DNA of 64,000 nucleotides from Exiguobacterium acetylicum. GTDB lineage: Bacteria; Bacillota; Bacilli; Exiguobacteriales; Exiguobacteriaceae. Below, piece after piece: positions 1-64,000 of the stretch; the stretch's first letter is position 1; every line of letters begins with the position of its first letter. The notes under the pieces were generated by a model, which was not told the DNA's origin, made no database searches, and worked only from the letters and a program-made list of their open reading frames with translations. The translations under genes were made by a program, and so were the position numbers. The stretch is taken from contig NZ_CP081879.1 in the NCBI RefSeq assembly GCF_022170825.1, positions 1 through 64,000 of the forward strand. Reading direction: 5' to 3'.

Positions 1-274
1 GTTGTAATCCTTTTACGATTTCTTCTTTTCCGTCGAGTGCTGTCAATAAAATGATTGGTACATTCGAAACTTCCCTTATCCTTTGACAGGTCTCAAAACC
101 ATCCATTAAAGGCATCATCACATCCAATATGATTAAGTCAGGCTCATCTACATCAATCAAGTTCAATATCTCTCTTCCGCTGTTCAGCTTAATACAGGTA
201 TAACTGTCTTGCAGATAGAGTTCAATCAGTTCTAACATTCGATTCTCATCATCTACCAAAGCAATGGTTCTCAT
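1..274 (-). CDS. Response regulator, receiver domain (partial, cut by window edge)
   Basis: The reading frame starts at the ATG complementary to 272-274 and runs off the left edge, giving about 91 residues. They form the first part of a CheY-like receiver: an acidic pair near residues 8-9 (LVDDE), the phospho-acceptor Asp in LIILDVMMP, and the conserved Thr in ILLTA. The ATG overlaps the TGA of the histidine kinase (ATGA), so the two are translationally coupled and almost certainly cognate partners. The output domain lies outside the window, so the class (OmpR-like is most usual with such a kinase) cannot be confirmed. Confidence 0.9.
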   Translation of the reverse strand, partial: MRTIALVDDENRMLELIELYLQDSYTCIKLNSGREILNLIDVDEPDLIILDVMMPLMDGFETCQRIREVSNVPIILLTALDGKEEIVKGLQ

Positions 275-1587
275 CCTGGAATCCCCCTCAAGTCAATGAC
301 AACTTTCAGCCCGTTTTCTACATTAATAGCTACGATGGTCCCTTTGTGCGCTTCAACTATTTCTTTCGTGATAGCCAAACCGAGCCCAGTACCTCCTGTT
401 TCACGATTTCGTGAAGAATCTACTCGATAAAAACGATCAAAAAGATACGGGAGTGATTGCTCATCCACACCACCACCTTCATCCGTAACTTCAATAAAGT
501 TTTCATCAAGTTTTAAAAATACGCGTTTGTTCGCATGTGTATATTTTAGCGCGTTATCCAGTAAATTTAAGAGAACCTGATCAAATCTAGCTTGGTCTAT
601 CTCTTTGTAGATGGGAGTTTTATTAATTTGAAGAATTAATTTCACTTGTTTCTCCTCAAATTTAAAAATTATTCTTTCACTGATTTTTTTTAAGAAATCA
701 TTCATCGCTGTGATCTGAGGATCTATTTGAAAATGTGGCTCTTCCAATCTAGCAAGTTCAAACAAATCCTCAATCAGTTCTTGAAGTCTTTCGGATTCCT
801 CATAGATAATATCTCCAAATCTCGATTCGTCTTTTTTGAGGAGTCCTGCATATCCTTTGATGTAGGTAATCGGCGTACGCAATTCATGTGTGATTGAAGT
901 CAGAAATTGCTTTCTTGTATTTTGAATGTGACGTAAATCAACAGATAACTTAGTGATCGCTCGTGCTAAATCTCCTACTTCGTCGCTTCTCTCAGCTTCT
1001 CTGATTTTCAGCACCTCGCCTTTACTTAACTTTACCGTTGCCTCTTTCATTGATAAAAGTGGCTTTATAATGATATAACTCAAAAAATAAACACTTACTA
1101 ATAGAAAAAGTATTAACAAGAATAGAGAGAACACTACTTGTTGTTTCAATTCCCCCATCAAATGCTGTATATACTTCGTCGGCTCTAACATGATTATTTG
1201 ACCGCCATCTTCAATATTACTCGCCGTCACTAAAAATTTGCCCTCTCTCCAATTACCTTCTACGATTCCATCCTTTTTTTGAATCCAATCCGGGTTCAAA
1301 AATTGTTCAGCGTCGTTAGATGAATCGACGACTTGATTATTTTTGTCTAAGATAATCACATCAGTCATCGCCTTTTCCTCCATTAAAACAACGTGTTCAA
1401 CTGTTTGCTTGTCGAAGTTAGTGGAAAGAACATCTCGATGACTATTGCCTCTCTCTTGAAGGCTCTCCAGTTCACTTTCTACTTGTTGATGCTCAAGAAT
1501 GTTGTATACAATAGCAGATGAGAGAATGAAAATCATGAGAATCCCGAAAAAATAAAATAACGTTATTTTAAATGAAAGTTTATTCAT
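271..1587 (-). CDS. Sensor histidine kinase (HAMP, HisKA, HATPase)
   Basis: A 438-aa membrane sensor kinase. TM1 is about residues 8-30, followed by an extracellular sensor loop of roughly 120 residues, TM2 about 152-175, then a HAMP linker. The H-box ITHELRTPIT is near residue 230. The ATP-binding N-box (LLNLLDNALKYT) and the G boxes (DEGGGVDE, GGTGLGLAI) are intact. It would autophosphorylate on the H-box His and pass phosphate to the overlapping response regulator. The architecture is like ResE/BaeS/PhoR-type kinases; the signal is unknown. The ATG is preceded by GAAAGG. It lies downstream of an ATP-grasp-like gene and a ccdA gene on the same strand, so the output may concern thiol redox or the cell envelope, which is inference. 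Confidence 0.92.
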   Translation of the reverse strand: MNKLSFKITLFYFFGILMIFILSSAIVYNILEHQQVESELESLQERGNSHRDVLSTNFDKQTVEHVVLMEEKAMTDVIILDKNNQVVDSSNDAEQFLNPDWIQKKDGIVEGNWREGKFLVTASNIEDGGQIIMLEPTKYIQHLMGELKQQVVFSLFLLILFLLVSVYFLSYIIIKPLLSMKEATVKLSKGEVLKIREAERSDEVGDLARAITKLSVDLRHIQNTRKQFLTSITHELRTPITYIKGYAGLLKKDESRFGDIIYEESERLQELIEDLFELARLEEPHFQIDPQITAMNDFLKKISERIIFKFEEKQVKLILQINKTPIYKEIDQARFDQVLLNLLDNALKYTHANKRVFLKLDENFIEVTDEGGGVDEQSLPYLFDRFYRVDSSRNRETGGTGLGLAITKEIVEAHKGTIVAINVENGLKVVIDLRGIPG

Positions 1588-1639
1588 AAAGTACCTTTCT
1601 CATTTAAGATGATTACATATAAAAACAAACTGTTGAGAT

Positions 1640-2446
1640 TTAGAAAAGAAAGTATTCTTCATTTAGGCGATACACAAAAGAGCTTTTATCATTTGATTCT
1701 TTTAAAAGGACAATTCCTTGAATATTGCTCCACAAATAATTAGCGAAATCATAATCACTAAAAATAGCCTCACGAGTAGAATGCGTCATGAAACATTCTA
1801 TTTTTGTAATCGTATACATTCCCTCCGAATCACGTTGATAATCGAAAGAAAAAGAACCCTTTATATTAAGCCTTTGAGCAATTATTGCTACGCACTCCTC
1901 TAAAATCGAGTTGGCAAACACCTCGTATGAAAGAACAGTATCTTGGTACCGTTCATACTCTTCTCTCATAAAACAGCAAATCACTTCACTAGATCGATAA
2001 TCGACATATGCATCAATTTTCCCCACCTTTACACCTTCAGGCGCATTCTTTATCTGGTCAAAAGAATAAGTGAAAGTATTACCTTGAACCGAAAATGAAT
2101 CATGAAGTACTGTTTTATCCCAGTCAAAGGATGTTATAAACGCTACGTTATTTTTTCTCATTTTCAACTTATGTTTTGATAACGTAGATGCTTCTTGTTC
2201 GCTTAAAGGGATAATCCAGCCTATTTCTTGAGAAGTACAATATTCAATCAGATTACTAATATACCCTTCTTCTGATTCTTTTTTTGAAAATGAATCAAAA
2301 TATTTAAAATCAGGAAATAGCTTTCGAACCCATCCTTCTTTTGAAGAAATATGAATATCTATACTTACAGGTTTAAGTTGTTTTATGTTCTCCATCACTT
2401 TCCAGTTTTCCTCTACTCCCATTATCAGGACATTTTCACGAGACAT
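1640..2446 (-). CDS. ATP-grasp-like protein, probably shortened or divergent
   Basis: A 268-aa soluble protein. The first ~110 residues look like the Rossmann-type pre-ATP-grasp domain of carboligases (NVLIMGVEENW at the N-terminus, then IIPLSEQEAS). The C-terminal part has a segment around SFSFDYQRDSEGMYTITKIE that recalls the ATP-grasp metal-binding strand. However, the acidic/Asn residues expected after it are replaced (ECFMTHST), and the central ATP-grasp region is shorter than usual. It may therefore be catalytically inactive. AAAGGAG precedes the ATG. It sits between ccdA and the histidine kinase on the same strand, with short gaps of 37 and 52 bases. The family assignment is tentative and no substrate can be proposed. 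Confidence 0.45.
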   Translation of the reverse strand: MSRENVLIMGVEENWKVMENIKQLKPVSIDIHISSKEGWVRKLFPDFKYFDSFSKKESEEGYISNLIEYCTSQEIGWIIPLSEQEASTLSKHKLKMRKNNVAFITSFDWDKTVLHDSFSVQGNTFTYSFDQIKNAPEGVKVGKIDAYVDYRSSEVICCFMREEYERYQDTVLSYEVFANSILEECVAIIAQRLNIKGSFSFDYQRDSEGMYTITKIECFMTHSTREAIFSDYDFANYLWSNIQGIVLLKESNDKSSFVYRLNEEYFLF

Positions 2447-2483
2447 TTACGATGCATCTCCTTTCGAAATAGAAAATAGAGCG

Positions 2484-3182
2484 TCAGAACCCTCTAAACC
2501 CTGTAAAATCAATCAATATTGTAGTTAGTTTCGTCAGACCATCGAAATACAATATGATACCTAATAAAATCATAAACCAGCCACCTATTTTCATAACCTT
2601 TGAAGAATAATTCATTAAGTATCTGGATTTCCCGACCAAAAACGACATCAAGAAAAATGGAATAGAAAAACCTAGTACATAAAAGAGCATATATAAAAAT
2701 CCATTACTAGGATTCGTGGCGATCAAAGCAATAACTCCAGCGAGGATTGGTCCTGTACAAGGAGTCCATCCAGCAGCCGATCCGACTCCGACAATAAACG
2801 TCCCGATATAACCACGCTTTCTTTTTCCTAAGTTCATTCTTCGCTCTTTAAGTAAAAATATTGGGGTCCACAGACCAGTTAAAATAACACCAAATATGAA
2901 TAAAATAAGTGCACCGCTCATCCGTAGAACATCTTTATACACTATAAAAAAATCAGCTAAATATGACGTTGAAAAACCCATTACTAAAAATACGCTCGAA
3001 AATCCAAGTAAGAAAACGAATGTATGGGGAACACCATTCCAGTTCCACTTTTCATTTTCTTTTAACTCTGTAACTGAAATTCCTGTAATGTAAGATAGAA
3101 AAACAGGATACAAAGCTAGACAACATGGCGAGATAAAAGATAAAAACCCTGCCCCAAAAGCTAACAAAAAAGATAACTCCAT
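2484..3182 (-). CDS. ccdA: CcdA-type cytochrome c biogenesis / thiol-disulfide transporter
   Basis: A 232-aa polytopic membrane protein of the DsbD/CcdA family with about six transmembrane helices. It carries the two conserved Cys-containing segments: SPCCLALYP near residue 20 and GWTPCTGPILAG in the middle. These proteins carry electrons from cytoplasmic thioredoxin to extracytoplasmic thiol-disulfide partners for cytochrome c maturation, spore or envelope functions. I chose the ATG at 3182 rather than the TTG three bases upstream because GGGAGG is then spaced six bases away. It is the first gene of the minus-strand cluster with the ATP-grasp-like gene and the two-component system. Confidence 0.9.
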   Translation of the reverse strand: MELSFLLAFGAGFLSFISPCCLALYPVFLSYITGISVTELKENEKWNWNGVPHTFVFLLGFSSVFLVMGFSTSYLADFFIVYKDVLRMSGALILFIFGVILTGLWTPIFLLKERRMNLGKRKRGYIGTFIVGVGSAAGWTPCTGPILAGVIALIATNPSNGFLYMLFYVLGFSIPFFLMSFLVGKSRYLMNYSSKVMKIGGWFMILLGIILYFDGLTKLTTILIDFTGFRGF

Positions 3183-3406
3183 CAAATTCCTCCCGAACTC
3201 TAAAAAATAAATCTTTTTTTAAGATGTATAAAAAAGAAATGTGTTTAACTTTAATCATAAAATCTGTTTGTGAAAAAACTATGCATTTTTTGATTAAATC
3301 TCGTATCAATTTTTGAAATGAATTTGATACACTTTTTTGTAATATAGTGATGCTATACTCCTTTTAACAAATCGTTTGTCACCGTATCTTTAAAGGAGTA
3401 CAACTA

Positions 3407-4126
3407 ATGAAAAACAAGGTAATACTTATCGCTTCTAGCGTCTTACTCACAACAACTTTTTCAATGCATAGCCCAAAAGTTGAAGCAAGTAGTGCATATA
3501 AAGTAAAAGTAAAGACAGACGATCTCCGTGTTCGGACTGGTCCTTCTCTCAATTACAATATAGTCGGCGTGACTAACACTGGTCAGACTTTTTCTTATTT
3601 AGGAAAAAAAGGAGCTTGGACAAAAGTACTTTACAAAGGGAACACACGGTATATCTATAGTTCTTACCTAAAAAAATATAAGAGCCACGTTGCAAAAAAA
3701 ATGACGTATAATGAGTCTCTTTTTGCTTCTCCTACTAAAGGGAGGCTGACCCAAGGATACGGAAAATCTAATGGCGCTTACGGTTATACATTCCATAATG
3801 GCGTTGATCTAGCTGCAACAAAAGGCACACCTGTCTATGCTTCTGCGAGTGGAAAAGTCACTACCTCTAAAAACAGCGGTGCATATGGTAAACACGTTAT
3901 GATTTCACATAGTCTAAAGAATCAAAAATACGTAACCGTTTATGCTCATATGAATAGTATTTCGGTAAAAAGTGGTCAGACAGTCTCTAAAGGTATGAAG
4001 ATTGGAACAGTTGGGAATACAGGAAACTCGTTCGGAAATCATTTACACTTTGAGATTCATAAAAACAGTTATAAATACAGCAGTTATTCTGCAGCGAATA
4101 GTGTCAACCCATTGAACTATTTGTAA
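3407..4126 (+). CDS. Secreted SH3b / M23 (LytM) peptidase
   Basis: A 239-aa secreted cell-wall hydrolase. A Sec signal peptide covers about residues 1-28 (KNKVILIAS then a hydrophobic core, cleavage near VEA-SS). One bacterial SH3 domain (about 30-85; DDLRVRTGPSLNYNIVG) would bind peptidoglycan. The C-terminal M23 metallopeptidase domain has HNGVDLAA (zinc ligands H and D), YAHM, and HLHFE as the last HxH motif, so the catalytic residues look complete. It should cleave peptidoglycan cross-bridges. AAAGGAG stands eight bases before the ATG. The gene is monocistronic, ending just before a long perfect palindrome (4166-4225) that may terminate it. Confidence 0.93.
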   Translation: MKNKVILIASSVLLTTTFSMHSPKVEASSAYKVKVKTDDLRVRTGPSLNYNIVGVTNTGQTFSYLGKKGAWTKVLYKGNTRYIYSSYLKKYKSHVAKKMTYNESLFASPTKGRLTQGYGKSNGAYGYTFHNGVDLAATKGTPVYASASGKVTTSKNSGAYGKHVMISHSLKNQKYVTVYAHMNSISVKSGQTVSKGMKIGTVGNTGNSFGNHLHFEIHKNSYKYSSYSAANSVNPLNYL

Positions 4127-4165
4127 CCTAAAAAAAGAAGAGAGGATGTCCTAAGACAGCATCTT

Positions 4166-4225
4166 TTCAGATCATAGAAAAACCCTCATTTCGACGTCGA
4201 AATGAGGGTTTTTCTATGATCTGAA
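4166..4225. repeat. 60-bp perfect palindrome, copy A of the TTTCGACGTCGAAA-core family
   Basis: Every base of the left arm (4166-4195) pairs with the right arm (4196-4225) with no loop. The arms contain AAAAACCCTCA and its complement, and the centre is ATTTCGACGTCGAAAT. It lies 40 bases downstream of the M23 peptidase gene, and the right arm carries a T-run, so it could act as a terminator. The same centre with different arms recurs at 10883, 28585, 36774 and 50037. Confidence 0.9.
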
Positions 4226-4309
4226 GCGACTTCATCAAGTCATTTATTTTGAAGTGGATTGCTGTGATCTAGCGTCTCATAAGACTTGTCTCAAAAGTGA
4301 GGTGATATT

Positions 4310-4885
4310 TTGCGGAAAATTGGTTATGTACGTGTCAGTTCAACTAGTCAAAACCCTTCAAGACAATTTCAGCAGCTAAGCGAATTCGGAATGGATATTA
4401 TATACGAAGAAAAAGTTTCTGGGGCAACGAAGGAACGTGAGCAACTTCAAAAAATGTTAGAGGACTTACAAGATGGTGACACCATTTATGTTACAGATTT
4501 AACTCGAATTACTCGTAGTACACAAGATTTATTTGAATTGATCGATTACATACGAAGGAAAAAAGCCAGCTTAAAATCACTCAAGGATACATGGCTAGAT
4601 TTATCAGAGGATAATCCATACAGCCAATTCTTAATTACAGTAATGGCTGGTGTTAACCAGTTAGAGAGAGATCTTATCCGTATGCGTCAACGTGAAGGGA
4701 TTGAGCTGGCTAAGAAAGAAGGAAAGTTTAAAGGTCGGATAAAGAAATATCATAAAAATCATGCGGGAATGAATTATGCAGTAAAGCTATATAAAGAAGG
4801 AAATATGACTGTAAATCAAATTTATGAAATTACAAATGTGTCTAGGGCTTCATTATATAGAAAGCTATCGGAAGAGAACAAATAG
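4310..4885 (+). CDS. tnpR: Serine recombinase, Tn3-family resolvase (TnpR)
   Basis: A 191-aa resolvase/invertase-type serine recombinase. The catalytic domain (1-~135) begins IGYVRVSSTSQNPSRQF with the nucleophile Ser at about residue 9-10. It continues with TDLTRITRSTQDLFEL and the GVNQLERDLIRMRQREGI arm. A C-terminal Hin-type helix-turn-helix follows (MTVNQIYEITNVSRASLYRKL). It would resolve cointegrates at a res site. The start is TTG with GTGAGGTG upstream. From memory it is very like resolvases of Gram-positive Tn3-family elements, including the cadmium transposon Tn5422 of Listeria. It lies upstream of cadC-cadA, as part of the same mobile segment. The partner transposase tnpA is not in the window. 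Confidence 0.93.
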   Translation: MRKIGYVRVSSTSQNPSRQFQQLSEFGMDIIYEEKVSGATKEREQLQKMLEDLQDGDTIYVTDLTRITRSTQDLFELIDYIRRKKASLKSLKDTWLDLSEDNPYSQFLITVMAGVNQLERDLIRMRQREGIELAKKEGKFKGRIKKYHKNHAGMNYAVKLYKEGNMTVNQIYEITNVSRASLYRKLSEENK

Positions 4886-4960
4886 TTCAGTCCTATTCCA
4901 TTAATTGGCCAGATAATGTTATGTACTTAAAGTCTTATGCAGTTTGGTTATTTTGTTATT

Positions 4961-4987
4961 AGAATTGGGTACTCCAATTCTTTTTTT
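4961..4987 (+). terminator. Rho-independent terminator after the resolvase
   Basis: AGAATTGG and CCAATTCT form an 8-bp stem around a five-base loop, followed by a run of T. It separates the resolvase from the cad operon promoter. Confidence 0.8.
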
Positions 4988-5000
4988 ATGAATTTTTTTA

Positions 5001-5073
5001 CTCATTCAAATAAACACTTGAATGAATTATTAAAAATGGTTATACTATATTCAAATAAACACTTGAATGATAT
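5001..5073 (+). promoter_or_regulatory. cad operon promoter with two CadC operator copies
   Basis: The dyad ATTCAAATAAACACTTGAAT occurs twice, at about 5004-5023 and 5049-5068. It closely matches the known CadC operator type (TCAAATAAATATTTGA-like dyads of pI258). A promoter lies between them: -35 TTGAAT at 5019-5024, 16-base spacer, -10 TATACT at 5041-5046. The upstream dyad therefore covers the -35 box and the second the transcription start. CadC bound without metal would block transcription; Cd, Pb or Zn would release it. Two full copies is more than the single operator usually described. Confidence 0.85.
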
Positions 5074-5085
5074 TGGGGTGAGAAT

Positions 5086-5454
5086 GTGATTAAGAAAGAT
5101 ACTTGTGAAATTTATTGTTATGACGAAGAAAAGGTCAATCGAATACAAGGTAATTTACAGACAGTAGATATTTCTAGTGTTGCCCAAATGTTAAAAGCTA
5201 TTGCAGATGAAAATAGAGCAAAAATTACCTATGCTTTATGTCAAGATGACGAACTGTGTGTGTGTGATATAGCAAATATTATAGGTGTTACGGTTGCAAA
5301 TGCCTCTCATCACCTGCGAACGCTCCATAAGCAAGGGATTGTTAAGTTTCGAAAAGAGGGAAAACTTGCATTTTATTCATTAGATGATGAGCATATCAGA
5401 CAAATTATGATGATTGCATTGGCACATAAGAAAGAGGTGAAGATCAATGTCTAG
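5086..5454 (+). CDS. cadC: CadC, ArsR/SmtB-family metal-sensing repressor
   Basis: A 122-aa winged-helix repressor. The N-terminal Cys residues (DTCEIYC, about residues 4-9) and the alpha-3 metal site ELCVCDIA (about residues 58-65) give the four-Cys Cd/Pb/Bi sensor site of CadC. The recognition helix is in [16 protein letters not shown], and the wing is [11 protein letters not shown]. Metal binding releases it from the cad operator just upstream. The GTG start is chosen because GGGGTGAG lies directly upstream. Its last bases overlap the start of cadA by 8 nt, so the two genes are co-translated. Confidence 0.96.
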
Positions 5455-7576
5455 TGGGAAAGCAAAACTGTCTGAAGAAGAAATGAAAGCCTATCGTGTT
5501 CAAGGATTTACTTGTACTAACTGTGCAGCCATTTTTGAAAATAATGTTAAAGAACTTCCCGGTGTTCAGGATGCGAAAGTAAATTTCGGAGCATCTAAAG
5601 TTTATGTTAAAGGGACGACAACCATTGAAGAATTAGAAAAAGCAGGAGCATTTGAAAATTTAAAAATTCGAGATGAAAAAGAACAAAGGGTAGAACGAGA
5701 ACCTTTTTGGAAGCAGAAAGAAAACATTAAGGTATATATATCAGCTCTTTTACTTGTAGTTAGCTGGTTCTTAGGAGAGCAGTATGGTGAAGAGCATGTT
5801 CTACCGACAATTGGTTATGCAGCGTCCATTTTAATCGGTGGATATTCGTTATTCATTAAAGGTCTCAAAAATCTAAGCAGATTAAATTTCGATATGAATA
5901 CGCTTATGACTATTGCAATTATAGGAGCTGCAATCATTGGTGAATGGGGTGAAGGGGCAACCGTTGTTATCCTATTTGCGATTAGTGAAGCATTAGAGCG
6001 TTATTCAATGGATAAAGCACGTCAATCTATTGAATCTTTAATGGATATTGCCCCAAAAGAAGCGTTAATTCGACGAGGCAATGAAGAAATGATGATTCAT
6101 GTTGATGATATTCAAGTTGGAGACATCATGATTGTTAAGCCCGGTCAAAAGTTAGCAATGGATGGAATAGTGGTTAAAGGTACATCGACATTAAATCAGG
6201 CTGCGATTACAGGTGAAAGTGTTCCAGTAACGAAAACCACAAATGATGAAGTATTTGCAGGAACCTTGAATGAAGAAGGGTTACTTGAGGTTAAAGTAAC
6301 AAAACGAGTTGAAGATACTACTCTTTCAAAAATCATTCACTTGGTAGAAGAAGCCCAAGCAGAACGGGCCCCTTCTCAAGCGTTTGTCGATAAATTTGCA
6401 AAATACTATACACCAGCTATTGTCATACTAGCTCTTTTAATTGCGGTAGTTCCACCATTATTTGGCGGAGACTGGAGCCAATGGATTTATCAAGGCTTAG
6501 CTGTATTAGTGGTTGGTTGTCCTTGTGCCTTAGTAGTCTCAACTCCAGTTGCTGTGGTTACAGCAATAGGAAATGCAGCGAAAAATGGTGTTTTAATTAA
6601 AGGTGGTATCCATTTAGAAGAAGCAGGACACTTAAAAGCGATAGCCTTTGATAAAACAGGAACATTAACCAAAGGGATTCCTGCTGTAACAGACATTGTG
6701 ACATATGGTAGAAATGAAAATGAATTAATGACCATAACAGCAGCCATTGAAAAAGGATCACAGCACCCTCTTGCTTCAGCGATTATGCGAAAAGCAGAAG
6801 AAAATGGATTAAAATTCAACGAAGTAACAGTAGAGGATTTTCAATCCATTACAGGTAAAGGCGTTAAAGCCAAAATAAATAATGAAATGTATTATGTGGG
6901 AAGTCCAAATCTTTTTGAGGAATTACACGGAAGCATTTCAAGCGATAGGAAAGAAAAAATTGCCGATATGCAAACTCAAGGTAAAACGGTGATGGTGTTA
7001 GGAACAGAAAAAGAAATTCTTTCGTTTATTGCCGTAGCCGATGAAATGAGGGAATCGTCTAAAGAAGTTATCGGCAAGTTGAACAATATGGGAATCGAAA
7101 CAGTGATGCTAACAGGCGATAACCAAAGAACGGCAACAGCCATCGGAAAACAAGTTGGTGTTTCGGATATTAAAGCTGACTTACTTCCAGAAGATAAGCT
7201 TAATTTTATTAAAGAACTTCGAGAAAAACATCAAAGTGTGGGGATGGTCGGAGATGGCGTGAATGATGCTCCAGCCCTTGCGGCATCTACCGTTGGTGTA
7301 GCAATGGGTGGTGCTGGAACTGATACAGCTTTAGAAACGGCTGACATCGCCTTAATGTCTGATGATTTGAGTAAATTGCCATATACAATAAAATTAAGCC
7401 GTAAGGCTTTAGCAATCATCAAGCAAAACATTACCTTCTCTTTGGCGATTAAATTAGTGGCATTACTTTTGGTCATGCCCGGTTGGTTAACACTTTGGAT
7501 AGCTATATTTGCTGATATGGGAGCAACTTTACTTGTAACATTAAACAGTTTACGCTTATTGAAAATCAAAGAATAG
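5447..7576 (+). CDS. cadA: CadA, cadmium/zinc/lead-exporting P1B-type ATPase
   Basis: A 709-aa membrane pump. An N-terminal heavy-metal-associated domain carries GFTCTNCA (Cys23, Cys26). There are eight predicted transmembrane helices. The actuator loop has TGES (about 255). The membrane metal-site motif CPC is at 358-360, the phosphorylated Asp402 is in DKTGTLT, the P1B SEHPLA-type motif appears as SQHPLA, and the hinge is GDGVNDAPA. All catalytic motifs are intact, so it should export Cd(II), Zn(II) and Pb(II) with ATP. The start overlaps cadC. Codon use is AT-rich like the resolvase and unlike the broken ATPase homologue that follows, supporting acquisition as a unit. Confidence 0.97.
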
Positions 7577-7687
7577 GTTCTAAAATGGGCGTCAACTATC
7601 GGGTGCGATCATTGAAAACAATGTTATGCTTCAAAAGGGATATTAACAGGAAATATACAACTAAAGGACGCTTTAACTGAGCAACGG

Positions 7688-7731
7688 AAAAAGCCAAATT
7701 TCTCAATTGATGTTGAGAAATTTGGCTTTTT
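7688..7731 (+). terminator. Rho-independent terminator of the cad operon
   Basis: A long stem (AAAAAGCCAAATTTCTCAA pairing with the complementary arm ending in GGCTTTTT) follows cadA by about 110 bases and ends in T residues. It lies inside the transposon, just before the terminal inverted repeat. Confidence 0.85.
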
Positions 7732-7745
7732 AGTATGGGAATTTC

Positions 7746-7783
7746 CTTAGCATTGTAAATCCGCATTTTCCTGACGCTACCCC
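7746..7783 (-). repeat. Tn3-family 38-bp terminal inverted repeat (right end)
   Basis: Read on the minus strand it begins GGGGTAGCGTCAGGAAAATG and ends with CTAAG. From memory this is almost identical to the terminal repeats of Tn1546 and its relatives. Tn3-family elements begin with GGGG and make 5-bp target duplications; the five target bases adjoining it are 7784-7788 (TTATA). The GGGG joins directly to the interrupted ATPase gene, and the repeat itself supplies that gene's stop codon (TAG). Confidence 0.85.
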
Positions 7784-8760
7784 TTATAGAACCACTCTCC
7801 CCAACTACCAAGTTGGAGTAAAGGTGGGACGATCATCAGCAACAATGCACCTAGGAAGACGAACGGTGTATACACTTTCGCGAAACGATCGATGAACGCT
7901 TCACTCGGTGCTTTATTATCCTGCGCTTCCTCGACCAGTTCAATGATGTGCGCAAGCGTCGTCTCTTGATACGTCTTCTCGACGATCATGTCGAACGAAC
8001 GATCCATGTTGAGCGTTCCGGCAAATACGTGATCGCCTTCCTTCTTATCGACAGGAATCGATTCGCCCGTGATCGGTGCTTGATTGATGGTCGTCGTCCC
8101 GTTCAGGATCGTGCCGTCCAGTGCAACCTGATCACCTGGTCGAATCCGGAGGATTTCTCCGACTCGCACCGCTTCCACCGGTTTACGTCTAACGTCCCCG
8201 TCCGTCAGCACGAAGGCTTCCTTCGGAGACAGTTCGATCAGTTTCTGAATGGAATTGCGCGTCCGCGCAAGGGAGCGATTCTGAAGCAAATTGCCGATGG
8301 CAAAGAGGAAGACGACGGTCGCTCCCTCGAGCCACTCCCCGATACATGCGGCACCGATGGCTGCTACGCTCATCAATACGTTCATGTCGAGTGAGCGGGC
8401 ACGGACGGCATAATAGGCACTCCGGAAAACTCTCCCCCCACTGAGGATCAAGGCGATACCGTACAAAACATTCGGAAGATACGCTACTCCGCTCGTTTGG
8501 ATGAGCAATCCCAGACCAATCAAAATCCCGGACAGGATCAAGGAGATCCCCTCGAACGACCGGACCGGTGCCTCGGACGTTTTCTTTCCCTTGACGTATC
8601 CATCGAAACCGATCTTGTTCAGCTCGCTTTGGACTTGTCGAGCATCCAGCTGATGGTCGATTTCCATCTCCCCACGGGCAAACGAAACTGTGACGGTCTG
8701 GACATTTTGCATCTTTTGAAAGTGTTGTTCGATCGTCTTAGCACAGCTACTACAGTCCAT
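7777..8760 (-). pseudogene. Heavy-metal P-type ATPase (CadA/ZntA-like), 3' half removed by transposon insertion
   Basis: About 327 residues. They hold a heavy-metal-associated motif (MDCSSCAKT), four transmembrane helices, the actuator loop with TGES, and the next transmembrane stretch (LLLMIVPPLL). The frame stops at EWFYKG. In intact CadA (5447-7576) the matching point is residue 350, seven residues before CPC; the P- and N-domains with DKTG are all missing. The final K and TAG come from the Tn3-family repeat. The 5' end is also unusual: upstream codons read in frame (VQTFTVSG before MDCSSC) but no ATG, GTG or TTG start is found before the divergent copD gene, so the true N-terminus is uncertain or lost. 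The product cannot be an active pump. Confidence 0.88.
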
Positions 8761-8819
8761 CCCGGAAACGGTGAATGTTTGGACGAGCTGATCTGATTTA
8801 TCGGGAAGGGGCGGAAGCG

Positions 8820-9917
8820 ATGACCGCGCTCTATCTGATCGGCGATACGCTCCTCTACGGTTGTCTTGCGCTGTTGATCGGTTTCTTTTCCGTCCAGCTC
8901 ATCCCTCGTTCTTACCGACCTGACGTATCGCTTTCAATCCGCTGGGTTCGCATGCTCATCGTGCTGATGCTGTTATCCTTTTCCCTGTCCGTCTTACGAA
9001 TCGTACTGTATTTATATGAAGAGATCGGTTTTTGGATAACACTGCAATCCGTGTTACTTACATTCGAGGCAGGGAACGCTTGGATTCTGATGGCTCTCTG
9101 GAGTGTACTCCTTCTCATCGTCATCAATCGTGCATCACTCAGTCCTGGACGTATAAAACTAGGAGTATTCCTTGTTATGGCGATGGTCGTTACGTTCGCG
9201 TGGTCCGGGCACGCCTCTAGCATCAAAGGGGCAGAAGGCATGCTCGTACATTCTATTCACGCACTCGCCGTCTTCATCTGGACCGGTGGATTGCTCATAC
9301 TCGGCTTTTGGAGTCCATCAGACCGTAACTGGGGCATCTTCCTCGAATGGTTCAAACCACTCGTGACGCTATGTTTCTTACTGATCGTCGGTTCCGGCAT
9401 CTATCTGATGTCTGTCGTCGTGCAGGTAGAGGAGTATTCCGATTCCTGGATTTTACCGTATGGACAAGCCTTACTCTGGAAACACGTCCTGATTCTACCC
9501 GTGCTGATCATCGGTATCATGAACGGGAAGTGGAGTTACGCGTCTCCTGAACGATCGTTTGAAGTCCGACGGATGCGGATGCGCATGGAAGGCATCTTGA
9601 TCCTGCTTCTCTTCACAGCGACTGCGTGGCTCGGTCAACAGGAACCCCCTCACTCGATCAAGGATACTCTTCAATCCAGCGGGGCTGGTCCACTGTCAGG
9701 GTTTCTTTTCCCTAGCTTGCGTTTCACCTATTCTGATATCCGGTTCGAGCCGACCATGATATCCCTCTTCTTGATGGCAATCAGCCTCCTTTTCGTGGGA
9801 TTGTTGGTGTACGTCATCCGATCAACCCAAGACTCCATCAAGACCCTCTATCTTGGATTAGGCGTCTCGATCTCATTATTTTTCGCCGCGTTGTATAGTA
9901 TTTCCGTGTATTTATGA
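8820..9917 (+). CDS. CopD-family copper resistance membrane protein
   Basis: A 365-aa polytopic inner-membrane protein with about eight or nine hydrophobic helices. A CopD-type core is visible around EGMLVHSIHALAVFIWTGGL (conserved His and Trp) and QALLWKHVLILPVLIIGIMN. Such proteins are linked to copper uptake across the membrane, often with a CopC partner; none is seen here. I chose the ATG at 8820 because AAGGGGCGG precedes it. It diverges from the broken metal ATPase 60 bases away, so this may once have been a metal-handling locus. The function in copper transport is inferred from family only. Confidence 0.75.
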   Translation: MTALYLIGDTLLYGCLALLIGFFSVQLIPRSYRPDVSLSIRWVRMLIVLMLLSFSLSVLRIVLYLYEEIGFWITLQSVLLTFEAGNAWILMALWSVLLLIVINRASLSPGRIKLGVFLVMAMVVTFAWSGHASSIKGAEGMLVHSIHALAVFIWTGGLLILGFWSPSDRNWGIFLEWFKPLVTLCFLLIVGSGIYLMSVVVQVEEYSDSWILPYGQALLWKHVLILPVLIIGIMNGKWSYASPERSFEVRRMRMRMEGILILLLFTATAWLGQQEPPHSIKDTLQSSGAGPLSGFLFPSLRFTYSDIRFEPTMISLFLMAISLLFVGLLVYVIRSTQDSIKTLYLGLGVSISLFFAALYSISVYL

Positions 9918-9957
9918 TCCTCCACATGAGCATTTCAGCGTGTGCGACGTCTTATAC

Positions 9958-9996
9958 AAAAAGAAAGGCATGCGATACAGCAGTCTTTCTTTTTTC
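9958..9996 (+). terminator. Terminator after the copD-like gene
   Basis: AAAAAGAAAG pairs with CTTTCTTTTT across a 17-base loop, ending in a run of T. The stem is AT-rich but correctly placed 40 bases after the stop codon. Confidence 0.6.
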
Positions 9997-10080
9997 ATAC
10001 TTATTCATCATTTTCATACTAGTTATAACAGGTTCAATCCTATTTTAAATCGGTGCCATTTCTAGACTACTACTGGAATA

Positions 10081-10105
10081 TGTATTACAATGTATTACAA
10101 AGGAG
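10081..10105 (+). promoter_or_regulatory. Tandem 10-bp direct repeats and RBS before the toxin-antitoxin pair
   Basis: TGTATTACAA occurs twice in immediate succession (10081-10090, 10091-10100), followed by AAGGAG. Ribbon-helix-helix antitoxins commonly bind short repeated operators, so this is a candidate autoregulatory site. Confidence 0.5.
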
Positions 10106-10114
10106 ATGATAATC

Positions 10115-10339
10115 ATGAGTACCATTTCCGTACGTCTGGATGACCAGGATACACGACTCATCAAGGAATATGCGAAGGCGAAGAACATCACGATTTCTAC
10201 ACTCGTTCGCGATGCCGTCCTCGACCGCATCGAAGACGAAATCGATTTACAACTCTATCATGATTCGATGGCAGCACACCGTAAAAAATCAGAAGCGATC
10301 TCTTTCGACGATATGATGAAGGAACTTGATTTAGAATGA
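10115..10339 (+). CDS. RelB-like ribbon-helix-helix antitoxin
   Basis: A 74-aa protein with an N-terminal ribbon-helix-helix motif (TISVRLDDQDTRLIKEYA, then NITISTLVRDAVLDRIED). Its acidic C-terminal tail (ISFDDMMKELDLE) should wrap the toxin. I chose the ATG at 10115 rather than 10106 because the AAGGAG at 10099-10104 abuts the earlier ATG. Its TGA overlaps the toxin ATG (ATGA), the usual arrangement for type II modules. It would neutralise the toxin and repress the operon. Confidence 0.9.
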   Translation: MSTISVRLDDQDTRLIKEYAKAKNITISTLVRDAVLDRIEDEIDLQLYHDSMAAHRKKSEAISFDDMMKELDLE

Positions 10340-10605
10340 CAGCATTTACGGTAGAGTTTGAGCGCGGAGCTCAAAAGTCTCTCAAGAAGATGGATCCTCA
10401 ACAAGCGCGGATCATCATGTCCTGGATCAAGAAGAATCTGGTCGGGACGGATGATCCGCGTCGTCACGGTAAAGGACTCGTCTCGAATCGCTCGGGTGAA
10501 TGGCGGTATCGCATCGGTGATTATCGTCTGATTGCTGACATCCAGGATGAAAAAGTCGTGATTTTGATTCTCGAGATCGGGCATCGTCGTGATATCTATA
10601 AATAA
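10336..10605 (+). CDS. RelE/ParE-superfamily toxin
   Basis: An 89-aa basic protein with the RelE fold signature: FTVEFERGAQKSLKKMD at the N-terminus, GKGLVSNRSGEWRYRIGDYRLIADI in the core and ILEIGHRRDIYK at the end. The arginines and C-terminal RRDIY correspond to the residues used by RelE-type mRNA interferases to cleave ribosome-bound mRNA. It overlaps the antitoxin by 4 nt and is followed by a terminator, so this is a complete two-gene module. Confidence 0.92.
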   Translation: MTAFTVEFERGAQKSLKKMDPQQARIIMSWIKKNLVGTDDPRRHGKGLVSNRSGEWRYRIGDYRLIADIQDEKVVILILEIGHRRDIYK

Positions 10606-10614
10606 GACAGGTAG

Positions 10615-10654
10615 AACTCACATCTGAGGAAATATGTGAGTTTTCTTTTTTTTG
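10615..10654 (+). terminator. Terminator of the toxin-antitoxin operon
   Basis: AACTCACAT pairs with ATGTGAGTT, followed by a long T-rich tract (TTCTTTTTTTTG). Confidence 0.85.
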
Positions 10655-11008
10655 TTTTTAAAACGACCGTTAAAAACACAAAAATGATCACTCTCTCACA
10701 ATGATGATGTACCTAACTGATTAATTGTGCTATCGAGAGTCTATAAACTCATCTTTTTATCAATGTACGTCAAATAACCTAGAATGCGTATATAAGACAG
10801 AAATTCGCTCAAAGCAGTTTTTTTCTTCATCTACTTAATCATCAACGATTGTGTTCGTAAAAATTAGTTTCAAAGAGCATAGAGAAAGGCGTATACATTT
10901 CGATGTCGAAATATGTATACGCCTTTCTTATTTAATCATCATCGAACGCTCTAATAGCATCTTCAAGTCCACTCAGAATGAAAAATGCTCATCCACTTGC
11001 CCCATCAT
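10655..11008. other. Gene-free stretch between convergent genes
   Basis: Apart from the palindrome at 10883-10928 I see no coding frame with a convincing start and no RNA gene. The stretch is AT-rich and lies between the toxin gene (plus strand) and the GntR regulator (minus strand). Confidence 0.6.
10883..10928. repeat. Palindrome copy B of the TTTCGACGTCGAAA-core family
   Basis: The arms AGAAAGGCGTATACAT and ATGTATACGCCTTTCT flank a near-palindromic centre TTCGATGTCGAA, with two extra bases on the right side. It sits between convergent genes and ends in T-rich sequence, so it could terminate transcription from either side. Confidence 0.85.
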
Positions 11009-11737
11009 TCATCGACCGATGTGGACGGAAGTGAAGACGAACTTATCGTAACGGTGCCTCGAGAACGAGTACTCGAACGGCTTCCCGTTCCCGAGGAAGA
11101 CGACTTGCTCGACCTCGATGATTGGATCGGTCTCCTCGTTCCCGAGATAATCGCGGTCCCACTGGTCCGGTTTATCTGCGCGGATCATCTTATGTGAGCT
11201 CGTGATCGTGTAACCGAGGTCCTCCTGGATGTATCGATAGATTGAACTATCGAGGACCTCCTTCGTCACACCAGTAATCAACGAGGAGGGCATGAACGTA
11301 TGCTCGATCACGTAAGGTTCGTCATCGACATAACGGACGCGCCGGATTTCATAGACGGGATCCGTCTTCTCAATCATCAGATGACGGGCGACCTCTGCAT
11401 CCGGGAAGCGTACCTCGAACTGGAGAACCTCACTCCTGACGGCCCGCTCGCCGAGCAGCTTCGTCAACCCTTGGGATTCTTTGTTCAACACGTTGATCCT
11501 ACCCTGTGAGAAGCTCGAGGGCAGGATGAAGGTCCCCTGTCCTCGCTGGCGATAGATGATGCCTTCCGATACCAGGATTTCGAGAGCCCGCTTCATCGTC
11601 ATCCGGCTGACCGCGAACTCCTCCGCGAGTTGGATTTCGTCCGGCATCGCTTCCTCGACATCATAACCTCCGCTAAGGATTCGTCCGCGCAGTTCATCTG
11701 CGATTTTCTCATACTTTGGTTTCTTTTTAGTAGACAT
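11009..11737 (-). CDS. GntR-family (HutC/TreR-type) regulator of the beta-glucoside PTS operon
   Basis: A 242-aa repressor. The N-terminal winged-helix of the GntR family spans about 8-75 (PKYEKIADELRGRILSG, then QLAEEFAVSRMTMKRALEIL and RQRGQGTFI). A C-terminal UTRA ligand domain spans about 95-240 and probably senses a phosphorylated sugar. GGGGTG precedes the ATG. It lies downstream of the GH1 gene on the same strand, separated by a terminator, so it has its own promoter. A motif ATGTCTATAC occurs in its own leader (11749-11763, minus strand) and at the PTS promoter (15333-15345), supporting control of both. Confidence 0.88.
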   Translation of the reverse strand: MSTKKKPKYEKIADELRGRILSGGYDVEEAMPDEIQLAEEFAVSRMTMKRALEILVSEGIIYRQRGQGTFILPSSFSQGRINVLNKESQGLTKLLGERAVRSEVLQFEVRFPDAEVARHLMIEKTDPVYEIRRVRYVDDEPYVIEHTFMPSSLITGVTKEVLDSSIYRYIQEDLGYTITSSHKMIRADKPDQWDRDYLGNEETDPIIEVEQVVFLGNGKPFEYSFSRHRYDKFVFTSVHIGR

Positions 11738-11748
11738 GATTACACCCC

Positions 11749-11763
11749 ATGTATAGACATATA
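11749..11763 (-). promoter_or_regulatory. Candidate GntR operator in the regulator's own leader
   Basis: Minus-strand TATATGTCTATACAT is a near-palindrome just upstream of the regulator's start. It shares ATGTCTATAC with the PTS promoter at 15333-15345, and resembles operators of TreR-like regulators. Confidence 0.5.
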
Positions 11764-11776
11764 CGTATAATATAAC

Positions 11777-11817
11777 AAAAAAGGATGACCAGGGCTAGAT
11801 ATACCCTGATCATCCTT
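11777..11817 (-). terminator. Terminator of the PTS-GH1 operon
   Basis: AAGGATGACCAGGG pairs with CCCTGATCATCCTT (one mismatch). On the minus strand it is followed by TTTTTTG, just after the GH1 stop codon. Confidence 0.85.
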
Positions 11818-11819
11818 CC

Positions 11820-13241
11820 TCATCTCACGAACCCATTCTCTTCGATCACGCGCTTGAACCAGTGACCACTCTTCTTGACCGTCCGGCCCTGACTCGTAAG
11901 GTCCACACCGACGAAGCCGTAGCGGTTCTTGTAGGCGTTACTCCAAGACCAGTTGTCCATGAAGGTCCAGAGGTGATAGCCCTTGACGTTCGAACCTTCC
12001 TCCATGGCCCGATGCACCCACTTCAGGTGCTCCGCGATGAAGTCGATCCGGTAATCGTCCTGGATGCTGCCTTCCGCATCGCGATAGCGTTCCTCCCCTT
12101 CGACCCCCATCCCGTTCTCCGAGATGAAGCATTCGATGTTCCCGTAGTTCTCACGAAGGTTCGTCAGGATGTCATAGACGCCCTTCTCATAGATCTCCCA
12201 GCCACGATGACGGTTCATCTTCCGCCCTGGCATCTCATAGTAGTCGAACAGGTGCTCAGGCATGAACGGTGCCTTCGGGTTCGGGAGGTGTTCCTTCACC
12301 TTAATCCGTCTCGGCTGATAATAGTTGATGCCGAGCAGGTCGACCGTGTGGGTCGCGATCTTCTGTCGATCCAGTTCCTCCATCAGAGGAAGCGCATCCT
12401 GTTCCTTCAACAGGTCTATCAATTCTGACGGGAATGTCCCGAGGACGGACGGGTCCAGGAAGGAACGATTGAACAGGATGTCCGCCAGATGAGCGGCATG
12501 GAGGTCCGCCTCGTTCTGGCTTCTCGGATAAGACGGCGTCAGGTTGAGGATGATGCCAATCTTTCCAGCCTGGCCCGACTCCTTATACGCCTCGATGGCA
12601 AGGGCACTCGACAAGATTGAATGATAGGCGACCTGGACGGCGCGCTTGAAATCCACCACGTTCGGATAATGGAAGTCGTACAGATAGCCTCCCTCGACCG
12701 GGACGATCGGTTCGTTGTGCGTGAACCATTTCGTCACACGGTCCCCGAACAGCTCGAAGCAGACCTTGGCATAGTCGACGTAACGTGCGACGACGTCCCG
12801 GCTCTCCCAGCCACCCTGATGCTGCAACGCGAGCGGCATGTCGAAGTGGTACAGGTTGACGAAAGGCTCGATGCCGGACTGGATCAGCTCGTCGATCACG
12901 CGGTTGTAGAAATCGACGGCGAGCGGGTTGACCTCCCCTTCCCCGGTCGGGAACAGACGGGACCAGGAGATCGACATCCGGAACGAGTTGTGCCCGAGTT
13001 CCTTCATCAGGGCGATGTCCTCTTCGTACTGGTGATAGAAGTCGGACGCCACCGTCGCACCGACGCCGTCGAAGAAACGATTCGGCTCCTGCTCGTACCA
13101 GTAGTCCCAGATGTTCGGTCCCTTACCTCCCTCATACGCAGCGCCTTCCATCTGCGTCGCGGATGCGGCCGTCCCCCACCAGAAGTCGGTCGGGAAGGTA
13201 TACTTCTTCTCCTGCACGGTCGTGTTCTCTGTCTGATTCAT
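11820..13241 (-). CDS. 6-phospho-beta-glucosidase, GH1
   Basis: A 473-aa glycoside hydrolase family 1 enzyme. It opens with FPTDFWWGTAASATQMEGA, has the acid/base motif THNEP (about 190) and the nucleophile motif ISENGMG (about 375). The C-terminal HLWTFMDNWSWSNAYKNRYG segment is followed by SGHWFKRVI. Position after a lactose/cellobiose-type PTS implies that it hydrolyses phosphorylated disaccharides such as cellobiose-6-P to glucose and glucose-6-P in the cytoplasm. The ATG at 13241 is preferred to the GTG nine bases upstream because AGGA is better spaced. It is the last gene of the operon, followed by a terminator. Confidence 0.93.
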   Translation of the reverse strand: MNQTENTTVQEKKYTFPTDFWWGTAASATQMEGAAYEGGKGPNIWDYWYEQEPNRFFDGVGATVASDFYHQYEEDIALMKELGHNSFRMSISWSRLFPTGEGEVNPLAVDFYNRVIDELIQSGIEPFVNLYHFDMPLALQHQGGWESRDVVARYVDYAKVCFELFGDRVTKWFTHNEPIVPVEGGYLYDFHYPNVVDFKRAVQVAYHSILSSALAIEAYKESGQAGKIGIILNLTPSYPRSQNEADLHAAHLADILFNRSFLDPSVLGTFPSELIDLLKEQDALPLMEELDRQKIATHTVDLLGINYYQPRRIKVKEHLPNPKAPFMPEHLFDYYEMPGRKMNRHRGWEIYEKGVYDILTNLRENYGNIECFISENGMGVEGEERYRDAEGSIQDDYRIDFIAEHLKWVHRAMEEGSNVKGYHLWTFMDNWSWSNAYKNRYGFVGVDLTSQGRTVKKSGHWFKRVIEENGFVR

Positions 13242-13288
13242 CCTATGCACATCCTATCTATAGTTGTTTTTCACTCAATCGACGTCGT

Positions 13289-14626
13289 TCAGCCGATTTG
13301 TTCCTTCTTCTCCTGCGTGGCGTTCGCCTCCTCGCGCTCCTTCTTCAGGTTCAGTCGATCGATGAAGACGAGGAACGGGAACCAGACCGCCATGATGATG
13401 GCGAAGTTGACGAGCTGTAACAGACCTCCGGCGAGGGAGTTGGTCGCCATCATGCCGCTGATGAACATCGGGACGGTCCACGGCACGGCTACGCCGGTCG
13501 GAGGCGGGACGATGCCCGTCGACATGGCGAAGTATGTCACGGTCACCGTGATCAATGGTGCGACGATCCATGGAATCATAATCAACGGGTTCATGACAAT
13601 CGGGAGCCCGAAAATCATCGGCTCATTGACGTTGAAGACACCAGGGCCGATCGATAGTTTCCCGATCTGCTTCAATTGCTTGGAGCGCATGAACAACAGG
13701 ATGGCGACGACCACCGCCAGCGTCGAACCCGAGCCCCCAATCCCGACGGTGTAGATTTCGATGAACTGTTTGCTGATGATGTTCGGGATTTCCCCGTTCG
13801 CGGTATAGGCGTTCAGGTTCTCGAGGGACAGCGTGTTCCAAATCGGGTCCATCACCGAGTTGACGATGACCTGTCCATGGAGACCGAAAAACCAGAACAA
13901 TTGGACGAAGAAGATGGCGATCAATGTCGGGACGAGACCGTTCCCTAGGTTGACGAGTGGTTTCTGGACGAGATTGAAGATGAGGTCATGTAGGTTCGTG
14001 TCCAAAAGTGAAGTGACTGCGATGTTGATCCCGAGGAAGACGGTGAGCGTAAGTAATGCCGGTACGAGTGCCGAGAACGATTTGGCGACCGCGGTCGGTA
14101 CACCGGCCGGCATCTTGATCGTCCAGTTCTTCTGGACGATGAAGCGATAAATCTCTCCTGCCAGGAATCCTGTGATCATGGCGAGGAACATGCCCTTCGC
14201 GCCGAGTCGGTCGAGCGGGATGACGTTACCCACCGGATCCGTGACGTTTTCGACCGAGACGAAGAACGGAGTAAGTAATAGGAACGAGACGAGGGCGATG
14301 ACACCACCGAATACGGCTTCGACCTCATAACTCTTGGATAGATAATAGCCGATACCGAACACGACGAACAATGACATGATGCCCATCGTCGCGGATGGTG
14401 CATTCCCGAGCGACGTCTTGAAGGCGTCGAGCACGCCAGGGGACATGAACTTGTCGAGGAACGGTAGGTTGGCGACGACGACGATTAAAGAACCGAACAT
14501 CGTAATCGGGAAGGCAAGCATGAATGCGTCACGTAACGTCTGCAGGTAGCGACTGTTGTTCAAGAATGCCGCCATCGGCATCAGGAAACGGCTCAACAGG
14601 TCGAACCACTTACTATTCTCTGTCAT
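13289..14626 (-). CDS. celB: PTS system, lactose/cellobiose-specific EIIC (CelB-like)
   Basis: A 445-aa polytopic permease of the PTS lactose/cellobiose EIIC family with about ten transmembrane helices. Recognisable pieces are LRDAFMLAFPITMFGSLIVV at the N-terminus, FWFFGLHGQVIVNSVMDPIW and GGSGSTLAVVV in the middle, and NVNEPMIFGLPIVMNPLIMIPW as the substrate-binding signature. It moves the disaccharide across the membrane while EIIB phosphorylates it. The ATG at 14626 has AAGGAG eight bases upstream. It lies 15 bases after EIIA, and the GH1 gene follows. Confidence 0.94.
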   Translation of the reverse strand: MTENSKWFDLLSRFLMPMAAFLNNSRYLQTLRDAFMLAFPITMFGSLIVVVANLPFLDKFMSPGVLDAFKTSLGNAPSATMGIMSLFVVFGIGYYLSKSYEVEAVFGGVIALVSFLLLTPFFVSVENVTDPVGNVIPLDRLGAKGMFLAMITGFLAGEIYRFIVQKNWTIKMPAGVPTAVAKSFSALVPALLTLTVFLGINIAVTSLLDTNLHDLIFNLVQKPLVNLGNGLVPTLIAIFFVQLFWFFGLHGQVIVNSVMDPIWNTLSLENLNAYTANGEIPNIISKQFIEIYTVGIGGSGSTLAVVVAILLFMRSKQLKQIGKLSIGPGVFNVNEPMIFGLPIVMNPLIMIPWIVAPLITVTVTYFAMSTGIVPPPTGVAVPWTVPMFISGMMATNSLAGGLLQLVNFAIIMAVWFPFLVFIDRLNLKKEREEANATQEKKEQIG

Positions 14627-14641
14627 CTCAAACACTCCTTA

Positions 14642-14971
14642 TCATTTTTTAGAGAACTTATGTTCCATGAGCTCGATGAGCCCGGCCGTCAGATCCAACA
14701 TCGTCTGCGTCGACATCAGATGATCCTCCGCGTGTAGTAACAGGAGGGACAGCGTCGTCGGTTCACCGCTCGCTTCCTTCTGGACCTGCCCGAAATGGAC
14801 CTGATGTGCTTCTTGTAGTTGAGCGCGTGCATCCGACAGCAACCGCTCGAACTCCTCGAACGTCCCTTCCTTATAGGCTTCGATCGCCTCACGAATCGTA
14901 CTTCTGGCATTCCCGCTGTGGAGGATCATCATGAACGCGACTTGCTCGATCGTTTGTTCGTTCGTCTGCAT
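14642..14971 (-). CDS. celC: PTS system, lactose/cellobiose-specific EIIA
   Basis: A 109-aa helical EIIA of the lactose/cellobiose class. The motif FMMILHSGNARS at the N-terminus and LLLHAEDHLM near residue 75-80 contain the conserved histidines; the latter His is the phospho-carrier accepting phosphate from HPr. The GTG at 14980 overlaps the EIIB stop. The ATG at 14971 has a better-spaced GGGGTG and is used here. It passes phosphate to the EIIB encoded just upstream. Confidence 0.93.
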   Translation of the reverse strand: MQTNEQTIEQVAFMMILHSGNARSTIREAIEAYKEGTFEEFERLLSDARAQLQEAHQVHFGQVQKEASGEPTTLSLLLLHAEDHLMSTQTMLDLTAGLIELMEHKFSKK

Positions 14972-14976
14972 GTCGT

Positions 14977-15273
14977 TCACCCCATCAACTTCACGGCTTG
15001 TTCATATGCCGCTTTTCCGTCCGCCATGCCGTACGCCATCATGTCGATCACCTCGACGGGCTTGTCCGTCGCCTTCTGGAACTTCGAGAGAAGGAACCGC
15101 ATCTGTGGTCCGATTAATATGACGTCTGCGCCATCCATCTCCTTCATCGCCTGGTCCTGTCCGACCGCCCAAATCTTCGCTTCTTCTCCGATGCCCTTCG
15201 CATGCTCCTGCATCTTCGACACCAGGATGCTAGTCGACATCCCTGAACTACACGCCAACATGATTTTCTTCAT
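14977..15273 (-). CDS. celA: PTS system, lactose/cellobiose-specific EIIB
   Basis: A 98-aa cytoplasmic EIIB. The phospho-cysteine is in KKIMLACSSGMSTSILV (Cys8). It receives phosphate from EIIA and passes it to the incoming sugar. The open frame extends further upstream, but the start is set at 15273 because AAGGAGGAG stands before that ATG. It is the first gene of the operon. Its leader holds a promoter, a cre site and a candidate GntR operator. Confidence 0.94.
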   Translation of the reverse strand: MKKIMLACSSGMSTSILVSKMQEHAKGIGEEAKIWAVGQDQAMKEMDGADVILIGPQMRFLLSKFQKATDKPVEVIDMMAYGMADGKAAYEQAVKLMG

Positions 15274-15291
15274 CTGAAATCTCCTCCTTTT

Positions 15292-15307
15292 TTGTAATCG
15301 CTTACAA
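15292..15307 (-). promoter_or_regulatory. cre site (CcpA) in the PTS operon leader
   Basis: On the minus strand it reads TTGTAAGCGATTACAA, a full match to the cre consensus WTGNNARCGNWWWCAW. It lies just downstream of the -10 box, so CcpA binding would block transcription when preferred sugars are present. Confidence 0.85.
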
Positions 15308-15312
15308 ATATG

Positions 15313-15345
15313 ATTATACGTGTTTTTATTTTCATGTCTATACTT
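15313..15345 (-). promoter_or_regulatory. PTS operon promoter with candidate GntR operator
   Basis: Minus strand: -10 TATAAT at 15313-15318, 16-base spacer, -35 TAGACA at 15335-15340. The motif ATGTCTATAC-like CATGTCTATACTT (plus strand, 15333-15345) covers the -35 box and is shared with the regulator's own leader. Confidence 0.6.
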
Positions 15346-15420
15346 GATATTTAATTTGTTTATTTTTATTTTATAAAAGTGTAGAGTTGTAATTGAAAAC
15401 AGGATGAAGGAGGAGTTAGC

Positions 15421-17220
15421 ATGCAGGAAGCGATTTATTTCGAACCAATCGTCAAGGAACGGATATGGGGCGGACAGAGACTTCGCGAGTATGGTTTTTC
15501 CATTCCCGAAGACATACCGACGGGAGAGGTCTGGACACTCGCGAGTCATCCGAACGGGACTACGCGCGTCAAATCCGGACCGTTCGTCAATCTCGATCTG
15601 GAAGAGTTGTGGTCAAACCAACCTGAAATCTTCGGCATGGAGACGGATTCCGATTTCCCGCTCCTGTTGAAGTGGATTGATGCCTCGACTGACCTATCCG
15701 TCCAGGTCCATCCGAACGACGCCGATGCCAGACGTTATGAGCAACAACCTTACGGAAAGAACGAATGTTGGTACATCATCGATTGTCCGGAGAACGCCTC
15801 CCTCATCCACGGGCATTCCTTTTCTTCCCCGGAAGAGTTCGACGAGGCCGTCCGTCAGGGGACGTTGTTGCAGTCATTGCATCACGTACCCGTATCGAAG
15901 GGTGACTTCCTCTATGTATCGGCTGGGACCGTCCATGCCCTGACGGAAGGATGTGTCGTCCTCGAAATCCAACAGAACTCGGACACGACCTATCGTCTGC
16001 ATGACTATGATCGTCTCGATCCAGTCACCGGCACTCGGCGTACACTCCACATCGAACAGGCCCGCCGCGTGATACGGTTCCCTCACTATCGTTACTTAGA
16101 GCCTTCCGTCACGTTGTCCCCATCCAGAAGACGGTTGACGCGGAATCCTGATTTCTTCGTCGAGGAGTGGACCATCCGTCAGACCCATGCACTAGACCCG
16201 AGCCCGTCGTTCCGTATCATCACCGTCGTCGAGGGGACCATCGAATTGGACGACGTCGTATTATCGGTCGGGGCGACCGCACTCCTCCCTGCCGGCAGCG
16301 AGCATGTCGTCTCCGGGGACGGTCTCATGTTGGTCACCGGACCTGCTCCAAAGACGACGAAGCCTTTCCGGATCGGTGTCGACCTCGGTGGTACGCAGAC
16401 ACGCGTCGCCGTCGTCGATCAGGAGAACGTCATCAAGCAGTTGTCCTTCCCGACAAATCCTGTCGCCGGCCCTGGGCAGACCATCTCTCACATCGAACAT
16501 GCCATCCGATACTTCTCGGAAGAGTTCCATCTGACGAACATCGGCATCGCCGCACCTGGTCCGCTCGACGCGAGGACCGGACACCTGTTATCCCCACCGA
16601 ATCTGCCTGGCTGGGACGACGTCGACCTCATCACCCCCATCGCCTCCCGATTCGGGCTCCCGACCCATCTCGAGAACGACGCGAATGCTGCTGCGCTCGG
16701 CGAGGCGTTGTTCGGAGCCGGAAAAACATCCTCTTCCGTCTATTATGTGACGGTCAGCACCGGAATCGGCGGGGGCTATGTCCATGAGAAGAAGCTCATT
16801 CGCGGGGCCAATGGGTATGCAGGAGAAATCGGCAACACCATCATCGATTCTTCCGGGCCCGTCCATCCGGTGCTCAACGTCGGATCCCTCGAGGGGTTGG
16901 CGAGCGGCACCGCACTCCAATCACGTGCCTTGGAGAAGGAAGCCTCGTCCATCGAGATGCTGCTCACCGTACCCTCAGAACGTACCCGGTTCATCAACCA
17001 CTTGGCGACAGGGCTCGCGAACATCATCCACACCATCGACCCCGAGGCCATCATCATAGGAGGGGGCGTCACAGAATCTGCAGATGTTTTCTGGGAAGAG
17101 TTGATCTGTCGAGTCCGAGAGCTCGTCTATCCTGCTCTTCGTCCGAGCATCGACATACGTCTCGCGACATTAAAGGGTCGTGCGGGGGTCATCGGCGCTG
17201 CTTACCTTGGTTCATTCTGA
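15421..17220 (+). CDS. Mannose-6-phosphate isomerase / ROK-family sugar kinase fusion
   Basis: A 599-aa two-domain protein. Residues 1-~315 are a class I mannose-6-P isomerase with its zinc site visible: VQVHPND, GKNECWYI and GTVHALTEG. Residues ~320-599 are a ROK kinase: ATP motif FRIGVDLGGTQTRVAVV, GIAAPGPLD, and LENDANAAALGE with the catalytic Asp. The usual ROK zinc motif (GH...CxCGxxGCxE) is missing; the region reads GEIGNTII then NVGSLEGLASG. The kinase half probably phosphorylates fructose or glucose, and the isomerase half links mannose-6-P with fructose-6-P. AAGGAGGAG precedes the ATG. It diverges from the cellobiose PTS operon over a shared 147-bp region, so its kinase half may use the free glucose released by GH1. 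No frameshift separates the halves, so this is a true fusion. Confidence 0.9.
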   Translation: MQEAIYFEPIVKERIWGGQRLREYGFSIPEDIPTGEVWTLASHPNGTTRVKSGPFVNLDLEELWSNQPEIFGMETDSDFPLLLKWIDASTDLSVQVHPNDADARRYEQQPYGKNECWYIIDCPENASLIHGHSFSSPEEFDEAVRQGTLLQSLHHVPVSKGDFLYVSAGTVHALTEGCVVLEIQQNSDTTYRLHDYDRLDPVTGTRRTLHIEQARRVIRFPHYRYLEPSVTLSPSRRRLTRNPDFFVEEWTIRQTHALDPSPSFRIITVVEGTIELDDVVLSVGATALLPAGSEHVVSGDGLMLVTGPAPKTTKPFRIGVDLGGTQTRVAVVDQENVIKQLSFPTNPVAGPGQTISHIEHAIRYFSEEFHLTNIGIAAPGPLDARTGHLLSPPNLPGWDDVDLITPIASRFGLPTHLENDANAAALGEALFGAGKTSSSVYYVTVSTGIGGGYVHEKKLIRGANGYAGEIGNTIIDSSGPVHPVLNVGSLEGLASGTALQSRALEKEASSIEMLLTVPSERTRFINHLATGLANIIHTIDPEAIIIGGGVTESADVFWEELICRVRELVYPALRPSIDIRLATLKGRAGVIGAAYLGSF

Positions 17221-17311
17221 ACTGGACAGTTTCAAATGCCGCTTATAGTAAAATGGGTTATCGTAAATGATGTAAAGAATCGAATGACTCCGTCGAAAAA
17301 TTCGTCATGAA

Positions 17312-17360
17312 ACATTAAAAGAGTGCATGCGTCACGAAACGCTTGCACTCTTTTAATGTT
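17312..17360 (+). terminator. Terminator after the isomerase-kinase fusion
   Basis: AACATTAAAAGAGTGCATGC pairs with GCTTGCACTCTTTTAATGTT with one mismatch. The right arm contains the T-run. Confidence 0.8.
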
Positions 17361-17504
17361 CGTCGAGACTATTGATTCATTACATGTAAAAAATAAAATT
17401 AAACGAATATTTTATTTCCATAAAAATCAAATTAAAACAATTTTTAGATACATTTTAGTGTAATATACTTTTGAATCTCATAAATAAACTGGGGAGGCAA
17501 TAGA

Positions 17505-18563
17505 ATGTCTATAGTCAATCTTAAAAGTGTCAAAAAATATTTAACATTACTAACCGTCGGATTAATCGTTTCATGTACTGGAGCCTCATATCCATCTAAT
17601 CACGCCCAAGCAAAAGAGAAGTCATCATTCATGACCACCAGTTTAAAAAAAGCAACATCAGACTCTAAAAGGTATAGATCTTATGAAAAATCATCAATGT
17701 TCTCAAACACCTCAAAAAAAAGCAAATTGCTAACTACCATCCCTAGAAAGACAATTATTACACCAATCCATAAAATAGATGGTTGGTTTAAGGTAAAATA
17801 TAACAACAAGATTGGATGGGTGTCAGAATATGATTTTCATGAATATTTCGAATTGAAGAGATATCAAACCACGGAGTCCTTGGCACTTCGTAGCAGTCCA
17901 TCCTCTAGCAGTAAAAAAATCTTGACCGTACCTAAGTCAAAAATAATCATGTCAGCCATAGAAGACAATGGTTGGTATCAAGTTATGTACGCTGATAAAA
18001 AGGGCTGGTTATCTGGGAAGCATCTAAGATTCCGTGAAGGGATGAACTATTTTAAAACGAGTAAGGCTTTAAGCTTATACAGTACGTATTCAACAAAAAG
18101 TAAGAAGTTAGTCAATCTACCAAAATCAGTAGTTATCTCCTCCAACCAAAAACATGATGGATGGTATAAGACTAGCTATGGTAAAAAAATAGGATGGGTC
18201 CAGGCGAAGGACATCAAGCCACATACTTTTCCTAAACCAGATGCCATGGATTATGGCGTATTAGTAAAAGATGACTATGCCAAGGCAAATCTTCTAATGT
18301 TTACCATCAAAGAATCCGGATCATTCTATGGAACAAAAAAGGGGTTCGGTCATTCATACGATATAGATAGCAATCGATTCATGATAACTGGATTTAACAC
18401 GGAGTCATATACATTAGCTGCTAAAGCTCTATCAAAAATGACAGGCATTCCTGATTTCGATGGATATCGTCTCGCATTAATGAGTTGTCGTGTAGATGCA
18501 TATGTTTCCTATCGAGGATTAGATTTTGATCATGATGGAGCAGTGATTGCAATTGACTTTTAA
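17505..18563 (+). CDS. Secreted protein with SH3b repeats
   Basis: A 352-aa exported protein. The N-terminus has a hydrophobic segment TLLTVGLIVSC. It may be a lipobox (LIVSC) or a normal signal peptide cleaved near HAQA. Three bacterial SH3 repeats follow, at about 60-125, 130-185 and 190-245 (each with a DGWF/DNGWY-KV-Y-K-GW pattern). The C-terminal ~110 residues (TFPKPDAMDYGVLVKDDY to HDGAVIAIDF) match no family I recognise. Cell-wall binding is likely from the SH3 domains; any activity would be in the C-terminal domain. GGGGAGG precedes the ATG. It is monocistronic and AT-rich compared with the genes before it. Confidence 0.8.
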   Translation: MSIVNLKSVKKYLTLLTVGLIVSCTGASYPSNHAQAKEKSSFMTTSLKKATSDSKRYRSYEKSSMFSNTSKKSKLLTTIPRKTIITPIHKIDGWFKVKYNNKIGWVSEYDFHEYFELKRYQTTESLALRSSPSSSSKKILTVPKSKIIMSAIEDNGWYQVMYADKKGWLSGKHLRFREGMNYFKTSKALSLYSTYSTKSKKLVNLPKSVVISSNQKHDGWYKTSYGKKIGWVQAKDIKPHTFPKPDAMDYGVLVKDDYAKANLLMFTIKESGSFYGTKKGFGHSYDIDSNRFMITGFNTESYTLAAKALSKMTGIPDFDGYRLALMSCRVDAYVSYRGLDFDHDGAVIAIDF

Positions 18564-18627
18564 TGTTCAGCAGTTGATGACTTCGACAAAAGTCACTGAA
18601 CAGTACGTTTAACTATTACCATTATTT

Positions 18628-18657
18628 AGCCCGCAGTGAATTTTTCCGTTGCGGGCT
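18628..18657 (+). terminator. Hairpin after the SH3-repeat gene
   Basis: AGCCCGCA and TGCGGGCT form an 8-bp GC-rich stem, followed by TCGTTTATT. The T-run is short, so termination strength is uncertain. Confidence 0.6.
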
Positions 18658-19397
18658 TCGTTTATTCTTCATATTTAAACTAAATTCGTTAACACTTTGA
18701 TGTCTACAGCATTAAATAATAGGTATCCCCATATCCTTAAGTCATCATCTGTCCGATATCATCATGAGGCATGATTAACTGACTGCAGAGCAGCGTCGTC
18801 ATAAAGAAGGACTTGTCTTGGAGCACTTAAGTGAGTGACTTTTACAGAATCGGCGAACACAAACTGATCACTGACACTACAGGTGCGAAAACCATTATCT
18901 TGATTCATGATATTGAACAGCTCTTAATATTATGAATCAACCAGCAGAGATTCTCATATTGAACCAATCCTTGAATGGTGGACACTCATAAGTGACACCA
19001 TTTGTTTTTTACGTGATGGTTTCTTACTCATCATGGATTTTTTGTCGCTGAAGATGACGGGATTCGACCTTCCCCCATGCTAAGACATCGAATTTCTCGA
19101 ATATCATCCGGGTGTTTATCTTCGGGAAATCTGAAACTGAATTAGTCCAGTAAGTCTCTTTCATTAAGACTCGTTCGTGAATTTTCACGCCTTATACGAA
19201 GATTTCATTCGGCATCACAATTAATCATACGTTTGCTAGATTGTCCAAAAGAAACTTGATTTTAGTGCTTCGTATTATTTAAAAACAAAAATAGCAATCA
19301 AATACGAAAAACAAATTTACTATAAATAACAAAAAAGTTAATTTTAGATATTTCAAAACATTACAATAGAACAAGATGAGAAAAGGAGATGATTACG
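18658..19397. other. 740-bp stretch without a recognisable gene
   Basis: All frames carry frequent stops. A few short open pieces, such as one near 18790 reading LTAEQRRHKEGLVLEHL, suggest decayed coding DNA, but none can be assigned. No inverted-repeat ends or transposase motifs were seen. The last 100 bases are AT-rich and should hold the promoter of the next gene. Confidence 0.5.
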
Positions 19398-20411
19398 TTG
19401 AGAAAAAAAGCAATAATATCTGGTGCTTCGTTAGCACTCTTATTCACAGTAAGTCCGGTTTCTGCTCAAGAAAACAGTTCATTTACTTATGTCGTACAAA
19501 ACAATAAGAATGTTGTGGGCGGGATTTATAAATCGGTCCCAAATAAAAAGGAAACGTTGCTAGTGAAGAGTGGAAAATCAAATTTTAACAAACAAGTATT
19601 AGCTGCCCAAACAGTCGGCAAGAGTCTTGTTTACGAAAAAGTAACTGGTCGAGAAAATTTAAGATCATATTATTGTGATAGTGAATTATACAAGGTGGAT
19701 ATTTTAAGTATGACTAAAGGTAAAACTACAAAGATTGCAACCGAGTATGTACCACCCAAACCTACAGAAAATATGAAGGTCGTAGGTTCGTCTTTATACT
19801 ATGTTAAATATGAAAACTTTAAAAAAGATGATAGCGTTTTTTCAGTCGTTAAATCTGATTTAACAGGGAAGAAGAAGAAAACATTGATGAAAGGCGTCAA
19901 AGATTTTTGGATACGAGACAAAAGCATCTTCGTAATAAAGAACGATAAACTTCAAAAAATGAATTTAGAAGGGAAGAATCTGCAGGTCATAAAAAGCCTG
20001 AAATATGACCTATTTCCTACTCAATCGTGGTGTGCAGGAAAAAACTATAACGTCTCAGAAAATTCTTTGACAGTATATGACCAGTTAGCCGAGGACCGTA
20101 GTGATTATAAGTTCATGGCCTATGATTTTATAAAAAACAAAAATACCACACTTAGTTTCACGTTCAAGATTGACGACCGGAATCCTCTTCCGGAGAATGT
20201 AAACTTAGAAAAGAAGAAAATGATCATTGCTAGTTTGATTCCAAGTACAAATTATGAAAGCAAGTTCAATTATAATTTGTATGATTTTAATGGTAAGAAA
20301 GTTAAAACGTTAATTAAATCAGTTGAAAAAGAAAATATCATTTATACCGATATGTCAAAAGGACGTATTTTGTATAAAGTTGGCCAAAAATTGAAATTGA
20401 TTAAGTTTTGA
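19398..20411 (+). CDS. Secreted protein of unknown function, propeller-like
   Basis: A 337-aa protein with a Sec signal peptide (basic start, hydrophobic IISGASLALLFTVSPVSA, cleavage at SA-QE). The mature part has repeated strands of the type SLYYVKYE, SIFVIKNDKLQKMNLEG and RILYKVGQKLKLIKF, which recall DUF5050-like or WD/propeller surface proteins. No catalytic motif is visible. The TTG at 19398 is chosen over the ATG at 19389 because AAGGAG ends at 19388, directly against the ATG. A strong terminator follows. The family call is tentative. Confidence 0.7.
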   Translation: MRKKAIISGASLALLFTVSPVSAQENSSFTYVVQNNKNVVGGIYKSVPNKKETLLVKSGKSNFNKQVLAAQTVGKSLVYEKVTGRENLRSYYCDSELYKVDILSMTKGKTTKIATEYVPPKPTENMKVVGSSLYYVKYENFKKDDSVFSVVKSDLTGKKKKTLMKGVKDFWIRDKSIFVIKNDKLQKMNLEGKNLQVIKSLKYDLFPTQSWCAGKNYNVSENSLTVYDQLAEDRSDYKFMAYDFIKNKNTTLSFTFKIDDRNPLPENVNLEKKKMIIASLIPSTNYESKFNYNLYDFNGKKVKTLIKSVEKENIIYTDMSKGRILYKVGQKLKLIKF

Positions 20412-20448
20412 TTTTTCGTAAAAAGTATGAATATGAAACAACTCTTTA

Positions 20449-20505
20449 AAGATGCATACCATAATCTTTCAATGTAAATTGAGATTATGGTATGCATCTT
20501 GTTTT
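20449..20505. terminator. Terminator between convergent genes
   Basis: AAGATGCATACCATAATCT pairs perfectly with its complement at 20482-20500 across a 14-base loop, followed by GTTTTT. Confidence 0.85.
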
Positions 20506-20593
20506 TCCCGAGTTCATCCATTATATATAGTCATAAAAAATAGCATAGATTGAACAAAAAATTCATCAAATCATGGTTCACGACCATCCTATG

Positions 20594-23149
20594 TCATGAT
20601 TCAAATATGCTATCTAGGAACCCTTCCTTATGCTTATAGAGCATCTCCGTATCAGTAGAGAAGTAACCACCTTTTCCTCGAATATTCGTAATGAGGGTAG
20701 TCCGGTCTAAGTTCAGACGGAACTTTTTCAAAATGTAATCGCTCATCATCTCGATATCAATCCCACCTTCCTCTGGTAGCAGATCAAGAAGGAATCTCCC
20801 GATTGTCCGCTTGTCACGACCGATGTAGAAGATGTCTCCACGAGCCGTCCGGATGGAACCTACACGTTTCTGTGTACGGATCAACTCCTCGAAGAAAATG
20901 TCTTCCATCCCGAGCTCGACGATAGGCGAATCGAGGTCTGTCCGGATTGACGAGAAGGTGAAATAGTCCTCTCCTGAATGTTTGACGATTTCGAGCATCT
21001 GCTTGATAAGAGTCTTGATCATCCCCTTGTTCACGCCTACCTTTCTCAATCGCGCAATCGAGATGTAGGTGGATGCATCGAAGCGGAAAAGATCATGTTT
21101 GTCCTCCATCCGCTTGACGATGCGTCTGAACGAAGAGGACTTGTATACGGGGGAATCCGGGACCGTGAAGAGCTCCTCCCGTGACAGGATGGACTCGAAG
21201 TAGGACTCTGCATTGCCGTGGACCGTACGTAGGACGAGGCCACCTTGATTGATGAAGCCGACCTTTTCGAGGGCACCTGCGTTCAGATAACGGGAGCTGA
21301 ACTGCTCGATGTGAGGGAAGGCCTCCTCCAACTCCTCGTAGGTATAGATTTCCTTCGTGAGACGTCTCGAGAACCAGGCTGCCTCTTTTTTCGTGAGGAG
21401 GGACATGCTCTGCCCGAGCGTACCGTCAGGTGAGAGGTAATCCGGAAGCTCCCGACGGATGGACTGCCTCACCGACGCCCCCGATAGTCCGAATCGTTCC
21501 TCGACGAGAGACAAGAAATCCTTCATCCCAATCGGGGCATGCTGTCGGATCAACTTCTTCAACCATTCGGCCTTCTCCATTGACCCGATGACAATCTCCG
21601 ACTGCTTCACGACGGCGATGTTCGCCGCCTCGACATATCGACGGATGACGTATTGCAGTTCATCGGGATCCTGACAATCAAGCTCCTCCATCAGCGAGGG
21701 GTCGAGCCTGAAGAGATGATTCGTCCCGTAGAAGCCAGGCTCGATACGGAGTAGGCCGCGCAATCTCTGTAGACGTCTCTGCGTCAATCTTGAACGATCA
21801 TAGTAACGGAAACGTTTTCCCGAAGACGGGATGACGGACTCCGACTGAGTGGCGATCGTGGCTAGCTTCCTGGGTTCTGTCTTCAATCGTACAGCCATCC
21901 CAATCTTGTAGGTCTCTTCGACGTACTGATCATAGACGACCTTCCATTCTTCCATCGTTCTAGCCGCTTCGTCAGCACGCGACCATAGGACGTGCTCGAA
22001 GACGTTCGCCCTCGTCACCTGCATGACCTCACCGTCACGAGTGACGATGAGTGATAGATATTTCAAGAATGCTTGACGTTGTCGCTCGTTCAGCCTCCCG
22101 TATAGTCCCTTGATGTCCTCCGTACCCGGTCGCACCCGCACGGAGAGGAAACGATGGATGGAGGCGGGTTCATCGAACACCTTCATGAAGACGTACTCGG
22201 GAATGGCGAAGCGCTCGAAACGTTGAAGATACCTCCTCGCCTCCTTCACGTGAGTGACGGGAATCCTGTTGTGTGATTGTCTCAGACGTATTTGGACCTC
22301 CCTCGCCTCGATGCCATGTTTCCTCGAGATTTCTTGCAAAGTGAGTCCTTCCTCTAGTCTGTCACGGAGCAGCTCCATTTCTGGTCCCATCGACGATAGT
22401 ATCGCGCGTAGTGTACGTATCCGTTTCTTGTACTGACCACCTTCCGTCCGGACAATCAAGTCCGCATGACACAACTCCTCGAGGAGTTCCAAGAGCTCGG
22501 CAGCCCCTTCATCCGTCTCCTTCATCGCATCCTCGAGAGAGAACGTATCCTCGAGACGATCATAGACCGTTTCACGGAACGTACGCTCGAGTCCCTTTCT
22601 CGTGATTTTGCGTCTGACCTCCGTGATAGGTAGAGAATCCTCTTCCTTCACTTCGACGGTCGTCGCCACCATCGAGATCGCGTCGAACTTTTCCTCGCCC
22701 TCGAGTTCGCGATATGCATCCATGATTCGATGGTAGGCATCGGGTCTGCTATCACCGAGAATCTTTTCGAACATCGGCAAGGTCATCCCTTCGAGGTCTG
22801 AAAACTTCATCTTTGCATTCTTCAAGAGATTGAGGTCGGAGAGAGTCATCCCCGTTTCGGGTAGTATCAAGTGATACAGCGTCTTCATCCTGCAGTGACG
22901 CAGGATTTCTTCATCGCTCATCATGGACTGAAGGATCAGTACAGCCCGACGGACAGAGGCTGGTACGCCTGGAAGAGATTTTCCTTCCTTCGTGAGCAGT
23001 TCTTGGATGGATAACCCCTTCTTGAGAAGAGTGATCGCATTCGAGTGACTCATCTCTATGTCATATTGCTCCAAGATGTCGAGAATACCTAATATGCTCT
23101 CCCCTCTATAGACTCTCTTCATCATCATATTTTTTTCGTCTTCGTTCAT
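20594..23149 (-). CDS. Large protein of unknown function with HTH-like segments
   Basis: An 851-aa, highly charged, Arg-rich soluble protein that I do not recognise. The first ~170 residues contain short helical repeats resembling small helix-hairpin-helix or death-like bundles (LSDLNLLKNAKMKFSDLEG). A segment near 270 (GLTLQEISRKHGIEAREVQIRLRQS) looks like a helix-turn-helix. Further possible winged-helix segments occur near 220, 560 (SLVEERFGLSGASVRQSIRREL) and 820. No nuclease, ATPase or methyltransferase motif is visible. GAGGAG precedes the ATG. It stands alone, divergent from the unknown gene at 23403, with a 253-bp shared upstream region. DNA binding is inference. Confidence 0.7.
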   Translation of the reverse strand: MNEDEKNMMMKRVYRGESILGILDILEQYDIEMSHSNAITLLKKGLSIQELLTKEGKSLPGVPASVRRAVLILQSMMSDEEILRHCRMKTLYHLILPETGMTLSDLNLLKNAKMKFSDLEGMTLPMFEKILGDSRPDAYHRIMDAYRELEGEEKFDAISMVATTVEVKEEDSLPITEVRRKITRKGLERTFRETVYDRLEDTFSLEDAMKETDEGAAELLELLEELCHADLIVRTEGGQYKKRIRTLRAILSSMGPEMELLRDRLEEGLTLQEISRKHGIEAREVQIRLRQSHNRIPVTHVKEARRYLQRFERFAIPEYVFMKVFDEPASIHRFLSVRVRPGTEDIKGLYGRLNERQRQAFLKYLSLIVTRDGEVMQVTRANVFEHVLWSRADEAARTMEEWKVVYDQYVEETYKIGMAVRLKTEPRKLATIATQSESVIPSSGKRFRYYDRSRLTQRRLQRLRGLLRIEPGFYGTNHLFRLDPSLMEELDCQDPDELQYVIRRYVEAANIAVVKQSEIVIGSMEKAEWLKKLIRQHAPIGMKDFLSLVEERFGLSGASVRQSIRRELPDYLSPDGTLGQSMSLLTKKEAAWFSRRLTKEIYTYEELEEAFPHIEQFSSRYLNAGALEKVGFINQGGLVLRTVHGNAESYFESILSREELFTVPDSPVYKSSSFRRIVKRMEDKHDLFRFDASTYISIARLRKVGVNKGMIKTLIKQMLEIVKHSGEDYFTFSSIRTDLDSPIVELGMEDIFFEELIRTQKRVGSIRTARGDIFYIGRDKRTIGRFLLDLLPEEGGIDIEMMSDYILKKFRLNLDRTTLITNIRGKGGYFSTDTEMLYKHKEGFLDSIFES

Positions 23150-23402
23150 AGCCTAGTCTCCTCTAACCGTTCCATGCATATGCTTCAGAACATAGATATT
23201 GAAAATAATTAAGATACCCTAAAAAATCTCCTTCTAAATTCGATTTTTATTTTACCTATATTTTACTATCATCCCTCTATTTTTTATAGCCTATTACCAG
23301 TACTTTGACCTAGTGCTTTAACAATAAAGGAATTCTTTCGGAAAGGTTGAATAGGAAAGAACAACAGTCGAATATTAGTCTCCAGAAAAGGAAGTGTTAA
23401 GG
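23150..23402. other. Shared upstream region of two divergent unknown genes
   Basis: AT-rich, with no open frame. It should contain promoters in both directions, but no single -35/-10 pair stands out. Confidence 0.4.
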
Positions 23403-24227
23403 ATGCCGATAAAAATGTTTCTTACACTACGCCCACGCGTCGAAGCAAAAGTCCTTCACGAAATCATCACGTATAATCGTGAATTATTCATGCTGAAACA
23501 CGCTAAAAGAGCACAGCAAGGTGATTACGGAAGCTATTTAAGGTTCTTGGCGGCAGGTTCCCTCGAAAGATTCTATCTCGATGACGTCGACATCGAATCG
23601 AAGATGTTCATCAATCAATCCGAAGCCTTCGCCTTCATCAACGGGAGCAACAACATCGACGAGGGACAACGTGCATTACATTATGAAATCAAGTCGAAGC
23701 TAAGAATGTATATCAAGGAGGCTGAAAGGGAAATCGTCCCCCTTTCTAAAAAGGCTCGCTCCTTCGTAAAAAAATATCCCGCGTATTCGTCTGTTTACGA
23801 ACCAGATGACATTCCCGAAAGTGTCGATCACGTCAAGTCCTTCATGGAACGATATTCATTCAGTTGGAGAGAACAGTTGCACATCCATGATTGGTTCGTC
23901 ATGAATGTGCAGAGCGGGAAGGATACGGGAGGAACCTACATGGTATCCAAGGAAGAACTTCAACAGTTTCTATATGCCTTAGAACAGACTAGATTGGAAA
24001 AGGTCGATATGAATCGTCAGGATCATCCGGACGGAATTAATGATGAAACTACACGACATCCTCTTAAGCTTTCTCAGATGATGCCTTCATCCTACCGGAC
24101 ATCATTCGGTAAAATGAAATATGATGAATCCCACGATGAAGAAAACGCACGAACCACTGAATTCTTAAGGAGAGCACTTGAAGAGGTCGACTTCCAGAAA
24201 TATATGTATGCCTACCACGGGAAATGA
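23403..24227 (+). CDS. Protein of unknown function
   Basis: A 274-aa soluble, mostly helical, charged protein without signal peptide or membrane segment. I recognise no domain. A segment near 100 (RALHYEIKSKLRMYIKEAEREIVPLSKKARSF) is probably a long helix. The ATG at 23403 has GGAAG nine bases upstream and is preferred to the GTG at 23394, which lies inside that ribosome site. It diverges from the 851-aa unknown gene, which suggests the two may work together, but no direct evidence supports this. A bidirectional hairpin follows. Confidence 0.65.
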   Translation: MPIKMFLTLRPRVEAKVLHEIITYNRELFMLKHAKRAQQGDYGSYLRFLAAGSLERFYLDDVDIESKMFINQSEAFAFINGSNNIDEGQRALHYEIKSKLRMYIKEAEREIVPLSKKARSFVKKYPAYSSVYEPDDIPESVDHVKSFMERYSFSWREQLHIHDWFVMNVQSGKDTGGTYMVSKEELQQFLYALEQTRLEKVDMNRQDHPDGINDETTRHPLKLSQMMPSSYRTSFGKMKYDESHDEENARTTEFLRRALEEVDFQKYMYAYHGK

Positions 24228-24292
24228 GGTCTCTAAGGATTGTTGATGACATCGACATCCATACCTCACATCCTATGATGGAACGAAAAACA

Positions 24293-24332
24293 AGACACCC
24301 CTTCATCGCTCGTCCCGGATGGAGGGGTGTCT
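24293..24332. terminator. Hairpin between convergent genes
   Basis: AGACACCCCT pairs with AGGGGTGTCT. On the minus strand it is followed by GTTTTTC, so it best serves the minus-strand Ig-repeat gene. Confidence 0.65.
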
Positions 24333-24404
24333 GTATTCGGAAGCATTTTAAAATTTTGGTGATTTGAAGGTCTTCGCTTGTCATATCACTGATGATTGAA
24401 AGAT

Positions 24405-26546
24405 TTAATACACCTTGATCGTCAATGACCTTGTTTGATAGCCCTTCTTCTTCACATCGATTTTCAATGTCGTCCCCTTCTTCAGTTTCGGTAATCTGAT
24501 CGAGAAGTTTTCCTTCTTATCGATGAGTGTCTTACCCATCAACTTCTTCCCTGCGAATACACTGACCTCTGCCCCTGCATTACCCTTGCCTTTCACCCCT
24601 GTACTTTTCGTCGTCACACCTGAGACGCTGAAGTAGGGGAATACTTTCAAGACTTTCGAGATGGTGACCGGTGTGCTTTGGTTCAGGCGGTCGGTAGCCA
24701 CGACTTGGACTTCCTTCCCCGCTATCGGGGAAGCGACCTTGATTTTGAACAGCCCCTTCGAAGAGCTCTGTCCGGTATAGGTCTTGCCGTTCATCTTCAC
24801 TTGGACGATCATACCAGGGAGCGTACTACCTTCGATATGGTCGGAAAAGTCGGTGACTTCCTTCACTATCGGAGCTTTCAACTTCTTCGTCTGCTTGATT
24901 TCGATACTTTGCGCATAATATACGCCACCCCCGCCTGCATTTGTGTAGATGGAGACCGTATCGCCGACCTTGACGAGTTCCTTCTTGTCACTCAGAGGTA
25001 TGATCACTTGCTTTTCGTATGCATAGGCCGATGCTGACCAACGAGTCTTCTCGTCCCATATTGACGTATGATAGAAAAGATTCGACTCACCATAAAGAAC
25101 TTGTTTATCTAGATCGTACCTTACATTCTCCAAGCCCTTCGTCGCCTTCTCCTGACTCACGACCTGTTCGAATGAATACTTGGTAGTCCCATCGGCGTTC
25201 AGTGCGCTATATTTAATCGTGAAAGGCAGCTTAGGAAAATTAGTCCATTCCCTTCCATTATAAAAATAGACTTGTTTCCCAGAAATGACGAGAGATGTTT
25301 TTTTGCCATTCAGTTCGATGACATGGCGCCCGAAGTTGGGTGTCGATGGAGCAGCAAGGACATAGATGGAATTGCGGCTCTTCGTAGCCATGAAGCGATC
25401 GATTTTGTCCAAGGCGTAGATGTCGACGACGCTCTCCTTGTTCGATTCATCGTAGAACTTCAGCTTGGGCGGGTTCTTCGTGACTTCTTTCGGAAGATTT
25501 ATTTTATACCTGCCATCAATCCCGACCCTTGACGTCCCGATTGACTTGTCTTGTGACCAGATGATCCGGGAACCCGGTTCGCTCAATCCCGAGACGTACA
25601 TATCACCTTCAAGAGAAGGGTCCATCCGGACGACCGGTCCAGTGACATAGTTGAGGCTCAATACTTTCCATTCCGATTCACAGTCGTTACCGTTGGTGCC
25701 TCTTAGTCTGATATATCTGATGCCATCCTCCTTGAACGTATGATCCCCCGTGTTACGGATATAGTACGGAGTCGTATCCATCCCTTCGACACCGCTGTAT
25801 TCGATTACGGAGTCCTTGACCACTCTTTCGTCCTTGTCGAGGTATTCCACTTGAATCTTACGAACGGAATCGTCTATGTCGACCTGTATCCCCCTTGCCT
25901 CGTCGTCCACGTCCTGCTGTCCTGATCGAACGATCACGGGTGGGCTTGCATCTATCTCATCATGCCTTACCGATACCTGCTGATGCTTTTGCCATTCGCC
26001 GATGGTCTTGTCGATGGAGAAGTCACCACGCCCTCTCTTGCTGAACTCTCCACGGAAGTCACCCGTCTCATCGGTCGTCAGCGACCGTCTCGAGTTCCAA
26101 CCTTCGCCGTCGTAAGAGTACTCTATGGACGCATCCGGTTCGGTGTTGACGGAGATGGTCGTATCTCCATCCTTCATCGCCTTGATTCGGGTCACGATGG
26201 GCGACACTTCTTGGGTCCATTCCTTCAATACTTGTCCGTCCCTCGACCGGAGCTGGAATTGGAAGCTGGTTTGTTTAGAGATATCGAATCGATACGGATA
26301 TGTCGGGTTGCTCAGGGTAGTCTTTGTCCGTTCACCATCAGCACGTTCATACTCTACGATTAGATAGGATCCGGTAGGCGCATCGGATAGATATGATTTA
26401 ATGTCTAATCTGATTTCGGTATCACTTTCCATGAACGACGGGCTGCATGCGCCCTCGGAAGCGGAAACCGTCTGGGAGGCGGCTAAACCGAATCCAAGCG
26501 TGATTGCCGTCGTCAGAAATATCTTGTACACCTTATTGCTTTTCAC
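24405..26546 (-). CDS. Secreted Ig-like repeat protein
   Basis: A 713-aa exported protein. It has a clear signal peptide (KIFLTTAITLGFGLAASQTVSASE, cleavage after SAS). The body is beta-rich with Ig-like modules of the bacterial Big_6 kind, clearest at the C-terminus (about 540-713: EVTDFSDHIEGSTLPGMIVQV, then VSGVTTKSTGVKGKGNAGAEV). No LPXTG motif, transmembrane anchor or SLH domain is present, so it is released or held by another means. The start is a GTG with AAAGGAT upstream. The C-terminal modules resemble those of the proteins at 26643 and 46434, indicating one family. It is probably a surface-associated or adhesive protein. Confidence 0.8.
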   Translation of the reverse strand: MKSNKVYKIFLTTAITLGFGLAASQTVSASEGACSPSFMESDTEIRLDIKSYLSDAPTGSYLIVEYERADGERTKTTLSNPTYPYRFDISKQTSFQFQLRSRDGQVLKEWTQEVSPIVTRIKAMKDGDTTISVNTEPDASIEYSYDGEGWNSRRSLTTDETGDFRGEFSKRGRGDFSIDKTIGEWQKHQQVSVRHDEIDASPPVIVRSGQQDVDDEARGIQVDIDDSVRKIQVEYLDKDERVVKDSVIEYSGVEGMDTTPYYIRNTGDHTFKEDGIRYIRLRGTNGNDCESEWKVLSLNYVTGPVVRMDPSLEGDMYVSGLSEPGSRIIWSQDKSIGTSRVGIDGRYKINLPKEVTKNPPKLKFYDESNKESVVDIYALDKIDRFMATKSRNSIYVLAAPSTPNFGRHVIELNGKKTSLVISGKQVYFYNGREWTNFPKLPFTIKYSALNADGTTKYSFEQVVSQEKATKGLENVRYDLDKQVLYGESNLFYHTSIWDEKTRWSASAYAYEKQVIIPLSDKKELVKVGDTVSIYTNAGGGGVYYAQSIEIKQTKKLKAPIVKEVTDFSDHIEGSTLPGMIVQVKMNGKTYTGQSSSKGLFKIKVASPIAGKEVQVVATDRLNQSTPVTISKVLKVFPYFSVSGVTTKSTGVKGKGNAGAEVSVFAGKKLMGKTLIDKKENFSIRLPKLKKGTTLKIDVKKKGYQTRSLTIKVY

Positions 26547-26642
26547 GTCATCATATCCTTTAAGTTAATTTATGTTCTCGTTGATCGGTCAGGTAATCTC
26601 CTTGGCTTACATGCCCGTACTTCTTCAGGGTGGATGGTTCAA

Positions 26643-28331
26643 TCAAAGGACTCTGATCGTCTTGTCCTTACTCTTGTTACCAGACTTGTCTTGAGCTCGG
26701 ATGATCAGGACTGAACCGCCTTTTTGTTTTTTTATCTTCACCTTGAAGATACCTTTTCCATCGACCTTTCCTTCGCCGATTTTCTGTGAGCCGCGGAAGA
26801 CGGTTATCTTGGCGTCGGACTCTGCCTTCCCATTGACGGATCCGTCAGTGCGCTTCAGCTTGCTCACGCTCGATATCATCGGGGGAGTACGATCCGACAC
26901 GGTCACTTGTCGCTTAGCGCTTTGATTCCCTGAGCTGTCGACGGCGTGGACGGTCATCTTGGTACCCGCCTCTAATCCAATGATTTTGATGCTGTAGGCT
27001 CCCTTATTAGCGATCACGCTCCCGATGACATTGTCACCAATCTTTATGAACACCTTCGCACCGACTTCGGCACGGCCGCTAATCGTCGTCGACCGGTCAG
27101 ATACAGGATTCATCGTCGGGGCCGGCGGTGGTGTCTTGTCCAAGACGATGATCTTTCTAGGACTCCCGATATTGCCAGCCTTATCGATCGACTGGACAAG
27201 TAGCTCAGTGCCCGACTTCTGTTTCGCGATGACGATTCCGTATTTCCCGTCCTTACCGGCCGATTTCTCCCCGATGATCTTTTTACCTACCCGGATTTTG
27301 ACTTTCGCTCCCGGTTCCGTCCATCCACTGACCAGGGTGGAATGGTCCGAGAAATCATTCACAGTCGGAGGTGATGGAGGGGTCGTATCCTTGACGATGA
27401 TTTCAGTCACCTGACTGACGTTATCGGCGCGATCCACCGCCATGATTTTTAGTCTCGTCCCACCTTTTTGCGGAGGGATGACCACCTCGTACCCTGATTC
27501 CGATTCAACAGGAGAATAGCCGATTTCTTTATCGTCTACTTTTACATAAACAACCGATCCTGAGGAACCCCTTCCCTTAATGAGCGTGGTCCGATCAGTC
27601 ACTTCGAAAAACACGCTCGGAGTCGAGGGAGGACTAGCGTCTCTGACGATTATTGTCGTCTCCTTACTTCTATGATTCGATGTATCCGTCGCAGTGACGG
27701 TCAACGTCGTGTTCGCATCATTTCCGTATATGGATACTTTGAAACGTCCATCTTTCCCGACTACAGATTCCCCCCTGATGCTCGTTTGATGTTTGACGGT
27801 GATCGTAGTCCCGGGTTCAGCCGTACCGGTCACGTAAGAATACATATCCGTCACGTCATCGACCTGAGGAGCATCTGGCGGAGTGACATCCTTCACCGTC
27901 ATCCTCGTCTCCCCACCCACATTACCTTCCGCATCGATCACCATGACGATGGCCATCAATCCGGCTTGCTGTCTATCGACGATGAACTCGAATTCCCCGG
28001 TCCCGCTCGCCGTCACAGGTCCGAAGCTTTTCGTCCCTATCTTGAGGATGACAGTCGCGCGAGGCGCTACCTTTCCGCTCACGAGCGTCGTCTGGTCCGT
28101 TATATCGTTCACCACCGGGGGAGCGGGCGGTGTCGCATCCTTTTCGCCGACTCCTGATTCGTCGCTCGCATCTCTAGCCTGTATCGCTTTAGGTCTAGAA
28201 TCTCCAGAAGAAACACTCGTGGGACTAAACTTTTCATTTTGTGTGAAGGCGTTCGTCGTGACGGGCATGCCCGTCTGCATCGCGCCAATCAATAGACTCG
28301 TACTGATGAATAATCGCTTGAACCTTTCCAT
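26643..28331 (-). CDS. Secreted protein with seven tandem Big_6-type Ig repeats
   Basis: A 562-aa exported protein with a signal peptide (FKRLFISTSLLIGAMQ, cleavage near TNA). Then come about seven repeats of ~80 residues. Each begins TPPAPPVV/TPPSPPTVND, has D-TTLVSGK-EPGA-V-VKIG, and ends D-AGN-S--. This is the Big_6 bacterial Ig pattern. No cell-wall sorting motif is present. The open frame extends 32 codons upstream, but GGAGGT is correctly placed for the ATG at 28331. It lies 96 bases upstream of the related 713-aa gene on the same strand and may be co-transcribed with it. Repeats this regular are prone to copy-number change. Confidence 0.85.
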   Translation of the reverse strand: MERFKRLFISTSLLIGAMQTGMPVTTNAFTQNEKFSPTSVSSGDSRPKAIQARDASDESGVGEKDATPPAPPVVNDITDQTTLVSGKVAPRATVILKIGTKSFGPVTASGTGEFEFIVDRQQAGLMAIVMVIDAEGNVGGETRMTVKDVTPPDAPQVDDVTDMYSYVTGTAEPGTTITVKHQTSIRGESVVGKDGRFKVSIYGNDANTTLTVTATDTSNHRSKETTIIVRDASPPSTPSVFFEVTDRTTLIKGRGSSGSVVYVKVDDKEIGYSPVESESGYEVVIPPQKGGTRLKIMAVDRADNVSQVTEIIVKDTTPPSPPTVNDFSDHSTLVSGWTEPGAKVKIRVGKKIIGEKSAGKDGKYGIVIAKQKSGTELLVQSIDKAGNIGSPRKIIVLDKTPPPAPTMNPVSDRSTTISGRAEVGAKVFIKIGDNVIGSVIANKGAYSIKIIGLEAGTKMTVHAVDSSGNQSAKRQVTVSDRTPPMISSVSKLKRTDGSVNGKAESDAKITVFRGSQKIGEGKVDGKGIFKVKIKKQKGGSVLIIRAQDKSGNKSKDKTIRVL

Positions 28332-28584
28332 GAATACCTCCAAGATGAATTTTCTTTGCGTACCGCCCTCGCACTTGGTGAATGTGTCATGAGATGACGG
28401 TATTTTTCGCCGTATCACTAAAGTCATTATCCTTCTTCATAGATTCGATTGCACCATAGAAATGTATTTTTTTACTTTAGATTACTTTATCTTCTATATT
28501 CTTGTTTTTATCAAGAAGAAATCGTATACGGAGAACTTCATCGTTCTATTCGTTCGGATGATACGTCTGGATGAGTTGAACGAA

Positions 28585-28640
28585 AAAATAACTAAAACGT
28601 ATACATTTCGGCGTCGAAATGTATACGTTTTAGTTATTTT
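28585..28640. repeat. Palindrome copy C of the TTTCGACGTCGAAA-core family
   Basis: The 26-base arms AAAATAACTAAAACGTATAC... and the exact complement flank a 4-base centre GCGT. The inner part reads CATTTCGGCGTCGAAATG. It lies between the 3' end of the mannosylglycerate operon and the 5' end of the Ig-repeat gene, where it may terminate the operon. Confidence 0.9.
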
Positions 28641-28678
28641 CAATAATCCTTCATGCCGATTCGTTCTAGCACCATTGG

Positions 28679-29629
28679 TCAACTAAGGACGTAGGTATGC
28701 GCAGGGACATCACTCATGATCCATTCCAGCTCCCCCTCGATTTGAGACGACGTCCCGGCCAGAATCATGAGATGGTCTCCCTTGCTCACCTCGTATCGTC
28801 CGATTTTCCCCCTTCCGGACAGTATCGTGATGGCACGGAAACGATTTAGCGTTTTTAACTCGAAGCCTCTCGATGCTCGGACATGGTATACGTTGAACTC
28901 CGGGACCTCCACCAATCTTCTGATGCATCCACCATCCACTTGACGGATGGTCGTCTCTGGACTACGGGGCATGTGAGGGATGGTCGTGACGGAAATCGCC
29001 TTATCGAGATGAAGTTCGCGTTGATTTCCTGCCGCATCCTCTCGTTCGAAGTCATACAATCGATAGGTCGTGTCGGAAGACTGTTGCGTCTCTAGGATCA
29101 CGATTCCCTTTCCGATTGCATGGATTGTACCGCTAGGAACGAAGAAGAAATCTCCTTTTTTTACAGGCTGACGTGTGAGCAGTCGCCTCCACTCCCCGGC
29201 GTCCACTCGGTCGCACATCTCCTCCTTCGTTCGAGCGGTGTGACCGATGATGATTTCCGCGCCCTCTTCCGCCTCTACTACGTACCAACACTCCGTCTTA
29301 CCGTATGACACCCCCTCCAATTCCTGAGCCTGCAGATCGTCAGGATGGACCTGGACGGAGAGGTCGTCGGCCGCATCCAATATTTTGACGAGCAAGGGGA
29401 ACGTATCGCTAGAATATTCTCCGAACAGGTGACGTTCGTGCTCCCACAAATCTGCCAACGTCCTCCCTTCGTACAAACCATCCATGACGATACTCTCACC
29501 ATTCGGATGAGCGGAAATCCCCCAGCATTCACCTATCTGGTTCGCCGGAAGGGAATAGCCGAATCGTGACGCGAGTTTCTCCCCACCCCATAGTCGTTCT
29601 TGGAACACGGGTTCCATCTTCAATATCAT
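28679..29629 (-). CDS. manA: Mannose-6-phosphate isomerase, class I
   Basis: A 316-aa zinc enzyme interconverting mannose-6-P and fructose-6-P. The zinc and active-site motifs are visible: VQVHPDD, GKTECWYV and GTIHAIGKG, with the start EPVFQERLWGG typical of the short Firmicutes form. The ATG at 29629 is chosen because AAAGGATG is spaced eight bases upstream. It directly follows the glycerate kinase and closes the mannosylglycerate operon, where it channels the mannose-6-P released by the GH38 hydrolase into glycolysis. It is a separate copy from the fused isomerase at 15421. Confidence 0.94.
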   Translation of the reverse strand: MILKMEPVFQERLWGGEKLASRFGYSLPANQIGECWGISAHPNGESIVMDGLYEGRTLADLWEHERHLFGEYSSDTFPLLVKILDAADDLSVQVHPDDLQAQELEGVSYGKTECWYVVEAEEGAEIIIGHTARTKEEMCDRVDAGEWRRLLTRQPVKKGDFFFVPSGTIHAIGKGIVILETQQSSDTTYRLYDFEREDAAGNQRELHLDKAISVTTIPHMPRSPETTIRQVDGGCIRRLVEVPEFNVYHVRASRGFELKTLNRFRAITILSGRGKIGRYEVSKGDHLMILAGTSSQIEGELEWIMSDVPAHTYVLS

Positions 29630-29634
29630 GTGTC

Positions 29635-30780
29635 TCATCCTTTCCGAGTAGAGTTCCATAACATATAACAGTGAGCCGCCTTTTCTTTCAGTGCATGGAA
29701 CGCGATATCGGGTTCCATCATTTCATCAAGATTCATCGGTCCGGTGGCAATCGAATGTGCCGAGATGTTTCCTTTGCTCATCAGTTCGACCGCAGGGATG
29801 TCGACACCCCCTCCGATCAGGATGACTGGAACATCTTGTGCGCTTCCCGTACTAGCGATGGCCATCGGTAGTTTTCCTTTCAAGGTCTGTGAGTCAATCT
29901 TCCCTTCGCCGGAGAACATCAAGGAGAAGGATGCCTCTTTCTTCCGCACACCGTTCGCGTCTAGTACGAGACCTGCTCCGGATGCGAAAGTCCCGTCGAG
30001 GAATGCCGCGAATGCTCCACCTAGTCCGCCTGCCGCACCGCTGCCTGGTATTCGTTGGAGGTCGATTCGTCTCTCCTTGAGGATGACCGTCGCCATACGA
30101 TGTAACCCATCATCGAGTAGTCGGATTTCCTCGATGCTCGCCCCTTTCTGCGGACCATATACATGGGCAGCCCCTTCCTTGCCAAAGAACGGGTTCTCTA
30201 CATCGCAGACGATGGTGAAAGAACATCCCTCGAGCGAGGTGCGCTTCTTCGTATCGTCGATTCGATGGATGCGATGGAGAAGACCTGTGCCATCTATCCT
30301 CTCCTCATCCTCGTCGAAGAATTCGATTCCGAGTGCTCGCAACATACCGAATCCACCATCCGTCGTCGCACTTCCGCCGAGGCCGACGAACAGATGCTTC
30401 GCTCCCTTCTCGACGGCTGCGAGGATGAGCTCTCCCACCCCGAACGTGGTCGCATGGACGGGATTCCGACGGTTTTCCGGAATCTCGGGAAGACCGCATG
30501 CCTCGGCCACCTCGACGACGCCAATCTGTGTCGAGGGGTTGAATCCGTACGTCGCCGTCCTCGGGGACCCTAGTGCATCAAGGACCGTATGCTCGTATAG
30601 TTCCAGATTGAAAGGATGTCGCAGGGCCTCAATCGTCCCTTCCCCACCGTCCGCGACGGTAACGGTATGGACGTGTTCCGACGGGTTGATGAGGTGGATG
30701 CCTTCCCGGATTGCCCGATTCGCCTCGGATGAGCTCAGGCTTCCCTTGAAGGAGTCCATCGCCACTAAAATCGTCATCAT
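29635..30780 (-). CDS. glxK: Glycerate kinase (GlxK/GarK family)
   Basis: A 381-aa kinase of the PF02595 family that phosphorylates D-glycerate, usually to 2-phosphoglycerate. It starts TILVAMDSFKGSLSSSEANRAI. Other family blocks are ADGGEGT (about 45), HLFVGLGGSATTDGGFGML (about 130) and FSGEGKIDSQTLKGK (about 285). GGGAGGG precedes the start; either of the first two ATGs could be used. It follows the GH38 gene after a hairpin and uses the glycerate produced by it, sending it to glycolysis. Confidence 0.95.
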   Translation of the reverse strand: MMTILVAMDSFKGSLSSSEANRAIREGIHLINPSEHVHTVTVADGGEGTIEALRHPFNLELYEHTVLDALGSPRTATYGFNPSTQIGVVEVAEACGLPEIPENRRNPVHATTFGVGELILAAVEKGAKHLFVGLGGSATTDGGFGMLRALGIEFFDEDEERIDGTGLLHRIHRIDDTKKRTSLEGCSFTIVCDVENPFFGKEGAAHVYGPQKGASIEEIRLLDDGLHRMATVILKERRIDLQRIPGSGAAGGLGGAFAAFLDGTFASGAGLVLDANGVRKKEASFSLMFSGEGKIDSQTLKGKLPMAIASTGSAQDVPVILIGGGVDIPAVELMSKGNISAHSIATGPMNLDEMMEPDIAFHALKEKAAHCYMLWNSTRKG

Positions 30781-30802
30781 GTTCCCTCCCTGTGTATAGG
30801 AA

Positions 30803-30828
30803 ACGGGGCATGCGTAAACATGCCCCGT
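30803..30828 (-). terminator. Intercistronic hairpin between mngB and glxK
   Basis: ACGGGGCATG and CATGCCCCGT form a 10-bp GC-rich stem with a six-base loop. There is no T-run, so it more likely stabilises mRNA or tunes expression inside the operon than terminates it. Confidence 0.6.
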
Positions 30829-30834
30829 CCAGCG

Positions 30835-33462
30835 TCATTTCATTAAGATGGTCTTGAGTTGGTTCGGCTTCAGCAAGTATTCACCGCCTCCGACGGTAGC
30901 ACGGACGTCCTTTGGTCCCTCTTCGTTCAAGTCCACCTCGAAGAGATGCTTGGGCAGTCCTGCCTCGAACGATAAGGGGAGCGGACGGTCCGTCGGATTG
31001 TATACGCGTAGGATGAGACCTTCATCCTGTTCCGCTTTTTTTAAGGTACTCATGATCAGACCATTATCCGATAGACTGAAGAGACCATTCGATGCCTTCA
31101 GTCGAAGCCCTGTCGGGTTCAAGCGCATCGCGTCATGCGGAATCTTGTTGTAGGTCACGAACGGTGTCAAATGCCGTTTTGCGACCGAGGACAGCTTGTC
31201 CTCCGGCGTGAGCACCGTGATTCCGAATCCGAATGAATGAGTTCCGATCATCTGTGAATCCGGCGTCGGCAACTTGATGCCAGAAGGTCGTCCTGGACGC
31301 CGGACGAGCTCTTCCTTTCCGAGGACTCCGACGCTCCGGAACAGTGTCACCGCGATGGTCGGTGACGGCGATGGGATTACTTCGAATTCTCGTGAACTGT
31401 TCGTGATGACGCCGAGTCCCCGTCTCGTCTCGTCATCTCGCACGCCGACATACGACAACATCGGGAAGATTCCGTCTGGTCGTTCGTCCCATCCTTCTCT
31501 CTCCCAAACCTGTAAGGCGTCATCGATGAATGGTCGCTTGATTTCACCGAATTGATGGTCGGAGAAGGAGGACTGCGCCTGTAACGTCGTCGGGAGGTGG
31601 AATCGCAGACGATGGTCGTTCGTTTCATTGTCGACCGAGACTGTAAGACCAATCACGGGCTCGTCCTCGATGAAGTCCAGTTCCAGCACTACCTTCAATC
31701 GACTGGAGGAATGACCTTCCTTCCGTTCCTCGAGATTCCGAGGAACCTTCAAGTCATGAATGATTTTCAAGCGCGTTCCGCTTACTGAATCCAATCTCTC
31801 GATTGACGGTCGGCTGGACTGAGATGTGATCGGTCGGTCCCCTACGAGTGGCGAGAAATCATACTCATCCCCGTCATCACCGCTGTCCTCGAGGAGCAGA
31901 AGCCCTTCGAACGACTGCCCGGTCCGTCGATCAATCAAATCAATCGTCCCGTTCGGTTTGACTGATACCTCATAGAATTCAGTCTTGATTCTATCTTCAA
32001 TCACTGTCTCAGACGTGACCGCTATTTCCGATTGATGACCTGATGACGAGGCCGCTACCACGAACAACGTGTCATAGGACAACGCAGGTAGTGGAATCTG
32101 TATTTCAATCGTGTACTTGTAGAAGGGTTCGTAGTCTCCATAATGCACGATTTGTCGATCAATCAGACCAGGATCGAGGATGCTACGTTCGAGCACGTGA
32201 TGTGGGACGACCTCCCCTACCTCCGTCTCGAGTCGGAACTCTTCGAGCTTCGTGATCACCTCTGTTCGTACTACCTTACGGTCCGCATGAGGAGACAGGT
32301 TGAAGAACGTCAAACGGTCTTCTCCTCGTTCCGTCTCGATCGAGTCGACGATTTTTCGTTTGTAGAACGTAATCAGCTGGTCTGTCTTCTCGTCAGCGAT
32401 GAAGAAACGGTTGGCGATTTCCTGATGGACCTTGTCCGAACAGCAGCAGCCGATGCTATCGTGCGCGTGGTTCTTCATGATTTCCTTCCAGATCAGTTCG
32501 ACGAGCCCATGATGATATTCGATTCCTAGCTTGTAGGCCAGGCTCATCAATGGTTCAAGCGTATTCGTCAGCTTATTCTCGATCATCGTGTTCATGGTCT
32601 TGATGTCCATCCGCGTCGAATAGATGCTCCGGTGTACACGCATGTACTTCCCGTCCAAGAACTCTCCTGAAATCGTCGGGAGATTGAGTTGCCGTTCCAG
32701 CTGTTCGAACACGTTCTCGTAGCGACTCAGGAAGAATTCACGTTCCGGGTAGAGTCGATGCAACCGGGTGATGACTTCCGTGATGTTCTGTTGGAGTGGC
32801 ATTTGGTCGTGTCCGTTCGGCAACAGGAGATGGTCTCCTGTCGCACCGCGATCAAGGACCGGTAGATACTTATCCATCCGCTTCTTCAACGCCTGCTCTT
32901 CCGTCGGGAGATATTTACCGATGGCGTAACCGAGGGGCATCAACTGGACCAATACCTTCGATCCATCATCGGATATCCAGTAGAACTCCGTCTTGTCAGT
33001 CCCGTGTCGCTCGGAAGTCCCTCGCCAGAAGATGGAGCGCGTTATTCCGAAACCGTTCAGAATCATCGGCATCTGGGCAGATTGTCCGAAGGAGTCCGGA
33101 AGATAGCCGATTTCCATGTGAGGACCGAACTCTCGCGAGTCCTTGATTCCGTATAGTAGGTTCCGGACGATTGATTCCCCACCGACGATCATCTCATCGG
33201 TCTGTGTATACCAAGGACCGATGATCAACTTGTTCGCCTGGACCAATCGTTTGATTCGATCGCGATTCTCTGGCTTCACTGCGAGATAGTCTTCTAGGAT
33301 TGACGTTTGCCCGTCGAGGACGTAGTAGGGATAAGCCTCGTCCGTCTCTAGGCGATGCATGATTTCCTCTAAGTTATTGACGAGTAGGATTCGTGATTCT
33401 TCCGTCGAGAAGTACCATTCCCGGTCCCAGTGCATATGTGGCACGACATGAACTTGTTTCAT
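30835..33462 (-). CDS. mngB: Mannosylglycerate hydrolase, GH38 (MngB-like)
   Basis: An 875-aa alpha-mannosidase of family GH38, the same size as E. coli MngB (877). The N-terminal catalytic domain has HVVPHMHWDREWYFS with zinc ligands His and Asp, and GYLPDSFGQSAQMP with the nucleophile Asp. C-terminal beta domains follow. In this context (PTS EIIABC before, glycerate kinase and ManA after) it should hydrolyse 2-O-(6-phospho-mannosyl)-D-glycerate to mannose-6-P and glycerate. AAAGGAG precedes the ATG. It begins 13 bases after the PTS gene stop. Confidence 0.92.
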   Translation of the reverse strand: MKQVHVVPHMHWDREWYFSTEESRILLVNNLEEIMHRLETDEAYPYYVLDGQTSILEDYLAVKPENRDRIKRLVQANKLIIGPWYTQTDEMIVGGESIVRNLLYGIKDSREFGPHMEIGYLPDSFGQSAQMPMILNGFGITRSIFWRGTSERHGTDKTEFYWISDDGSKVLVQLMPLGYAIGKYLPTEEQALKKRMDKYLPVLDRGATGDHLLLPNGHDQMPLQQNITEVITRLHRLYPEREFFLSRYENVFEQLERQLNLPTISGEFLDGKYMRVHRSIYSTRMDIKTMNTMIENKLTNTLEPLMSLAYKLGIEYHHGLVELIWKEIMKNHAHDSIGCCCSDKVHQEIANRFFIADEKTDQLITFYKRKIVDSIETERGEDRLTFFNLSPHADRKVVRTEVITKLEEFRLETEVGEVVPHHVLERSILDPGLIDRQIVHYGDYEPFYKYTIEIQIPLPALSYDTLFVVAASSSGHQSEIAVTSETVIEDRIKTEFYEVSVKPNGTIDLIDRRTGQSFEGLLLLEDSGDDGDEYDFSPLVGDRPITSQSSRPSIERLDSVSGTRLKIIHDLKVPRNLEERKEGHSSSRLKVVLELDFIEDEPVIGLTVSVDNETNDHRLRFHLPTTLQAQSSFSDHQFGEIKRPFIDDALQVWEREGWDERPDGIFPMLSYVGVRDDETRRGLGVITNSSREFEVIPSPSPTIAVTLFRSVGVLGKEELVRRPGRPSGIKLPTPDSQMIGTHSFGFGITVLTPEDKLSSVAKRHLTPFVTYNKIPHDAMRLNPTGLRLKASNGLFSLSDNGLIMSTLKKAEQDEGLILRVYNPTDRPLPLSFEAGLPKHLFEVDLNEEGPKDVRATVGGGEYLLKPNQLKTILMK

Positions 33463-33475
33463 TCGACTCTCTCCT

Positions 33476-35410
33476 TTATGCGGCGCGTTTCATCTCTTTC
33501 GCCAACTTATCTTTTTTGTGTTTTCTCGTGTATAACAGCAAGAACGTGGAAATGACGGCCCCTATCAAGGCTGCCCCGAACCATACGACCGCACCGAACA
33601 GGAAGGATTGACCTTGTAACAAGGCAAGGGAGAAGATCCCTGCCCCTGGAACGTTCAATCCGATTCCGAAATAGGCGACGATGGCCCCCGTCACGGCTGA
33701 ACCCGCGACGAGCGAAGGGATGACGCGCAAGGGATCATTGATCATGAACGGGATTGCTCCTTCCGTGATCCCAGCAAGACCGAGGAGCCACGTCTGCTTT
33801 CCGATTTCCTGTTCTTCTTTCGTGAAGAGTCCTTTACCGATTCTTGTCGACAAGGTCACCGAAAAGGCGGAGACCATTTTTACCGAAGCGAAAGCGGCAT
33901 AGGGGATGAAATTCCCACTCGCCATCGCACCGATACAGAACGTGTAGGCAGCCTTGTTGATCGGACCACCGAGGTCGAAGGACACCATGGCTCCGATAAT
34001 CGCACCGAGAAAGAGTGCATTAGCACCCTCGAGTCCACTCAACCACTCAAGTAAGCCGTTGTTCAGGGCGGCAAGCGGACGACCGACGACGAACAGCATG
34101 ACGGCTCCGACGAACAGCGTCCCGACGACGGGATAGACCCAGAAACTGATGAATCCAGCGAACGTCCCTTGAGGTTTGACCTTCGCTTTCAAGAACTTCA
34201 GGAAATAACCAGCTAAGAGACCACCGAGCATCCCACCGAGGAAGCCACTACCAATCAAGTTGGCGGCAACACCTGCCGCGAAGCCTGGTCCAAGAGCGGG
34301 TTTATCCGCAATCGAGTACGCCATGTAAGCAGCGAGTATCGGAATCATCAATTGACCGAGGAGCGAACCTCCCAGCTGACGTAAGAGCCATAGCCAGGAC
34401 CCTTCCTCTGCATAAAGGTCTTGTAAGTCAAAGATCTGGGAGATGAAGACGGCGACGGCGAGCGTCATACCACCCGCGACGATGATTGGGATGATATGCG
34501 AGATACCGGTCAGAAGAGAACTCTTGACTTCCGTTCTCCACGATTGCTTCTCTTCTTGCACATAATCAGACTGATTCGATTTAGGCGACTCATCCAGCTG
34601 AGTCCGACTGCCTTTCTCGACAGCCGTCTCGAGTAGCTTACGTGCGTTTCGTAACGGCGAAGCGACCGACGTCTTCACCTTCGGGAGTCGACCGAAACGG
34701 TCCTCCTCTTTGACTGATACATCGACAGCGTAGATGATTGCGACGGCTCGATCGATGTCTCGTCTCGTATGACGATCCTCGATGCCGTTCGCACCCTGCT
34801 TCTCAACCTTCACTTCGACACCTAGTTCTCGTCCTGCTTTGACGAGCGCTTCTGCTGCCATGTAGGTATGTGCGATTCCTGCCGGACATGCCGTCACACC
34901 GAGGACGAGAGGCGTGTCCTCGTCCAATCGAGTTGATGAGGCCTCTTCTACGTCGAGTTGATCCAGGCGTCGCTCGAGTTCTTTTGCCGTCGAGGCAGTC
35001 AGAAGGCGATCCTTGTACGATTCGTCCGTCAGTCTGGTGACGAACTCGGACAGCAAGGCGAGATGCGTCGAACCTGCCTCCGACGTCGGTATCGCGAGCA
35101 GGATGACGAGTTCGACACGGTTCTCCGGATCGAGGCTCTCCCAATCCAGGACAGGCTTCTCGAGCGTCGCGATGGCGAACGAGGCCTTCAGGACCGTATC
35201 GGATTTACCGTGAGGAATCGCGAGTCCGCCCTCGAATCCTGTAGGGGATAACGCCTCCCGGTCCATCACCGCTTGATAGAATGCTGTCTCTGATGCGATA
35301 CTTCCGTTCTGTTTCAATTGATGGATCAGGAAACGAATCACCTCATCCTTCGTTCGAAATGATTGATGGACATGTAAGAGTGACAGGGATGTGCTTTCCT
35401 TTAATAACAT
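33476..35410 (-). CDS. mngA: PTS fructose-like EIIABC, mannosylglycerate-specific (MngA-like)
   Basis: A 644-aa single-chain PTS transporter (E. coli MngA is 658). The order is EIIA (about 1-150, phospho-His in GLAIPHGKS), EIIB (about 170-265, phospho-Cys in LGVTACPAGIAHTYMAAEAL), then EIIC (about 295-635, nine or so helices, including SFDLGGPINKAAYTF). It imports and phosphorylates its sugar at the expense of PEP. The class is fructose-like; specificity for mannosylglycerate is inferred from the neighbouring GH38, glycerate kinase and ManA genes. AGGAGGGG precedes the ATG. The leader contains a hairpin and a dyad that may bind the RpiR regulator. Confidence 0.9.
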   Translation of the reverse strand: MLLKESTSLSLLHVHQSFRTKDEVIRFLIHQLKQNGSIASETAFYQAVMDREALSPTGFEGGLAIPHGKSDTVLKASFAIATLEKPVLDWESLDPENRVELVILLAIPTSEAGSTHLALLSEFVTRLTDESYKDRLLTASTAKELERRLDQLDVEEASSTRLDEDTPLVLGVTACPAGIAHTYMAAEALVKAGRELGVEVKVEKQGANGIEDRHTRRDIDRAVAIIYAVDVSVKEEDRFGRLPKVKTSVASPLRNARKLLETAVEKGSRTQLDESPKSNQSDYVQEEKQSWRTEVKSSLLTGISHIIPIIVAGGMTLAVAVFISQIFDLQDLYAEEGSWLWLLRQLGGSLLGQLMIPILAAYMAYSIADKPALGPGFAAGVAANLIGSGFLGGMLGGLLAGYFLKFLKAKVKPQGTFAGFISFWVYPVVGTLFVGAVMLFVVGRPLAALNNGLLEWLSGLEGANALFLGAIIGAMVSFDLGGPINKAAYTFCIGAMASGNFIPYAAFASVKMVSAFSVTLSTRIGKGLFTKEEQEIGKQTWLLGLAGITEGAIPFMINDPLRVIPSLVAGSAVTGAIVAYFGIGLNVPGAGIFSLALLQGQSFLFGAVVWFGAALIGAVISTFLLLYTRKHKKDKLAKEMKRAA

Positions 35411-35465
35411 GGCTTTCGCCCCTCCTCATAGTCTTGCATTGGCTTGATGAGACTAGTGTAGCAAC

Positions 35466-35496
35466 AAAAAAAGGAGAAGATGGATTCTTCTCCTTT
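35466..35496 (-). terminator. Terminator or attenuator between rpiR-type gene and mngA
   Basis: AAAGGAGAA and TTCTCCTTT form a stem. On the minus strand a T-run follows. It may end the regulator transcript, or act in the leader of the PTS operon. Confidence 0.65.
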
Positions 35497-35527
35497 CTGC
35501 ACATCGATTATGAATGTAAGGGTTTTC

Positions 35528-35545
35528 ATGTGTATTTATACACAT
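35528..35545 (-). promoter_or_regulatory. Perfect dyad, candidate RpiR-type operator
   Basis: ATGTGTAT-TT-ATACACAT is a perfect 18-bp dyad. It touches the stop codon of the regulator and lies about 120 bases before mngA, where a sugar-responsive operator would be expected. Confidence 0.45.
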
Positions 35546-36264
35546 CACATGTATGCCTTCCAGTAGCCCTCCAGTAGTCTTCGTAGCAAGTAAAAAATCG
35601 GTGTCGGGTCCGTCACGTTGTGTTGCCGATGGTAGGTTGGCGGTGAAGAAAAATAGAGCGTATGATTCGCGAGCCGCTGCAGCGTATTCTTTCGGAAGTC
35701 CGTGATGGAAATCATCTTGATACCGCGTTCCTTGGCGCGATCGGCTACCTCGATGATTTGAGCACTCTCTCCCGAAACCGAGATCAGCACCAATAAATCC
35801 TTAGGGGACATCGCCTCGAGTTCGGATAACGTGTTGTGACGATGCATGTTGAACTCACACTTCTTGTTCGCGACCCTATATCCATTCATCAGATACTCGC
35901 AATAGATGGCAGAATCCCCGATGCCGTAAATCAACACTCGTGGCGCTTGCATGATGAGATGGTTGATGTCCTCCATCTTCTCGGGATCGAGCAGTTCACG
36001 TGTCTTGTTCAGATGATCCATCCCCTGCTGGTCATCATCCTGTTCGTTCTTGATGGCATTCTTCATATGTGAGAAGCCATCATATCCTAGCTTGCGTGAT
36101 AGTCTGACGATGGTGTTCGGTACCGTATAGACGTTTTCTGCTAATACTTGTATAGACATCGTCATGACATGTTCGATGTGCCCGAGCATATATTCGACGA
36201 TCTGATCGTCCGTGTCGTTCAGTTGATATTCATATTTATCTATCCGTTCCTTGAAAGTCAACAT
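35545..36264 (-). CDS. RpiR/MurR-family regulator of the mannosylglycerate operon
   Basis: A 239-aa regulator. The N-terminal HTH (about 1-75) has the family pattern DQIVEYMLGH, then SIQVLAENVYTVPNTIVRLSRKLGYDGFSHMK. A C-terminal SIS domain (about 105-225; RVLIYGIGDSAIY, LVLISVSGESAQIIEVADRAK) would bind a phosphosugar such as mannose-6-P or mannosylglycerate-P. The ATG at 36264 follows AGGAGGAG. It is directly upstream of the PTS gene on the same strand. E. coli uses a GntR-type MngR at this pathway, so the regulator class differs here. Confidence 0.9.
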   Translation of the reverse strand: MLTFKERIDKYEYQLNDTDDQIVEYMLGHIEHVMTMSIQVLAENVYTVPNTIVRLSRKLGYDGFSHMKNAIKNEQDDDQQGMDHLNKTRELLDPEKMEDINHLIMQAPRVLIYGIGDSAIYCEYLMNGYRVANKKCEFNMHRHNTLSELEAMSPKDLLVLISVSGESAQIIEVADRAKERGIKMISITDFRKNTLQRLANHTLYFSSPPTYHRQHNVTDPTPIFYLLRRLLEGYWKAYM

Positions 36265-36773
36265 TCTTGTTCTCCTCCTAAATGACATGTCGAAAACACT
36301 TGGTATGTATAGTATAGGACAACTCCAACACCTCGGAAAATCTTTATCCCTCCCTTGGTACTCTTTTCAAATGACTGAAGGGCTTAGACCTGTCCCATGC
36401 GATGTGTATTTTGGCATTCATCTCCATTCCATTCTGGATAGGATTGCGAAAATCATCTTCATACCCCATAATAGGAACATAAGTTCTCATTAACTAAGAG
36501 GTTTTATCATACAGCATCTCATAAATATCTTACGCTCCTGATCACCTCGAGCACCGATGATTAGATGACTCTTCATTTAGTCGATGAAACCTCCATAAGA
36601 GTGACGCTCCTCCCTAACCATCAAGGGACATTCGGATATTCTCATGCTCATGACTATAAGTCAGAGAACCACATCATCGTTTCAGAAGCTCGAAAATCCA
36701 GAGAAATCGACTGAACTCGTATACCTCGAGTCATCATAATATCTTCAATTAGTATTTGGTGATTTTTTTAGAT

Positions 36774-36799
36774 ATGACTTTCGACATCGAAATGTATAC
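36774..36799. repeat. Degenerate copy D of the TTTCGACGTCGAAA-core family
   Basis: The sequence GACTTTCGACATCGAAATGT is followed by ATAC. The core is nearly intact and the right arm has the GTATAC of copies B, C and E, but the left arm is not complementary. This looks like a decayed copy. Confidence 0.65.
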
Positions 36800-37050
36800 A
36801 AGATTGTTCAAGAAAGGATTCAGAGGAATTGAATAAGATCGTCTTCATCATCCATCTCACTTTATTTTTCATCCTTAATTCTGTTAGCTTCATTGAAGAA
36901 ATTCGTATCATCGAAGCCATGTGTCTTATGATTCTATCATTGTTTGAATCATACCTCTTGCATCTTCTCTTGAAGCTCCTCCTATCAACCTTTAAAGTGC
37001 ATAATGACGAACGCACCGAAGAAGAAATGAGTGGCCTAACTACAGCAGAC

Positions 37051-37089
37051 AAAAAAAGCGGTCCATCGACATGAGTCGATCCGGCCGCT
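37051..37089 (-). terminator. Terminator of the AlbA-type gene
   Basis: AGCGGTCCATCGAC pairs with GTCGATCCGGCCGCT (one bulge) with loop ATGA. On the minus strand it is followed by seven T. It lies 120 bases downstream of the gene. Confidence 0.8.
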
Positions 37090-37207
37090 TCCCGTCCTGT
37101 TCAAGTAATAATTTTAATCAATTTCTTGACCTTTACTTCACAGGTCTAGATGTGAGGAAGGTCTAGGCGTTGTATGTAACTCAATCTTTTATCCGACAAT
37201 GCAAAAG

Positions 37208-38104
37208 CTATAACTGTCGTACCTTCCAGAGAAAGTCTCCTCTCACGTGAATGAACGGATTCTCATGAATGGCTACATATCGGTTTTCGGCTGAGTCGAT
37301 TAGCGTTACCTTCAGTCGGATTCCTGAATCTAAGATGCCTGAGTCACCCATACCCATCCGTATGACATCTGAAGAGCTGAAGCTGAAATGCAGTTCACCA
37401 TACTTCTCAGACATCGGACGAACTTCCATCCTAAAGTCCGCACCGATTACATTTTCTTCGAAACCATAGAGCGTCAGTCTCGATAGTACCTTTTCAGAGT
37501 CAAGAATTTCGAGGTATCCACCGATAATCATCATCGGAAAGGATGTAAGATTTCTGATACTACAAACTAAGGAGGAATAATCCTTCCGATCGTCCAAGGC
37601 ACGAAGATGTCCATCTACAATAGAAAAATCGCAACGTTCTCTCCAAGTCGCGAAACGGAGGAAGTCTTGTCTCATTGCATGTCCTTGCTGAGAACCTCTA
37701 CGGACATAACATAGTCCTTCATGAAGATTATTGTACTTCTTTCTCATCATGTAAGGCTGTTGCGTCGGATTTTTTAACTCGATGATTACAATCGTTTTAT
37801 CGTCCACCTCTACATAGTGAAGTTCAATCGGGAGATAGGGTTCTATGTTCTCAAATATCAACTGTTGGAAGGTGGAGGAATCTTTTTTTTCATCATCACC
37901 AATCCCATGCACTCTCACCTCTCCATCGGGAAAGTGTTTGATCCCCATCAGGATATATCTACTCCCTTCGTATGCGCTGTTCGCCATCGACATCACGTCT
38001 AGAAGTAAGTTCGCGTAGGATTGCCTACGGTACATCGTCTTTTTAAAGTCGACATATTCATTCTCAGGTGATCGAAGCAACTCTCGCACAAGTCTCTCGT
38101 GCAT
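37208..38104 (-). CDS. AlbA_2 / Schlafen-type putative nucleic-acid-binding protein
   Basis: A 298-aa protein. The N-terminal ~145 residues fit the AlbA_2 (Schlafen core) domain: ENEYVDFKKTMY, LDVMSMANSAYEGSRYILMGI, HGIGDDE, and HEGLCYVRRGSQQGHAM. The C-terminal ~150 residues are beta-rich and unassigned. AlbA_2 domains occur in transcription factors and in nuclease-linked defence proteins; which applies here is unknown. AGGAGG precedes two adjacent ATGs and the second is preferred. It is downstream of the three-gene cassette and separated from it by a hairpin, so it is probably a separate unit or the operon's tail. Confidence 0.75.
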   Translation of the reverse strand: MHERLVRELLRSPENEYVDFKKTMYRRQSYANLLLDVMSMANSAYEGSRYILMGIKHFPDGEVRVHGIGDDEKKDSSTFQQLIFENIEPYLPIELHYVEVDDKTIVIIELKNPTQQPYMMRKKYNNLHEGLCYVRRGSQQGHAMRQDFLRFATWRERCDFSIVDGHLRALDDRKDYSSLVCSIRNLTSFPMMIIGGYLEILDSEKVLSRLTLYGFEENVIGADFRMEVRPMSEKYGELHFSFSSSDVIRMGMGDSGILDSGIRLKVTLIDSAENRYVAIHENPFIHVRGDFLWKVRQL

Positions 38105-38150
38105 CATGACCTCCTATTTTTCCATTGATATCACTAGATATCATTTTTAT

Positions 38151-38191
38151 ATACTTATTTCCGATTACGTCTTGCAATCAGAAATAAGTAT
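38151..38191 (-). terminator. Hairpin after the AAA ATPase gene
   Basis: ATACTTATTTCCGATT pairs with AATCAGAAATAAGTAT with one mismatch. The minus strand continues into ATATAAAAATG, which is only weakly T-rich. Confidence 0.6.
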
Positions 38192-38224
38192 CCCATGTCT
38201 TCTAAAATTTAAGCACAATCCTTT

Positions 38225-39724
38225 TCACGTCACATCTTGAACACTAGCTGGTTTGATATCGAACTTTTCCAAGCTCATCTTGATTTGATTGACTTTGTCC
38301 TTCAACGAATCCGATATTCCTTTCGTCTCCTTGACCACGTCGAGTAAGTCTTCCGTCCGGAGCTCGTCACGTCCTTCCAGATATAGATTTTCTATGGCAT
38401 CCTTAACGACGGACTCGAGATCCGCTCCATTGAAACCTTCGGTCGCCTTGACGACTTTAATCGTATCCAGTTCTAAATTGTTTTTCCGACGCTTAGTCAA
38501 ATGGATGTCGAGAATCCGTCTTCGCTCCTCCTTGTTCGGAAGATTGACCGAGAATAGTTCGTCGAAACGTCCTTTCCGCAACAATTCAGGAGGAAGGGAC
38601 GAAATGTCGTTCGCCGTCGCGACGACGAATACCGTCGATTCCTTCTCCTGCATCCATGTCAGGAACGTCCCGAACAGGCGTGTCGTGACACTGTTGCCAC
38701 CTCCAGAATCCCCTATACCGGAGAACGCCTTTTCAATCTCGTCCACCCAAAGGATGCAAGGACTGACCGCCTCGGCAGTCTTAAGTGCACGCCTCATGTT
38801 GTCCTCGCTCTCACCGACATACTTCCCGAAAAGCTTACCGATATCGAGACGTAATAGCGGTACGTCGAAGAGCTTAGCGGTCGCCTTTGCCGCAAGACTC
38901 TTCCCGCATCCCGGCATTCCTACCATCATCAGACCCTTCGGAACGTCGACGCCTGCCTTCATCGCATGATCAAGATGATTAAAGATGCGGGCCTTCCTCC
39001 TAAGCCAGGACTTCAGGTTCTCGAGTCCACCGATATCATCGATGTCCTCCTGGAAATTGATGATTTCGAGCATCCCGGATTTCTTTACGAACTGCTCCTT
39101 CTCCCGAAGAATCAACGACTTGTCCTCCGCCGTTATCTCGCCGTTCGACTGATATGCGAGGTTCAGGATTTGATAAATCTCGAACTCACTCAAGCCCTTG
39201 AAGGATAGGGTCATCTCGTCGATGATTGATTGTTCGATACTGATGTCCTGCACTCTCGAAAAATCCTTGATGAGCTCCTCGATGTCCGAGGCGTCGGGTG
39301 CACCGACCTCCAATATGGTAATCAGCGACTCGAGTTCCGCCGGTACCACGAGGCTTGTGCTCAGGATGAATACCGTGCAGTAGAAATCCTCTTTGTAGAG
39401 ATTCTTCATCGCGATGCTCTTCAGCAATGCTTGTACTTCTGGTTCGCCAAGTTCCCTATGTACATCCTTCAAAACCAGAAATCTCGGCTCGCTACTAACA
39501 TCGTCGGCATACCGTAAGAACTCACTGAGTGAACATTTGGTCTTCGGAAGTTTCGTCCGGAAGTCCACATATCCATAACCATGATTGAACTCGACTATTT
39601 CGAATTTTCCGTCAGCTACATTATCTATAACCTTTTCGATACTCGTGAAGTCGTTGTGAGGAATGTATATGATAGGTCTAAGAGCGTTTACATAGGCGGC
39701 GATTTCTAAAATCATATTCTTCAT
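38225..39724 (-). CDS. AAA+ ATPase, Ycf46/FtsH-like
   Basis: A 499-aa ATPase. The N-terminal ~215 residues form a degenerate NTPase-like domain (LRPIIYIPHNDF, PRFLVLKDVH), as in Ycf46 proteins. The C-terminal AAA module follows with Walker A GMPGCGKSLAAKA (about 262-274), the pore-like segment GKLFGKYVGESE, Walker B ILWVDEIEKAF (about 320), sensor 1 VVATAND, and the arginine finger region RKGRFDELF. It is complete and should be active. GGAGG stands before the ATG. It begins three bases after the stop of the unknown 346-aa gene, so the two are coupled. It may remodel its neighbours' products, including the glycine-zipper protein, by analogy with other AAA-effector pairs. Confidence 0.88.
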   Translation of the reverse strand: MKNMILEIAAYVNALRPIIYIPHNDFTSIEKVIDNVADGKFEIVEFNHGYGYVDFRTKLPKTKCSLSEFLRYADDVSSEPRFLVLKDVHRELGEPEVQALLKSIAMKNLYKEDFYCTVFILSTSLVVPAELESLITILEVGAPDASDIEELIKDFSRVQDISIEQSIIDEMTLSFKGLSEFEIYQILNLAYQSNGEITAEDKSLILREKEQFVKKSGMLEIINFQEDIDDIGGLENLKSWLRRKARIFNHLDHAMKAGVDVPKGLMMVGMPGCGKSLAAKATAKLFDVPLLRLDIGKLFGKYVGESEDNMRRALKTAEAVSPCILWVDEIEKAFSGIGDSGGGNSVTTRLFGTFLTWMQEKESTVFVVATANDISSLPPELLRKGRFDELFSVNLPNKEERRRILDIHLTKRRKNNLELDTIKVVKATEGFNGADLESVVKDAIENLYLEGRDELRTEDLLDVVKETKGISDSLKDKVNQIKMSLEKFDIKPASVQDVT

Positions 39725-39727
39725 AAC

Positions 39728-40768
39728 TCAGACCTCCAAATAATATATGAATTGTTTGTCTGAATTACTCTTGAACGTAAGTCCGTCTAACACTAGATAC
39801 TTTCCATTAATATTTTGATGATCGAGTTCTAATTTTAGGTCCAATTGCCTACCAACCTTCATTCCATCTTTAGAAACACTGAATACAAGATATTTTTTAT
39901 CTGGATTTCCAAGATACTTCCACATTCCTTCAGTGTTACCCTCATATTTTTTCATGTAGGGAGTCAAAGTTTTCAGTGTTTCTGGTTTTTCCCATGTTTT
40001 TTCAAGTATGGAAAGAATTTTTGTATGATTCATCATTAATGAGCGTATATCCTCATTAATCAAGCAAGCCATAACAACAATCGGACCGTCCTCAATAAAC
40101 TCTTTGAAGAAATTATATACGTCTAGCTCGAAGAGTCTCATATAGTGTTCCGAAATCCCATTAATTATTACCATGATTTTCTCGAATGATTTTCTTATCT
40201 TAACAATATTTTTTTCTCTAATTTCATCAGTATATTTAATGTTTACCACTGCAGCAGCTAATATTTCTGCAATTCCTATAATTGCCTTATCTTGCGGAGT
40301 TGAAGAACTCTTCATCTTCTCCACCTCTTCACTAACTGATGAAATTCTGTCTGATTTAAATACTTCTTGATTCTTGCCTACTAATTCGCGAAGTGCCACT
40401 TTCAGCTCTTCATACTTTATGTGATACTGAGCAATCACTTTGTCGTAAGTCGAATTGCGAGTCATGCAGTCGGTAAGTTCTTTTTGATGGATTCGCTTAT
40501 ATATATGCGAAGACATTTCTATAGTGGTAGTGTCAGAATCATAACCAAATGAAGTTAAGAGTCCTTCAAGTTCTGTTTCTATGTCATCACTATTAATCCG
40601 AATTATATTATCTAAAATAATCTTTTCACCTTGTAAATCCAACCACTTTTGTAATATCCCTTTCTTGTATAAACTATATAAATCATCTAGATTAAAGTTA
40701 CTCCTCAATCCTTCAATCGATCGGATAATTTCTCCATTCAAAAAAAGATTAAATTTAATCTGCTTCAT
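39728..40768 (-). CDS. Protein of unknown function, partner of AAA ATPase
   Basis: A 346-aa soluble protein. The first ~50 residues hold a compact motif I have seen in other bacterial proteins but cannot name (NLFLNGEIIRSIEGLRSNF, then DDLYSLYKKGILQKWLDLQG). The middle ~200 residues are helical. The C-terminal part is beta-rich (KKYLVFSVSKDGMKVGRQLDL). No catalytic motif is visible. It is more AT-rich than neighbouring genes. AAGGAGG precedes the ATG. It lies 23 bases after the glycine-zipper gene and three before the AAA gene, so the three form one cassette. It could be a sensor or adaptor, which is inference. Confidence 0.75.
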   Translation of the reverse strand: MKQIKFNLFLNGEIIRSIEGLRSNFNLDDLYSLYKKGILQKWLDLQGEKIILDNIIRINSDDIETELEGLLTSFGYDSDTTTIEMSSHIYKRIHQKELTDCMTRNSTYDKVIAQYHIKYEELKVALRELVGKNQEVFKSDRISSVSEEVEKMKSSSTPQDKAIIGIAEILAAAVVNIKYTDEIREKNIVKIRKSFEKIMVIINGISEHYMRLFELDVYNFFKEFIEDGPIVVMACLINEDIRSLMMNHTKILSILEKTWEKPETLKTLTPYMKKYEGNTEGMWKYLGNPDKKYLVFSVSKDGMKVGRQLDLKLELDHQNINGKYLVLDGLTFKSNSDKQFIYYLEV

Positions 40769-40791
40769 TTATCATACCTCCTTGAAATATA

Positions 40792-41817
40792 TCATCTTCC
40801 AAAAATCATAGACCCTAGTCCTTTTACACCTTTTTTTATACTGCTTATACTATTTCCTGTAATCCGTAGCACACTATTTTTTACAATCGGGACGAGCTTC
40901 TTCATGCCCGTGACGATGACATCACCGACCTTTTTTCCGGCCATCTTTCCGATGGTGTTTCCTACGATGCCGCCAAGTGCACTTCCGGCAGGTCCGAACA
41001 CTCCGCCAATCACTCGCCCTACTTGGGTACCGACCTTTCCGCCTATGTTCGTGCATGTCACGTGGATGAGTGATTCGAGACGAGCGACCCCGCGGTCCAC
41101 TAGGAAATCGACCGCTTCTTCACTCGTAAGCGATTTGTCTGCTACCTTATACGCGACCTTGACCGAGGTGTAAGCGGCATCGACGACGAACGAGGTCTGT
41201 ACATGATTAAGTTTTTTGAGGATTGAGTCTTCATCAGCTTTTTGGATGAACTTCAGAGCACTCACCGTCAATAATCGCTTCATCTCCCGGTCTTCTTCGG
41301 AGTTCAAGTCGGATTTAAGTGCATTCGTCAGCCGCGGATATCCTTCGTGTGATGATTCTTCTGACGTACTGACTTCATTCATCGTAGTGTCGATGGTCAG
41401 CACTTCTGAGAACGCTTCGATTTCTATATCCTGTTGGATATTACTTGTCATGATGTCGAAGTCGAACGAGTTTTTCACATCGAGTGCTTCGCGTTCATCT
41501 TCTCCTCCATCCGGTCCTTCTAGTCCATCAATGATCCCTTCGGTCAGACCAGGGAATGTCTTCTCCCCTGTCTTAAGCCGTCCTTTGAGCCAAGACTGAC
41601 TTGAACGCCCTTCCAGCTTCCCTTCCGCTATCTCACGATGATTGGCGTCCGTACGTTCCAGGAACAACTTGATTTGCTCATACTTTTCGGCAGCGCCTTC
41701 TCCATAGATGTCACGCATCTCATCAAGAAGTACGTCCTTCAGGGTAGTCGTCCCCTCCGTGCTCTGATCAAACTTTTTGGTGATGTCCTGCGATATCGTC
41801 AACAAAATATTGAACAT
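40792..41817 (-). CDS. Glycine-zipper protein, candidate membrane effector
   Basis: A 341-aa protein. The first ~240 residues are acidic and helical, with no signal peptide. Near the C-terminus (about 255-320) is a Gly-rich small-residue repeat: GGKVGTQVGRVIGGVFGPAG, then SALGGIVGNTIGKMAGKKVG. This matches the GxxxG glycine-zipper pattern of membrane-inserting helices. A basic tail follows. Such a segment in a cytoplasmic protein often marks a pore-forming or membrane-attacking effector, or a membrane anchor. GGAGGGG precedes the ATG. It is 65 bases after mcrC on the same strand. Function as an effector is inference. Confidence 0.75.
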   Translation of the reverse strand: MFNILLTISQDITKKFDQSTEGTTTLKDVLLDEMRDIYGEGAAEKYEQIKLFLERTDANHREIAEGKLEGRSSQSWLKGRLKTGEKTFPGLTEGIIDGLEGPDGGEDEREALDVKNSFDFDIMTSNIQQDIEIEAFSEVLTIDTTMNEVSTSEESSHEGYPRLTNALKSDLNSEEDREMKRLLTVSALKFIQKADEDSILKKLNHVQTSFVVDAAYTSVKVAYKVADKSLTSEEAVDFLVDRGVARLESLIHVTCTNIGGKVGTQVGRVIGGVFGPAGSALGGIVGNTIGKMAGKKVGDVIVTGMKKLVPIVKNSVLRITGNSISSIKKGVKGLGSMIFGR

Positions 41818-41882
41818 CTCTTCCCCTCCGTTTCTTGAGGTTCATTTTTCGTCGGTATAATCGGCGTATTCCAAACGCTTGG

Positions 41883-43157
41883 TTATTGTGAATCGAGAGA
41901 CTCGAGGAAGTCAACGAGCTCTTCCTCCCCATCCACGCAATCGAATAGATGGATATGCACGGTGATGTCACCATCGGTGTATCGGATGTTCCTCGTTCCA
42001 TTAGCAAGGCCCTCGACGAGTGGATAGACCATCACAACCTGCTCACAAGAATATTTCTTCGCATAGGCGAACATCTGATACATGTCGCTCGAGGAGATTC
42101 CGAAGTTGGCATTTCCATGATCAAGGACCTTCCATTTCGTATCGATGATGCGCGTTCTCTTTCTTCCGTCCCTCTTCTGTTGATACTTTATCACCATGTC
42201 AGGGATGAGTCTGAACGAACCACTATCGAATAGATGTTCGACGGGTCCTTTCAGGTATATCTCCCACTTCTCATTAAAATGATGTTTAATCGTTTTTGCG
42301 ATGTAACTCTCGAACAGTTGATTCATCGAGAATAGTAGCGATTGTGCATTCAAACTACCGGTGGTATTTGATACGTTGGAGTCGTTCAAGAGCAGTCTCG
42401 CCCACCCTAACGAAATCTGATAATGTCCGTTCTTCCGGCTATCGAAGATGCTAGAGAAGTCTTTCGCCACCTCGTGGCTCTCGGTCGTTCCCTCGAAATA
42501 CTCCAATAATCGTCTCGCCTCTTTACGATTCTTCGCATCTGTCGTAACCCCGATGACTTTCATTAAGGCCTTCTTCAAAATTCGATTCTCGGCGCAGTCG
42601 ATTCCGTACTCGTCGTACGTGACGAAGAACCTTTCTTTATGCACGTGATTGATCGTGAGTTGCCGCGCGAAGTTCATCTTCCCCTTGTAAAAACGCACGT
42701 TCTCCTCGAGTTGACGATAATCTGATCTCAAGCCTCTCCTGATCAGGAAGGACACCTCTTTCAGAAAGAGCTTGATATAGATTTCAAACATAGACATGTT
42801 CGAGCTTCCGAGATTCGTCGCATCGAACGACTTACTCGGGAACTCACGCATCGTCTTCAACATCTTGAGCATGGCAGCCCTTGCATCGACCTTCGCCCCA
42901 TGGATTTTCGGAAGGATTTGGAGCTGTCGACCACTCGGCATCTGCAGGACACCGACGTAATTCCTTGCACGGATGACCTTGCCGATACCCTTGCGTGATG
43001 ACAGGGACAGGAAATCGAGTCCGTCCCTTCCTTCCGAAGACAGTTCGAGCATGAGCTCCTCGAGCTCCTCGAACGTCTCCTTGTCGACTTTCTGACCCGG
43101 TCCTCTGCGTACGATGGCTTCATACTCCATCACCTCGATGACATCAGACTTTCGCAT
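41883..43157 (-). CDS. mcrC: McrC, nuclease subunit of a modification-dependent restriction enzyme
   Basis: A 424-aa McrC. The N-terminal DNA-contacting part includes YVGVLQMPSGRQLQILPKI. The C-terminal PD-(D/E)XK nuclease has the visible active-site strands FRLIPDMVIKY and RIIDTKWKVL (D...DxK). With McrB it cleaves DNA carrying modified bases. The ATG at 43157 lies inside the last codons of mcrB (14-nt overlap), so the two are co-translated. The frame is complete with no frameshift. Confidence 0.95.
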   Translation of the reverse strand: MRKSDVIEVMEYEAIVRRGPGQKVDKETFEELEELMLELSSEGRDGLDFLSLSSRKGIGKVIRARNYVGVLQMPSGRQLQILPKIHGAKVDARAAMLKMLKTMREFPSKSFDATNLGSSNMSMFEIYIKLFLKEVSFLIRRGLRSDYRQLEENVRFYKGKMNFARQLTINHVHKERFFVTYDEYGIDCAENRILKKALMKVIGVTTDAKNRKEARRLLEYFEGTTESHEVAKDFSSIFDSRKNGHYQISLGWARLLLNDSNVSNTTGSLNAQSLLFSMNQLFESYIAKTIKHHFNEKWEIYLKGPVEHLFDSGSFRLIPDMVIKYQQKRDGRKRTRIIDTKWKVLDHGNANFGISSSDMYQMFAYAKKYSCEQVVMVYPLVEGLANGTRNIRYTDGDITVHIHLFDCVDGEEELVDFLESLDSQ

Positions 43158-45279
43158 GATGACCTGCATAAATCGCTTCATAGACCTCTCGACGGTCGAG
43201 CGCCTCGGAGTTAATCTGATATGTCTTCTCAAGGTCCATGCTATAGATGGACGAACCGAACAGCTTGGATGAATCGGGACGTTCCGTCAAGATGTGTGGT
43301 CCGTTCTTCCTTTGGTCGTCTCCGAGCACGGCCCTGATTTTCTCCTGGTCATCAAAGAAATACTCCTGTAGGAGCGGTATGATCGACTTGAGGAATATTT
43401 CCTTGAGCGCATCCACATCGTCCTCGGACGACAATCCAGAGAAATAGGCATGACCAATCATATGGTCCCGGTCATACAATGCCTCGATTCTACGGTTCAT
43501 GACGTCGAGCAAGCGCTCTAGGTCGACCCCTCCGACGGAGACACCCTGGAGTATCGAAGGATCAGGAGACATCTCGATGAATCGGAATCTTCTCCGCAGC
43601 GCCGTGTCCATCAACGCGATGGAACGATCCGCCGTGTTCATCGTCCCGATGATATAGATGTTGTTCGGTACGCCGAACTCCTTCTTCGAATAAGGGAGCT
43701 TGACGAGTGTCTCCTCGACCTCACCCAGGCGTTTCGAGGGCTCGATCAACGTGATGAGCTCACCAAGGATTTTCGAGATGTTCCCGCGGTTGATTTCATC
43801 GACTATGAACACATATGGTCTCTCGCTCCGGTCGTCCACTTCCTGGATTTCAGATTCCTCTTCGAGCATGCGCTCGACCTGGGATACGGATAGACGATCC
43901 AAGGGATAGACGGTCTTCTGCGTCAATTTCTTGCGCAAGTTCATTTCGTAGATGTCGAGCGATATGTTCTTAGCTAGCCAGTTCACCTTGCGGCCACGCT
44001 TATATCGCTCTTCATTCTCCAACCACTCAATATCCCCATCGATGATGCCGATACCATCGATGCGATGCTCGTCCTTCAAAGAGAGAACGATATCGCCCAC
44101 TTCCATCGTCTCGTAGAAATAACTCAGGATACTGCGCTCGGATGGATTCATAGAAGATGGATTCTTGAACGGATCTTCACCGAATCCATCCCAACCGATT
44201 CGCATCATCCCATCTTCGAAGCACGATTTCTTGAGATGATTTTCGCCTGATCCACCCAAGGAGACCTTCCAGATACGTGCATCGGCGTCAATCATGACAT
44301 CATGTCCTCCGAAGCGATGGTCGGCGGCAGCAAGATCACAGAACTCCTTGAAGATGCCCGACTCGATGTTGAACCCGACCTCGTTCGAACCTGCCGTCAC
44401 CACCGGCTTGATACCTTCGATGAACTCCTCGTAGCCATAGGACTGGTGGAAGGTCGTGAAGGCGATGCGATTCTCGTCCCGATATGTCGCATATCTTCTT
44501 TTCACTTCTGCGTAGCCCTCCGTCTTGATTTCACTCATCGTCTTACCTTCGATGATTGCGACGGCATATAAAACCGTATGATATGTCTTTCCGGTACCCG
44601 GCGGCCCTTGTAGGATCATGTTCTTCGGATGCACTGCTATTCCCCCTTCAAAATCTTTCACTTCAGCTGTCACTCGCTCCTCGAGAAGAGTCGGTGCTAC
44701 TTCGAGTATCGCCTCGTAACTCGGCATGATTTTTTCAATCGCATCCCGCAATACATCCGACAGTTTTTGATTAGTCGTACTTCCTGTGGCATTCGAGACA
44801 TGTGTATAGACGAGTTCCATCTTCTTACTTTTCGCTTCATCGACTCGTTCTCTCAATAGTTCAGGATTTTCCGTTCCCAAGTCCGAAACATAACTGAACT
44901 CGTCCCCTTTCAGGAATGGGGCGTCCAATAGATGAGCATGTCTTGCCAAGTCGTCCTTTGAAGGACGACGTCCTCTCTCCCTTGTCGCGTATCGACACTG
45001 GAGTACCACGCGTGCGATTATGTTCTCCCCGTCTCTTTGTAGGTCGACTTGGATGCCGTGTGGTAGTTCCTCATATCCTATTTTCTTGAAGACGCCCCAG
45101 AGCCTCTTCCCATTCCGTCTCATTGGTCTATTCATATCGTCTAAAATCGTTTCCCCATCGATGATCAGGCCCTCATAGAAACGTTTTTCCGCCTCTTGTA
45201 AAATGATTGCCTCCTCACCACTGATTTCATCCTCTTTCATGAGATGTTCCAAGAGAATCGTCTCGATTATGTCGTTCAT
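43144..45279 (-). CDS. mcrB: McrB-like AAA+ GTPase with an inserted EVE-like domain
   Basis: A 711-aa protein. An N-terminal ~200-residue region of unknown fold is followed by the McrB AAA+ motor: Walker A ILQGPPGTGKTYHT (about 225), TTFHQSYGYEEFIEGIKP, Walker B FIVDEINRGN (about 492), and the McrB signature GTMNTADRSIALMDTALRRR. Between Walker A and B, residues about 330-455 form an inserted EVE/PUA-like domain (ARIWKVSLGGSGENH, MRIGWDGFGED, MEVGDIVLSL, DGIGII). EVE-like domains bind modified bases, so this is probably the modification sensor. The ATG at 45279 follows GGAAGGAG. It drives McrC in GTP-dependent cleavage of modified DNA. Confidence 0.92.
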   Translation of the reverse strand: MNDIIETILLEHLMKEDEISGEEAIILQEAEKRFYEGLIIDGETILDDMNRPMRRNGKRLWGVFKKIGYEELPHGIQVDLQRDGENIIARVVLQCRYATRERGRRPSKDDLARHAHLLDAPFLKGDEFSYVSDLGTENPELLRERVDEAKSKKMELVYTHVSNATGSTTNQKLSDVLRDAIEKIMPSYEAILEVAPTLLEERVTAEVKDFEGGIAVHPKNMILQGPPGTGKTYHTVLYAVAIIEGKTMSEIKTEGYAEVKRRYATYRDENRIAFTTFHQSYGYEEFIEGIKPVVTAGSNEVGFNIESGIFKEFCDLAAADHRFGGHDVMIDADARIWKVSLGGSGENHLKKSCFEDGMMRIGWDGFGEDPFKNPSSMNPSERSILSYFYETMEVGDIVLSLKDEHRIDGIGIIDGDIEWLENEERYKRGRKVNWLAKNISLDIYEMNLRKKLTQKTVYPLDRLSVSQVERMLEEESEIQEVDDRSERPYVFIVDEINRGNISKILGELITLIEPSKRLGEVEETLVKLPYSKKEFGVPNNIYIIGTMNTADRSIALMDTALRRRFRFIEMSPDPSILQGVSVGGVDLERLLDVMNRRIEALYDRDHMIGHAYFSGLSSEDDVDALKEIFLKSIIPLLQEYFFDDQEKIRAVLGDDQRKNGPHILTERPDSSKLFGSSIYSMDLEKTYQINSEALDRREVYEAIYAGHHAKV

Positions 45280-45772
45280 CCAATGCTCCTTCCAATCCAT
45301 TCCACTTCGTCCGTGAATCGACAAAAAATCTACATCGAATACAATGGAATGAATGTCGATTTCAATCCTTATAATTGAAAATACACATTCAATTTATGCT
45401 TATAAAAGGATTATATAGATTTATTTTCCATTTAGCTATCAAAAAAAAGTACCTGGTCTATATCCAATTAATCAGAGAAGAGATTTTCAAGTAAACATCT
45501 CTTAACAGACACAATTACCATTAGCTCATTTTCTAAATGACCACAGAACACCAATTCACTCATGAAAAATCGTAAGACTATGGACTTTTGAAAGTTGTTC
45601 ATTCAACTGGCAATCATGGTTCAATGTTTTGGATTATTTTTCATCCATGTACATGCTTTCATTAAGGAACTGACTGACCTAAATATTAAAAAGAAAAAGT
45701 AAAGCTTTCAGGATGCCATGTATAATTCAACTTACGCGATATGTATGAAATACAAGAAAGGAAGATGATCAC
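45280..45772. other. 490-bp AT-rich divergent intergenic region
   Basis: No gene is seen. It separates the McrBC operon (minus) from the unknown 203-aa gene (plus). A TATAAT at 45721-45726 is a plausible -10 box for the plus-strand gene, but no good -35 accompanies it. Confidence 0.45.
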
Positions 45773-46384
45773 TTGCCATTCACCGAGAACGCAAATTTAA
45801 TGAGAAATCTTTATGAATCGATGGATGATACCGCCCCTCACTCGAATTCCCATGACTTAACTGAAATCGTTCCAGGTCTAGTTTTGGAATACCCGGGCAA
45901 CCTACAAGGACAGGTAAGAGGTGACTATCGTCTCAGCTTGGATGGATATCATCCTTCACATGCCGAGATGGTCCAAGCCATCCATGATTATTGTCAACAA
46001 GACGAACGACATGCCGATTCTATGCACCGAGCATTACGAGGTCTGAGTACGGAAGGTCTCGATAACATCAACCTCCTCGATTTTCCTTTCCTCATCAACC
46101 ACCGATTACTCGACGGATCACACTTCAACACCTTACTTTACTGGCTCATCCTTCAGGAGGACATCAACTATCCACGAAATCGCTACATGGGTGTCCGCAT
46201 GCCTTTGACTCGCTATGTAGAGGCAGTTATTTCCGCACGTCATCCCGGACTACTCCCTCTAAATGTGGTCGTCGCTAACGCTACTAGGAGATATGGTCGT
46301 CCCACGCCGCGATTCACGCATCCAGAATTGCCACAGGCATATGATGAGACGCTGACATCCATACAAAACATGCCCACTCATTGA
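45773..46384 (+). CDS. Protein of unknown function
   Basis: A 203-aa soluble protein without signal peptide or membrane segment, which I do not recognise. It is helical with several His and Asp residues (HPSHAEMVQAIHDYCQQDERH; LLDFPFLINHRLLDGSHFN). The pattern WLILQEDINYPRNRYMGVRMPLTRYVEAVI suggests a compact folded domain. The start is TTG, with AAAGGAAG spaced eight bases upstream. It is the only plus-strand gene between 24 and 64 kb, set inside the defence-rich region and ended by a strong bidirectional terminator. Confidence 0.7.
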   Translation: MPFTENANLMRNLYESMDDTAPHSNSHDLTEIVPGLVLEYPGNLQGQVRGDYRLSLDGYHPSHAEMVQAIHDYCQQDERHADSMHRALRGLSTEGLDNINLLDFPFLINHRLLDGSHFNTLLYWLILQEDINYPRNRYMGVRMPLTRYVEAVISARHPGLLPLNVVVANATRRYGRPTPRFTHPELPQAYDETLTSIQNMPTH

Positions 46385-46385
46385 A

Positions 46386-46415
46386 AAGACGGACGATGCA
46401 CGCGTCGTCCGTCTT
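46386..46415. terminator. Bidirectional hairpin between convergent genes
   Basis: AAGACGGACGA and TCGTCCGTCTT form a perfect 11-bp stem with loop TGCACGCG between the stop codons of the flanking genes. Confidence 0.75.
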
Positions 46416-46433
46416 CAATCTCTTATCTATAGA

Positions 46434-49400
46434 TTATTTTTTGATTACAATCTTGGTCTCTCTCGTCAGATAAGAACTCTTCGTAGATACTAGATACAAT
46501 ACCGCACCCTTCTTCTGACGCTGGATTTTCATTTTAAAGTTTCCTTTGTTATCTACTGTCGTCTTCGCGATGGTCTGTCTCGTTACTGACTCGAGGACGA
46601 TCGCGGCCCCAGGCGTCCCGGTACCAGTGATGATTGATGACTTCGTCGTCAGCTCTGATACCTTCAATGTTTGCACACCCTTCACTCGTACTGAGATGAG
46701 TTCAGATTGATTCCCAGATGAATCCTTCGCATACACACTGATTTTCGTGTTGATTTTCAGAGGCTTGACTTTAAATGAAAATTTCCCATTCTTATCCGTC
46801 TTCGTAGTAAGTGTCTTTTCGCCGATAACGATATAAATCTTTGACTCTTCATTGGTCGAACCTGACAAGGTCGTTGATTGGGTCGTGACCGTCGTCATTG
46901 TCGGTTTCTTAGGTGGTATGATATCTTTCGGATAGACTCGTCCCGTCGTACTCAAACCAACCAGGTCCGTTATCCGGAACGACCATGTGGCTTTGAGGTC
47001 GACAGGTTCAGCAACTTGGTAGTAAATATTTCCGAACTCATCCGTATTACCTCTGAATACGACTTTTCCATTCTTCATCAATTGTAAGCTTGCATAAGGC
47101 TCGACCCGAGCAAAGAATACATATTTACCCTTCACTCTATGATCGCTATTGTCGAAATATAATCTCGCCGGCTTAGCCGGCGGGGTCGTATCCGAGAACT
47201 TTTGGACGATGTCCTCAATCTTCTCGCCTTTCGCTGAGACGACTTGGAACTTGACCAACTCATGATTTTTCAACGAACGAGGTAAGGAGTAGGACTTACT
47301 ACTCCTGTTCAAATCAATCTTTCTCTCGACATTATCCAAAATCATATATATTCCGATGGGACCAGGATTCATTTTGTCCACATTGGTTTTTATGGTCACA
47401 GTCTTCCGATCGCTTTTCAGGGAGATGGATTTGATTCCCAGAACCAATCGTTCCATGATAACTTTTTTGTTACCTGATTGACCATCTTGTAGTTCTACTC
47501 GAACCTTCTGATCTAATTTCATTTTATCAACGCCAACATCAAAAGTACCGTCATCCTTAATCGTACCGTAGAAAATTTTTCCTTCTATTTCAACAATTAC
47601 TTTCGTATTGATTTGTCCCTTTCCCCTTACATGAGTATCATTGACTAAAGGAGCATCAATTTGTGGATTCATGTCGAAGGGCGTGACACTGTATGGTTCT
47701 GATACATTACCTGCATGATCGATTGCCGTTACTTCTGCTTTAACTATATCAGAAGAAAAAGTTATACCTCTTAACCAAAATCCGTGTACAGATTCGTAAT
47801 CAGATACTTCATCTATTTCTTCCCACTCATTCGTTCGTCCATCCCGATATATGATTTTTATTTTTACTCTTGCCAAATCCTCTGGTTTATTGATTAGTTT
47901 AGATACCTTAAGAGTGAGAATACGATCTCCATACTTAACAGGTAAAATCGAGATAGCCGGTGGAGTTACATCACGAATTTTTAATTCTTCATACATGATA
48001 TTATTACCGCTAATTTTTAGACCCAACTCATTCGGAAAACTGAAACCTTCCGCCAATGCGCTTGAATAATCAATTGTGAATTCTCCATGGCCATCACTGG
48101 TCGTCTCAAGTTTTTTCATTTCGCGGTCTTTATAAGATGTTATGAATATTTTTGCTGATGGTATCGTTCTACCCGTCACTTTCATCGATTCTTCTGTAAG
48201 GTCATCTAAATCGATAGCAGGAATGGTTCCTTCTACAGTCTGAGACTCGATTCCCGTCGGTGATATAGTTTTTAATATGATCTTATCTTCTTTTTCGACC
48301 CCTATCACATCGTATTGGAAAGACGAAGGATATTCTTCTTTGAAAAATTCGAAAGTACCATCTGGGTGCATCACGGTGACTTGCGTACGAAGAGGACTTC
48401 CGCTGAAATCTCCCTTATACACCGTCAACTTCCCTGACCGGTAGATATAGGTCGGGATAGGTGGTCTACGTACATCCTTTATCTCCTTCGTGCCAACGTG
48501 TTCGTAGTTCGCCGTCCCATTCTTCCGTGAGACGAAGACGCTGAACGTTCCAGCGATTGTCTTCGGATACTTCACTTCGAAACGACCTTCTTCATCCGTC
48601 TCGGTTTGCATAATGTAGTTGTCCCTCGGAGAGGAGAATCGGATTTTCACGTCCGCGAATCGTTTATCGATTTTTCCCTTCAGTACGTCTGAATCGCTCG
48701 TCGGGTTCGTCCATTCTACTTGATGATTCCCTGATTCGTCCTTTGTTTGATAGACTTTAAACTTTTTCTTATAGTCTGTCACGGCATTCTTCTTCATCAT
48801 GATTTCAATCGTTTTCGCATCCTCAGCCAATTCTCCACAATCGAATCGACCATCACCTTGAACAGGAGAACACTTTCTGATTTCTCCATTTTGGACGATT
48901 TCGATTTCGTTCCCTGGAATCGTATAACCTGTCACTCGTTCGTCAGATGTGACGAACTCTTTCGATAAGATCAACGGTTCCGTACCACTCAACACAGGAA
49001 CTTTCAGTTCGTATGTCTTCTTGAGCGCATCAGGTAGCGCTACACCTTCACCGACTTGAAGAGACAGGTTGAACGTGACCTTCTTCTGTTGATTGATCAG
49101 TTCAATCGGATAGTCAAGTCGCGCGTCGAAGTCTCCATCTTCATCGCTCAATATCGTCTGATATCGAGGTAGATAAGTGTCATCCGCATAGGTGACAGTG
49201 ATTTTAGTATAGGGTACAGTATTTCCTTTCAGATAGTATCTCCCGACTTCACTCGCCTGCAGGGTGAAGGGGATGACCGGCTTCTCGCCCAATATGATTT
49301 CTTTTGTCTCACTCTTGATTCCAAAGTAGGAGGAATACACGTATGCTCTGTCCACGCCAGACATTTCCGGAAGACTGACAGAACCCATACCCTCGAAAAG

Positions 49401-49811
49401 GTTACCACCAGCTAATAGATGTGTCTCTGAATCTGGCAAGACCGAACGGAACAGCGATTCCTTCCCATTCCTACCTAAATAGAGTGGTGGGGCGAACGCA
49501 TTCCCTTTCGGGACAATCGATTGGCCCGCGTCGTAAAAACCATCTTTTTTCTTACTCTTCAAAAAGAGTGCCTCATGACCAGCAGTGGATGGCAGGTCAA
49601 ACTTGAAGCCACCATCTGATTTAGCGGTCGTACTCAGCCACGCCCCTCGATGCAGCAGCATCAGTTCTTGTCCGGGTTCAGCAGTCCCGACGACTTGTCT
49701 GTCCCCCGCCATCACTTCCGAATGATTAAGTTCTGCCCTTACTTGATCCGGCATTGATATGGTCAATATGTAAAGAACCAATGCGACGATCATATAATTC
49801 ATCTTTTTCAT
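46434..49811 (-). CDS. Large secreted Ig-like repeat protein
   Basis: A 1125-aa exported protein. Its signal peptide is KKMNYMIVALVLYILTISMP with cleavage near VRA-EL. The mature part is a string of beta-sandwich modules of about 85-100 residues, each with a G-T-PG or V-G-T-PGA pattern. The C-terminal two (about 960-1125; TVTTQSTTLSGSTNEES, SELTTKSSIITGTGTPGAA) are clearly Big_6-like and resemble the end of the 713-aa protein at 24405. No LPXTG anchor or transmembrane segment is present. A GTG four codons upstream is possible, but AAAGGTGA is better spaced for the ATG at 49811. It is probably a surface or matrix protein, unrelated in function to the defence genes around it. Confidence 0.82.
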   Translation of the reverse strand: MKKMNYMIVALVLYILTISMPDQVRAELNHSEVMAGDRQVVGTAEPGQELMLLHRGAWLSTTAKSDGGFKFDLPSTAGHEALFLKSKKKDGFYDAGQSIVPKGNAFAPPLYLGRNGKESLFRSVLPDSETHLLAGGNLFEGMGSVSLPEMSGVDRAYVYSSYFGIKSETKEIILGEKPVIPFTLQASEVGRYYLKGNTVPYTKITVTYADDTYLPRYQTILSDEDGDFDARLDYPIELINQQKKVTFNLSLQVGEGVALPDALKKTYELKVPVLSGTEPLILSKEFVTSDERVTGYTIPGNEIEIVQNGEIRKCSPVQGDGRFDCGELAEDAKTIEIMMKKNAVTDYKKKFKVYQTKDESGNHQVEWTNPTSDSDVLKGKIDKRFADVKIRFSSPRDNYIMQTETDEEGRFEVKYPKTIAGTFSVFVSRKNGTANYEHVGTKEIKDVRRPPIPTYIYRSGKLTVYKGDFSGSPLRTQVTVMHPDGTFEFFKEEYPSSFQYDVIGVEKEDKIILKTISPTGIESQTVEGTIPAIDLDDLTEESMKVTGRTIPSAKIFITSYKDREMKKLETTSDGHGEFTIDYSSALAEGFSFPNELGLKISGNNIMYEELKIRDVTPPAISILPVKYGDRILTLKVSKLINKPEDLARVKIKIIYRDGRTNEWEEIDEVSDYESVHGFWLRGITFSSDIVKAEVTAIDHAGNVSEPYSVTPFDMNPQIDAPLVNDTHVRGKGQINTKVIVEIEGKIFYGTIKDDGTFDVGVDKMKLDQKVRVELQDGQSGNKKVIMERLVLGIKSISLKSDRKTVTIKTNVDKMNPGPIGIYMILDNVERKIDLNRSSKSYSLPRSLKNHELVKFQVVSAKGEKIEDIVQKFSDTTPPAKPARLYFDNSDHRVKGKYVFFARVEPYASLQLMKNGKVVFRGNTDEFGNIYYQVAEPVDLKATWSFRITDLVGLSTTGRVYPKDIIPPKKPTMTTVTTQSTTLSGSTNEESKIYIVIGEKTLTTKTDKNGKFSFKVKPLKINTKISVYAKDSSGNQSELISVRVKGVQTLKVSELTTKSSIITGTGTPGAAIVLESVTRQTIAKTTVDNKGNFKMKIQRQKKGAVLYLVSTKSSYLTRETKIVIKK

Positions 49812-50163
49812 GATTCCATTCACCTTTCTCGTTCGAATACATGCTTCGTTTCATCTTCTTTTCAAAGCCGTAAGATGCTTCAGAAAAAATAGAGACAAAA
49901 TACGGAACACATCAAAATCAATCATAGTATTTTTTCTTTAAATTTCCTTTTTTAACAAAATATTTTATTTTTCGATTTAGAGTATACTTTAACTTGATAA
50001 AGAACAGTCAAGTGACACACGAGGGCACGACTAAAAAATGAGGATGTATACTTTCGACGTCGAAAGTATACATCCTCATTGGTCGTCCCTGAAAAATCAT
50101 CCGAACCTTACTGGTTTTCTTTGAAAGATTTGAACCATATGTTTTTCCCTTTTGGGGCGTCGC
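49812..50163. other. AT-rich intergenic region with palindrome copy E
   Basis: It holds the upstream region of the large Ig-like gene and the palindrome at 50037-50080. No coding frame is supported. Confidence 0.5.
50037..50080. repeat. 44-bp perfect palindrome, copy E of the TTTCGACGTCGAAA-core family
   Basis: AATGAGGATGTATACTTTCG and its exact complement flank the centre ACGT. There is no loop. It stands about 80 bases after the SUKH gene, so it probably terminates the long defence operon, and it precedes the Ig-like gene's upstream region. Confidence 0.9.
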
Positions 50164-50589
50164 CTAGATGACTGGCTCGTAGAAGACGTCCAGATACTCA
50201 TCGAAGGAACTCGTGATTTCTTCCTCGGTCTGTGCCTCCTCGTCCCAGAACACGACGGCCGGTACATCGAGTAGCGGATCATAGTATAGACAGATATAGT
50301 TACCGAACTGATCTATCATGAAGGGATAATAGTCATGCGGTAGCCTCTGACGCATGTTCGCCGTCGTGTCCCATATGTTGTCGATGGACGAAGGATTGAA
50401 GGAAAGTAGCGATTTGGCCACTCGTTCCTTCGTCACCCTCGTGTCGAACACGTTGGGCCGTGGACGACCCCCGTTGTGCTCACGTATCAAGGCAATCAGA
50501 CGTGAGGGAAGCTCTATCCCATACTTTTGCTCATAATCACGGATGTTCTCCTCTGATTCCAATGGTTTACTCAGGATCCATTCCATCAT
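50164..50589 (-). CDS. SMI1/KNR4 (SUKH) family protein, probable immunity protein
   Basis: A 141-aa protein of the SUKH superfamily. It has EENIRDYEQKYGIELPSRLIALIREHNGG at the N-terminus, then FMIDQFGNYICLYYD and VVFWDEEAQ, and a C-terminal helix SFDEYLDVFYE. SUKH proteins are common immunity partners of polymorphic-toxin nucleases. It begins 11 bases after the WHH nuclease gene, so it most likely inhibits that nuclease. AGGAGGTGA precedes two adjacent ATGs. It is the last gene of the long coupled operon. Confidence 0.92.
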   Translation of the reverse strand: MMEWILSKPLESEENIRDYEQKYGIELPSRLIALIREHNGGRPRPNVFDTRVTKERVAKSLLSFNPSSIDNIWDTTANMRQRLPHDYYPFMIDQFGNYICLYYDPLLDVPAVVFWDEEAQTEEEITSSFDEYLDVFYEPVI

Positions 50590-50600
50590 GTCACCTCCTA

Positions 50601-51143
50601 TCATCTATAGAACTTACCGCCACCCCAGATGGAGCGTCCACCGGTATGGGCAGTCTGTTCATGTATCGTACGGTCGACGAGTTGCAGCACTCCCGGATTC
50701 TCGGCATGATGCCAGACCATGCCTTCAGGCGTATCCCCCGCGGCAATCTGTCGCTTCTGCTCTTCCGTGAATCGTCCACTCAGTTCGGGATTCGTCCGGA
50801 TTTTCTCCGCCAATTGTCCGTTCGCCTCCTTGAACTGCCTCGCGTCACTCGACAGATATCCACTCTCGTCGAGCTTAGCGTCGAAATGACTCTCGAAGCT
50901 AGGGAACACTCCCTCTCGTTTACTACCGTCGTTCATCTCGACGCTCCTGCTCACGAACGGTACACCACTGACTTCATGGAGCTTCCCCGCCAAGGATTCG
51001 TTCCGACATTTGATGTACGACGTATCGTAATCCTTGTATACGTTCTCCGAGAACGTCGTCCTCGGGAGGTCCGCCTTTCCCTCGAACCCTGACTTCTCCC
51101 TATAGGAATCCAATTCGTCGAACCGGATTTCATTCAATCGCAT
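50601..51143 (-). CDS. HNH/Endo VII nuclease of the WHH toxin family
   Basis: A 180-aa protein. The C-terminal ~60 residues carry the WHH-type HNH signature: GDTPEGMVWHHAENPGVLQL, the later His in DRTIHEQ, and TAHTGGRSIWGGG. The N-terminal part (SGVPFVSRSVEMNDG, then FPSFESHFDAKL) resembles the lead-in of stand-alone WHH toxins. No signal peptide or secretion domain is fused, so it acts in the cell or needs a partner. The ATG at 51143 lies 4 bases after the HerA stop and uses GGGTGAG; an ATG at 51155 would overlap HerA. It would cut DNA nonspecifically unless restrained by the SUKH protein next to it. Confidence 0.9.
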   Translation of the reverse strand: MRLNEIRFDELDSYREKSGFEGKADLPRTTFSENVYKDYDTSYIKCRNESLAGKLHEVSGVPFVSRSVEMNDGSKREGVFPSFESHFDAKLDESGYLSSDARQFKEANGQLAEKIRTNPELSGRFTEEQKRQIAAGDTPEGMVWHHAENPGVLQLVDRTIHEQTAHTGGRSIWGGGKFYR

Positions 51144-51147
51144 CTTC

Positions 51148-54100
51148 TCACCCATCCTTTCTTTCCAGGTACGAGAACCATTCTTCATAGAAGGAGACGT
51201 GCTCCTCGTGCAAGGTGCAATAATGTAGGAGGAGCGGCTGCTGTACCAAGGACTTGGTCCGTTCTCCTTTGACATAGAAGGAAAGGCTTCTCTGGAACCT
51301 CTCGTCGAATTGTTCGAGCGTGTCCGCCCCCATGGAATACGTCATGATTTCATCGAGAGGAACGACCGTCGCGATTACCTCTCCTACGAATGCTTCTTCC
51401 ATGTCCTCGAACAGCCGTCCATCCGGATTCGTGCGTATTTTAGAAATCAATCGTTCCTTCAACCCTGATCGTACGTTCATCTCACGGTTGACGTCTTCGA
51501 GCAAGGACTGACGGTCAGGACGCTTCGCTAGGAGATTTTCGAGGAATCTCGTCACACGTTCACGTCTCTGGGACAGGCTCGCACGTTTATCATAGGCATA
51601 GGAGAACCCGGATTTGATTGCGTGCTCTGAAATCTTTCCTAGTATCGGTTCGAGCCAATCGTTCTGATAGACGACGGCGACGCCCGTCTCTAGTTTCGAT
51701 ATTTCTGACGTCTGGTGTTCATCAAGTCCTATCGAGGAGCCGACGAGCTGACGATCCATCGACTCCGGCAATCTCATGATGATTTTGGTGTTGGTGTTAC
51801 GAATCGCCGATGGATCGAGGAGGCTCGGTGATTGATCGACGAGGATGAATCCTTCGCCGAGCGAGCGCATCTCGGCGATGCCGTTCGATATCATCTCCAC
51901 GGACTTTCCTTGTACGTTACTCCCTTCGGCCGACTGTTCGACGGATGTTCGTCTCAGTAGATGGTGTGCCTCCTCGAGTACCGTGACGTGCCGCAATCGA
52001 TTCCCTAGGACGTTAGAATGGTGTAGACGATGCTCTTGTAGTCGGATGAAGAGTAGACCCATCAAGAGTGATTTGGACTCGCTGGAACCGACCATGCTCA
52101 GGTCGATGATGCAGTTCTCATCGAACAACTTCTCTGACGATACCTCGTCCGAAACCAATATCTTGCTCAACTGTCCGAGCGCAAGTGAGTTCACGCGCGT
52201 GACGAGCGCTCCGGTATAGTTCCCCTTCACCTCGCTCGAATAGCGTGATCGTTCGATGACCTTCGGTAGGACCTCGACGAGGTCCGTGACGGTGGGAAAG
52301 GTCGGCTTCCTATCAAAACAAATCGAATGTTCGAGGTTCCATCCACTCTCCACATAGATGCGTTCAATCGATTCACGAAGGATGGCGGGCATCGCGTCGT
52401 ACATCGGCCAACAGGCGTTGAAGATTTCCACGAGCCGGTCGATGTGTTCGAACACGTGTACCGTCTCCGGGAAATAGAATGGATTCAGACGAAGGAGCGG
52501 TGTATTCGCTTGGTTCGTACCGAAGACATTCACGTCATCCCGGTCACCGAAGACATGCTTGTACTCACCCTTCGCTGGTTCTATGACCAAGTATGTCACT
52601 TCATTCTTTTTCAAGTTCTCGAGCAATCCGTAGACGGTATTCGACTTTCCTGATCCTGTCGAACCCGTGATGAAGGTATGCATGGAAAGGCTCTCGACGT
52701 CGAGCGATAAACTGGTCTCGTAGACGTCACCCATATGATAGACGTGTCCGATGTCGATGCTTCTCCCGAAATCTCTCTTGTTGAGATAGGATACGTTCCG
52801 GCCGAACTCAGCCATCTCGATGACCGGGAGGCCAGGCGTCGATTTCCGGGGAAGGGTGAGTGCCAACGCTAGCTCCTTCGTATTGATGAGCGCTCCACTT
52901 GAGAGATTGAGCTGATAGACATCCGGGCTCTTGAACAGAGGGTGCTCTAGTCTCTCGAGCGACCCCATGATGTTCCTTGCATCGGGGTGGTTCGACGGCC
53001 AGATGGAAATCGCCGATCCCTCTATAGAGGAGTCCTCGCCTCTAACGAGCGACTGATAGTTCGCCGCGACGATCCTAGCCGTCTGCTCGTCCTTCGTCAC
53101 GAAATAGGCTGCGAAGTTCCATAGTCCGATGTCGGAGGCGACGTGCAGACGGTCGAGATGTTTGTCCACTTTCTTGAGTATCTCGTCGACTTGTTTGTTC
53201 CCGACCTCGAATTGAACGCTTATTGACTCACCTCTCGATATAGTCTGGCTACTTGATTGGCTGGTGCTCTCCGATTTCGAGCTTCCTTCCGTCTCACTCG
53301 TCCCCTCCGTGTTACTGCTGGTGTTCGAATAACTTACCTCAAGAGCTCCTACAGAAATCCCTCCCCCTAAAGTATGACTCGATGTATGTGATTGGGTCTT
53401 TGCCAAGCTGACGTTGAAGGTATCCGTCAACCCCTTGCTCGTACCCTCGCTCAATCCTTGGCTCTCGTTCCTTCCACTCGAGTACGTAGCCTTCCGTAAT
53501 CCGGATATCGCAGTATGCATCTCCTCGAAGCCTTGGCGCATCTCGAGGATTTGCCCAGCTGAGATAGCTTGCGCAAGGAAGATGGCACTGAACTCCTCAC
53601 CATGCATCGCATTGATGAGTCGTTCCAGTCCTCTTATGTCATGGTCGTCCCGTAGGTCCTTCAGGGAGGGGACGCCTGTTACGCACGAGACCGTCAAGCT
53701 ACTCGAATTCTCCACGTCGAAGATTCTGCGCGTCATCTCATGATATTCAGAGTTACGTACTTGAGTAGTCCTCGTACCAGGGAGGTTCCCCTTCATGCTT
53801 TTGAGCAATCCGTCCTTGACGGAGGACGCGGAAAAGTCCTCGTCTGTCTTCGTCCCAATATAGAATTCGATTTCGTGGCCATCGCTATGAATCATTATGC
53901 AGATGTTCCCCTTTGTGGTCCCGACCGCATTGAAGATGTTGATCAGTTTCTCCAGGATGCGCTCTTCCTTCTCGTAGACGATTTTATCGATACGGACTAG
54001 ACGTATCCGCTGCATGGCGTCTTCGAGAGACTCGTCAGTTGTCGAGACCAGATCAAATTCCGTGAGACGGTGTAGATAATTCTTGTCCATCACGTCCTTC

Positions 54101-54153
54101 GATATCGCCAATAGGTTTTCTGCCGATTCGTTCATTATGACTAAATCCTTCAT
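51148..54153 (-). CDS. HerA-type ATPase with Ser/Thr-rich linker
   Basis: A 1001-aa protein. The N-terminal ~220 residues are an unassigned mixed domain. Residues about 224-310 are low-complexity Ser/Thr/Gly/Glu (SSHTLGGG, SNTEGTSETEGSSKSES). A HerA/FtsK-like motor follows: Walker A ITGSTGSGKSNTVYG (about 495), IEPAKGEYK, Walker B VTVLEEAHHLL (about 726), and the sensor region GFILVDQSPSLLDPSAIRNTN. HerA motors are hexameric DNA translocases that usually work with a nuclease. The ATG overlaps the TGA of the 660-aa gene (ATGA), and the WHH nuclease gene follows at once. This places HerA at the centre of the operon. I know no named defence system with this gene set. Confidence 0.88.
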   Translation of the reverse strand: MKDLVIMNESAENLLAISKDVMDKNYLHRLTEFDLVSTTDESLEDAMQRIRLVRIDKIVYEKEERILEKLINIFNAVGTTKGNICIMIHSDGHEIEFYIGTKTDEDFSASSVKDGLLKSMKGNLPGTRTTQVRNSEYHEMTRRIFDVENSSSLTVSCVTGVPSLKDLRDDHDIRGLERLINAMHGEEFSAIFLAQAISAGQILEMRQGFEEMHTAISGLRKATYSSGRNESQGLSEGTSKGLTDTFNVSLAKTQSHTSSHTLGGGISVGALEVSYSNTSSNTEGTSETEGSSKSESTSQSSSQTISRGESISVQFEVGNKQVDEILKKVDKHLDRLHVASDIGLWNFAAYFVTKDEQTARIVAANYQSLVRGEDSSIEGSAISIWPSNHPDARNIMGSLERLEHPLFKSPDVYQLNLSSGALINTKELALALTLPRKSTPGLPVIEMAEFGRNVSYLNKRDFGRSIDIGHVYHMGDVYETSLSLDVESLSMHTFITGSTGSGKSNTVYGLLENLKKNEVTYLVIEPAKGEYKHVFGDRDDVNVFGTNQANTPLLRLNPFYFPETVHVFEHIDRLVEIFNACWPMYDAMPAILRESIERIYVESGWNLEHSICFDRKPTFPTVTDLVEVLPKVIERSRYSSEVKGNYTGALVTRVNSLALGQLSKILVSDEVSSEKLFDENCIIDLSMVGSSESKSLLMGLLFIRLQEHRLHHSNVLGNRLRHVTVLEEAHHLLRRTSVEQSAEGSNVQGKSVEMISNGIAEMRSLGEGFILVDQSPSLLDPSAIRNTNTKIIMRLPESMDRQLVGSSIGLDEHQTSEISKLETGVAVVYQNDWLEPILGKISEHAIKSGFSYAYDKRASLSQRRERVTRFLENLLAKRPDRQSLLEDVNREMNVRSGLKERLISKIRTNPDGRLFEDMEEAFVGEVIATVVPLDEIMTYSMGADTLEQFDERFQRSLSFYVKGERTKSLVQQPLLLHYCTLHEEHVSFYEEWFSYLERKDG

Positions 54154-56132
54154 GTCCCATCTCCTCTCTCTGATGCGAGATTCGGTCTCAACTCGATGAC
54201 GGACGATAGCATCTTCTGCATGGCGTCTATCCATTCGAACTGCCTCGTCAATTCCTCTATGTTTCTAAGGTCTGACTGACGCTTCTTTTCAGATAAGCTC
54301 GTACCGGCCTCGAGTCTCTGTACGACTTCCTCCGCCTTTCGTAGTTCCCTTATCAAATATGTCTTGAATGCATCTTCTAACGATTCGATAAATCTCGCGG
54401 CTTGTCCATACGTATCTCGGACCTTTTTACCGACGTTCTCTTGATACGTCTTGAACGACTCGTCCTTGAATGAACGCATGGAGCCCTCATAGGCCAATAT
54501 TTCATCGAACGGCCGTCTCCAAGAACCGAACAAGTTCCACGAGGCGGTTTCAGTCGCGGGTTTCAGAAGTAATCGAGCTCTCGGCATGCCATCGCTTGCT
54601 TTGTGTTCCTCAATCAGGATTTCAGGAATCTCGAACCTTGAGCGCCAGGCCGAGGTCGACGAATTCAGTTGTTGAGTACCAGGGATGTCGTTCACGAGAT
54701 GGATATACTTTTCAACATCCCGCTCGAAACGCTCACGGAACAAGGATGCGATTTCATACTCGATGCCCGTGACGGCATCGAGTTGTAGGTTCTGCAGCTC
54801 GAGATTCGCGCACTCCACTAACTCAATCATCCGAAATATGTTCGTCTTCCTCGGCACACTTTTGGCGTCTTCTATACTTCTATCGTATCTACGCAATACG
54901 GTCGCCATCCTCGATTCGAAAGGGTTCGCGGTATCCACTCTGCGATTGACGTCCAACATCGCTTTCAGATGCCCTTCTATGGCACGGGCGTAGGCGAATT
55001 CCTGCTGCGACTTCTCGATGCGTTCGTCACTTTTGAAGAAGAGGACATCCTTCTTGATGCCAGTAATTCGCTCTTCGACGTCATCATGCGCGACTCGGAG
55101 TCTTGTCTCCAAAGTTTTGAACAAACTTAAAAAGTCGACATCCCGTTCTTGAGTAGCGTACCTTTCCAACGCAGCGAATATGACTCGCTCATCGATTGAT
55201 TCATCACGAATGTTCCAATCTCTCTCTTCTTCGTCCACCTTTTTTGTTCGGAAATGCTCGTCACCCTTCTCATCTCTCCAGTGATGGTTCATGTTTGTGA
55301 GAAGTCTCGAGAACAGACCACCCTTCTTGTTCCCGTTCACCTCTGTGCTTCCAACGATGGCTTCTCCGACTTCGTTCCCCTCGTACTTCTCGACCGGGCG
55401 TTCCGTTTTCGCACTCCCGAGTACGATACGTTCCACCCTGTTCGCCGTCTGTCCAGTTCTGCCATTGATTTTTCTTGAGACAATCTCGAACGTCTCATCC
55501 TCTGCTTCCTCGTCAGTGAAGTAGATCACCTGACGTGGCACTTCCTTTCTCGGGTTCCATGATTCGAGCAAGTCGATGGAACGGATATGATTAAAATGGA
55601 TGTATCCACCGTCCATACTCCTCTTCATCGAAGTCATGTATGGTACATGACTTTCATCGGTCGTCGCGGTCTCAAACAACGACTTGAAAAGCTCTATCTT
55701 TACTTCGTCGAGATTCGTGATGACCAACGTCCGAAGGTTTGCATCCGATACCCTCTCATGGCCTAGCCCGCTCTCGTCGATTCGTAAGGACTCTACTGGA
55801 CCCTCCTTGAGTTGATTGAGGATTTCGCGAATCATCATTATCCTCTCATCGTCGTCCATTATCTCTTCGTGAAAGACGTCCACACCTTGATATCGATTAC
55901 TGATGATTTTCAGATGATCATAGTCAGTTTTCTTCCCGAGGAAACGTAAACTGAACGTCTCTTCGTTCAGTTCATCGATGAGATAATCAATCACTTCTCC
56001 GTACCATTCGTCGAACGGTTTGAACTGGAACCTCGAGAGCTTAGAGTCCTTCATCAAGTCTCTCCTCATGTAGTTGATTTTCGTAATCCTATCGTAGGGG
56101 TTATGCGACATCTCTACCATCCGCATGGACAT
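54150..56132 (-). CDS. Protein of unknown function coupled to HerA
   Basis: A 660-aa soluble protein, highly charged, which I do not recognise. Residues 1-~230 are mixed alpha/beta (FKPFDEWYGEVIDYLIDELN, HFNHIRSIDLLESWNPRKE). A charged linker lies about 240-300. The C-terminal ~350 residues are mostly long helices with coiled-coil character (VFFKSDERIEKSQQEFAYARAIE, SFKTYQENVGKKVRDTYGQA). No Walker, nuclease or methylase motif is seen. AAGGTGG precedes the chosen ATG. It follows the AddB-like gene after 81 bases and overlaps HerA by 4 nt, so equal dosage with HerA is expected. It may be a structural or loading partner of HerA, which is inference. Confidence 0.75.
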   Translation of the reverse strand: MSMRMVEMSHNPYDRITKINYMRRDLMKDSKLSRFQFKPFDEWYGEVIDYLIDELNEETFSLRFLGKKTDYDHLKIISNRYQGVDVFHEEIMDDDERIMMIREILNQLKEGPVESLRIDESGLGHERVSDANLRTLVITNLDEVKIELFKSLFETATTDESHVPYMTSMKRSMDGGYIHFNHIRSIDLLESWNPRKEVPRQVIYFTDEEAEDETFEIVSRKINGRTGQTANRVERIVLGSAKTERPVEKYEGNEVGEAIVGSTEVNGNKKGGLFSRLLTNMNHHWRDEKGDEHFRTKKVDEEERDWNIRDESIDERVIFAALERYATQERDVDFLSLFKTLETRLRVAHDDVEERITGIKKDVLFFKSDERIEKSQQEFAYARAIEGHLKAMLDVNRRVDTANPFESRMATVLRRYDRSIEDAKSVPRKTNIFRMIELVECANLELQNLQLDAVTGIEYEIASLFRERFERDVEKYIHLVNDIPGTQQLNSSTSAWRSRFEIPEILIEEHKASDGMPRARLLLKPATETASWNLFGSWRRPFDEILAYEGSMRSFKDESFKTYQENVGKKVRDTYGQAARFIESLEDAFKTYLIRELRKAEEVVQRLEAGTSLSEKKRQSDLRNIEELTRQFEWIDAMQKMLSSVIELRPNLASERGDGT

Positions 56133-56213
56133 ACCACCTTCACCTTCATCTATTTGATGACTTTTCTTTTGATGTATTTTACCCTCTCTACACATTCTAG
56201 GTTATTAAAAATT

Positions 56214-58874
56214 TTACCGGGTGTTGACATGTGCATCTCGACAAATCATTTGATAAGGACAGTATTTACAGTGTTCACTAGGGCTAGCTTTCACCTCGAC
56301 ATTATCGAAGTCTTCTGCTTGGAATTTTTTTCTGTCCTTATTTTTTTTACTTCCGAATACAGTAAGATTTTGCTGTCTATCCGGATATCTTATGCCGTCC
56401 AACCATACGTACCCTGGATCATAAGGATCTTCCGCTGATAACCAGTAAGCATCATGATGGTCCCTGCTCATTTGTTTTTCCATGTCCGTCAAATGAGGGA
56501 AGGCTCGGGATACTAAACTAAATCTAGCATCCAATGCTCCTCGTGATTTTTCCTTACCATAATGAAGCAAGTTTTCGAAGGTGAAGCCTCCGTGAAAACC
56601 TGACTCGAAGACTGGTCTGTCGTTCAAGAGAAAACTGTATAGTGCTCGTCTCTTACATCTAAGATAGGTCTCATGTTGCATGATGTGAAAGACTCTTTCA
56701 TGATAGTCAATCCTCTTGGTAGCATATCCTCCGTCTCCATCACTCGATAAAGAATCCACGCCTTCGATTTTGGGTGGACGACTCGTCTTCAATCCCATGA
56801 GCTCGAGATAATACGAAGGAGACAGACCTTTTTCTTGTCCCACCTCCTGGATGAACGAGAATTTGATATGCACGGCATGACACATCATGATGTAGAAAAG
56901 ATAGCATGCGATTTCGAACTCAAGTTCTTTTTTCATCTTCAGTTGCCGTAGATTTACATTATTTCGGAAGAGCTCGTCATAGCTTTCTTTCTTCAAGGGC
57001 CAGAGGTTAAGTGACTGTGTATAAGGAAAGGCTTTTTGATCCATCAAACAAAAATGGATGTTACGGTTTATATCGAATTGTAGCCCATCACTGTTCAACA
57101 TCGGGCTGACTACTGAATTAGTCGTGGCCCGATGTCCACCTCGCATTTCTGCAGCATATTCGTCTTCATGTGGAGTCCCTCCAAGGAAGAAGTTCAATCC
57201 TTTTAGAAGGTCTTCACGTTGCACGATTTCTATCGGACTATCTTTGAGGTCGTCCAATGCTTCACGTACTGATTCGACGATTCTCTTGTCCGCCTCTTGC
57301 GTAATATGAGGCAGTATCTCTGATTGGATATGACCATCGAGTAATTCGACATACGATTTGATATCCACCTTCCCTACCTCTTTCATCTTCCCTTCGTTAC
57401 TATTGAATAGTTTCTGATACAAAGTTTCTATCGCCTGCATCCCTTCGATGATGCCATCGATTTCCTCATCCTGTACTGAAAGATGTCCGATGGACTCGAA
57501 GGGATGGTTGTACATATGATGATCTTTCAGATTTCGTTCATTCTTCTGCCTTCTCTCGAAATCAGGGATACCGAATTCCTTCGTGAGTACTTTTCGCTGT
57601 TCCTTGATTTGTCCTAGTTCTTCATACCATTGCTCGAATGATGCATTTTTTTCAATCAATGGTGAAATTCTTCTGAGCCCGGTCAAATAGATTTTGGAGG
57701 ATTTTCCTTTCACTAGTAAGAAGCCAGAACTAAAAATCCGTTGAAGTAAGTCAGCCGTCACTTCATCAGTATTCTTGTACTCCCCATCTACGACATCATA
57801 CCTCCCTACGTTCAGGCGATGTATATCTAGCAGGAAACTACCGAACGGATATCGTGAGAGTTGAAGTTCCCGAGGACTATCTGGATCTTCCATGTATCCC
57901 TTCAATGTACCAGCCCTCGGGGATACGAGGACATGATCCTCGTCAGCGATATATTTTCTGAACTGATATAGATTGGTGAAGCGATAGATGTCTCCTTCGA
58001 CCTCATCATCGAACATACCATTCAAGATGCCTAAAAAATTCTTCGCATGAATGTTGATCGGGTAGTTATGACGGAGCGCTTTGACATGGGTCGTGTTCTT
58101 CATGTCTAAGAATTTCTCCACGGGTTCGAAGCCTCTCTCATAACCTTCTATATAGTTCACGACATGTATGACTTCAATCCACTCGCTCAATCGATCGAAA
58201 ATCATTTTCTGTATGGGCATCAGGAAGTAGAAACCATGAAGGACGATTACTTTCCTACTCCTGAACAAATGTTTTACAATATGTTTCGCTTCCGATTGTC
58301 TCTCATTATCGACTCTATTTTCCTTCCCCTTGTCTACCAGTTCTACTAAAGCATCCTCGAATACGTCGAGAGTCGTATCCGAAAATCCGTCAATCCAATC
58401 ATCGAACTTCTTGAACACCTCTAGTCGTTCCATCTCCTTGACGGCATAATAAAACGTCTGCTCTTCGTCAGAGGCAGTAGCGAGTGCGGATAGATTTCTT
58501 GATGTGATTCCACTCTCTCGAAGGAAGCGGATAGTAGAAAGGACGGTCTCTTGGTCCTTGTCTATGGCCCCATGCATCGGATGATGTCTTACTTTTTCCT
58601 CGTCCGAGAACTGATGGAGTACTTGTGAGAGGATTGTATACTGGTGGAGCTCCGTCGATGGAGCGAACCAACCATCACCGATCGTCTGAGACAGTTCAGA
58701 GAAAGAATATACTTCGTCCCCTATCCATTTACGAAAGTCATCATTATTGTTCACGATACCTTGCTTCAAAGAGTTAGTCGCGGTTATGTGTATCGCATCA
58801 CGATAAGGCGAAAACTCAGAATCTGGATGCATCAATTGATCCGCTGTCTCATAGGTGATTATCTTGTACGGCAT
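56214..58874 (-). CDS. AddB-like helicase-partner with Fe-S cluster motif
   Basis: An 886-aa protein. Its overall layout recalls AddB/RexB: a long N-terminal helicase-like region without Walker A (KVIVLHGFYFLMPIQKMIFDRL), and at the C-terminus the Cys pattern C-x2-C-x5-C (EHCKYCPYQMICRD), with an earlier Cys in TYLRCKRRALYSFLL. These four Cys match the AddB iron-sulfur cluster. Between them only ~130 residues are present and I see no D...ExK nuclease triad, so the nuclease domain seems lost or reduced. The ATG at 58874 follows GAGGAGG and overlaps the helicase gene by 26 nt. It likely forms a heterodimer with that helicase. Confidence 0.75.
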   Translation of the reverse strand: MPYKIITYETADQLMHPDSEFSPYRDAIHITATNSLKQGIVNNNDDFRKWIGDEVYSFSELSQTIGDGWFAPSTELHQYTILSQVLHQFSDEEKVRHHPMHGAIDKDQETVLSTIRFLRESGITSRNLSALATASDEEQTFYYAVKEMERLEVFKKFDDWIDGFSDTTLDVFEDALVELVDKGKENRVDNERQSEAKHIVKHLFRSRKVIVLHGFYFLMPIQKMIFDRLSEWIEVIHVVNYIEGYERGFEPVEKFLDMKNTTHVKALRHNYPINIHAKNFLGILNGMFDDEVEGDIYRFTNLYQFRKYIADEDHVLVSPRAGTLKGYMEDPDSPRELQLSRYPFGSFLLDIHRLNVGRYDVVDGEYKNTDEVTADLLQRIFSSGFLLVKGKSSKIYLTGLRRISPLIEKNASFEQWYEELGQIKEQRKVLTKEFGIPDFERRQKNERNLKDHHMYNHPFESIGHLSVQDEEIDGIIEGMQAIETLYQKLFNSNEGKMKEVGKVDIKSYVELLDGHIQSEILPHITQEADKRIVESVREALDDLKDSPIEIVQREDLLKGLNFFLGGTPHEDEYAAEMRGGHRATTNSVVSPMLNSDGLQFDINRNIHFCLMDQKAFPYTQSLNLWPLKKESYDELFRNNVNLRQLKMKKELEFEIACYLFYIMMCHAVHIKFSFIQEVGQEKGLSPSYYLELMGLKTSRPPKIEGVDSLSSDGDGGYATKRIDYHERVFHIMQHETYLRCKRRALYSFLLNDRPVFESGFHGGFTFENLLHYGKEKSRGALDARFSLVSRAFPHLTDMEKQMSRDHHDAYWLSAEDPYDPGYVWLDGIRYPDRQQNLTVFGSKKNKDRKKFQAEDFDNVEVKASPSEHCKYCPYQMICRDAHVNTR

Positions 58875-61800
58875 GTCGTGTCCTCCTCGCCATCTTGAGT
58901 AAGTCTCGCCAAGTATTAGGACGCGACCCCCATTGATTTTTGTCATCGATTCCATAAATGAACAATCGTTCCTCGGCTCTTGTCATCGCGACATATAGAA
59001 GACGAGTCTCCTCGCGAATTTGCTCAAGGTCCTCTTCGCTTTTCAGTTTTTCGTAGCCTAAAGTCTCATAGTCGAGTACAACCCGGTCATCTACATATCT
59101 TTTATATTTCCAAGCAAATTCGATTTTGCCCGAAGGAGATACGTATACGATTGTGTCCTTGATGTCCCCCTCACCTGAACGCACAATGGGATTCTTCGTA
59201 AAAGGAATCATGACGGTATCGAACTGAAGACCTTTCGCCCTATGCACAGTCAGGACACGGACGAGATTGCCATCAAAACTGTTATCGTCTAACTCCGCTT
59301 CATCAGAATCCCTATTCGTCGCGACTTGCATCTCTAGCCATTCATGAAGTGTAAGTAAATCAAGAGGTCCATCAGCGAATGTTTCGTGAATGAGCATCAT
59401 GATTTTATGGAGGTTCAGCTCGTATTGTAGCGTGTCTGCCATTGACAGACCGGCTTCTCGTAGATGTGTTTTGTAATTCGACTTGTCAATGAACGAGTCG
59501 AGCACAGAAAGTAATGGGCTGTATTTCAACCTTTCAAGTGATTTGGTCCATGATTCATGAATGGATAATTCAGTGGAAGAAGAAGAAATATAGATGTCTC
59601 TCTGAATAAGCTTCCTTTTGAAAACCGGATAGGAAGAGAGGCCTGAGAATGCGGTGGTCGAAAGGGAATAGAGTACATCTCGCTGCTCAGGATAAATCCA
59701 AGAGTTGATGAGAATCATCAAATCACGAGCCGCGTATGATTCGAACAACGTCCCGTCCATACGTACCTCAAGATTCTTGATGTCTCCATCTTTCCGAATC
59801 ATTTCTCCAATATCTCTAGCCTCTCCGTTCCTACGGACTAGAATAGCGAGGACCTTGCCTCCCTTTTCCTTATCGCCTCGAGTGATTTCGTTCAATCTAA
59901 GTTTGATTTCTTCTACGTCGATATCCTCTGATTTTAAGAACATAGTGTTTCCCGTCAGTCGCGTCTCCTTGTTCGAAACCATCCTGTCCTCCCCAGGCGG
60001 AAGTAGTTGGGAGGGACTTTCCCGCCAGACAGAAAAATGACGTTCCATTTGTTCCACGAGCAGACGGCTGGACCTGAAGTTCTCATCTAGTCGATAAGTG
60101 ACACACCGCCCTAGTTTTTTGAGGCTCATCGTTTCATCGAGGACCGTGAAGGCAGAGGAGTCCGCTCCCCTAAACCGATAGATACCTTGCTTTACATCTC
60201 CTACGGCGACGAGCCGGATGTCGGTCGCTGTGATGATACTTACGATTGATTGAATCTGCGATACGTCCGTATCTTGGAATTCGTCGACAAACAAGTAACG
60301 ATATCTATCAGACAATTCCTCGAGCGGCGCATCTGACTCATAGATTTTTTTCATGAATCTAGTCAAATCAGAAATTCCTATCACGTCATTCTCCAACTTT
60401 AACTGGTAGAGTTCTTCATCCGCCTTCATCAGGACGTCAATCACTGATTTCGTGAAATCTGATTCATCAGGATTCATAGATACGCCAGAGAAATCCTCGG
60501 AGACCACACCCTTTTGTTCGAACTTGTCCCATACGGTTTCTAGGAATTCCCTCACCTCGTAGTACCACATACCCTCGAAGGGGTTCGCTATCGATTTTTC
60601 TTGAAGTACTTCGTCGAACGTTCTTTTGACCATCCTTCTACGCTCCATCGTCATCTGAGAGACTCGAAAACCTCCTCCCAATCCAAGATGTTGACCGAAG
60701 GACGTCAGAATTTTCTTCGCGAATGAAGGTATGGTCAGGATATCCATCCGTCGCAAGTCATTGATGTGTTTCATGTACTTCGGATCGCCAGTCAATTTGA
60801 GTCTTTCGACGAGTCGCTCAGCTAGTGCTTCTTCCATATTATTGGCAGCCTCGTTCGTGAAGGTGATCATGGCAATTTGATCAAGACCATCAATCACCCC
60901 CATGTCAAGGAGATACATGATACGGGCAATGAGAGTGGTAGTTTTACCACTCCCTGCCCCGGCATTGATGGCGATGTGTTCAGTATGACTGGCATGCTCC
61001 ACGATATACTGATTGTAGTTGAACCCCTTGGATCGATGTCCGTACATCTTGAGGTAGTCCTCCTTGCCCTTGAGGCTCGTCTTACATCCATCGACAATTT
61101 GAAATGGCGTGATTCCGGGAACATCGACGGGTATGTGATGGACGATCACTCCACTCTTACGAATCTCATCAAGTTCTGAAGCATTCACTTTTCCACCGAA
61201 TACGATAGAATGTGACGCCATTGTCGTCTCCGGGGTCGCAACTGGAGTTAATACCTGTTCGGGCGGAGTCATCATCACGAACCGATCTACATCCAATTCA
61301 GGCCGTAACCTCTGATCAGGTTCATCCTGTTCATAACGGAAGAGACTCATCACTTCGTTTATGTCTTCTTGTCCATAAAGTGAAAGTGGAGATCCTCCCG
61401 CATCTTTATAGATATATCGCCCCTTCAACGGAAGAGCATGGAGAGGATATGCTAAAGTAGTGCCGGCATTGAATCGGCCGATAGTAACTATCTTGGTGTT
61501 CACATAGGTCTCATCTCCAGAGAACAATTGTAAGCCTATCGACACGCCGTTCTTCGTTATAAGTACGTCACTCTTAACCAGAATATCGTGGTCGAAACTC
61601 ATCTTCACCTCATCGAATTGTCCTGATTCTCGGAGCAGGAAGTAAAAATGTATCTCGGTCAAGAGCGACTTATATGCAATGTTAGCCTGGATTCTCGCAG
61701 AGTCTTTATCCTTCCTCGGGAAGTACTTCTCTGAAAAAGTCCTACTGTAATCATCTACAGATGGAACACGTCTTTCCTCGAGTATCCTCGTGTACAACTC

Positions 61801-61941
61801 CGTCGTGTAGAGTGGCGCGCTTCGATTGACCGTCCCCCTTAATTTGTATGGATGTGACGGTCTTATATAAGAGTTCACTAGTAGGTCATATACGTTTTTC
61901 GAACTACCGATGATTCCTAGAACTTCATTCATATCAATCAT
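58849..61941 (-). CDS. UvrD/AddA-like superfamily 1 helicase with novel N-terminal domain
   Basis: A 1030-aa protein. SF1A motifs are complete: Walker A INAGAGSGKTTTLIAR (about 325), Ia AMITFTNEAANNM, II YLFVDEFQDTD (about 552), III VAVGDVKQGIYRFRGA, V VLTVHRAKGLQFDTV, and VI LLYVAMTRAEERLFI. The first ~310 residues are not part of the helicase. They hold a segment TEIHFYFLLRESGQFDEVKM, then SDVLITKNGVSIGLQLFSGD, which could be a PD-(D/E)XK-like fold, but this is weak. The C-terminal nuclease domain of true AddA is absent. GGAGGAG precedes the ATG at 61941. It heads the coupled operon of six genes. Confidence 0.9.
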   Translation of the reverse strand: MIDMNEVLGIIGSSKNVYDLLVNSYIRPSHPYKLRGTVNRSAPLYTTELYTRILEERRVPSVDDYSRTFSEKYFPRKDKDSARIQANIAYKSLLTEIHFYFLLRESGQFDEVKMSFDHDILVKSDVLITKNGVSIGLQLFSGDETYVNTKIVTIGRFNAGTTLAYPLHALPLKGRYIYKDAGGSPLSLYGQEDINEVMSLFRYEQDEPDQRLRPELDVDRFVMMTPPEQVLTPVATPETTMASHSIVFGGKVNASELDEIRKSGVIVHHIPVDVPGITPFQIVDGCKTSLKGKEDYLKMYGHRSKGFNYNQYIVEHASHTEHIAINAGAGSGKTTTLIARIMYLLDMGVIDGLDQIAMITFTNEAANNMEEALAERLVERLKLTGDPKYMKHINDLRRMDILTIPSFAKKILTSFGQHLGLGGGFRVSQMTMERRRMVKRTFDEVLQEKSIANPFEGMWYYEVREFLETVWDKFEQKGVVSEDFSGVSMNPDESDFTKSVIDVLMKADEELYQLKLENDVIGISDLTRFMKKIYESDAPLEELSDRYRYLFVDEFQDTDVSQIQSIVSIITATDIRLVAVGDVKQGIYRFRGADSSAFTVLDETMSLKKLGRCVTYRLDENFRSSRLLVEQMERHFSVWRESPSQLLPPGEDRMVSNKETRLTGNTMFLKSEDIDVEEIKLRLNEITRGDKEKGGKVLAILVRRNGEARDIGEMIRKDGDIKNLEVRMDGTLFESYAARDLMILINSWIYPEQRDVLYSLSTTAFSGLSSYPVFKRKLIQRDIYISSSSTELSIHESWTKSLERLKYSPLLSVLDSFIDKSNYKTHLREAGLSMADTLQYELNLHKIMMLIHETFADGPLDLLTLHEWLEMQVATNRDSDEAELDDNSFDGNLVRVLTVHRAKGLQFDTVMIPFTKNPIVRSGEGDIKDTIVYVSPSGKIEFAWKYKRYVDDRVVLDYETLGYEKLKSEEDLEQIREETRLLYVAMTRAEERLFIYGIDDKNQWGSRPNTWRDLLKMARRTRHAVQDNHL

Positions 61942-62173
61942 GTTGATTTCTCCTCCTACAATATTGCTGCCCTTACGCCCAATCACATAATCAACTTCGT
62001 AGGAACGGGTACTGGGTCTATCTCTACATACAATTTTATCCTAATCAGACGAATAAGACGATTTTTTCTTGATTTACATGGGCAATATTAGAAACAATTG
62101 GATGATTCTATTCTTATGATTCGAGAATTCGATGTATGAACCTTTTCAGTAAAGATTAGGATGAACGTCAAAA

Positions 62174-62209
62174 AGCGATCCCGTGTCTTCTCGCAGGATC
62201 GCTGATTTT
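62174..62209 (-). terminator. Terminator between the EVE-led trio and the helicase operon
   Basis: AGCGATCC and GGATCGCT form an 8-bp stem. On the minus strand it is followed by TTTTTGACG. The helicase operon therefore needs its own promoter in 61942-62170, where none is clear to me. Confidence 0.75.
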
Positions 62210-62233
62210 TTAATCGTATAACATGTCTTAATT

Positions 62234-62752
62234 TTATTTTAGATTGATACGACCATCTGGACCGTCGACCCGGACACAACATGACAGTACATGCTTATTG
62301 ACCGCCATCTTCCAAGCCCCCATCCGAGAGTGCCAACTCTTCAGTTCCAAGAAGGTGGTCCAATCCATTTCGTATACTCCGGCCAACGTATAATCCTTGT
62401 TCAGACTCACGAGTATCAGATGGTCGAAGAGCTGTTCCTCTTCCTTTTCCTCCCCAGGTGCATTGAGTCCATAGAACACACCGGTCGACGTACTCGTGAC
62501 CGTCTTCACGCTATATCTCCGACCATCCTGGCTCGTCGCATCGAAGTGCTTCATGCTGATACGAGAGATTTCGAGGTCCGGGAACGATGGATTGTCACGA
62601 TACGTCTCTACTGCATAATATTCTCCGACCTCACCTACGATGTTCCGCGTGCGGACGATCCCCCTCGTCTTCATCTCTTCATACCATGCACCGTACAATC
62701 TTACCAAATCGCCATCTTCCATCCTTTTCAGACAATCAACCATGTCCTTCAT
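62234..62752 (-). CDS. PD-(D/E)XK-like protein, candidate restriction-type nuclease
   Basis: A 172-aa protein. The pattern NIVGEVGEYYAVETY, then SRISMKHFDATSQDGRRYSVKTVTS, fits the E...D...xVK layout of small PD-(D/E)XK proteins related to Mrr/DUF6998-type endonucleases. The E in VGE, the D in HFDA and the K in VKTV would be the active site. The C-terminal part (FDHLILVSLNKDYTLAGVYEMD) is typical of these proteins. AAAGGA precedes the ATG. It lies 54 bases after the 117-aa gene and ends before a terminator. Assignment is from pattern only. Confidence 0.6.
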   Translation of the reverse strand: MKDMVDCLKRMEDGDLVRLYGAWYEEMKTRGIVRTRNIVGEVGEYYAVETYRDNPSFPDLEISRISMKHFDATSQDGRRYSVKTVTSTSTGVFYGLNAPGEEKEEEQLFDHLILVSLNKDYTLAGVYEMDWTTFLELKSWHSRMGAWKMAVNKHVLSCCVRVDGPDGRINLK

Positions 62753-62806
62753 GAAGTCCAGTCCTTTCCATTTCGGTTATCTACTTCGAATATATGCTCG
62801 ATATCG

Positions 62807-63160
62807 TCAATCAATTCCATGCTCCATCTTGAAGTAGGTCTTTCCTCTAGCATGTGGATATTTCCCGAAGTACCATTCCTCTGGACGGTCCATCATGACC
62901 TTATATAGTATCTGCCCGTAAAACTTCGCGGCCTCAACGTTGTTCTTACGGCAGGCGATCCAAATCGGTTCATACAATGTCCCTCTCCAATCGCTACCCG
63001 GGATCCAACTCGAGGTGTGGACGTCACCACGGTCGATGACCCGGTTCAGCTCCTCGATGATGACTTGATAATCCTGCTGGTCGATGCTCTCCATCCGCTT
63101 CTTGAACTGTGTTTCGTAGGCCACGTGCGTTATCAATTCTCCGTCGATTGTCTTTAGCAT
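62807..63160 (-). CDS. Small protein of unknown function
   Basis: A 117-aa soluble protein with a distinctive core: TSSWIPGSDWRGTLYEPIWI, then AAKFYGQILYKVMM and EWYFGKYPHARGKTYFK. I believe similar proteins occur in other bacterial accessory regions, but cannot name the family. There is no catalytic motif I can point to. It is 52 bases downstream of the EVE-like gene and is very likely co-transcribed with it. Confidence 0.7.
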   Translation of the reverse strand: MLKTIDGELITHVAYETQFKKRMESIDQQDYQVIIEELNRVIDRGDVHTSSWIPGSDWRGTLYEPIWIACRKNNVEAAKFYGQILYKVMMDRPEEWYFGKYPHARGKTYFKMEHGID

Positions 63161-63212
63161 GTTCGCTCCTCCGCTTCCTGATTCATTAGAGTCGTGTCAC
63201 CGATTGCTTCAT

Positions 63213-63863
63213 TCAGTCCTTCGAGAGCCGCAGCACCTCGACCGCGGCCTTCATGCGTAAATCGAGGTCATCGGAATTCAACGCTTCAATCAGAACGTTT
63301 TTCGCGGCACTTACTACATCCTCGTCGAACAGCCCCTTGGACTTGTATGTCTCGATGCTTCCTTCGATGACGGTGAAAGGGTTGTTCCCATCCTCCTCGA
63401 TCAACTCCAGCAGCCCGGTATCATCCAACGTTCCGGAGAACTTCGTCATCGTCCCACGATTCTTGACGAAGTCTACGATCTTCTGCTGCATGCTAGCCTT
63501 CGCGACCGTCGCTTTCCATTCGACGCGACGACGATGACACATTCCAACCTTCTGGTCGTCATACTCTTCAAGATACTGATAAGGTCCGGCAATCCCGACA
63601 TGAACGATGGAGCCATCCGGGACGAGGATGATGTCGCCCGGCTTCACGACGTTGACGAACATGTTGACCACCCCCGTATAGGCCCCGAGTCTCTGTCCTT
63701 CGTACCGGTATTCCCGTTCGAGTTCCCGTCGTATGTCCTTCTTGTCAGCATTCTCGAGATTCCCGATTCCCGGCCATCCGATACAAACGAATCCTTCGTC
63801 GAGGAATTGCTTACCTCGATCAAATCCATGCGGCTTGTCCTTGAGCTGAAACACCTGTCTCAT
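63213..63863 (-). CDS. EVE/PUA-like domain protein, candidate modified-base sensor
   Basis: A 216-aa protein. The N-terminal ~120 residues follow the EVE-like pattern seen in McrB and Mrr-type sensors: RQVFQLKDKPHGFDRGKQFL, EGFVCIGWPGIGNLE, VNVVKPGDIILVPDG and HVGIAGPYQYLEEY. The C-terminal part is helical. Such domains bind modified nucleotides in DNA or RNA. The ATG at 63863 has AAGGAG spaced eight bases upstream and is chosen over a GTG 36 bases earlier. It heads a trio with two small genes, downstream of a strong promoter. Confidence 0.78.
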   Translation of the reverse strand: MRQVFQLKDKPHGFDRGKQFLDEGFVCIGWPGIGNLENADKKDIRRELEREYRYEGQRLGAYTGVVNMFVNVVKPGDIILVPDGSIVHVGIAGPYQYLEEYDDQKVGMCHRRRVEWKATVAKASMQQKIVDFVKNRGTMTKFSGTLDDTGLLELIEEDGNNPFTVIEGSIETYKSKGLFDEDVVSAAKNVLIEALNSDDLDLRMKAAVEVLRLSKD

Positions 63864-63910
63864 CGATTCCACTCCTTCTCCTCCAGATAGGATTTCCACT
63901 TCATGAACAT

Positions 63911-63939
63911 AGTATAACGGAATGAAAACGAAATTACAA
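63911..63939 (-). promoter_or_regulatory. Promoter of the EVE-led trio
   Basis: On the minus strand: -35 TTGTAA at 63934-63939, exactly 17 bases of spacer, -10 TATACT at 63911-63916. The spacing is ideal for a SigA promoter. Confidence 0.75.
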
Positions 63940-63940
63940 C

Positions 63941-63978
63941 ACCCTAAAACCCTAAGGGTTAAATTAGGGTTTTAGGGT
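63941..63978. repeat. Telomere-like inverted repeat (ACCCTAAAACCCTAA arms)
   Basis: ACCCTAAAACCCTAA (63941-63955) and its exact complement (63964-63978) are separated by an eight-base spacer. The copies lie directly upstream of the -35 box of the EVE promoter, so this is a candidate operator, or the terminator of a gene beyond the window edge. Confidence 0.85.
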
Positions 63979-64000
63979 TTCTAAGAAGGTTCGCTTTTCA

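What the first reader, a model, noticed from the sequence alone, without database searches (positions are those of the whole stretch)
50164..61941. Coupled six-gene operon: AddAB-like helicase pair, unknown 660-aa protein, HerA, WHH nuclease, SUKH
Six minus-strand genes are linked by 26-nt overlap, an 81-base gap, ATGA overlap, a 4-base gap and an 11-base gap. HerA motors in known defence systems pair with Sir2, DUF4297, NurA or Dnd partners. Pairing with a UvrD/AddA-like helicase, an AddB-like Fe-S protein and a WHH HNH nuclease matches no system I can name. One model is that the helicase pair and HerA detect or process invading DNA and release the HNH nuclease from its SUKH inhibitor. This is inference. 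It sits beside McrBC and an EVE-led gene trio, as a defence island would.
Basis: partly seen in the sequence, partly recalled or inferred. Interest (0 to 1): 0.88.

Follow-up and report, generated by a model that had tools for sequence, protein, structure and literature searches.

The report
Toxin operon with swapped-in DNA helicases
A bacterium carries an operon in which a motor protein, a DNA-cutting toxin and its antidote, in relatives usually found with membrane-bending dynamin proteins, are instead joined to a DNA-helicase pair, which suggests an immunity-like system whose trigger can be exchanged.

Summary
The six-gene operon is real, with every junction as described. Its constant core is not the helicase pair but a HerA-like ATPase, a toxin gene and an immunity gene. 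In 81 of 86 related loci a same-strand gene follows HerA directly; of 76 scanned, 39 are WHH, 15 LHH and 8 NucA-like nucleases. In 72 of 87 loci dynamin-like GTPases lie within six genes. Only the window and one relative have a UvrD helicase plus AddB-like Fe-S protein. The 'unknown 660-aa protein' is a dynamin relative that keeps the adaptor domain and stalk but lacks the GTPase motifs. Three viral contigs pair this adaptor and HerA with Hsp70. Most likely this is an intracellular conflict system with an exchangeable sensor, here DNA instead of membrane. Against secretion: signal-peptide-like starts in 0 of 76 toxins, no membrane segment in the six proteins. For it: HerA also resembles VirB4. 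Ten searches of an open-access library showed no description, though few hits were opened. Function is inferred; the helicase version is known from two related genomes.

The parts
58849..61941 (-). UvrD/AddA-like SF1 helicase, 1030 aa; only about 40 aa remain after motif VI, so no C-terminal nuclease domain
61342..61941 (-). first 200 aa of the helicase: extension not shared with the stand-alone helicases; possible docking domain (inference)
   Evidence: homology to stand-alone UvrDs starts at residue 306-307; no Pfam hit for the first 320 aa and no plasmid hit for them; 1 of 299 genomes of the phylum, the window's own; present in L009
56214..58874 (-). AddB-like protein, 886 aa
   Evidence: homologues beside a UvrD-type helicase in L089, L097, L098; weak AddB profile match
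56241..56270 (-). C-terminal CxxCx5C motif (Fe-S ligands by analogy with AddB/Cas4, recalled)
54150..56132 (-). 660-aa dynamin relative without GTPase motifs (P681 in the calls)
   Evidence: dynB profile hits N- and C-terminus; no GK[ST], no [NT][KQ]xD, no G-domain HMM hit
55719..56126 (-). N-terminal 'NPY' adaptor domain shared with the dynamins before HerA
   Evidence: dynB HMM (made without this protein) E 4.8e-21 here, 4.6e-23 in L009; hhalign 97.8%, E 1.1e-12
54192..55025 (-). C-terminal helical stalk related to that of the dynamin
   Evidence: dynB HMM 480-755, E 1e-4 here, 6.5e-6 in L009
51148..54153 (-). HerA/VirB4-type ATPase, 1001 aa
53224..53466 (-). Ser/Thr-rich low-confidence insert of HerA; many relatives carry a hydrophobic Gly-rich stretch here, this one does not
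50601..51143 (-). WHH/colicin-DNase-type nuclease toxin, 180 aa
   Evidence: a profile of the toxin set matches Rhs toxin C-termini in the PDB
50164..50589 (-). SUKH (SMI1/KNR4) immunity protein, 141 aa
50037..50080 (-). terminator-like 20-pair hairpin after SUKH

Best explanation
The operon is an intracellular conflict (probably anti-phage or anti-plasmid) system built from a constant effector chassis and an exchangeable sensor. Chassis (shown by conservation): HerA-like ATPase, a toxin, here a WHH nuclease, and its immunity protein. Sensor: in most relatives dynamin-like GTPases, often with a small membrane-anchored protein; here a UvrD/AddB-like helicase pair. The 660-aa protein is a dynamin reduced to adaptor and stalk, which I infer now links the helicase pair to HerA. 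Inferred working: the helicase complex loads on free or unusual DNA ends, the adaptor passes this to the HerA ring, and HerA frees or delivers the WHH nuclease from SUKH so that it cuts DNA and stops or kills the cell.
For: Same-strand gene directly after HerA in 81 of 86 loci, of several toxin families, with matching immunities. Toxin N-termini are more alike within HerA clades even when toxin classes differ (clade cut-offs 50 and 55%). Dynamins in 72 of 87 loci, the AddAB-like pair only in 2. The 660-aa protein is dynB-related without GTPase motifs. The window HerA branches with Kurthia L010, a dynamin-type locus, support 1.0, so the helicase version looks derived. The same adaptor plus HerA occurs with Hsp70 in 3 of 7 viral-contig loci. 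WYL-like regulator upstream in 31 of 63 loci with over 8 kb upstream; that WYL proteins control defence operons is recalled. Signal-peptide-like start in 0 of 76 toxin-position proteins; extra toxin/immunity genes in 5 of 87 loci. No membrane-like segment in the six window proteins. Purifying selection. McrBC and an mREase_II-like gene (2.4e-54) next door.
Against: No assay exists. The HerA model matches VirB4 as well as HerA (4ag5, an ATPase-domain structure, TMt 0.73, TMq 0.30; 4d2i 0.55 and 0.27), which fits protein export. The helicase version rests on two related genomes, one event. The 81-nt gap lies exactly at the module border. GC is 0.43-0.45 for UvrD/AddB and 0.50-0.54 for HerA-HNH-SUKH, and dS is uneven, so the parts may be neighbours by recombination. 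No WYL-like regulator was found beside the window or L009 operon. The tag effect vanishes at a 45% clade cut-off and was not shown for the window's own toxin. Viral contigs L120 and L121 carry two toxin-immunity pairs in a row, as delivered toxins often do (recalled). The HerA family is sparse: 4 of 398 genomes of the phylum at E<=1e-120, the window's own included; the E. coli block in 1 of 5426 genomes.
Confidence: 0.5

Rival explanations
1. It is a toxin-delivery (interbacterial antagonism) system: HerA is a VirB4-like motor that exports the nuclease, with SUKH protecting kin, and in relatives dynamins remodel the membrane.
For: Polymorphic toxin plus immunity is the classic antagonism pattern (passages of PMC3482391). 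HerA model resembles VirB4. Small proteins with a membrane-like segment in dynamin loci (48 of 54). Hydrophobic Gly-rich stretch in many HerA inserts. Two toxin-immunity pairs in L120 and L121.
Against: Signal-peptide-like starts in 0 of 76 and extra cassettes in 5 of 87 loci; no membrane-like segment in the window version; a DNA helicase pair has no evident place in export.
Confidence: 0.22
2. Two independent systems share a transcript: a stand-alone UvrD-AddB-like pair inserted in front of a HerA-toxin-immunity unit, with no functional link.
For: The pair is stand-alone in L089, L097, L098; module border at the only sizeable gap; GC difference.
Against: No dynamin remains in the two loci and the adaptor protein lacks the GTPase there; long N-terminal extension of the helicase seen only in these two loci; block kept under purifying selection in two species.
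Confidence: 0.18
3. Addiction or housekeeping: a large toxin-immunity unit stabilising the replicon, with helicase and HerA in DNA repair or segregation.
For: The replicon C2 is 184,468 bp of a two-contig genome, and window 1-25000 shares long stretches with Exiguobacterium plasmids.
Against: Window 40000-64000 itself matches a plasmid record over only 2%; some relatives lie on records titled chromosome (L062, L086); most have dynamins rather than DNA partners; a genuine AddB is present separately on C1.
Confidence: 0.1

Closest known systems
Sir2-HerA (Nezha), HerA-DUF4297 and HerA-NurA
   Same: HerA-type ATPase beside an effector; structural match of the ATPase core
   Different: Effector is a toxin with immunity gene; 1000-aa HerA with Ser/Thr-rich insert; NCBIfam HerA_antiphage 50.3 bits against cut-off 800, better but still far below cut-off for a 'serine-rich protein' family (102.7 of 650) and CedD (97 of 600)
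Polymorphic toxin systems (Rhs, CDI, LXG/T7SS)
   Same: Exchangeable toxin domains; WHH/LHH/NucA-like domains; SUKH and YezG-like immunity
   Different: No signal-peptide-like start in the 76 toxins; small toxins; constant partner is HerA plus dynamin, helicase or Hsp70
Eleos (LeoA/LeoBC) dynamin defence
   Same: Dynamin-like GTPases; weak LeoA/LeoBC hits to some dynamins of related loci, best 4.5e-14
   Different: HerA-toxin-immunity is not part of Eleos (recalled); the window's 660-aa protein has no PADLOC hit
AddAB / RecBCD
   Same: UvrD-type helicase followed by an AddB-like protein with CxxCx5C
   Different: No C-terminal nuclease on the helicase, AddB family profile not met, genuine AddB sits on C1
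GTPase-GAP1 conflict systems (PMC7159879, passages seen)
   Same: GTPase/Hsp70-gated conflict systems; L044 has GAP1-M/N2 and an Hsp70-VWA protein near a HerA of this family
   Different: No GAP1 hit in the window operon; the paper's main text has 0 occurrences of dynamin and of SUKH
MADS (mad8)
   Same: Best PADLOC hit of HerA, 5.8e-19
   Different: No other mad hit among the rows shown (25 of 56 for the helicase, all for the others)

Membership tests
AddAB | AddB family profile (TIGR02773) | tested here: not met
   Only the copy on C1 matches at E<=1e-3 in G000; profile-profile E 0.003
AddAB | C-terminal nuclease on AddA | tested here: not met
   Helicase ends about 40 aa after motif VI; no nuclease family hit
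AddAB | Fe-S cysteines of AddB (recalled spacing) | tested here: met
   CxxCx5C at the C-terminus, conserved in L009 and L089
HerA antiphage (Sir2/DUF4297/NurA partners) | HerA-type ATPase core | tested here: met
   DUF87 2.6e-14; Foldseek 4d2i 8.1e-16
HerA antiphage (Sir2/DUF4297/NurA partners) | Sir2, DUF4297 or NurA partner | tested here: not met
   No such hit in the operon (25 of 56 PADLOC rows shown for the helicase)
Polymorphic toxin system | Exchangeable toxin domain behind a constant N-terminal part | tested here: inconclusive
   Shown for HerA clades of relatives at 50-55% cut-offs; the window's toxin has no clade member beyond L009 at that cut-off and no clear tag match
Polymorphic toxin system | Adjacent immunity gene | tested here: met
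   SUKH in the window; SUKH-1 37, DUF6985 16, YezG-like 2 of 71 second genes
Polymorphic toxin system | Secretion or trafficking signal | tested here: not met
   0 of 76 with hydrophobic start (simple hydropathy only)
Dynamin superfamily (660-aa protein) | GTPase motifs G1 and G4 | tested here: not met
   absent here; present in 55 and 54 of 55 dynB proteins
Dynamin superfamily (660-aa protein) | Homology outside the G domain | tested here: met
   the low-confidence model's top PDB match is a bacterial dynamin pair, E 6.5e-4, TM 0.21 (its alignment contained dynamins)
Eleos | LeoA/LeoBC profiles | tested here: not met
   no hit for the 660-aa protein, and none in the rows shown for the others
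Anti-phage defence (any) | Protection against phage | not testable with these tools
   needs the bench

The most novel reading that the evidence does not exclude
An undescribed class of immunity found across several phyla: one HerA-toxin-immunity chassis, with an 'NPY' adaptor domain, is wired to interchangeable sensors of cell integrity (dynamins for membrane, an AddAB-like helicase pair for DNA, Hsp70 for protein folding), and the window is a caught case of sensor replacement in which the old dynamin was cut down to adaptor and stalk.
Probability: 0.4. Interest if true: 0.92.

Novelty: new variant of a known kind. Interest (0 to 1): 0.8.

Why it matters
If true, bacterial immunity would contain a general effector engine whose trigger is changed by swapping one gene module, so that membrane, DNA and protein damage feed the same toxin. 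It would also give a meaning to the 'ATP-binding protein / dynamin / HNH / SMI1' gene clusters now annotated part by part (496 HerA relatives found, 80 examined), and it offers a direct test: move sensors between chassis.

Tried and rejected
The 660-aa and AddB-like proteins against plasmids: no hit and one hit. First viral scan with the single HerA protein: nothing; the profile scan found 7 loci. Idea that the hydrophobic HerA insert strictly marks dynamin loci: rejected, several dynamin loci lack it. Structure of the 660-aa protein: poor, pLDDT 57; only a hint. NPY proteins of the Hsp70 type in 398 genomes of the phylum: none at 1e-20, without a positive control. A tag in the window's own toxin: best score with L013, outside its HerA clade, so nothing concluded. 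An NPY profile match of 98.9% is not used, since that profile contained the window protein. Defence-island statistics around the relatives were considered and not done. The two DEAD/MZB helicases near L020 do not appear among the genes shown for L024 and were not counted as parts. A thermosome-like gene by L055 and an HtpG-like gene by L038 (judged by their starts) were taken as housekeeping. L076 has a UvrD-type helicase downstream, without an AddB-like gene. Ten PubMed Central searches showed no description of the system: four returned nothing; the others gave listings, of which I opened two papers's list (passages of PMC3482391 and PMC7159879); the rest I judged by title and the start of the abstract only. 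Subscription papers and preprints are not in that library.
Full report
Six minus-strand genes run from 61941 to 50164 with junctions of -26, +81, -4, +4 and +11 nt, all with ATG starts and no internal stops. A 20-pair terminator-like hairpin follows SUKH. Pfam confirms UvrD helicase, DUF87/HerA, Colicin-DNase/WHH and SUKH; the 660-aa protein has no family, and the AddB-like protein has only a sub-threshold PDDEXK_1 hit over its Cys motif. PADLOC gives hits to single generic models; its system rules were not run. The window is base 1-64000 of contig C2 (184,468 bp) in a two-contig genome. DNA matches to Exiguobacterium plasmids in window 1-25000 and to Exiguobacterium sp. s193 place it in Exiguobacterium, probably on a plasmid (inference; window 40000-64000 itself matches a plasmid record over only 2%).

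The core is HerA-toxin-immunity. Plasmid homologues of HerA (44 records) led to E. coli, Lactococcus and Treponema blocks of the form dynamin, dynamin, small protein(s), HerA, HNH nuclease, immunity gene (SMI1/KNR4 in two; a 125-aa hypothetical protein in Lactococcus). With six plasmid loci and the window this makes 87 loci. A same-strand gene lies within 150 bp after HerA in 81 of 86 loci, window excluded. Of 76 such proteins scanned (window plus 75; L007, L008 and four of 400 aa or more left out), 39 match WHH, 15 LHH, 8 Endonuclea_NS_2, 1 GH-E, 2 transglutaminase-like and 1 glutamine deamidase; some proteins may match more than one. Of 71 second genes scanned (window plus 70; L007, L008, L076 and four of 260 aa or more left out), 37 match SUKH-1, 16 DUF6985 and 2 YezG-like. 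A profile of the toxins matches Rhs toxin C-termini in the PDB. I read these as polymorphic toxin-immunity pairs. Per genome the family is sparse: 4 of 398 genomes of the phylum at E<=1e-120, the window's own included, and the E. coli block in 1 of 5426 genomes.

The toxins of relatives carry a lineage tag. Among 72 toxins (76 minus L044, L053, L076, L088), the first 60 residues are more alike within a HerA clade than between clades when toxin classes differ: mean local score 32.3 (81 pairs) against 26.2 at a 50% HerA identity cut-off, and 39.1 (28 pairs) against 26.3 at 55%; 0 of 1000 label permutations reached the 50% value. At 45%, where 62 loci fall in one clade, there is no difference (26.6 against 26.5). 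Toxin classes are single-linkage BLAST groups and the largest holds 47. For the window nothing is shown: its nearest HerA outside L009 is 48.6% identical, and its toxin start scores best with L013, outside its clade. A docking tag is inference.

The partner varies. Of 87 loci, 56 have an NPY-dynamin with intact GTPase motif, 16 other dynamins within six genes, 3 a GTPase-less NPY protein without dynamin, 10 neither (four of these with under 1.3 kb upstream), and 2 the AddAB-like pair. The two are the window and L009; searches of the order found HerA and the 660-aa protein in 2 of 38 genomes. The AddB-like profile matched 4 of 398 genomes of the phylum, the window's own included; two of the other three were examined, and both show UvrD plus AddB-like genes without HerA, as does a Geobacillus plasmid. 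Homology to these stand-alone helicases starts at residue 306-307; the first 200 residues match 1 of 299 genomes of the phylum, the window's own, besides L009.

The unknown protein is a dynamin remnant. A profile of 55 dynB proteins, made without it, matches its N-terminus at 4.8e-21 (4.6e-23 in L009) and its C-terminal stalk at 1e-4 (6.5e-6 in L009). At the P-loop position a dynB has ATMSSGKST and this protein TNLDEVKIE. It lacks GK[ST] and [NT][KQ]xD, which 55 and 54 of 55 dynB proteins have, and a G-domain profile does not hit it. The HerA tree puts the window and L009 beside Kurthia L010, a dynamin-type locus, with support 1.0; deeper nodes have 0.70 to 0.96. The simplest history is that a dynamin-type operon lost its GTPase and gained the helicase pair. 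The 660-aa protein also evolves fastest in the block (71% identity against 80-93%; dN/dS 0.28) but under constraint.

A third partner type supports the idea. Of 7 viral-contig loci, L118, L119 and L123 have HerA, a 165-183-aa acidic-looking protein, a GTPase-less NPY protein (dynB HMM 6.6e-9 to 5.6e-18), an Hsp70 (PF00012 below 1e-123 in all three) and a TPR or look-alike protein (TPR scanned in L118 and L123, the latter with a sub-threshold DnaJ match). The last genes of these cassettes have no family, so 'toxin' is a guess there. R. albus L005 has an HD-domain gene, with a sub-threshold OB-fold match, about 300 bp upstream of its GTPase-less NPY protein. L044 has an Hsp70-VWA protein and a GAP1 protein near a HerA of this family.

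Inside or outside the cell? For inside: signal-peptide-like starts in 0 of 76 toxin-position proteins, extra toxin or immunity genes in 5 of 87 loci, no membrane-like segment in the six window proteins, and a WYL-like regulator upstream in 31 of 63 loci with more than 8 kb upstream (own profile, WYL confirmed by Pfam for the L064 member), though none was found by the window or L009 operon. For outside: the HerA model (pLDDT 81.5) matches HerA translocases best by E-value but a VirB4 ATPase domain by TM-score (TMt 0.73 against 0.55; the VirB4 chain is shorter) and aligns over 900 columns with TrwK/VirB4; 48 of 54 small proteins of dynamin loci have a membrane-like segment; and L120 and L121 have two toxin-immunity pairs in a row. 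I favour inside at about 0.5 against 0.22.

Limits. No function was tested. The helicase version is one evolutionary event in two genomes. GC (0.43-0.45 for UvrD/AddB, 0.48 for the 660-aa gene, 0.50-0.54 for the rest) and uneven dS suggest mosaic origin. 'AddB-like' is weak. Gene calls in the relatives are mechanical. Of PMC3482391 and PMC7159879 I saw passages only. Statements on WYL-regulated defence and on Eleos are recalled.

Noticed in passing
L118:7890-17639, L119:7974-17488, L123:7878-17767: Viral-contig cassettes: HerA, acidic-looking protein, GTPase-less NPY protein, Hsp70, TPR protein and further genes.
   Followed up: partly
L089:9419-16392, L098:6889-13692, L097:5212-9960: UvrD plus AddB-like genes (in L089 and L098 with a further helicase-like gene) without HerA; possible undescribed helicase systems.
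   Followed up: partly
L064:2113-14289 and similar (L051, L054, L065, L073, L074, L084): Cassettes with several upstream genes, three of four scanned in L064 being dynamins, then HerA and in most a toxin-position gene with a look-alike start.
   Followed up: partly
L044:456-13171: Hsp70-VWA protein, fn3-like protein (sub-threshold) and GAP1-M/N2 protein next to a HerA of this family.
   Followed up: partly
L120:1-13876, L121:1-18407: Long dynamin-like gene and HerA followed by two toxin-immunity pairs in a row; the two contigs look like the same element.
   Followed up: no
window:62234-63899: Small genes upstream of the operon: PADLOC mREase_II hit (2.4e-54), a 117-aa unknown and a PDC-S02-like protein without a Pfam hit.
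   Followed up: partly
window:46434-49823: 1129-aa Ig-like repeat protein (Big_6) between McrBC and the operon; L009 has other genes at this place.
   Followed up: no
window:4271-7792: Metal P-type ATPase, ArsR and recombinase stretch 99.9% identical to plasmids of Rossellomorea and Bacillus licheniformis: a recently moved element.
   Followed up: no
L016:14384-17649: Paenibacillus relative of the window HerA has a GTPase-less NPY protein and a dynamin (with sub-threshold HTH) after the immunity gene instead of before HerA.
   Followed up: partly
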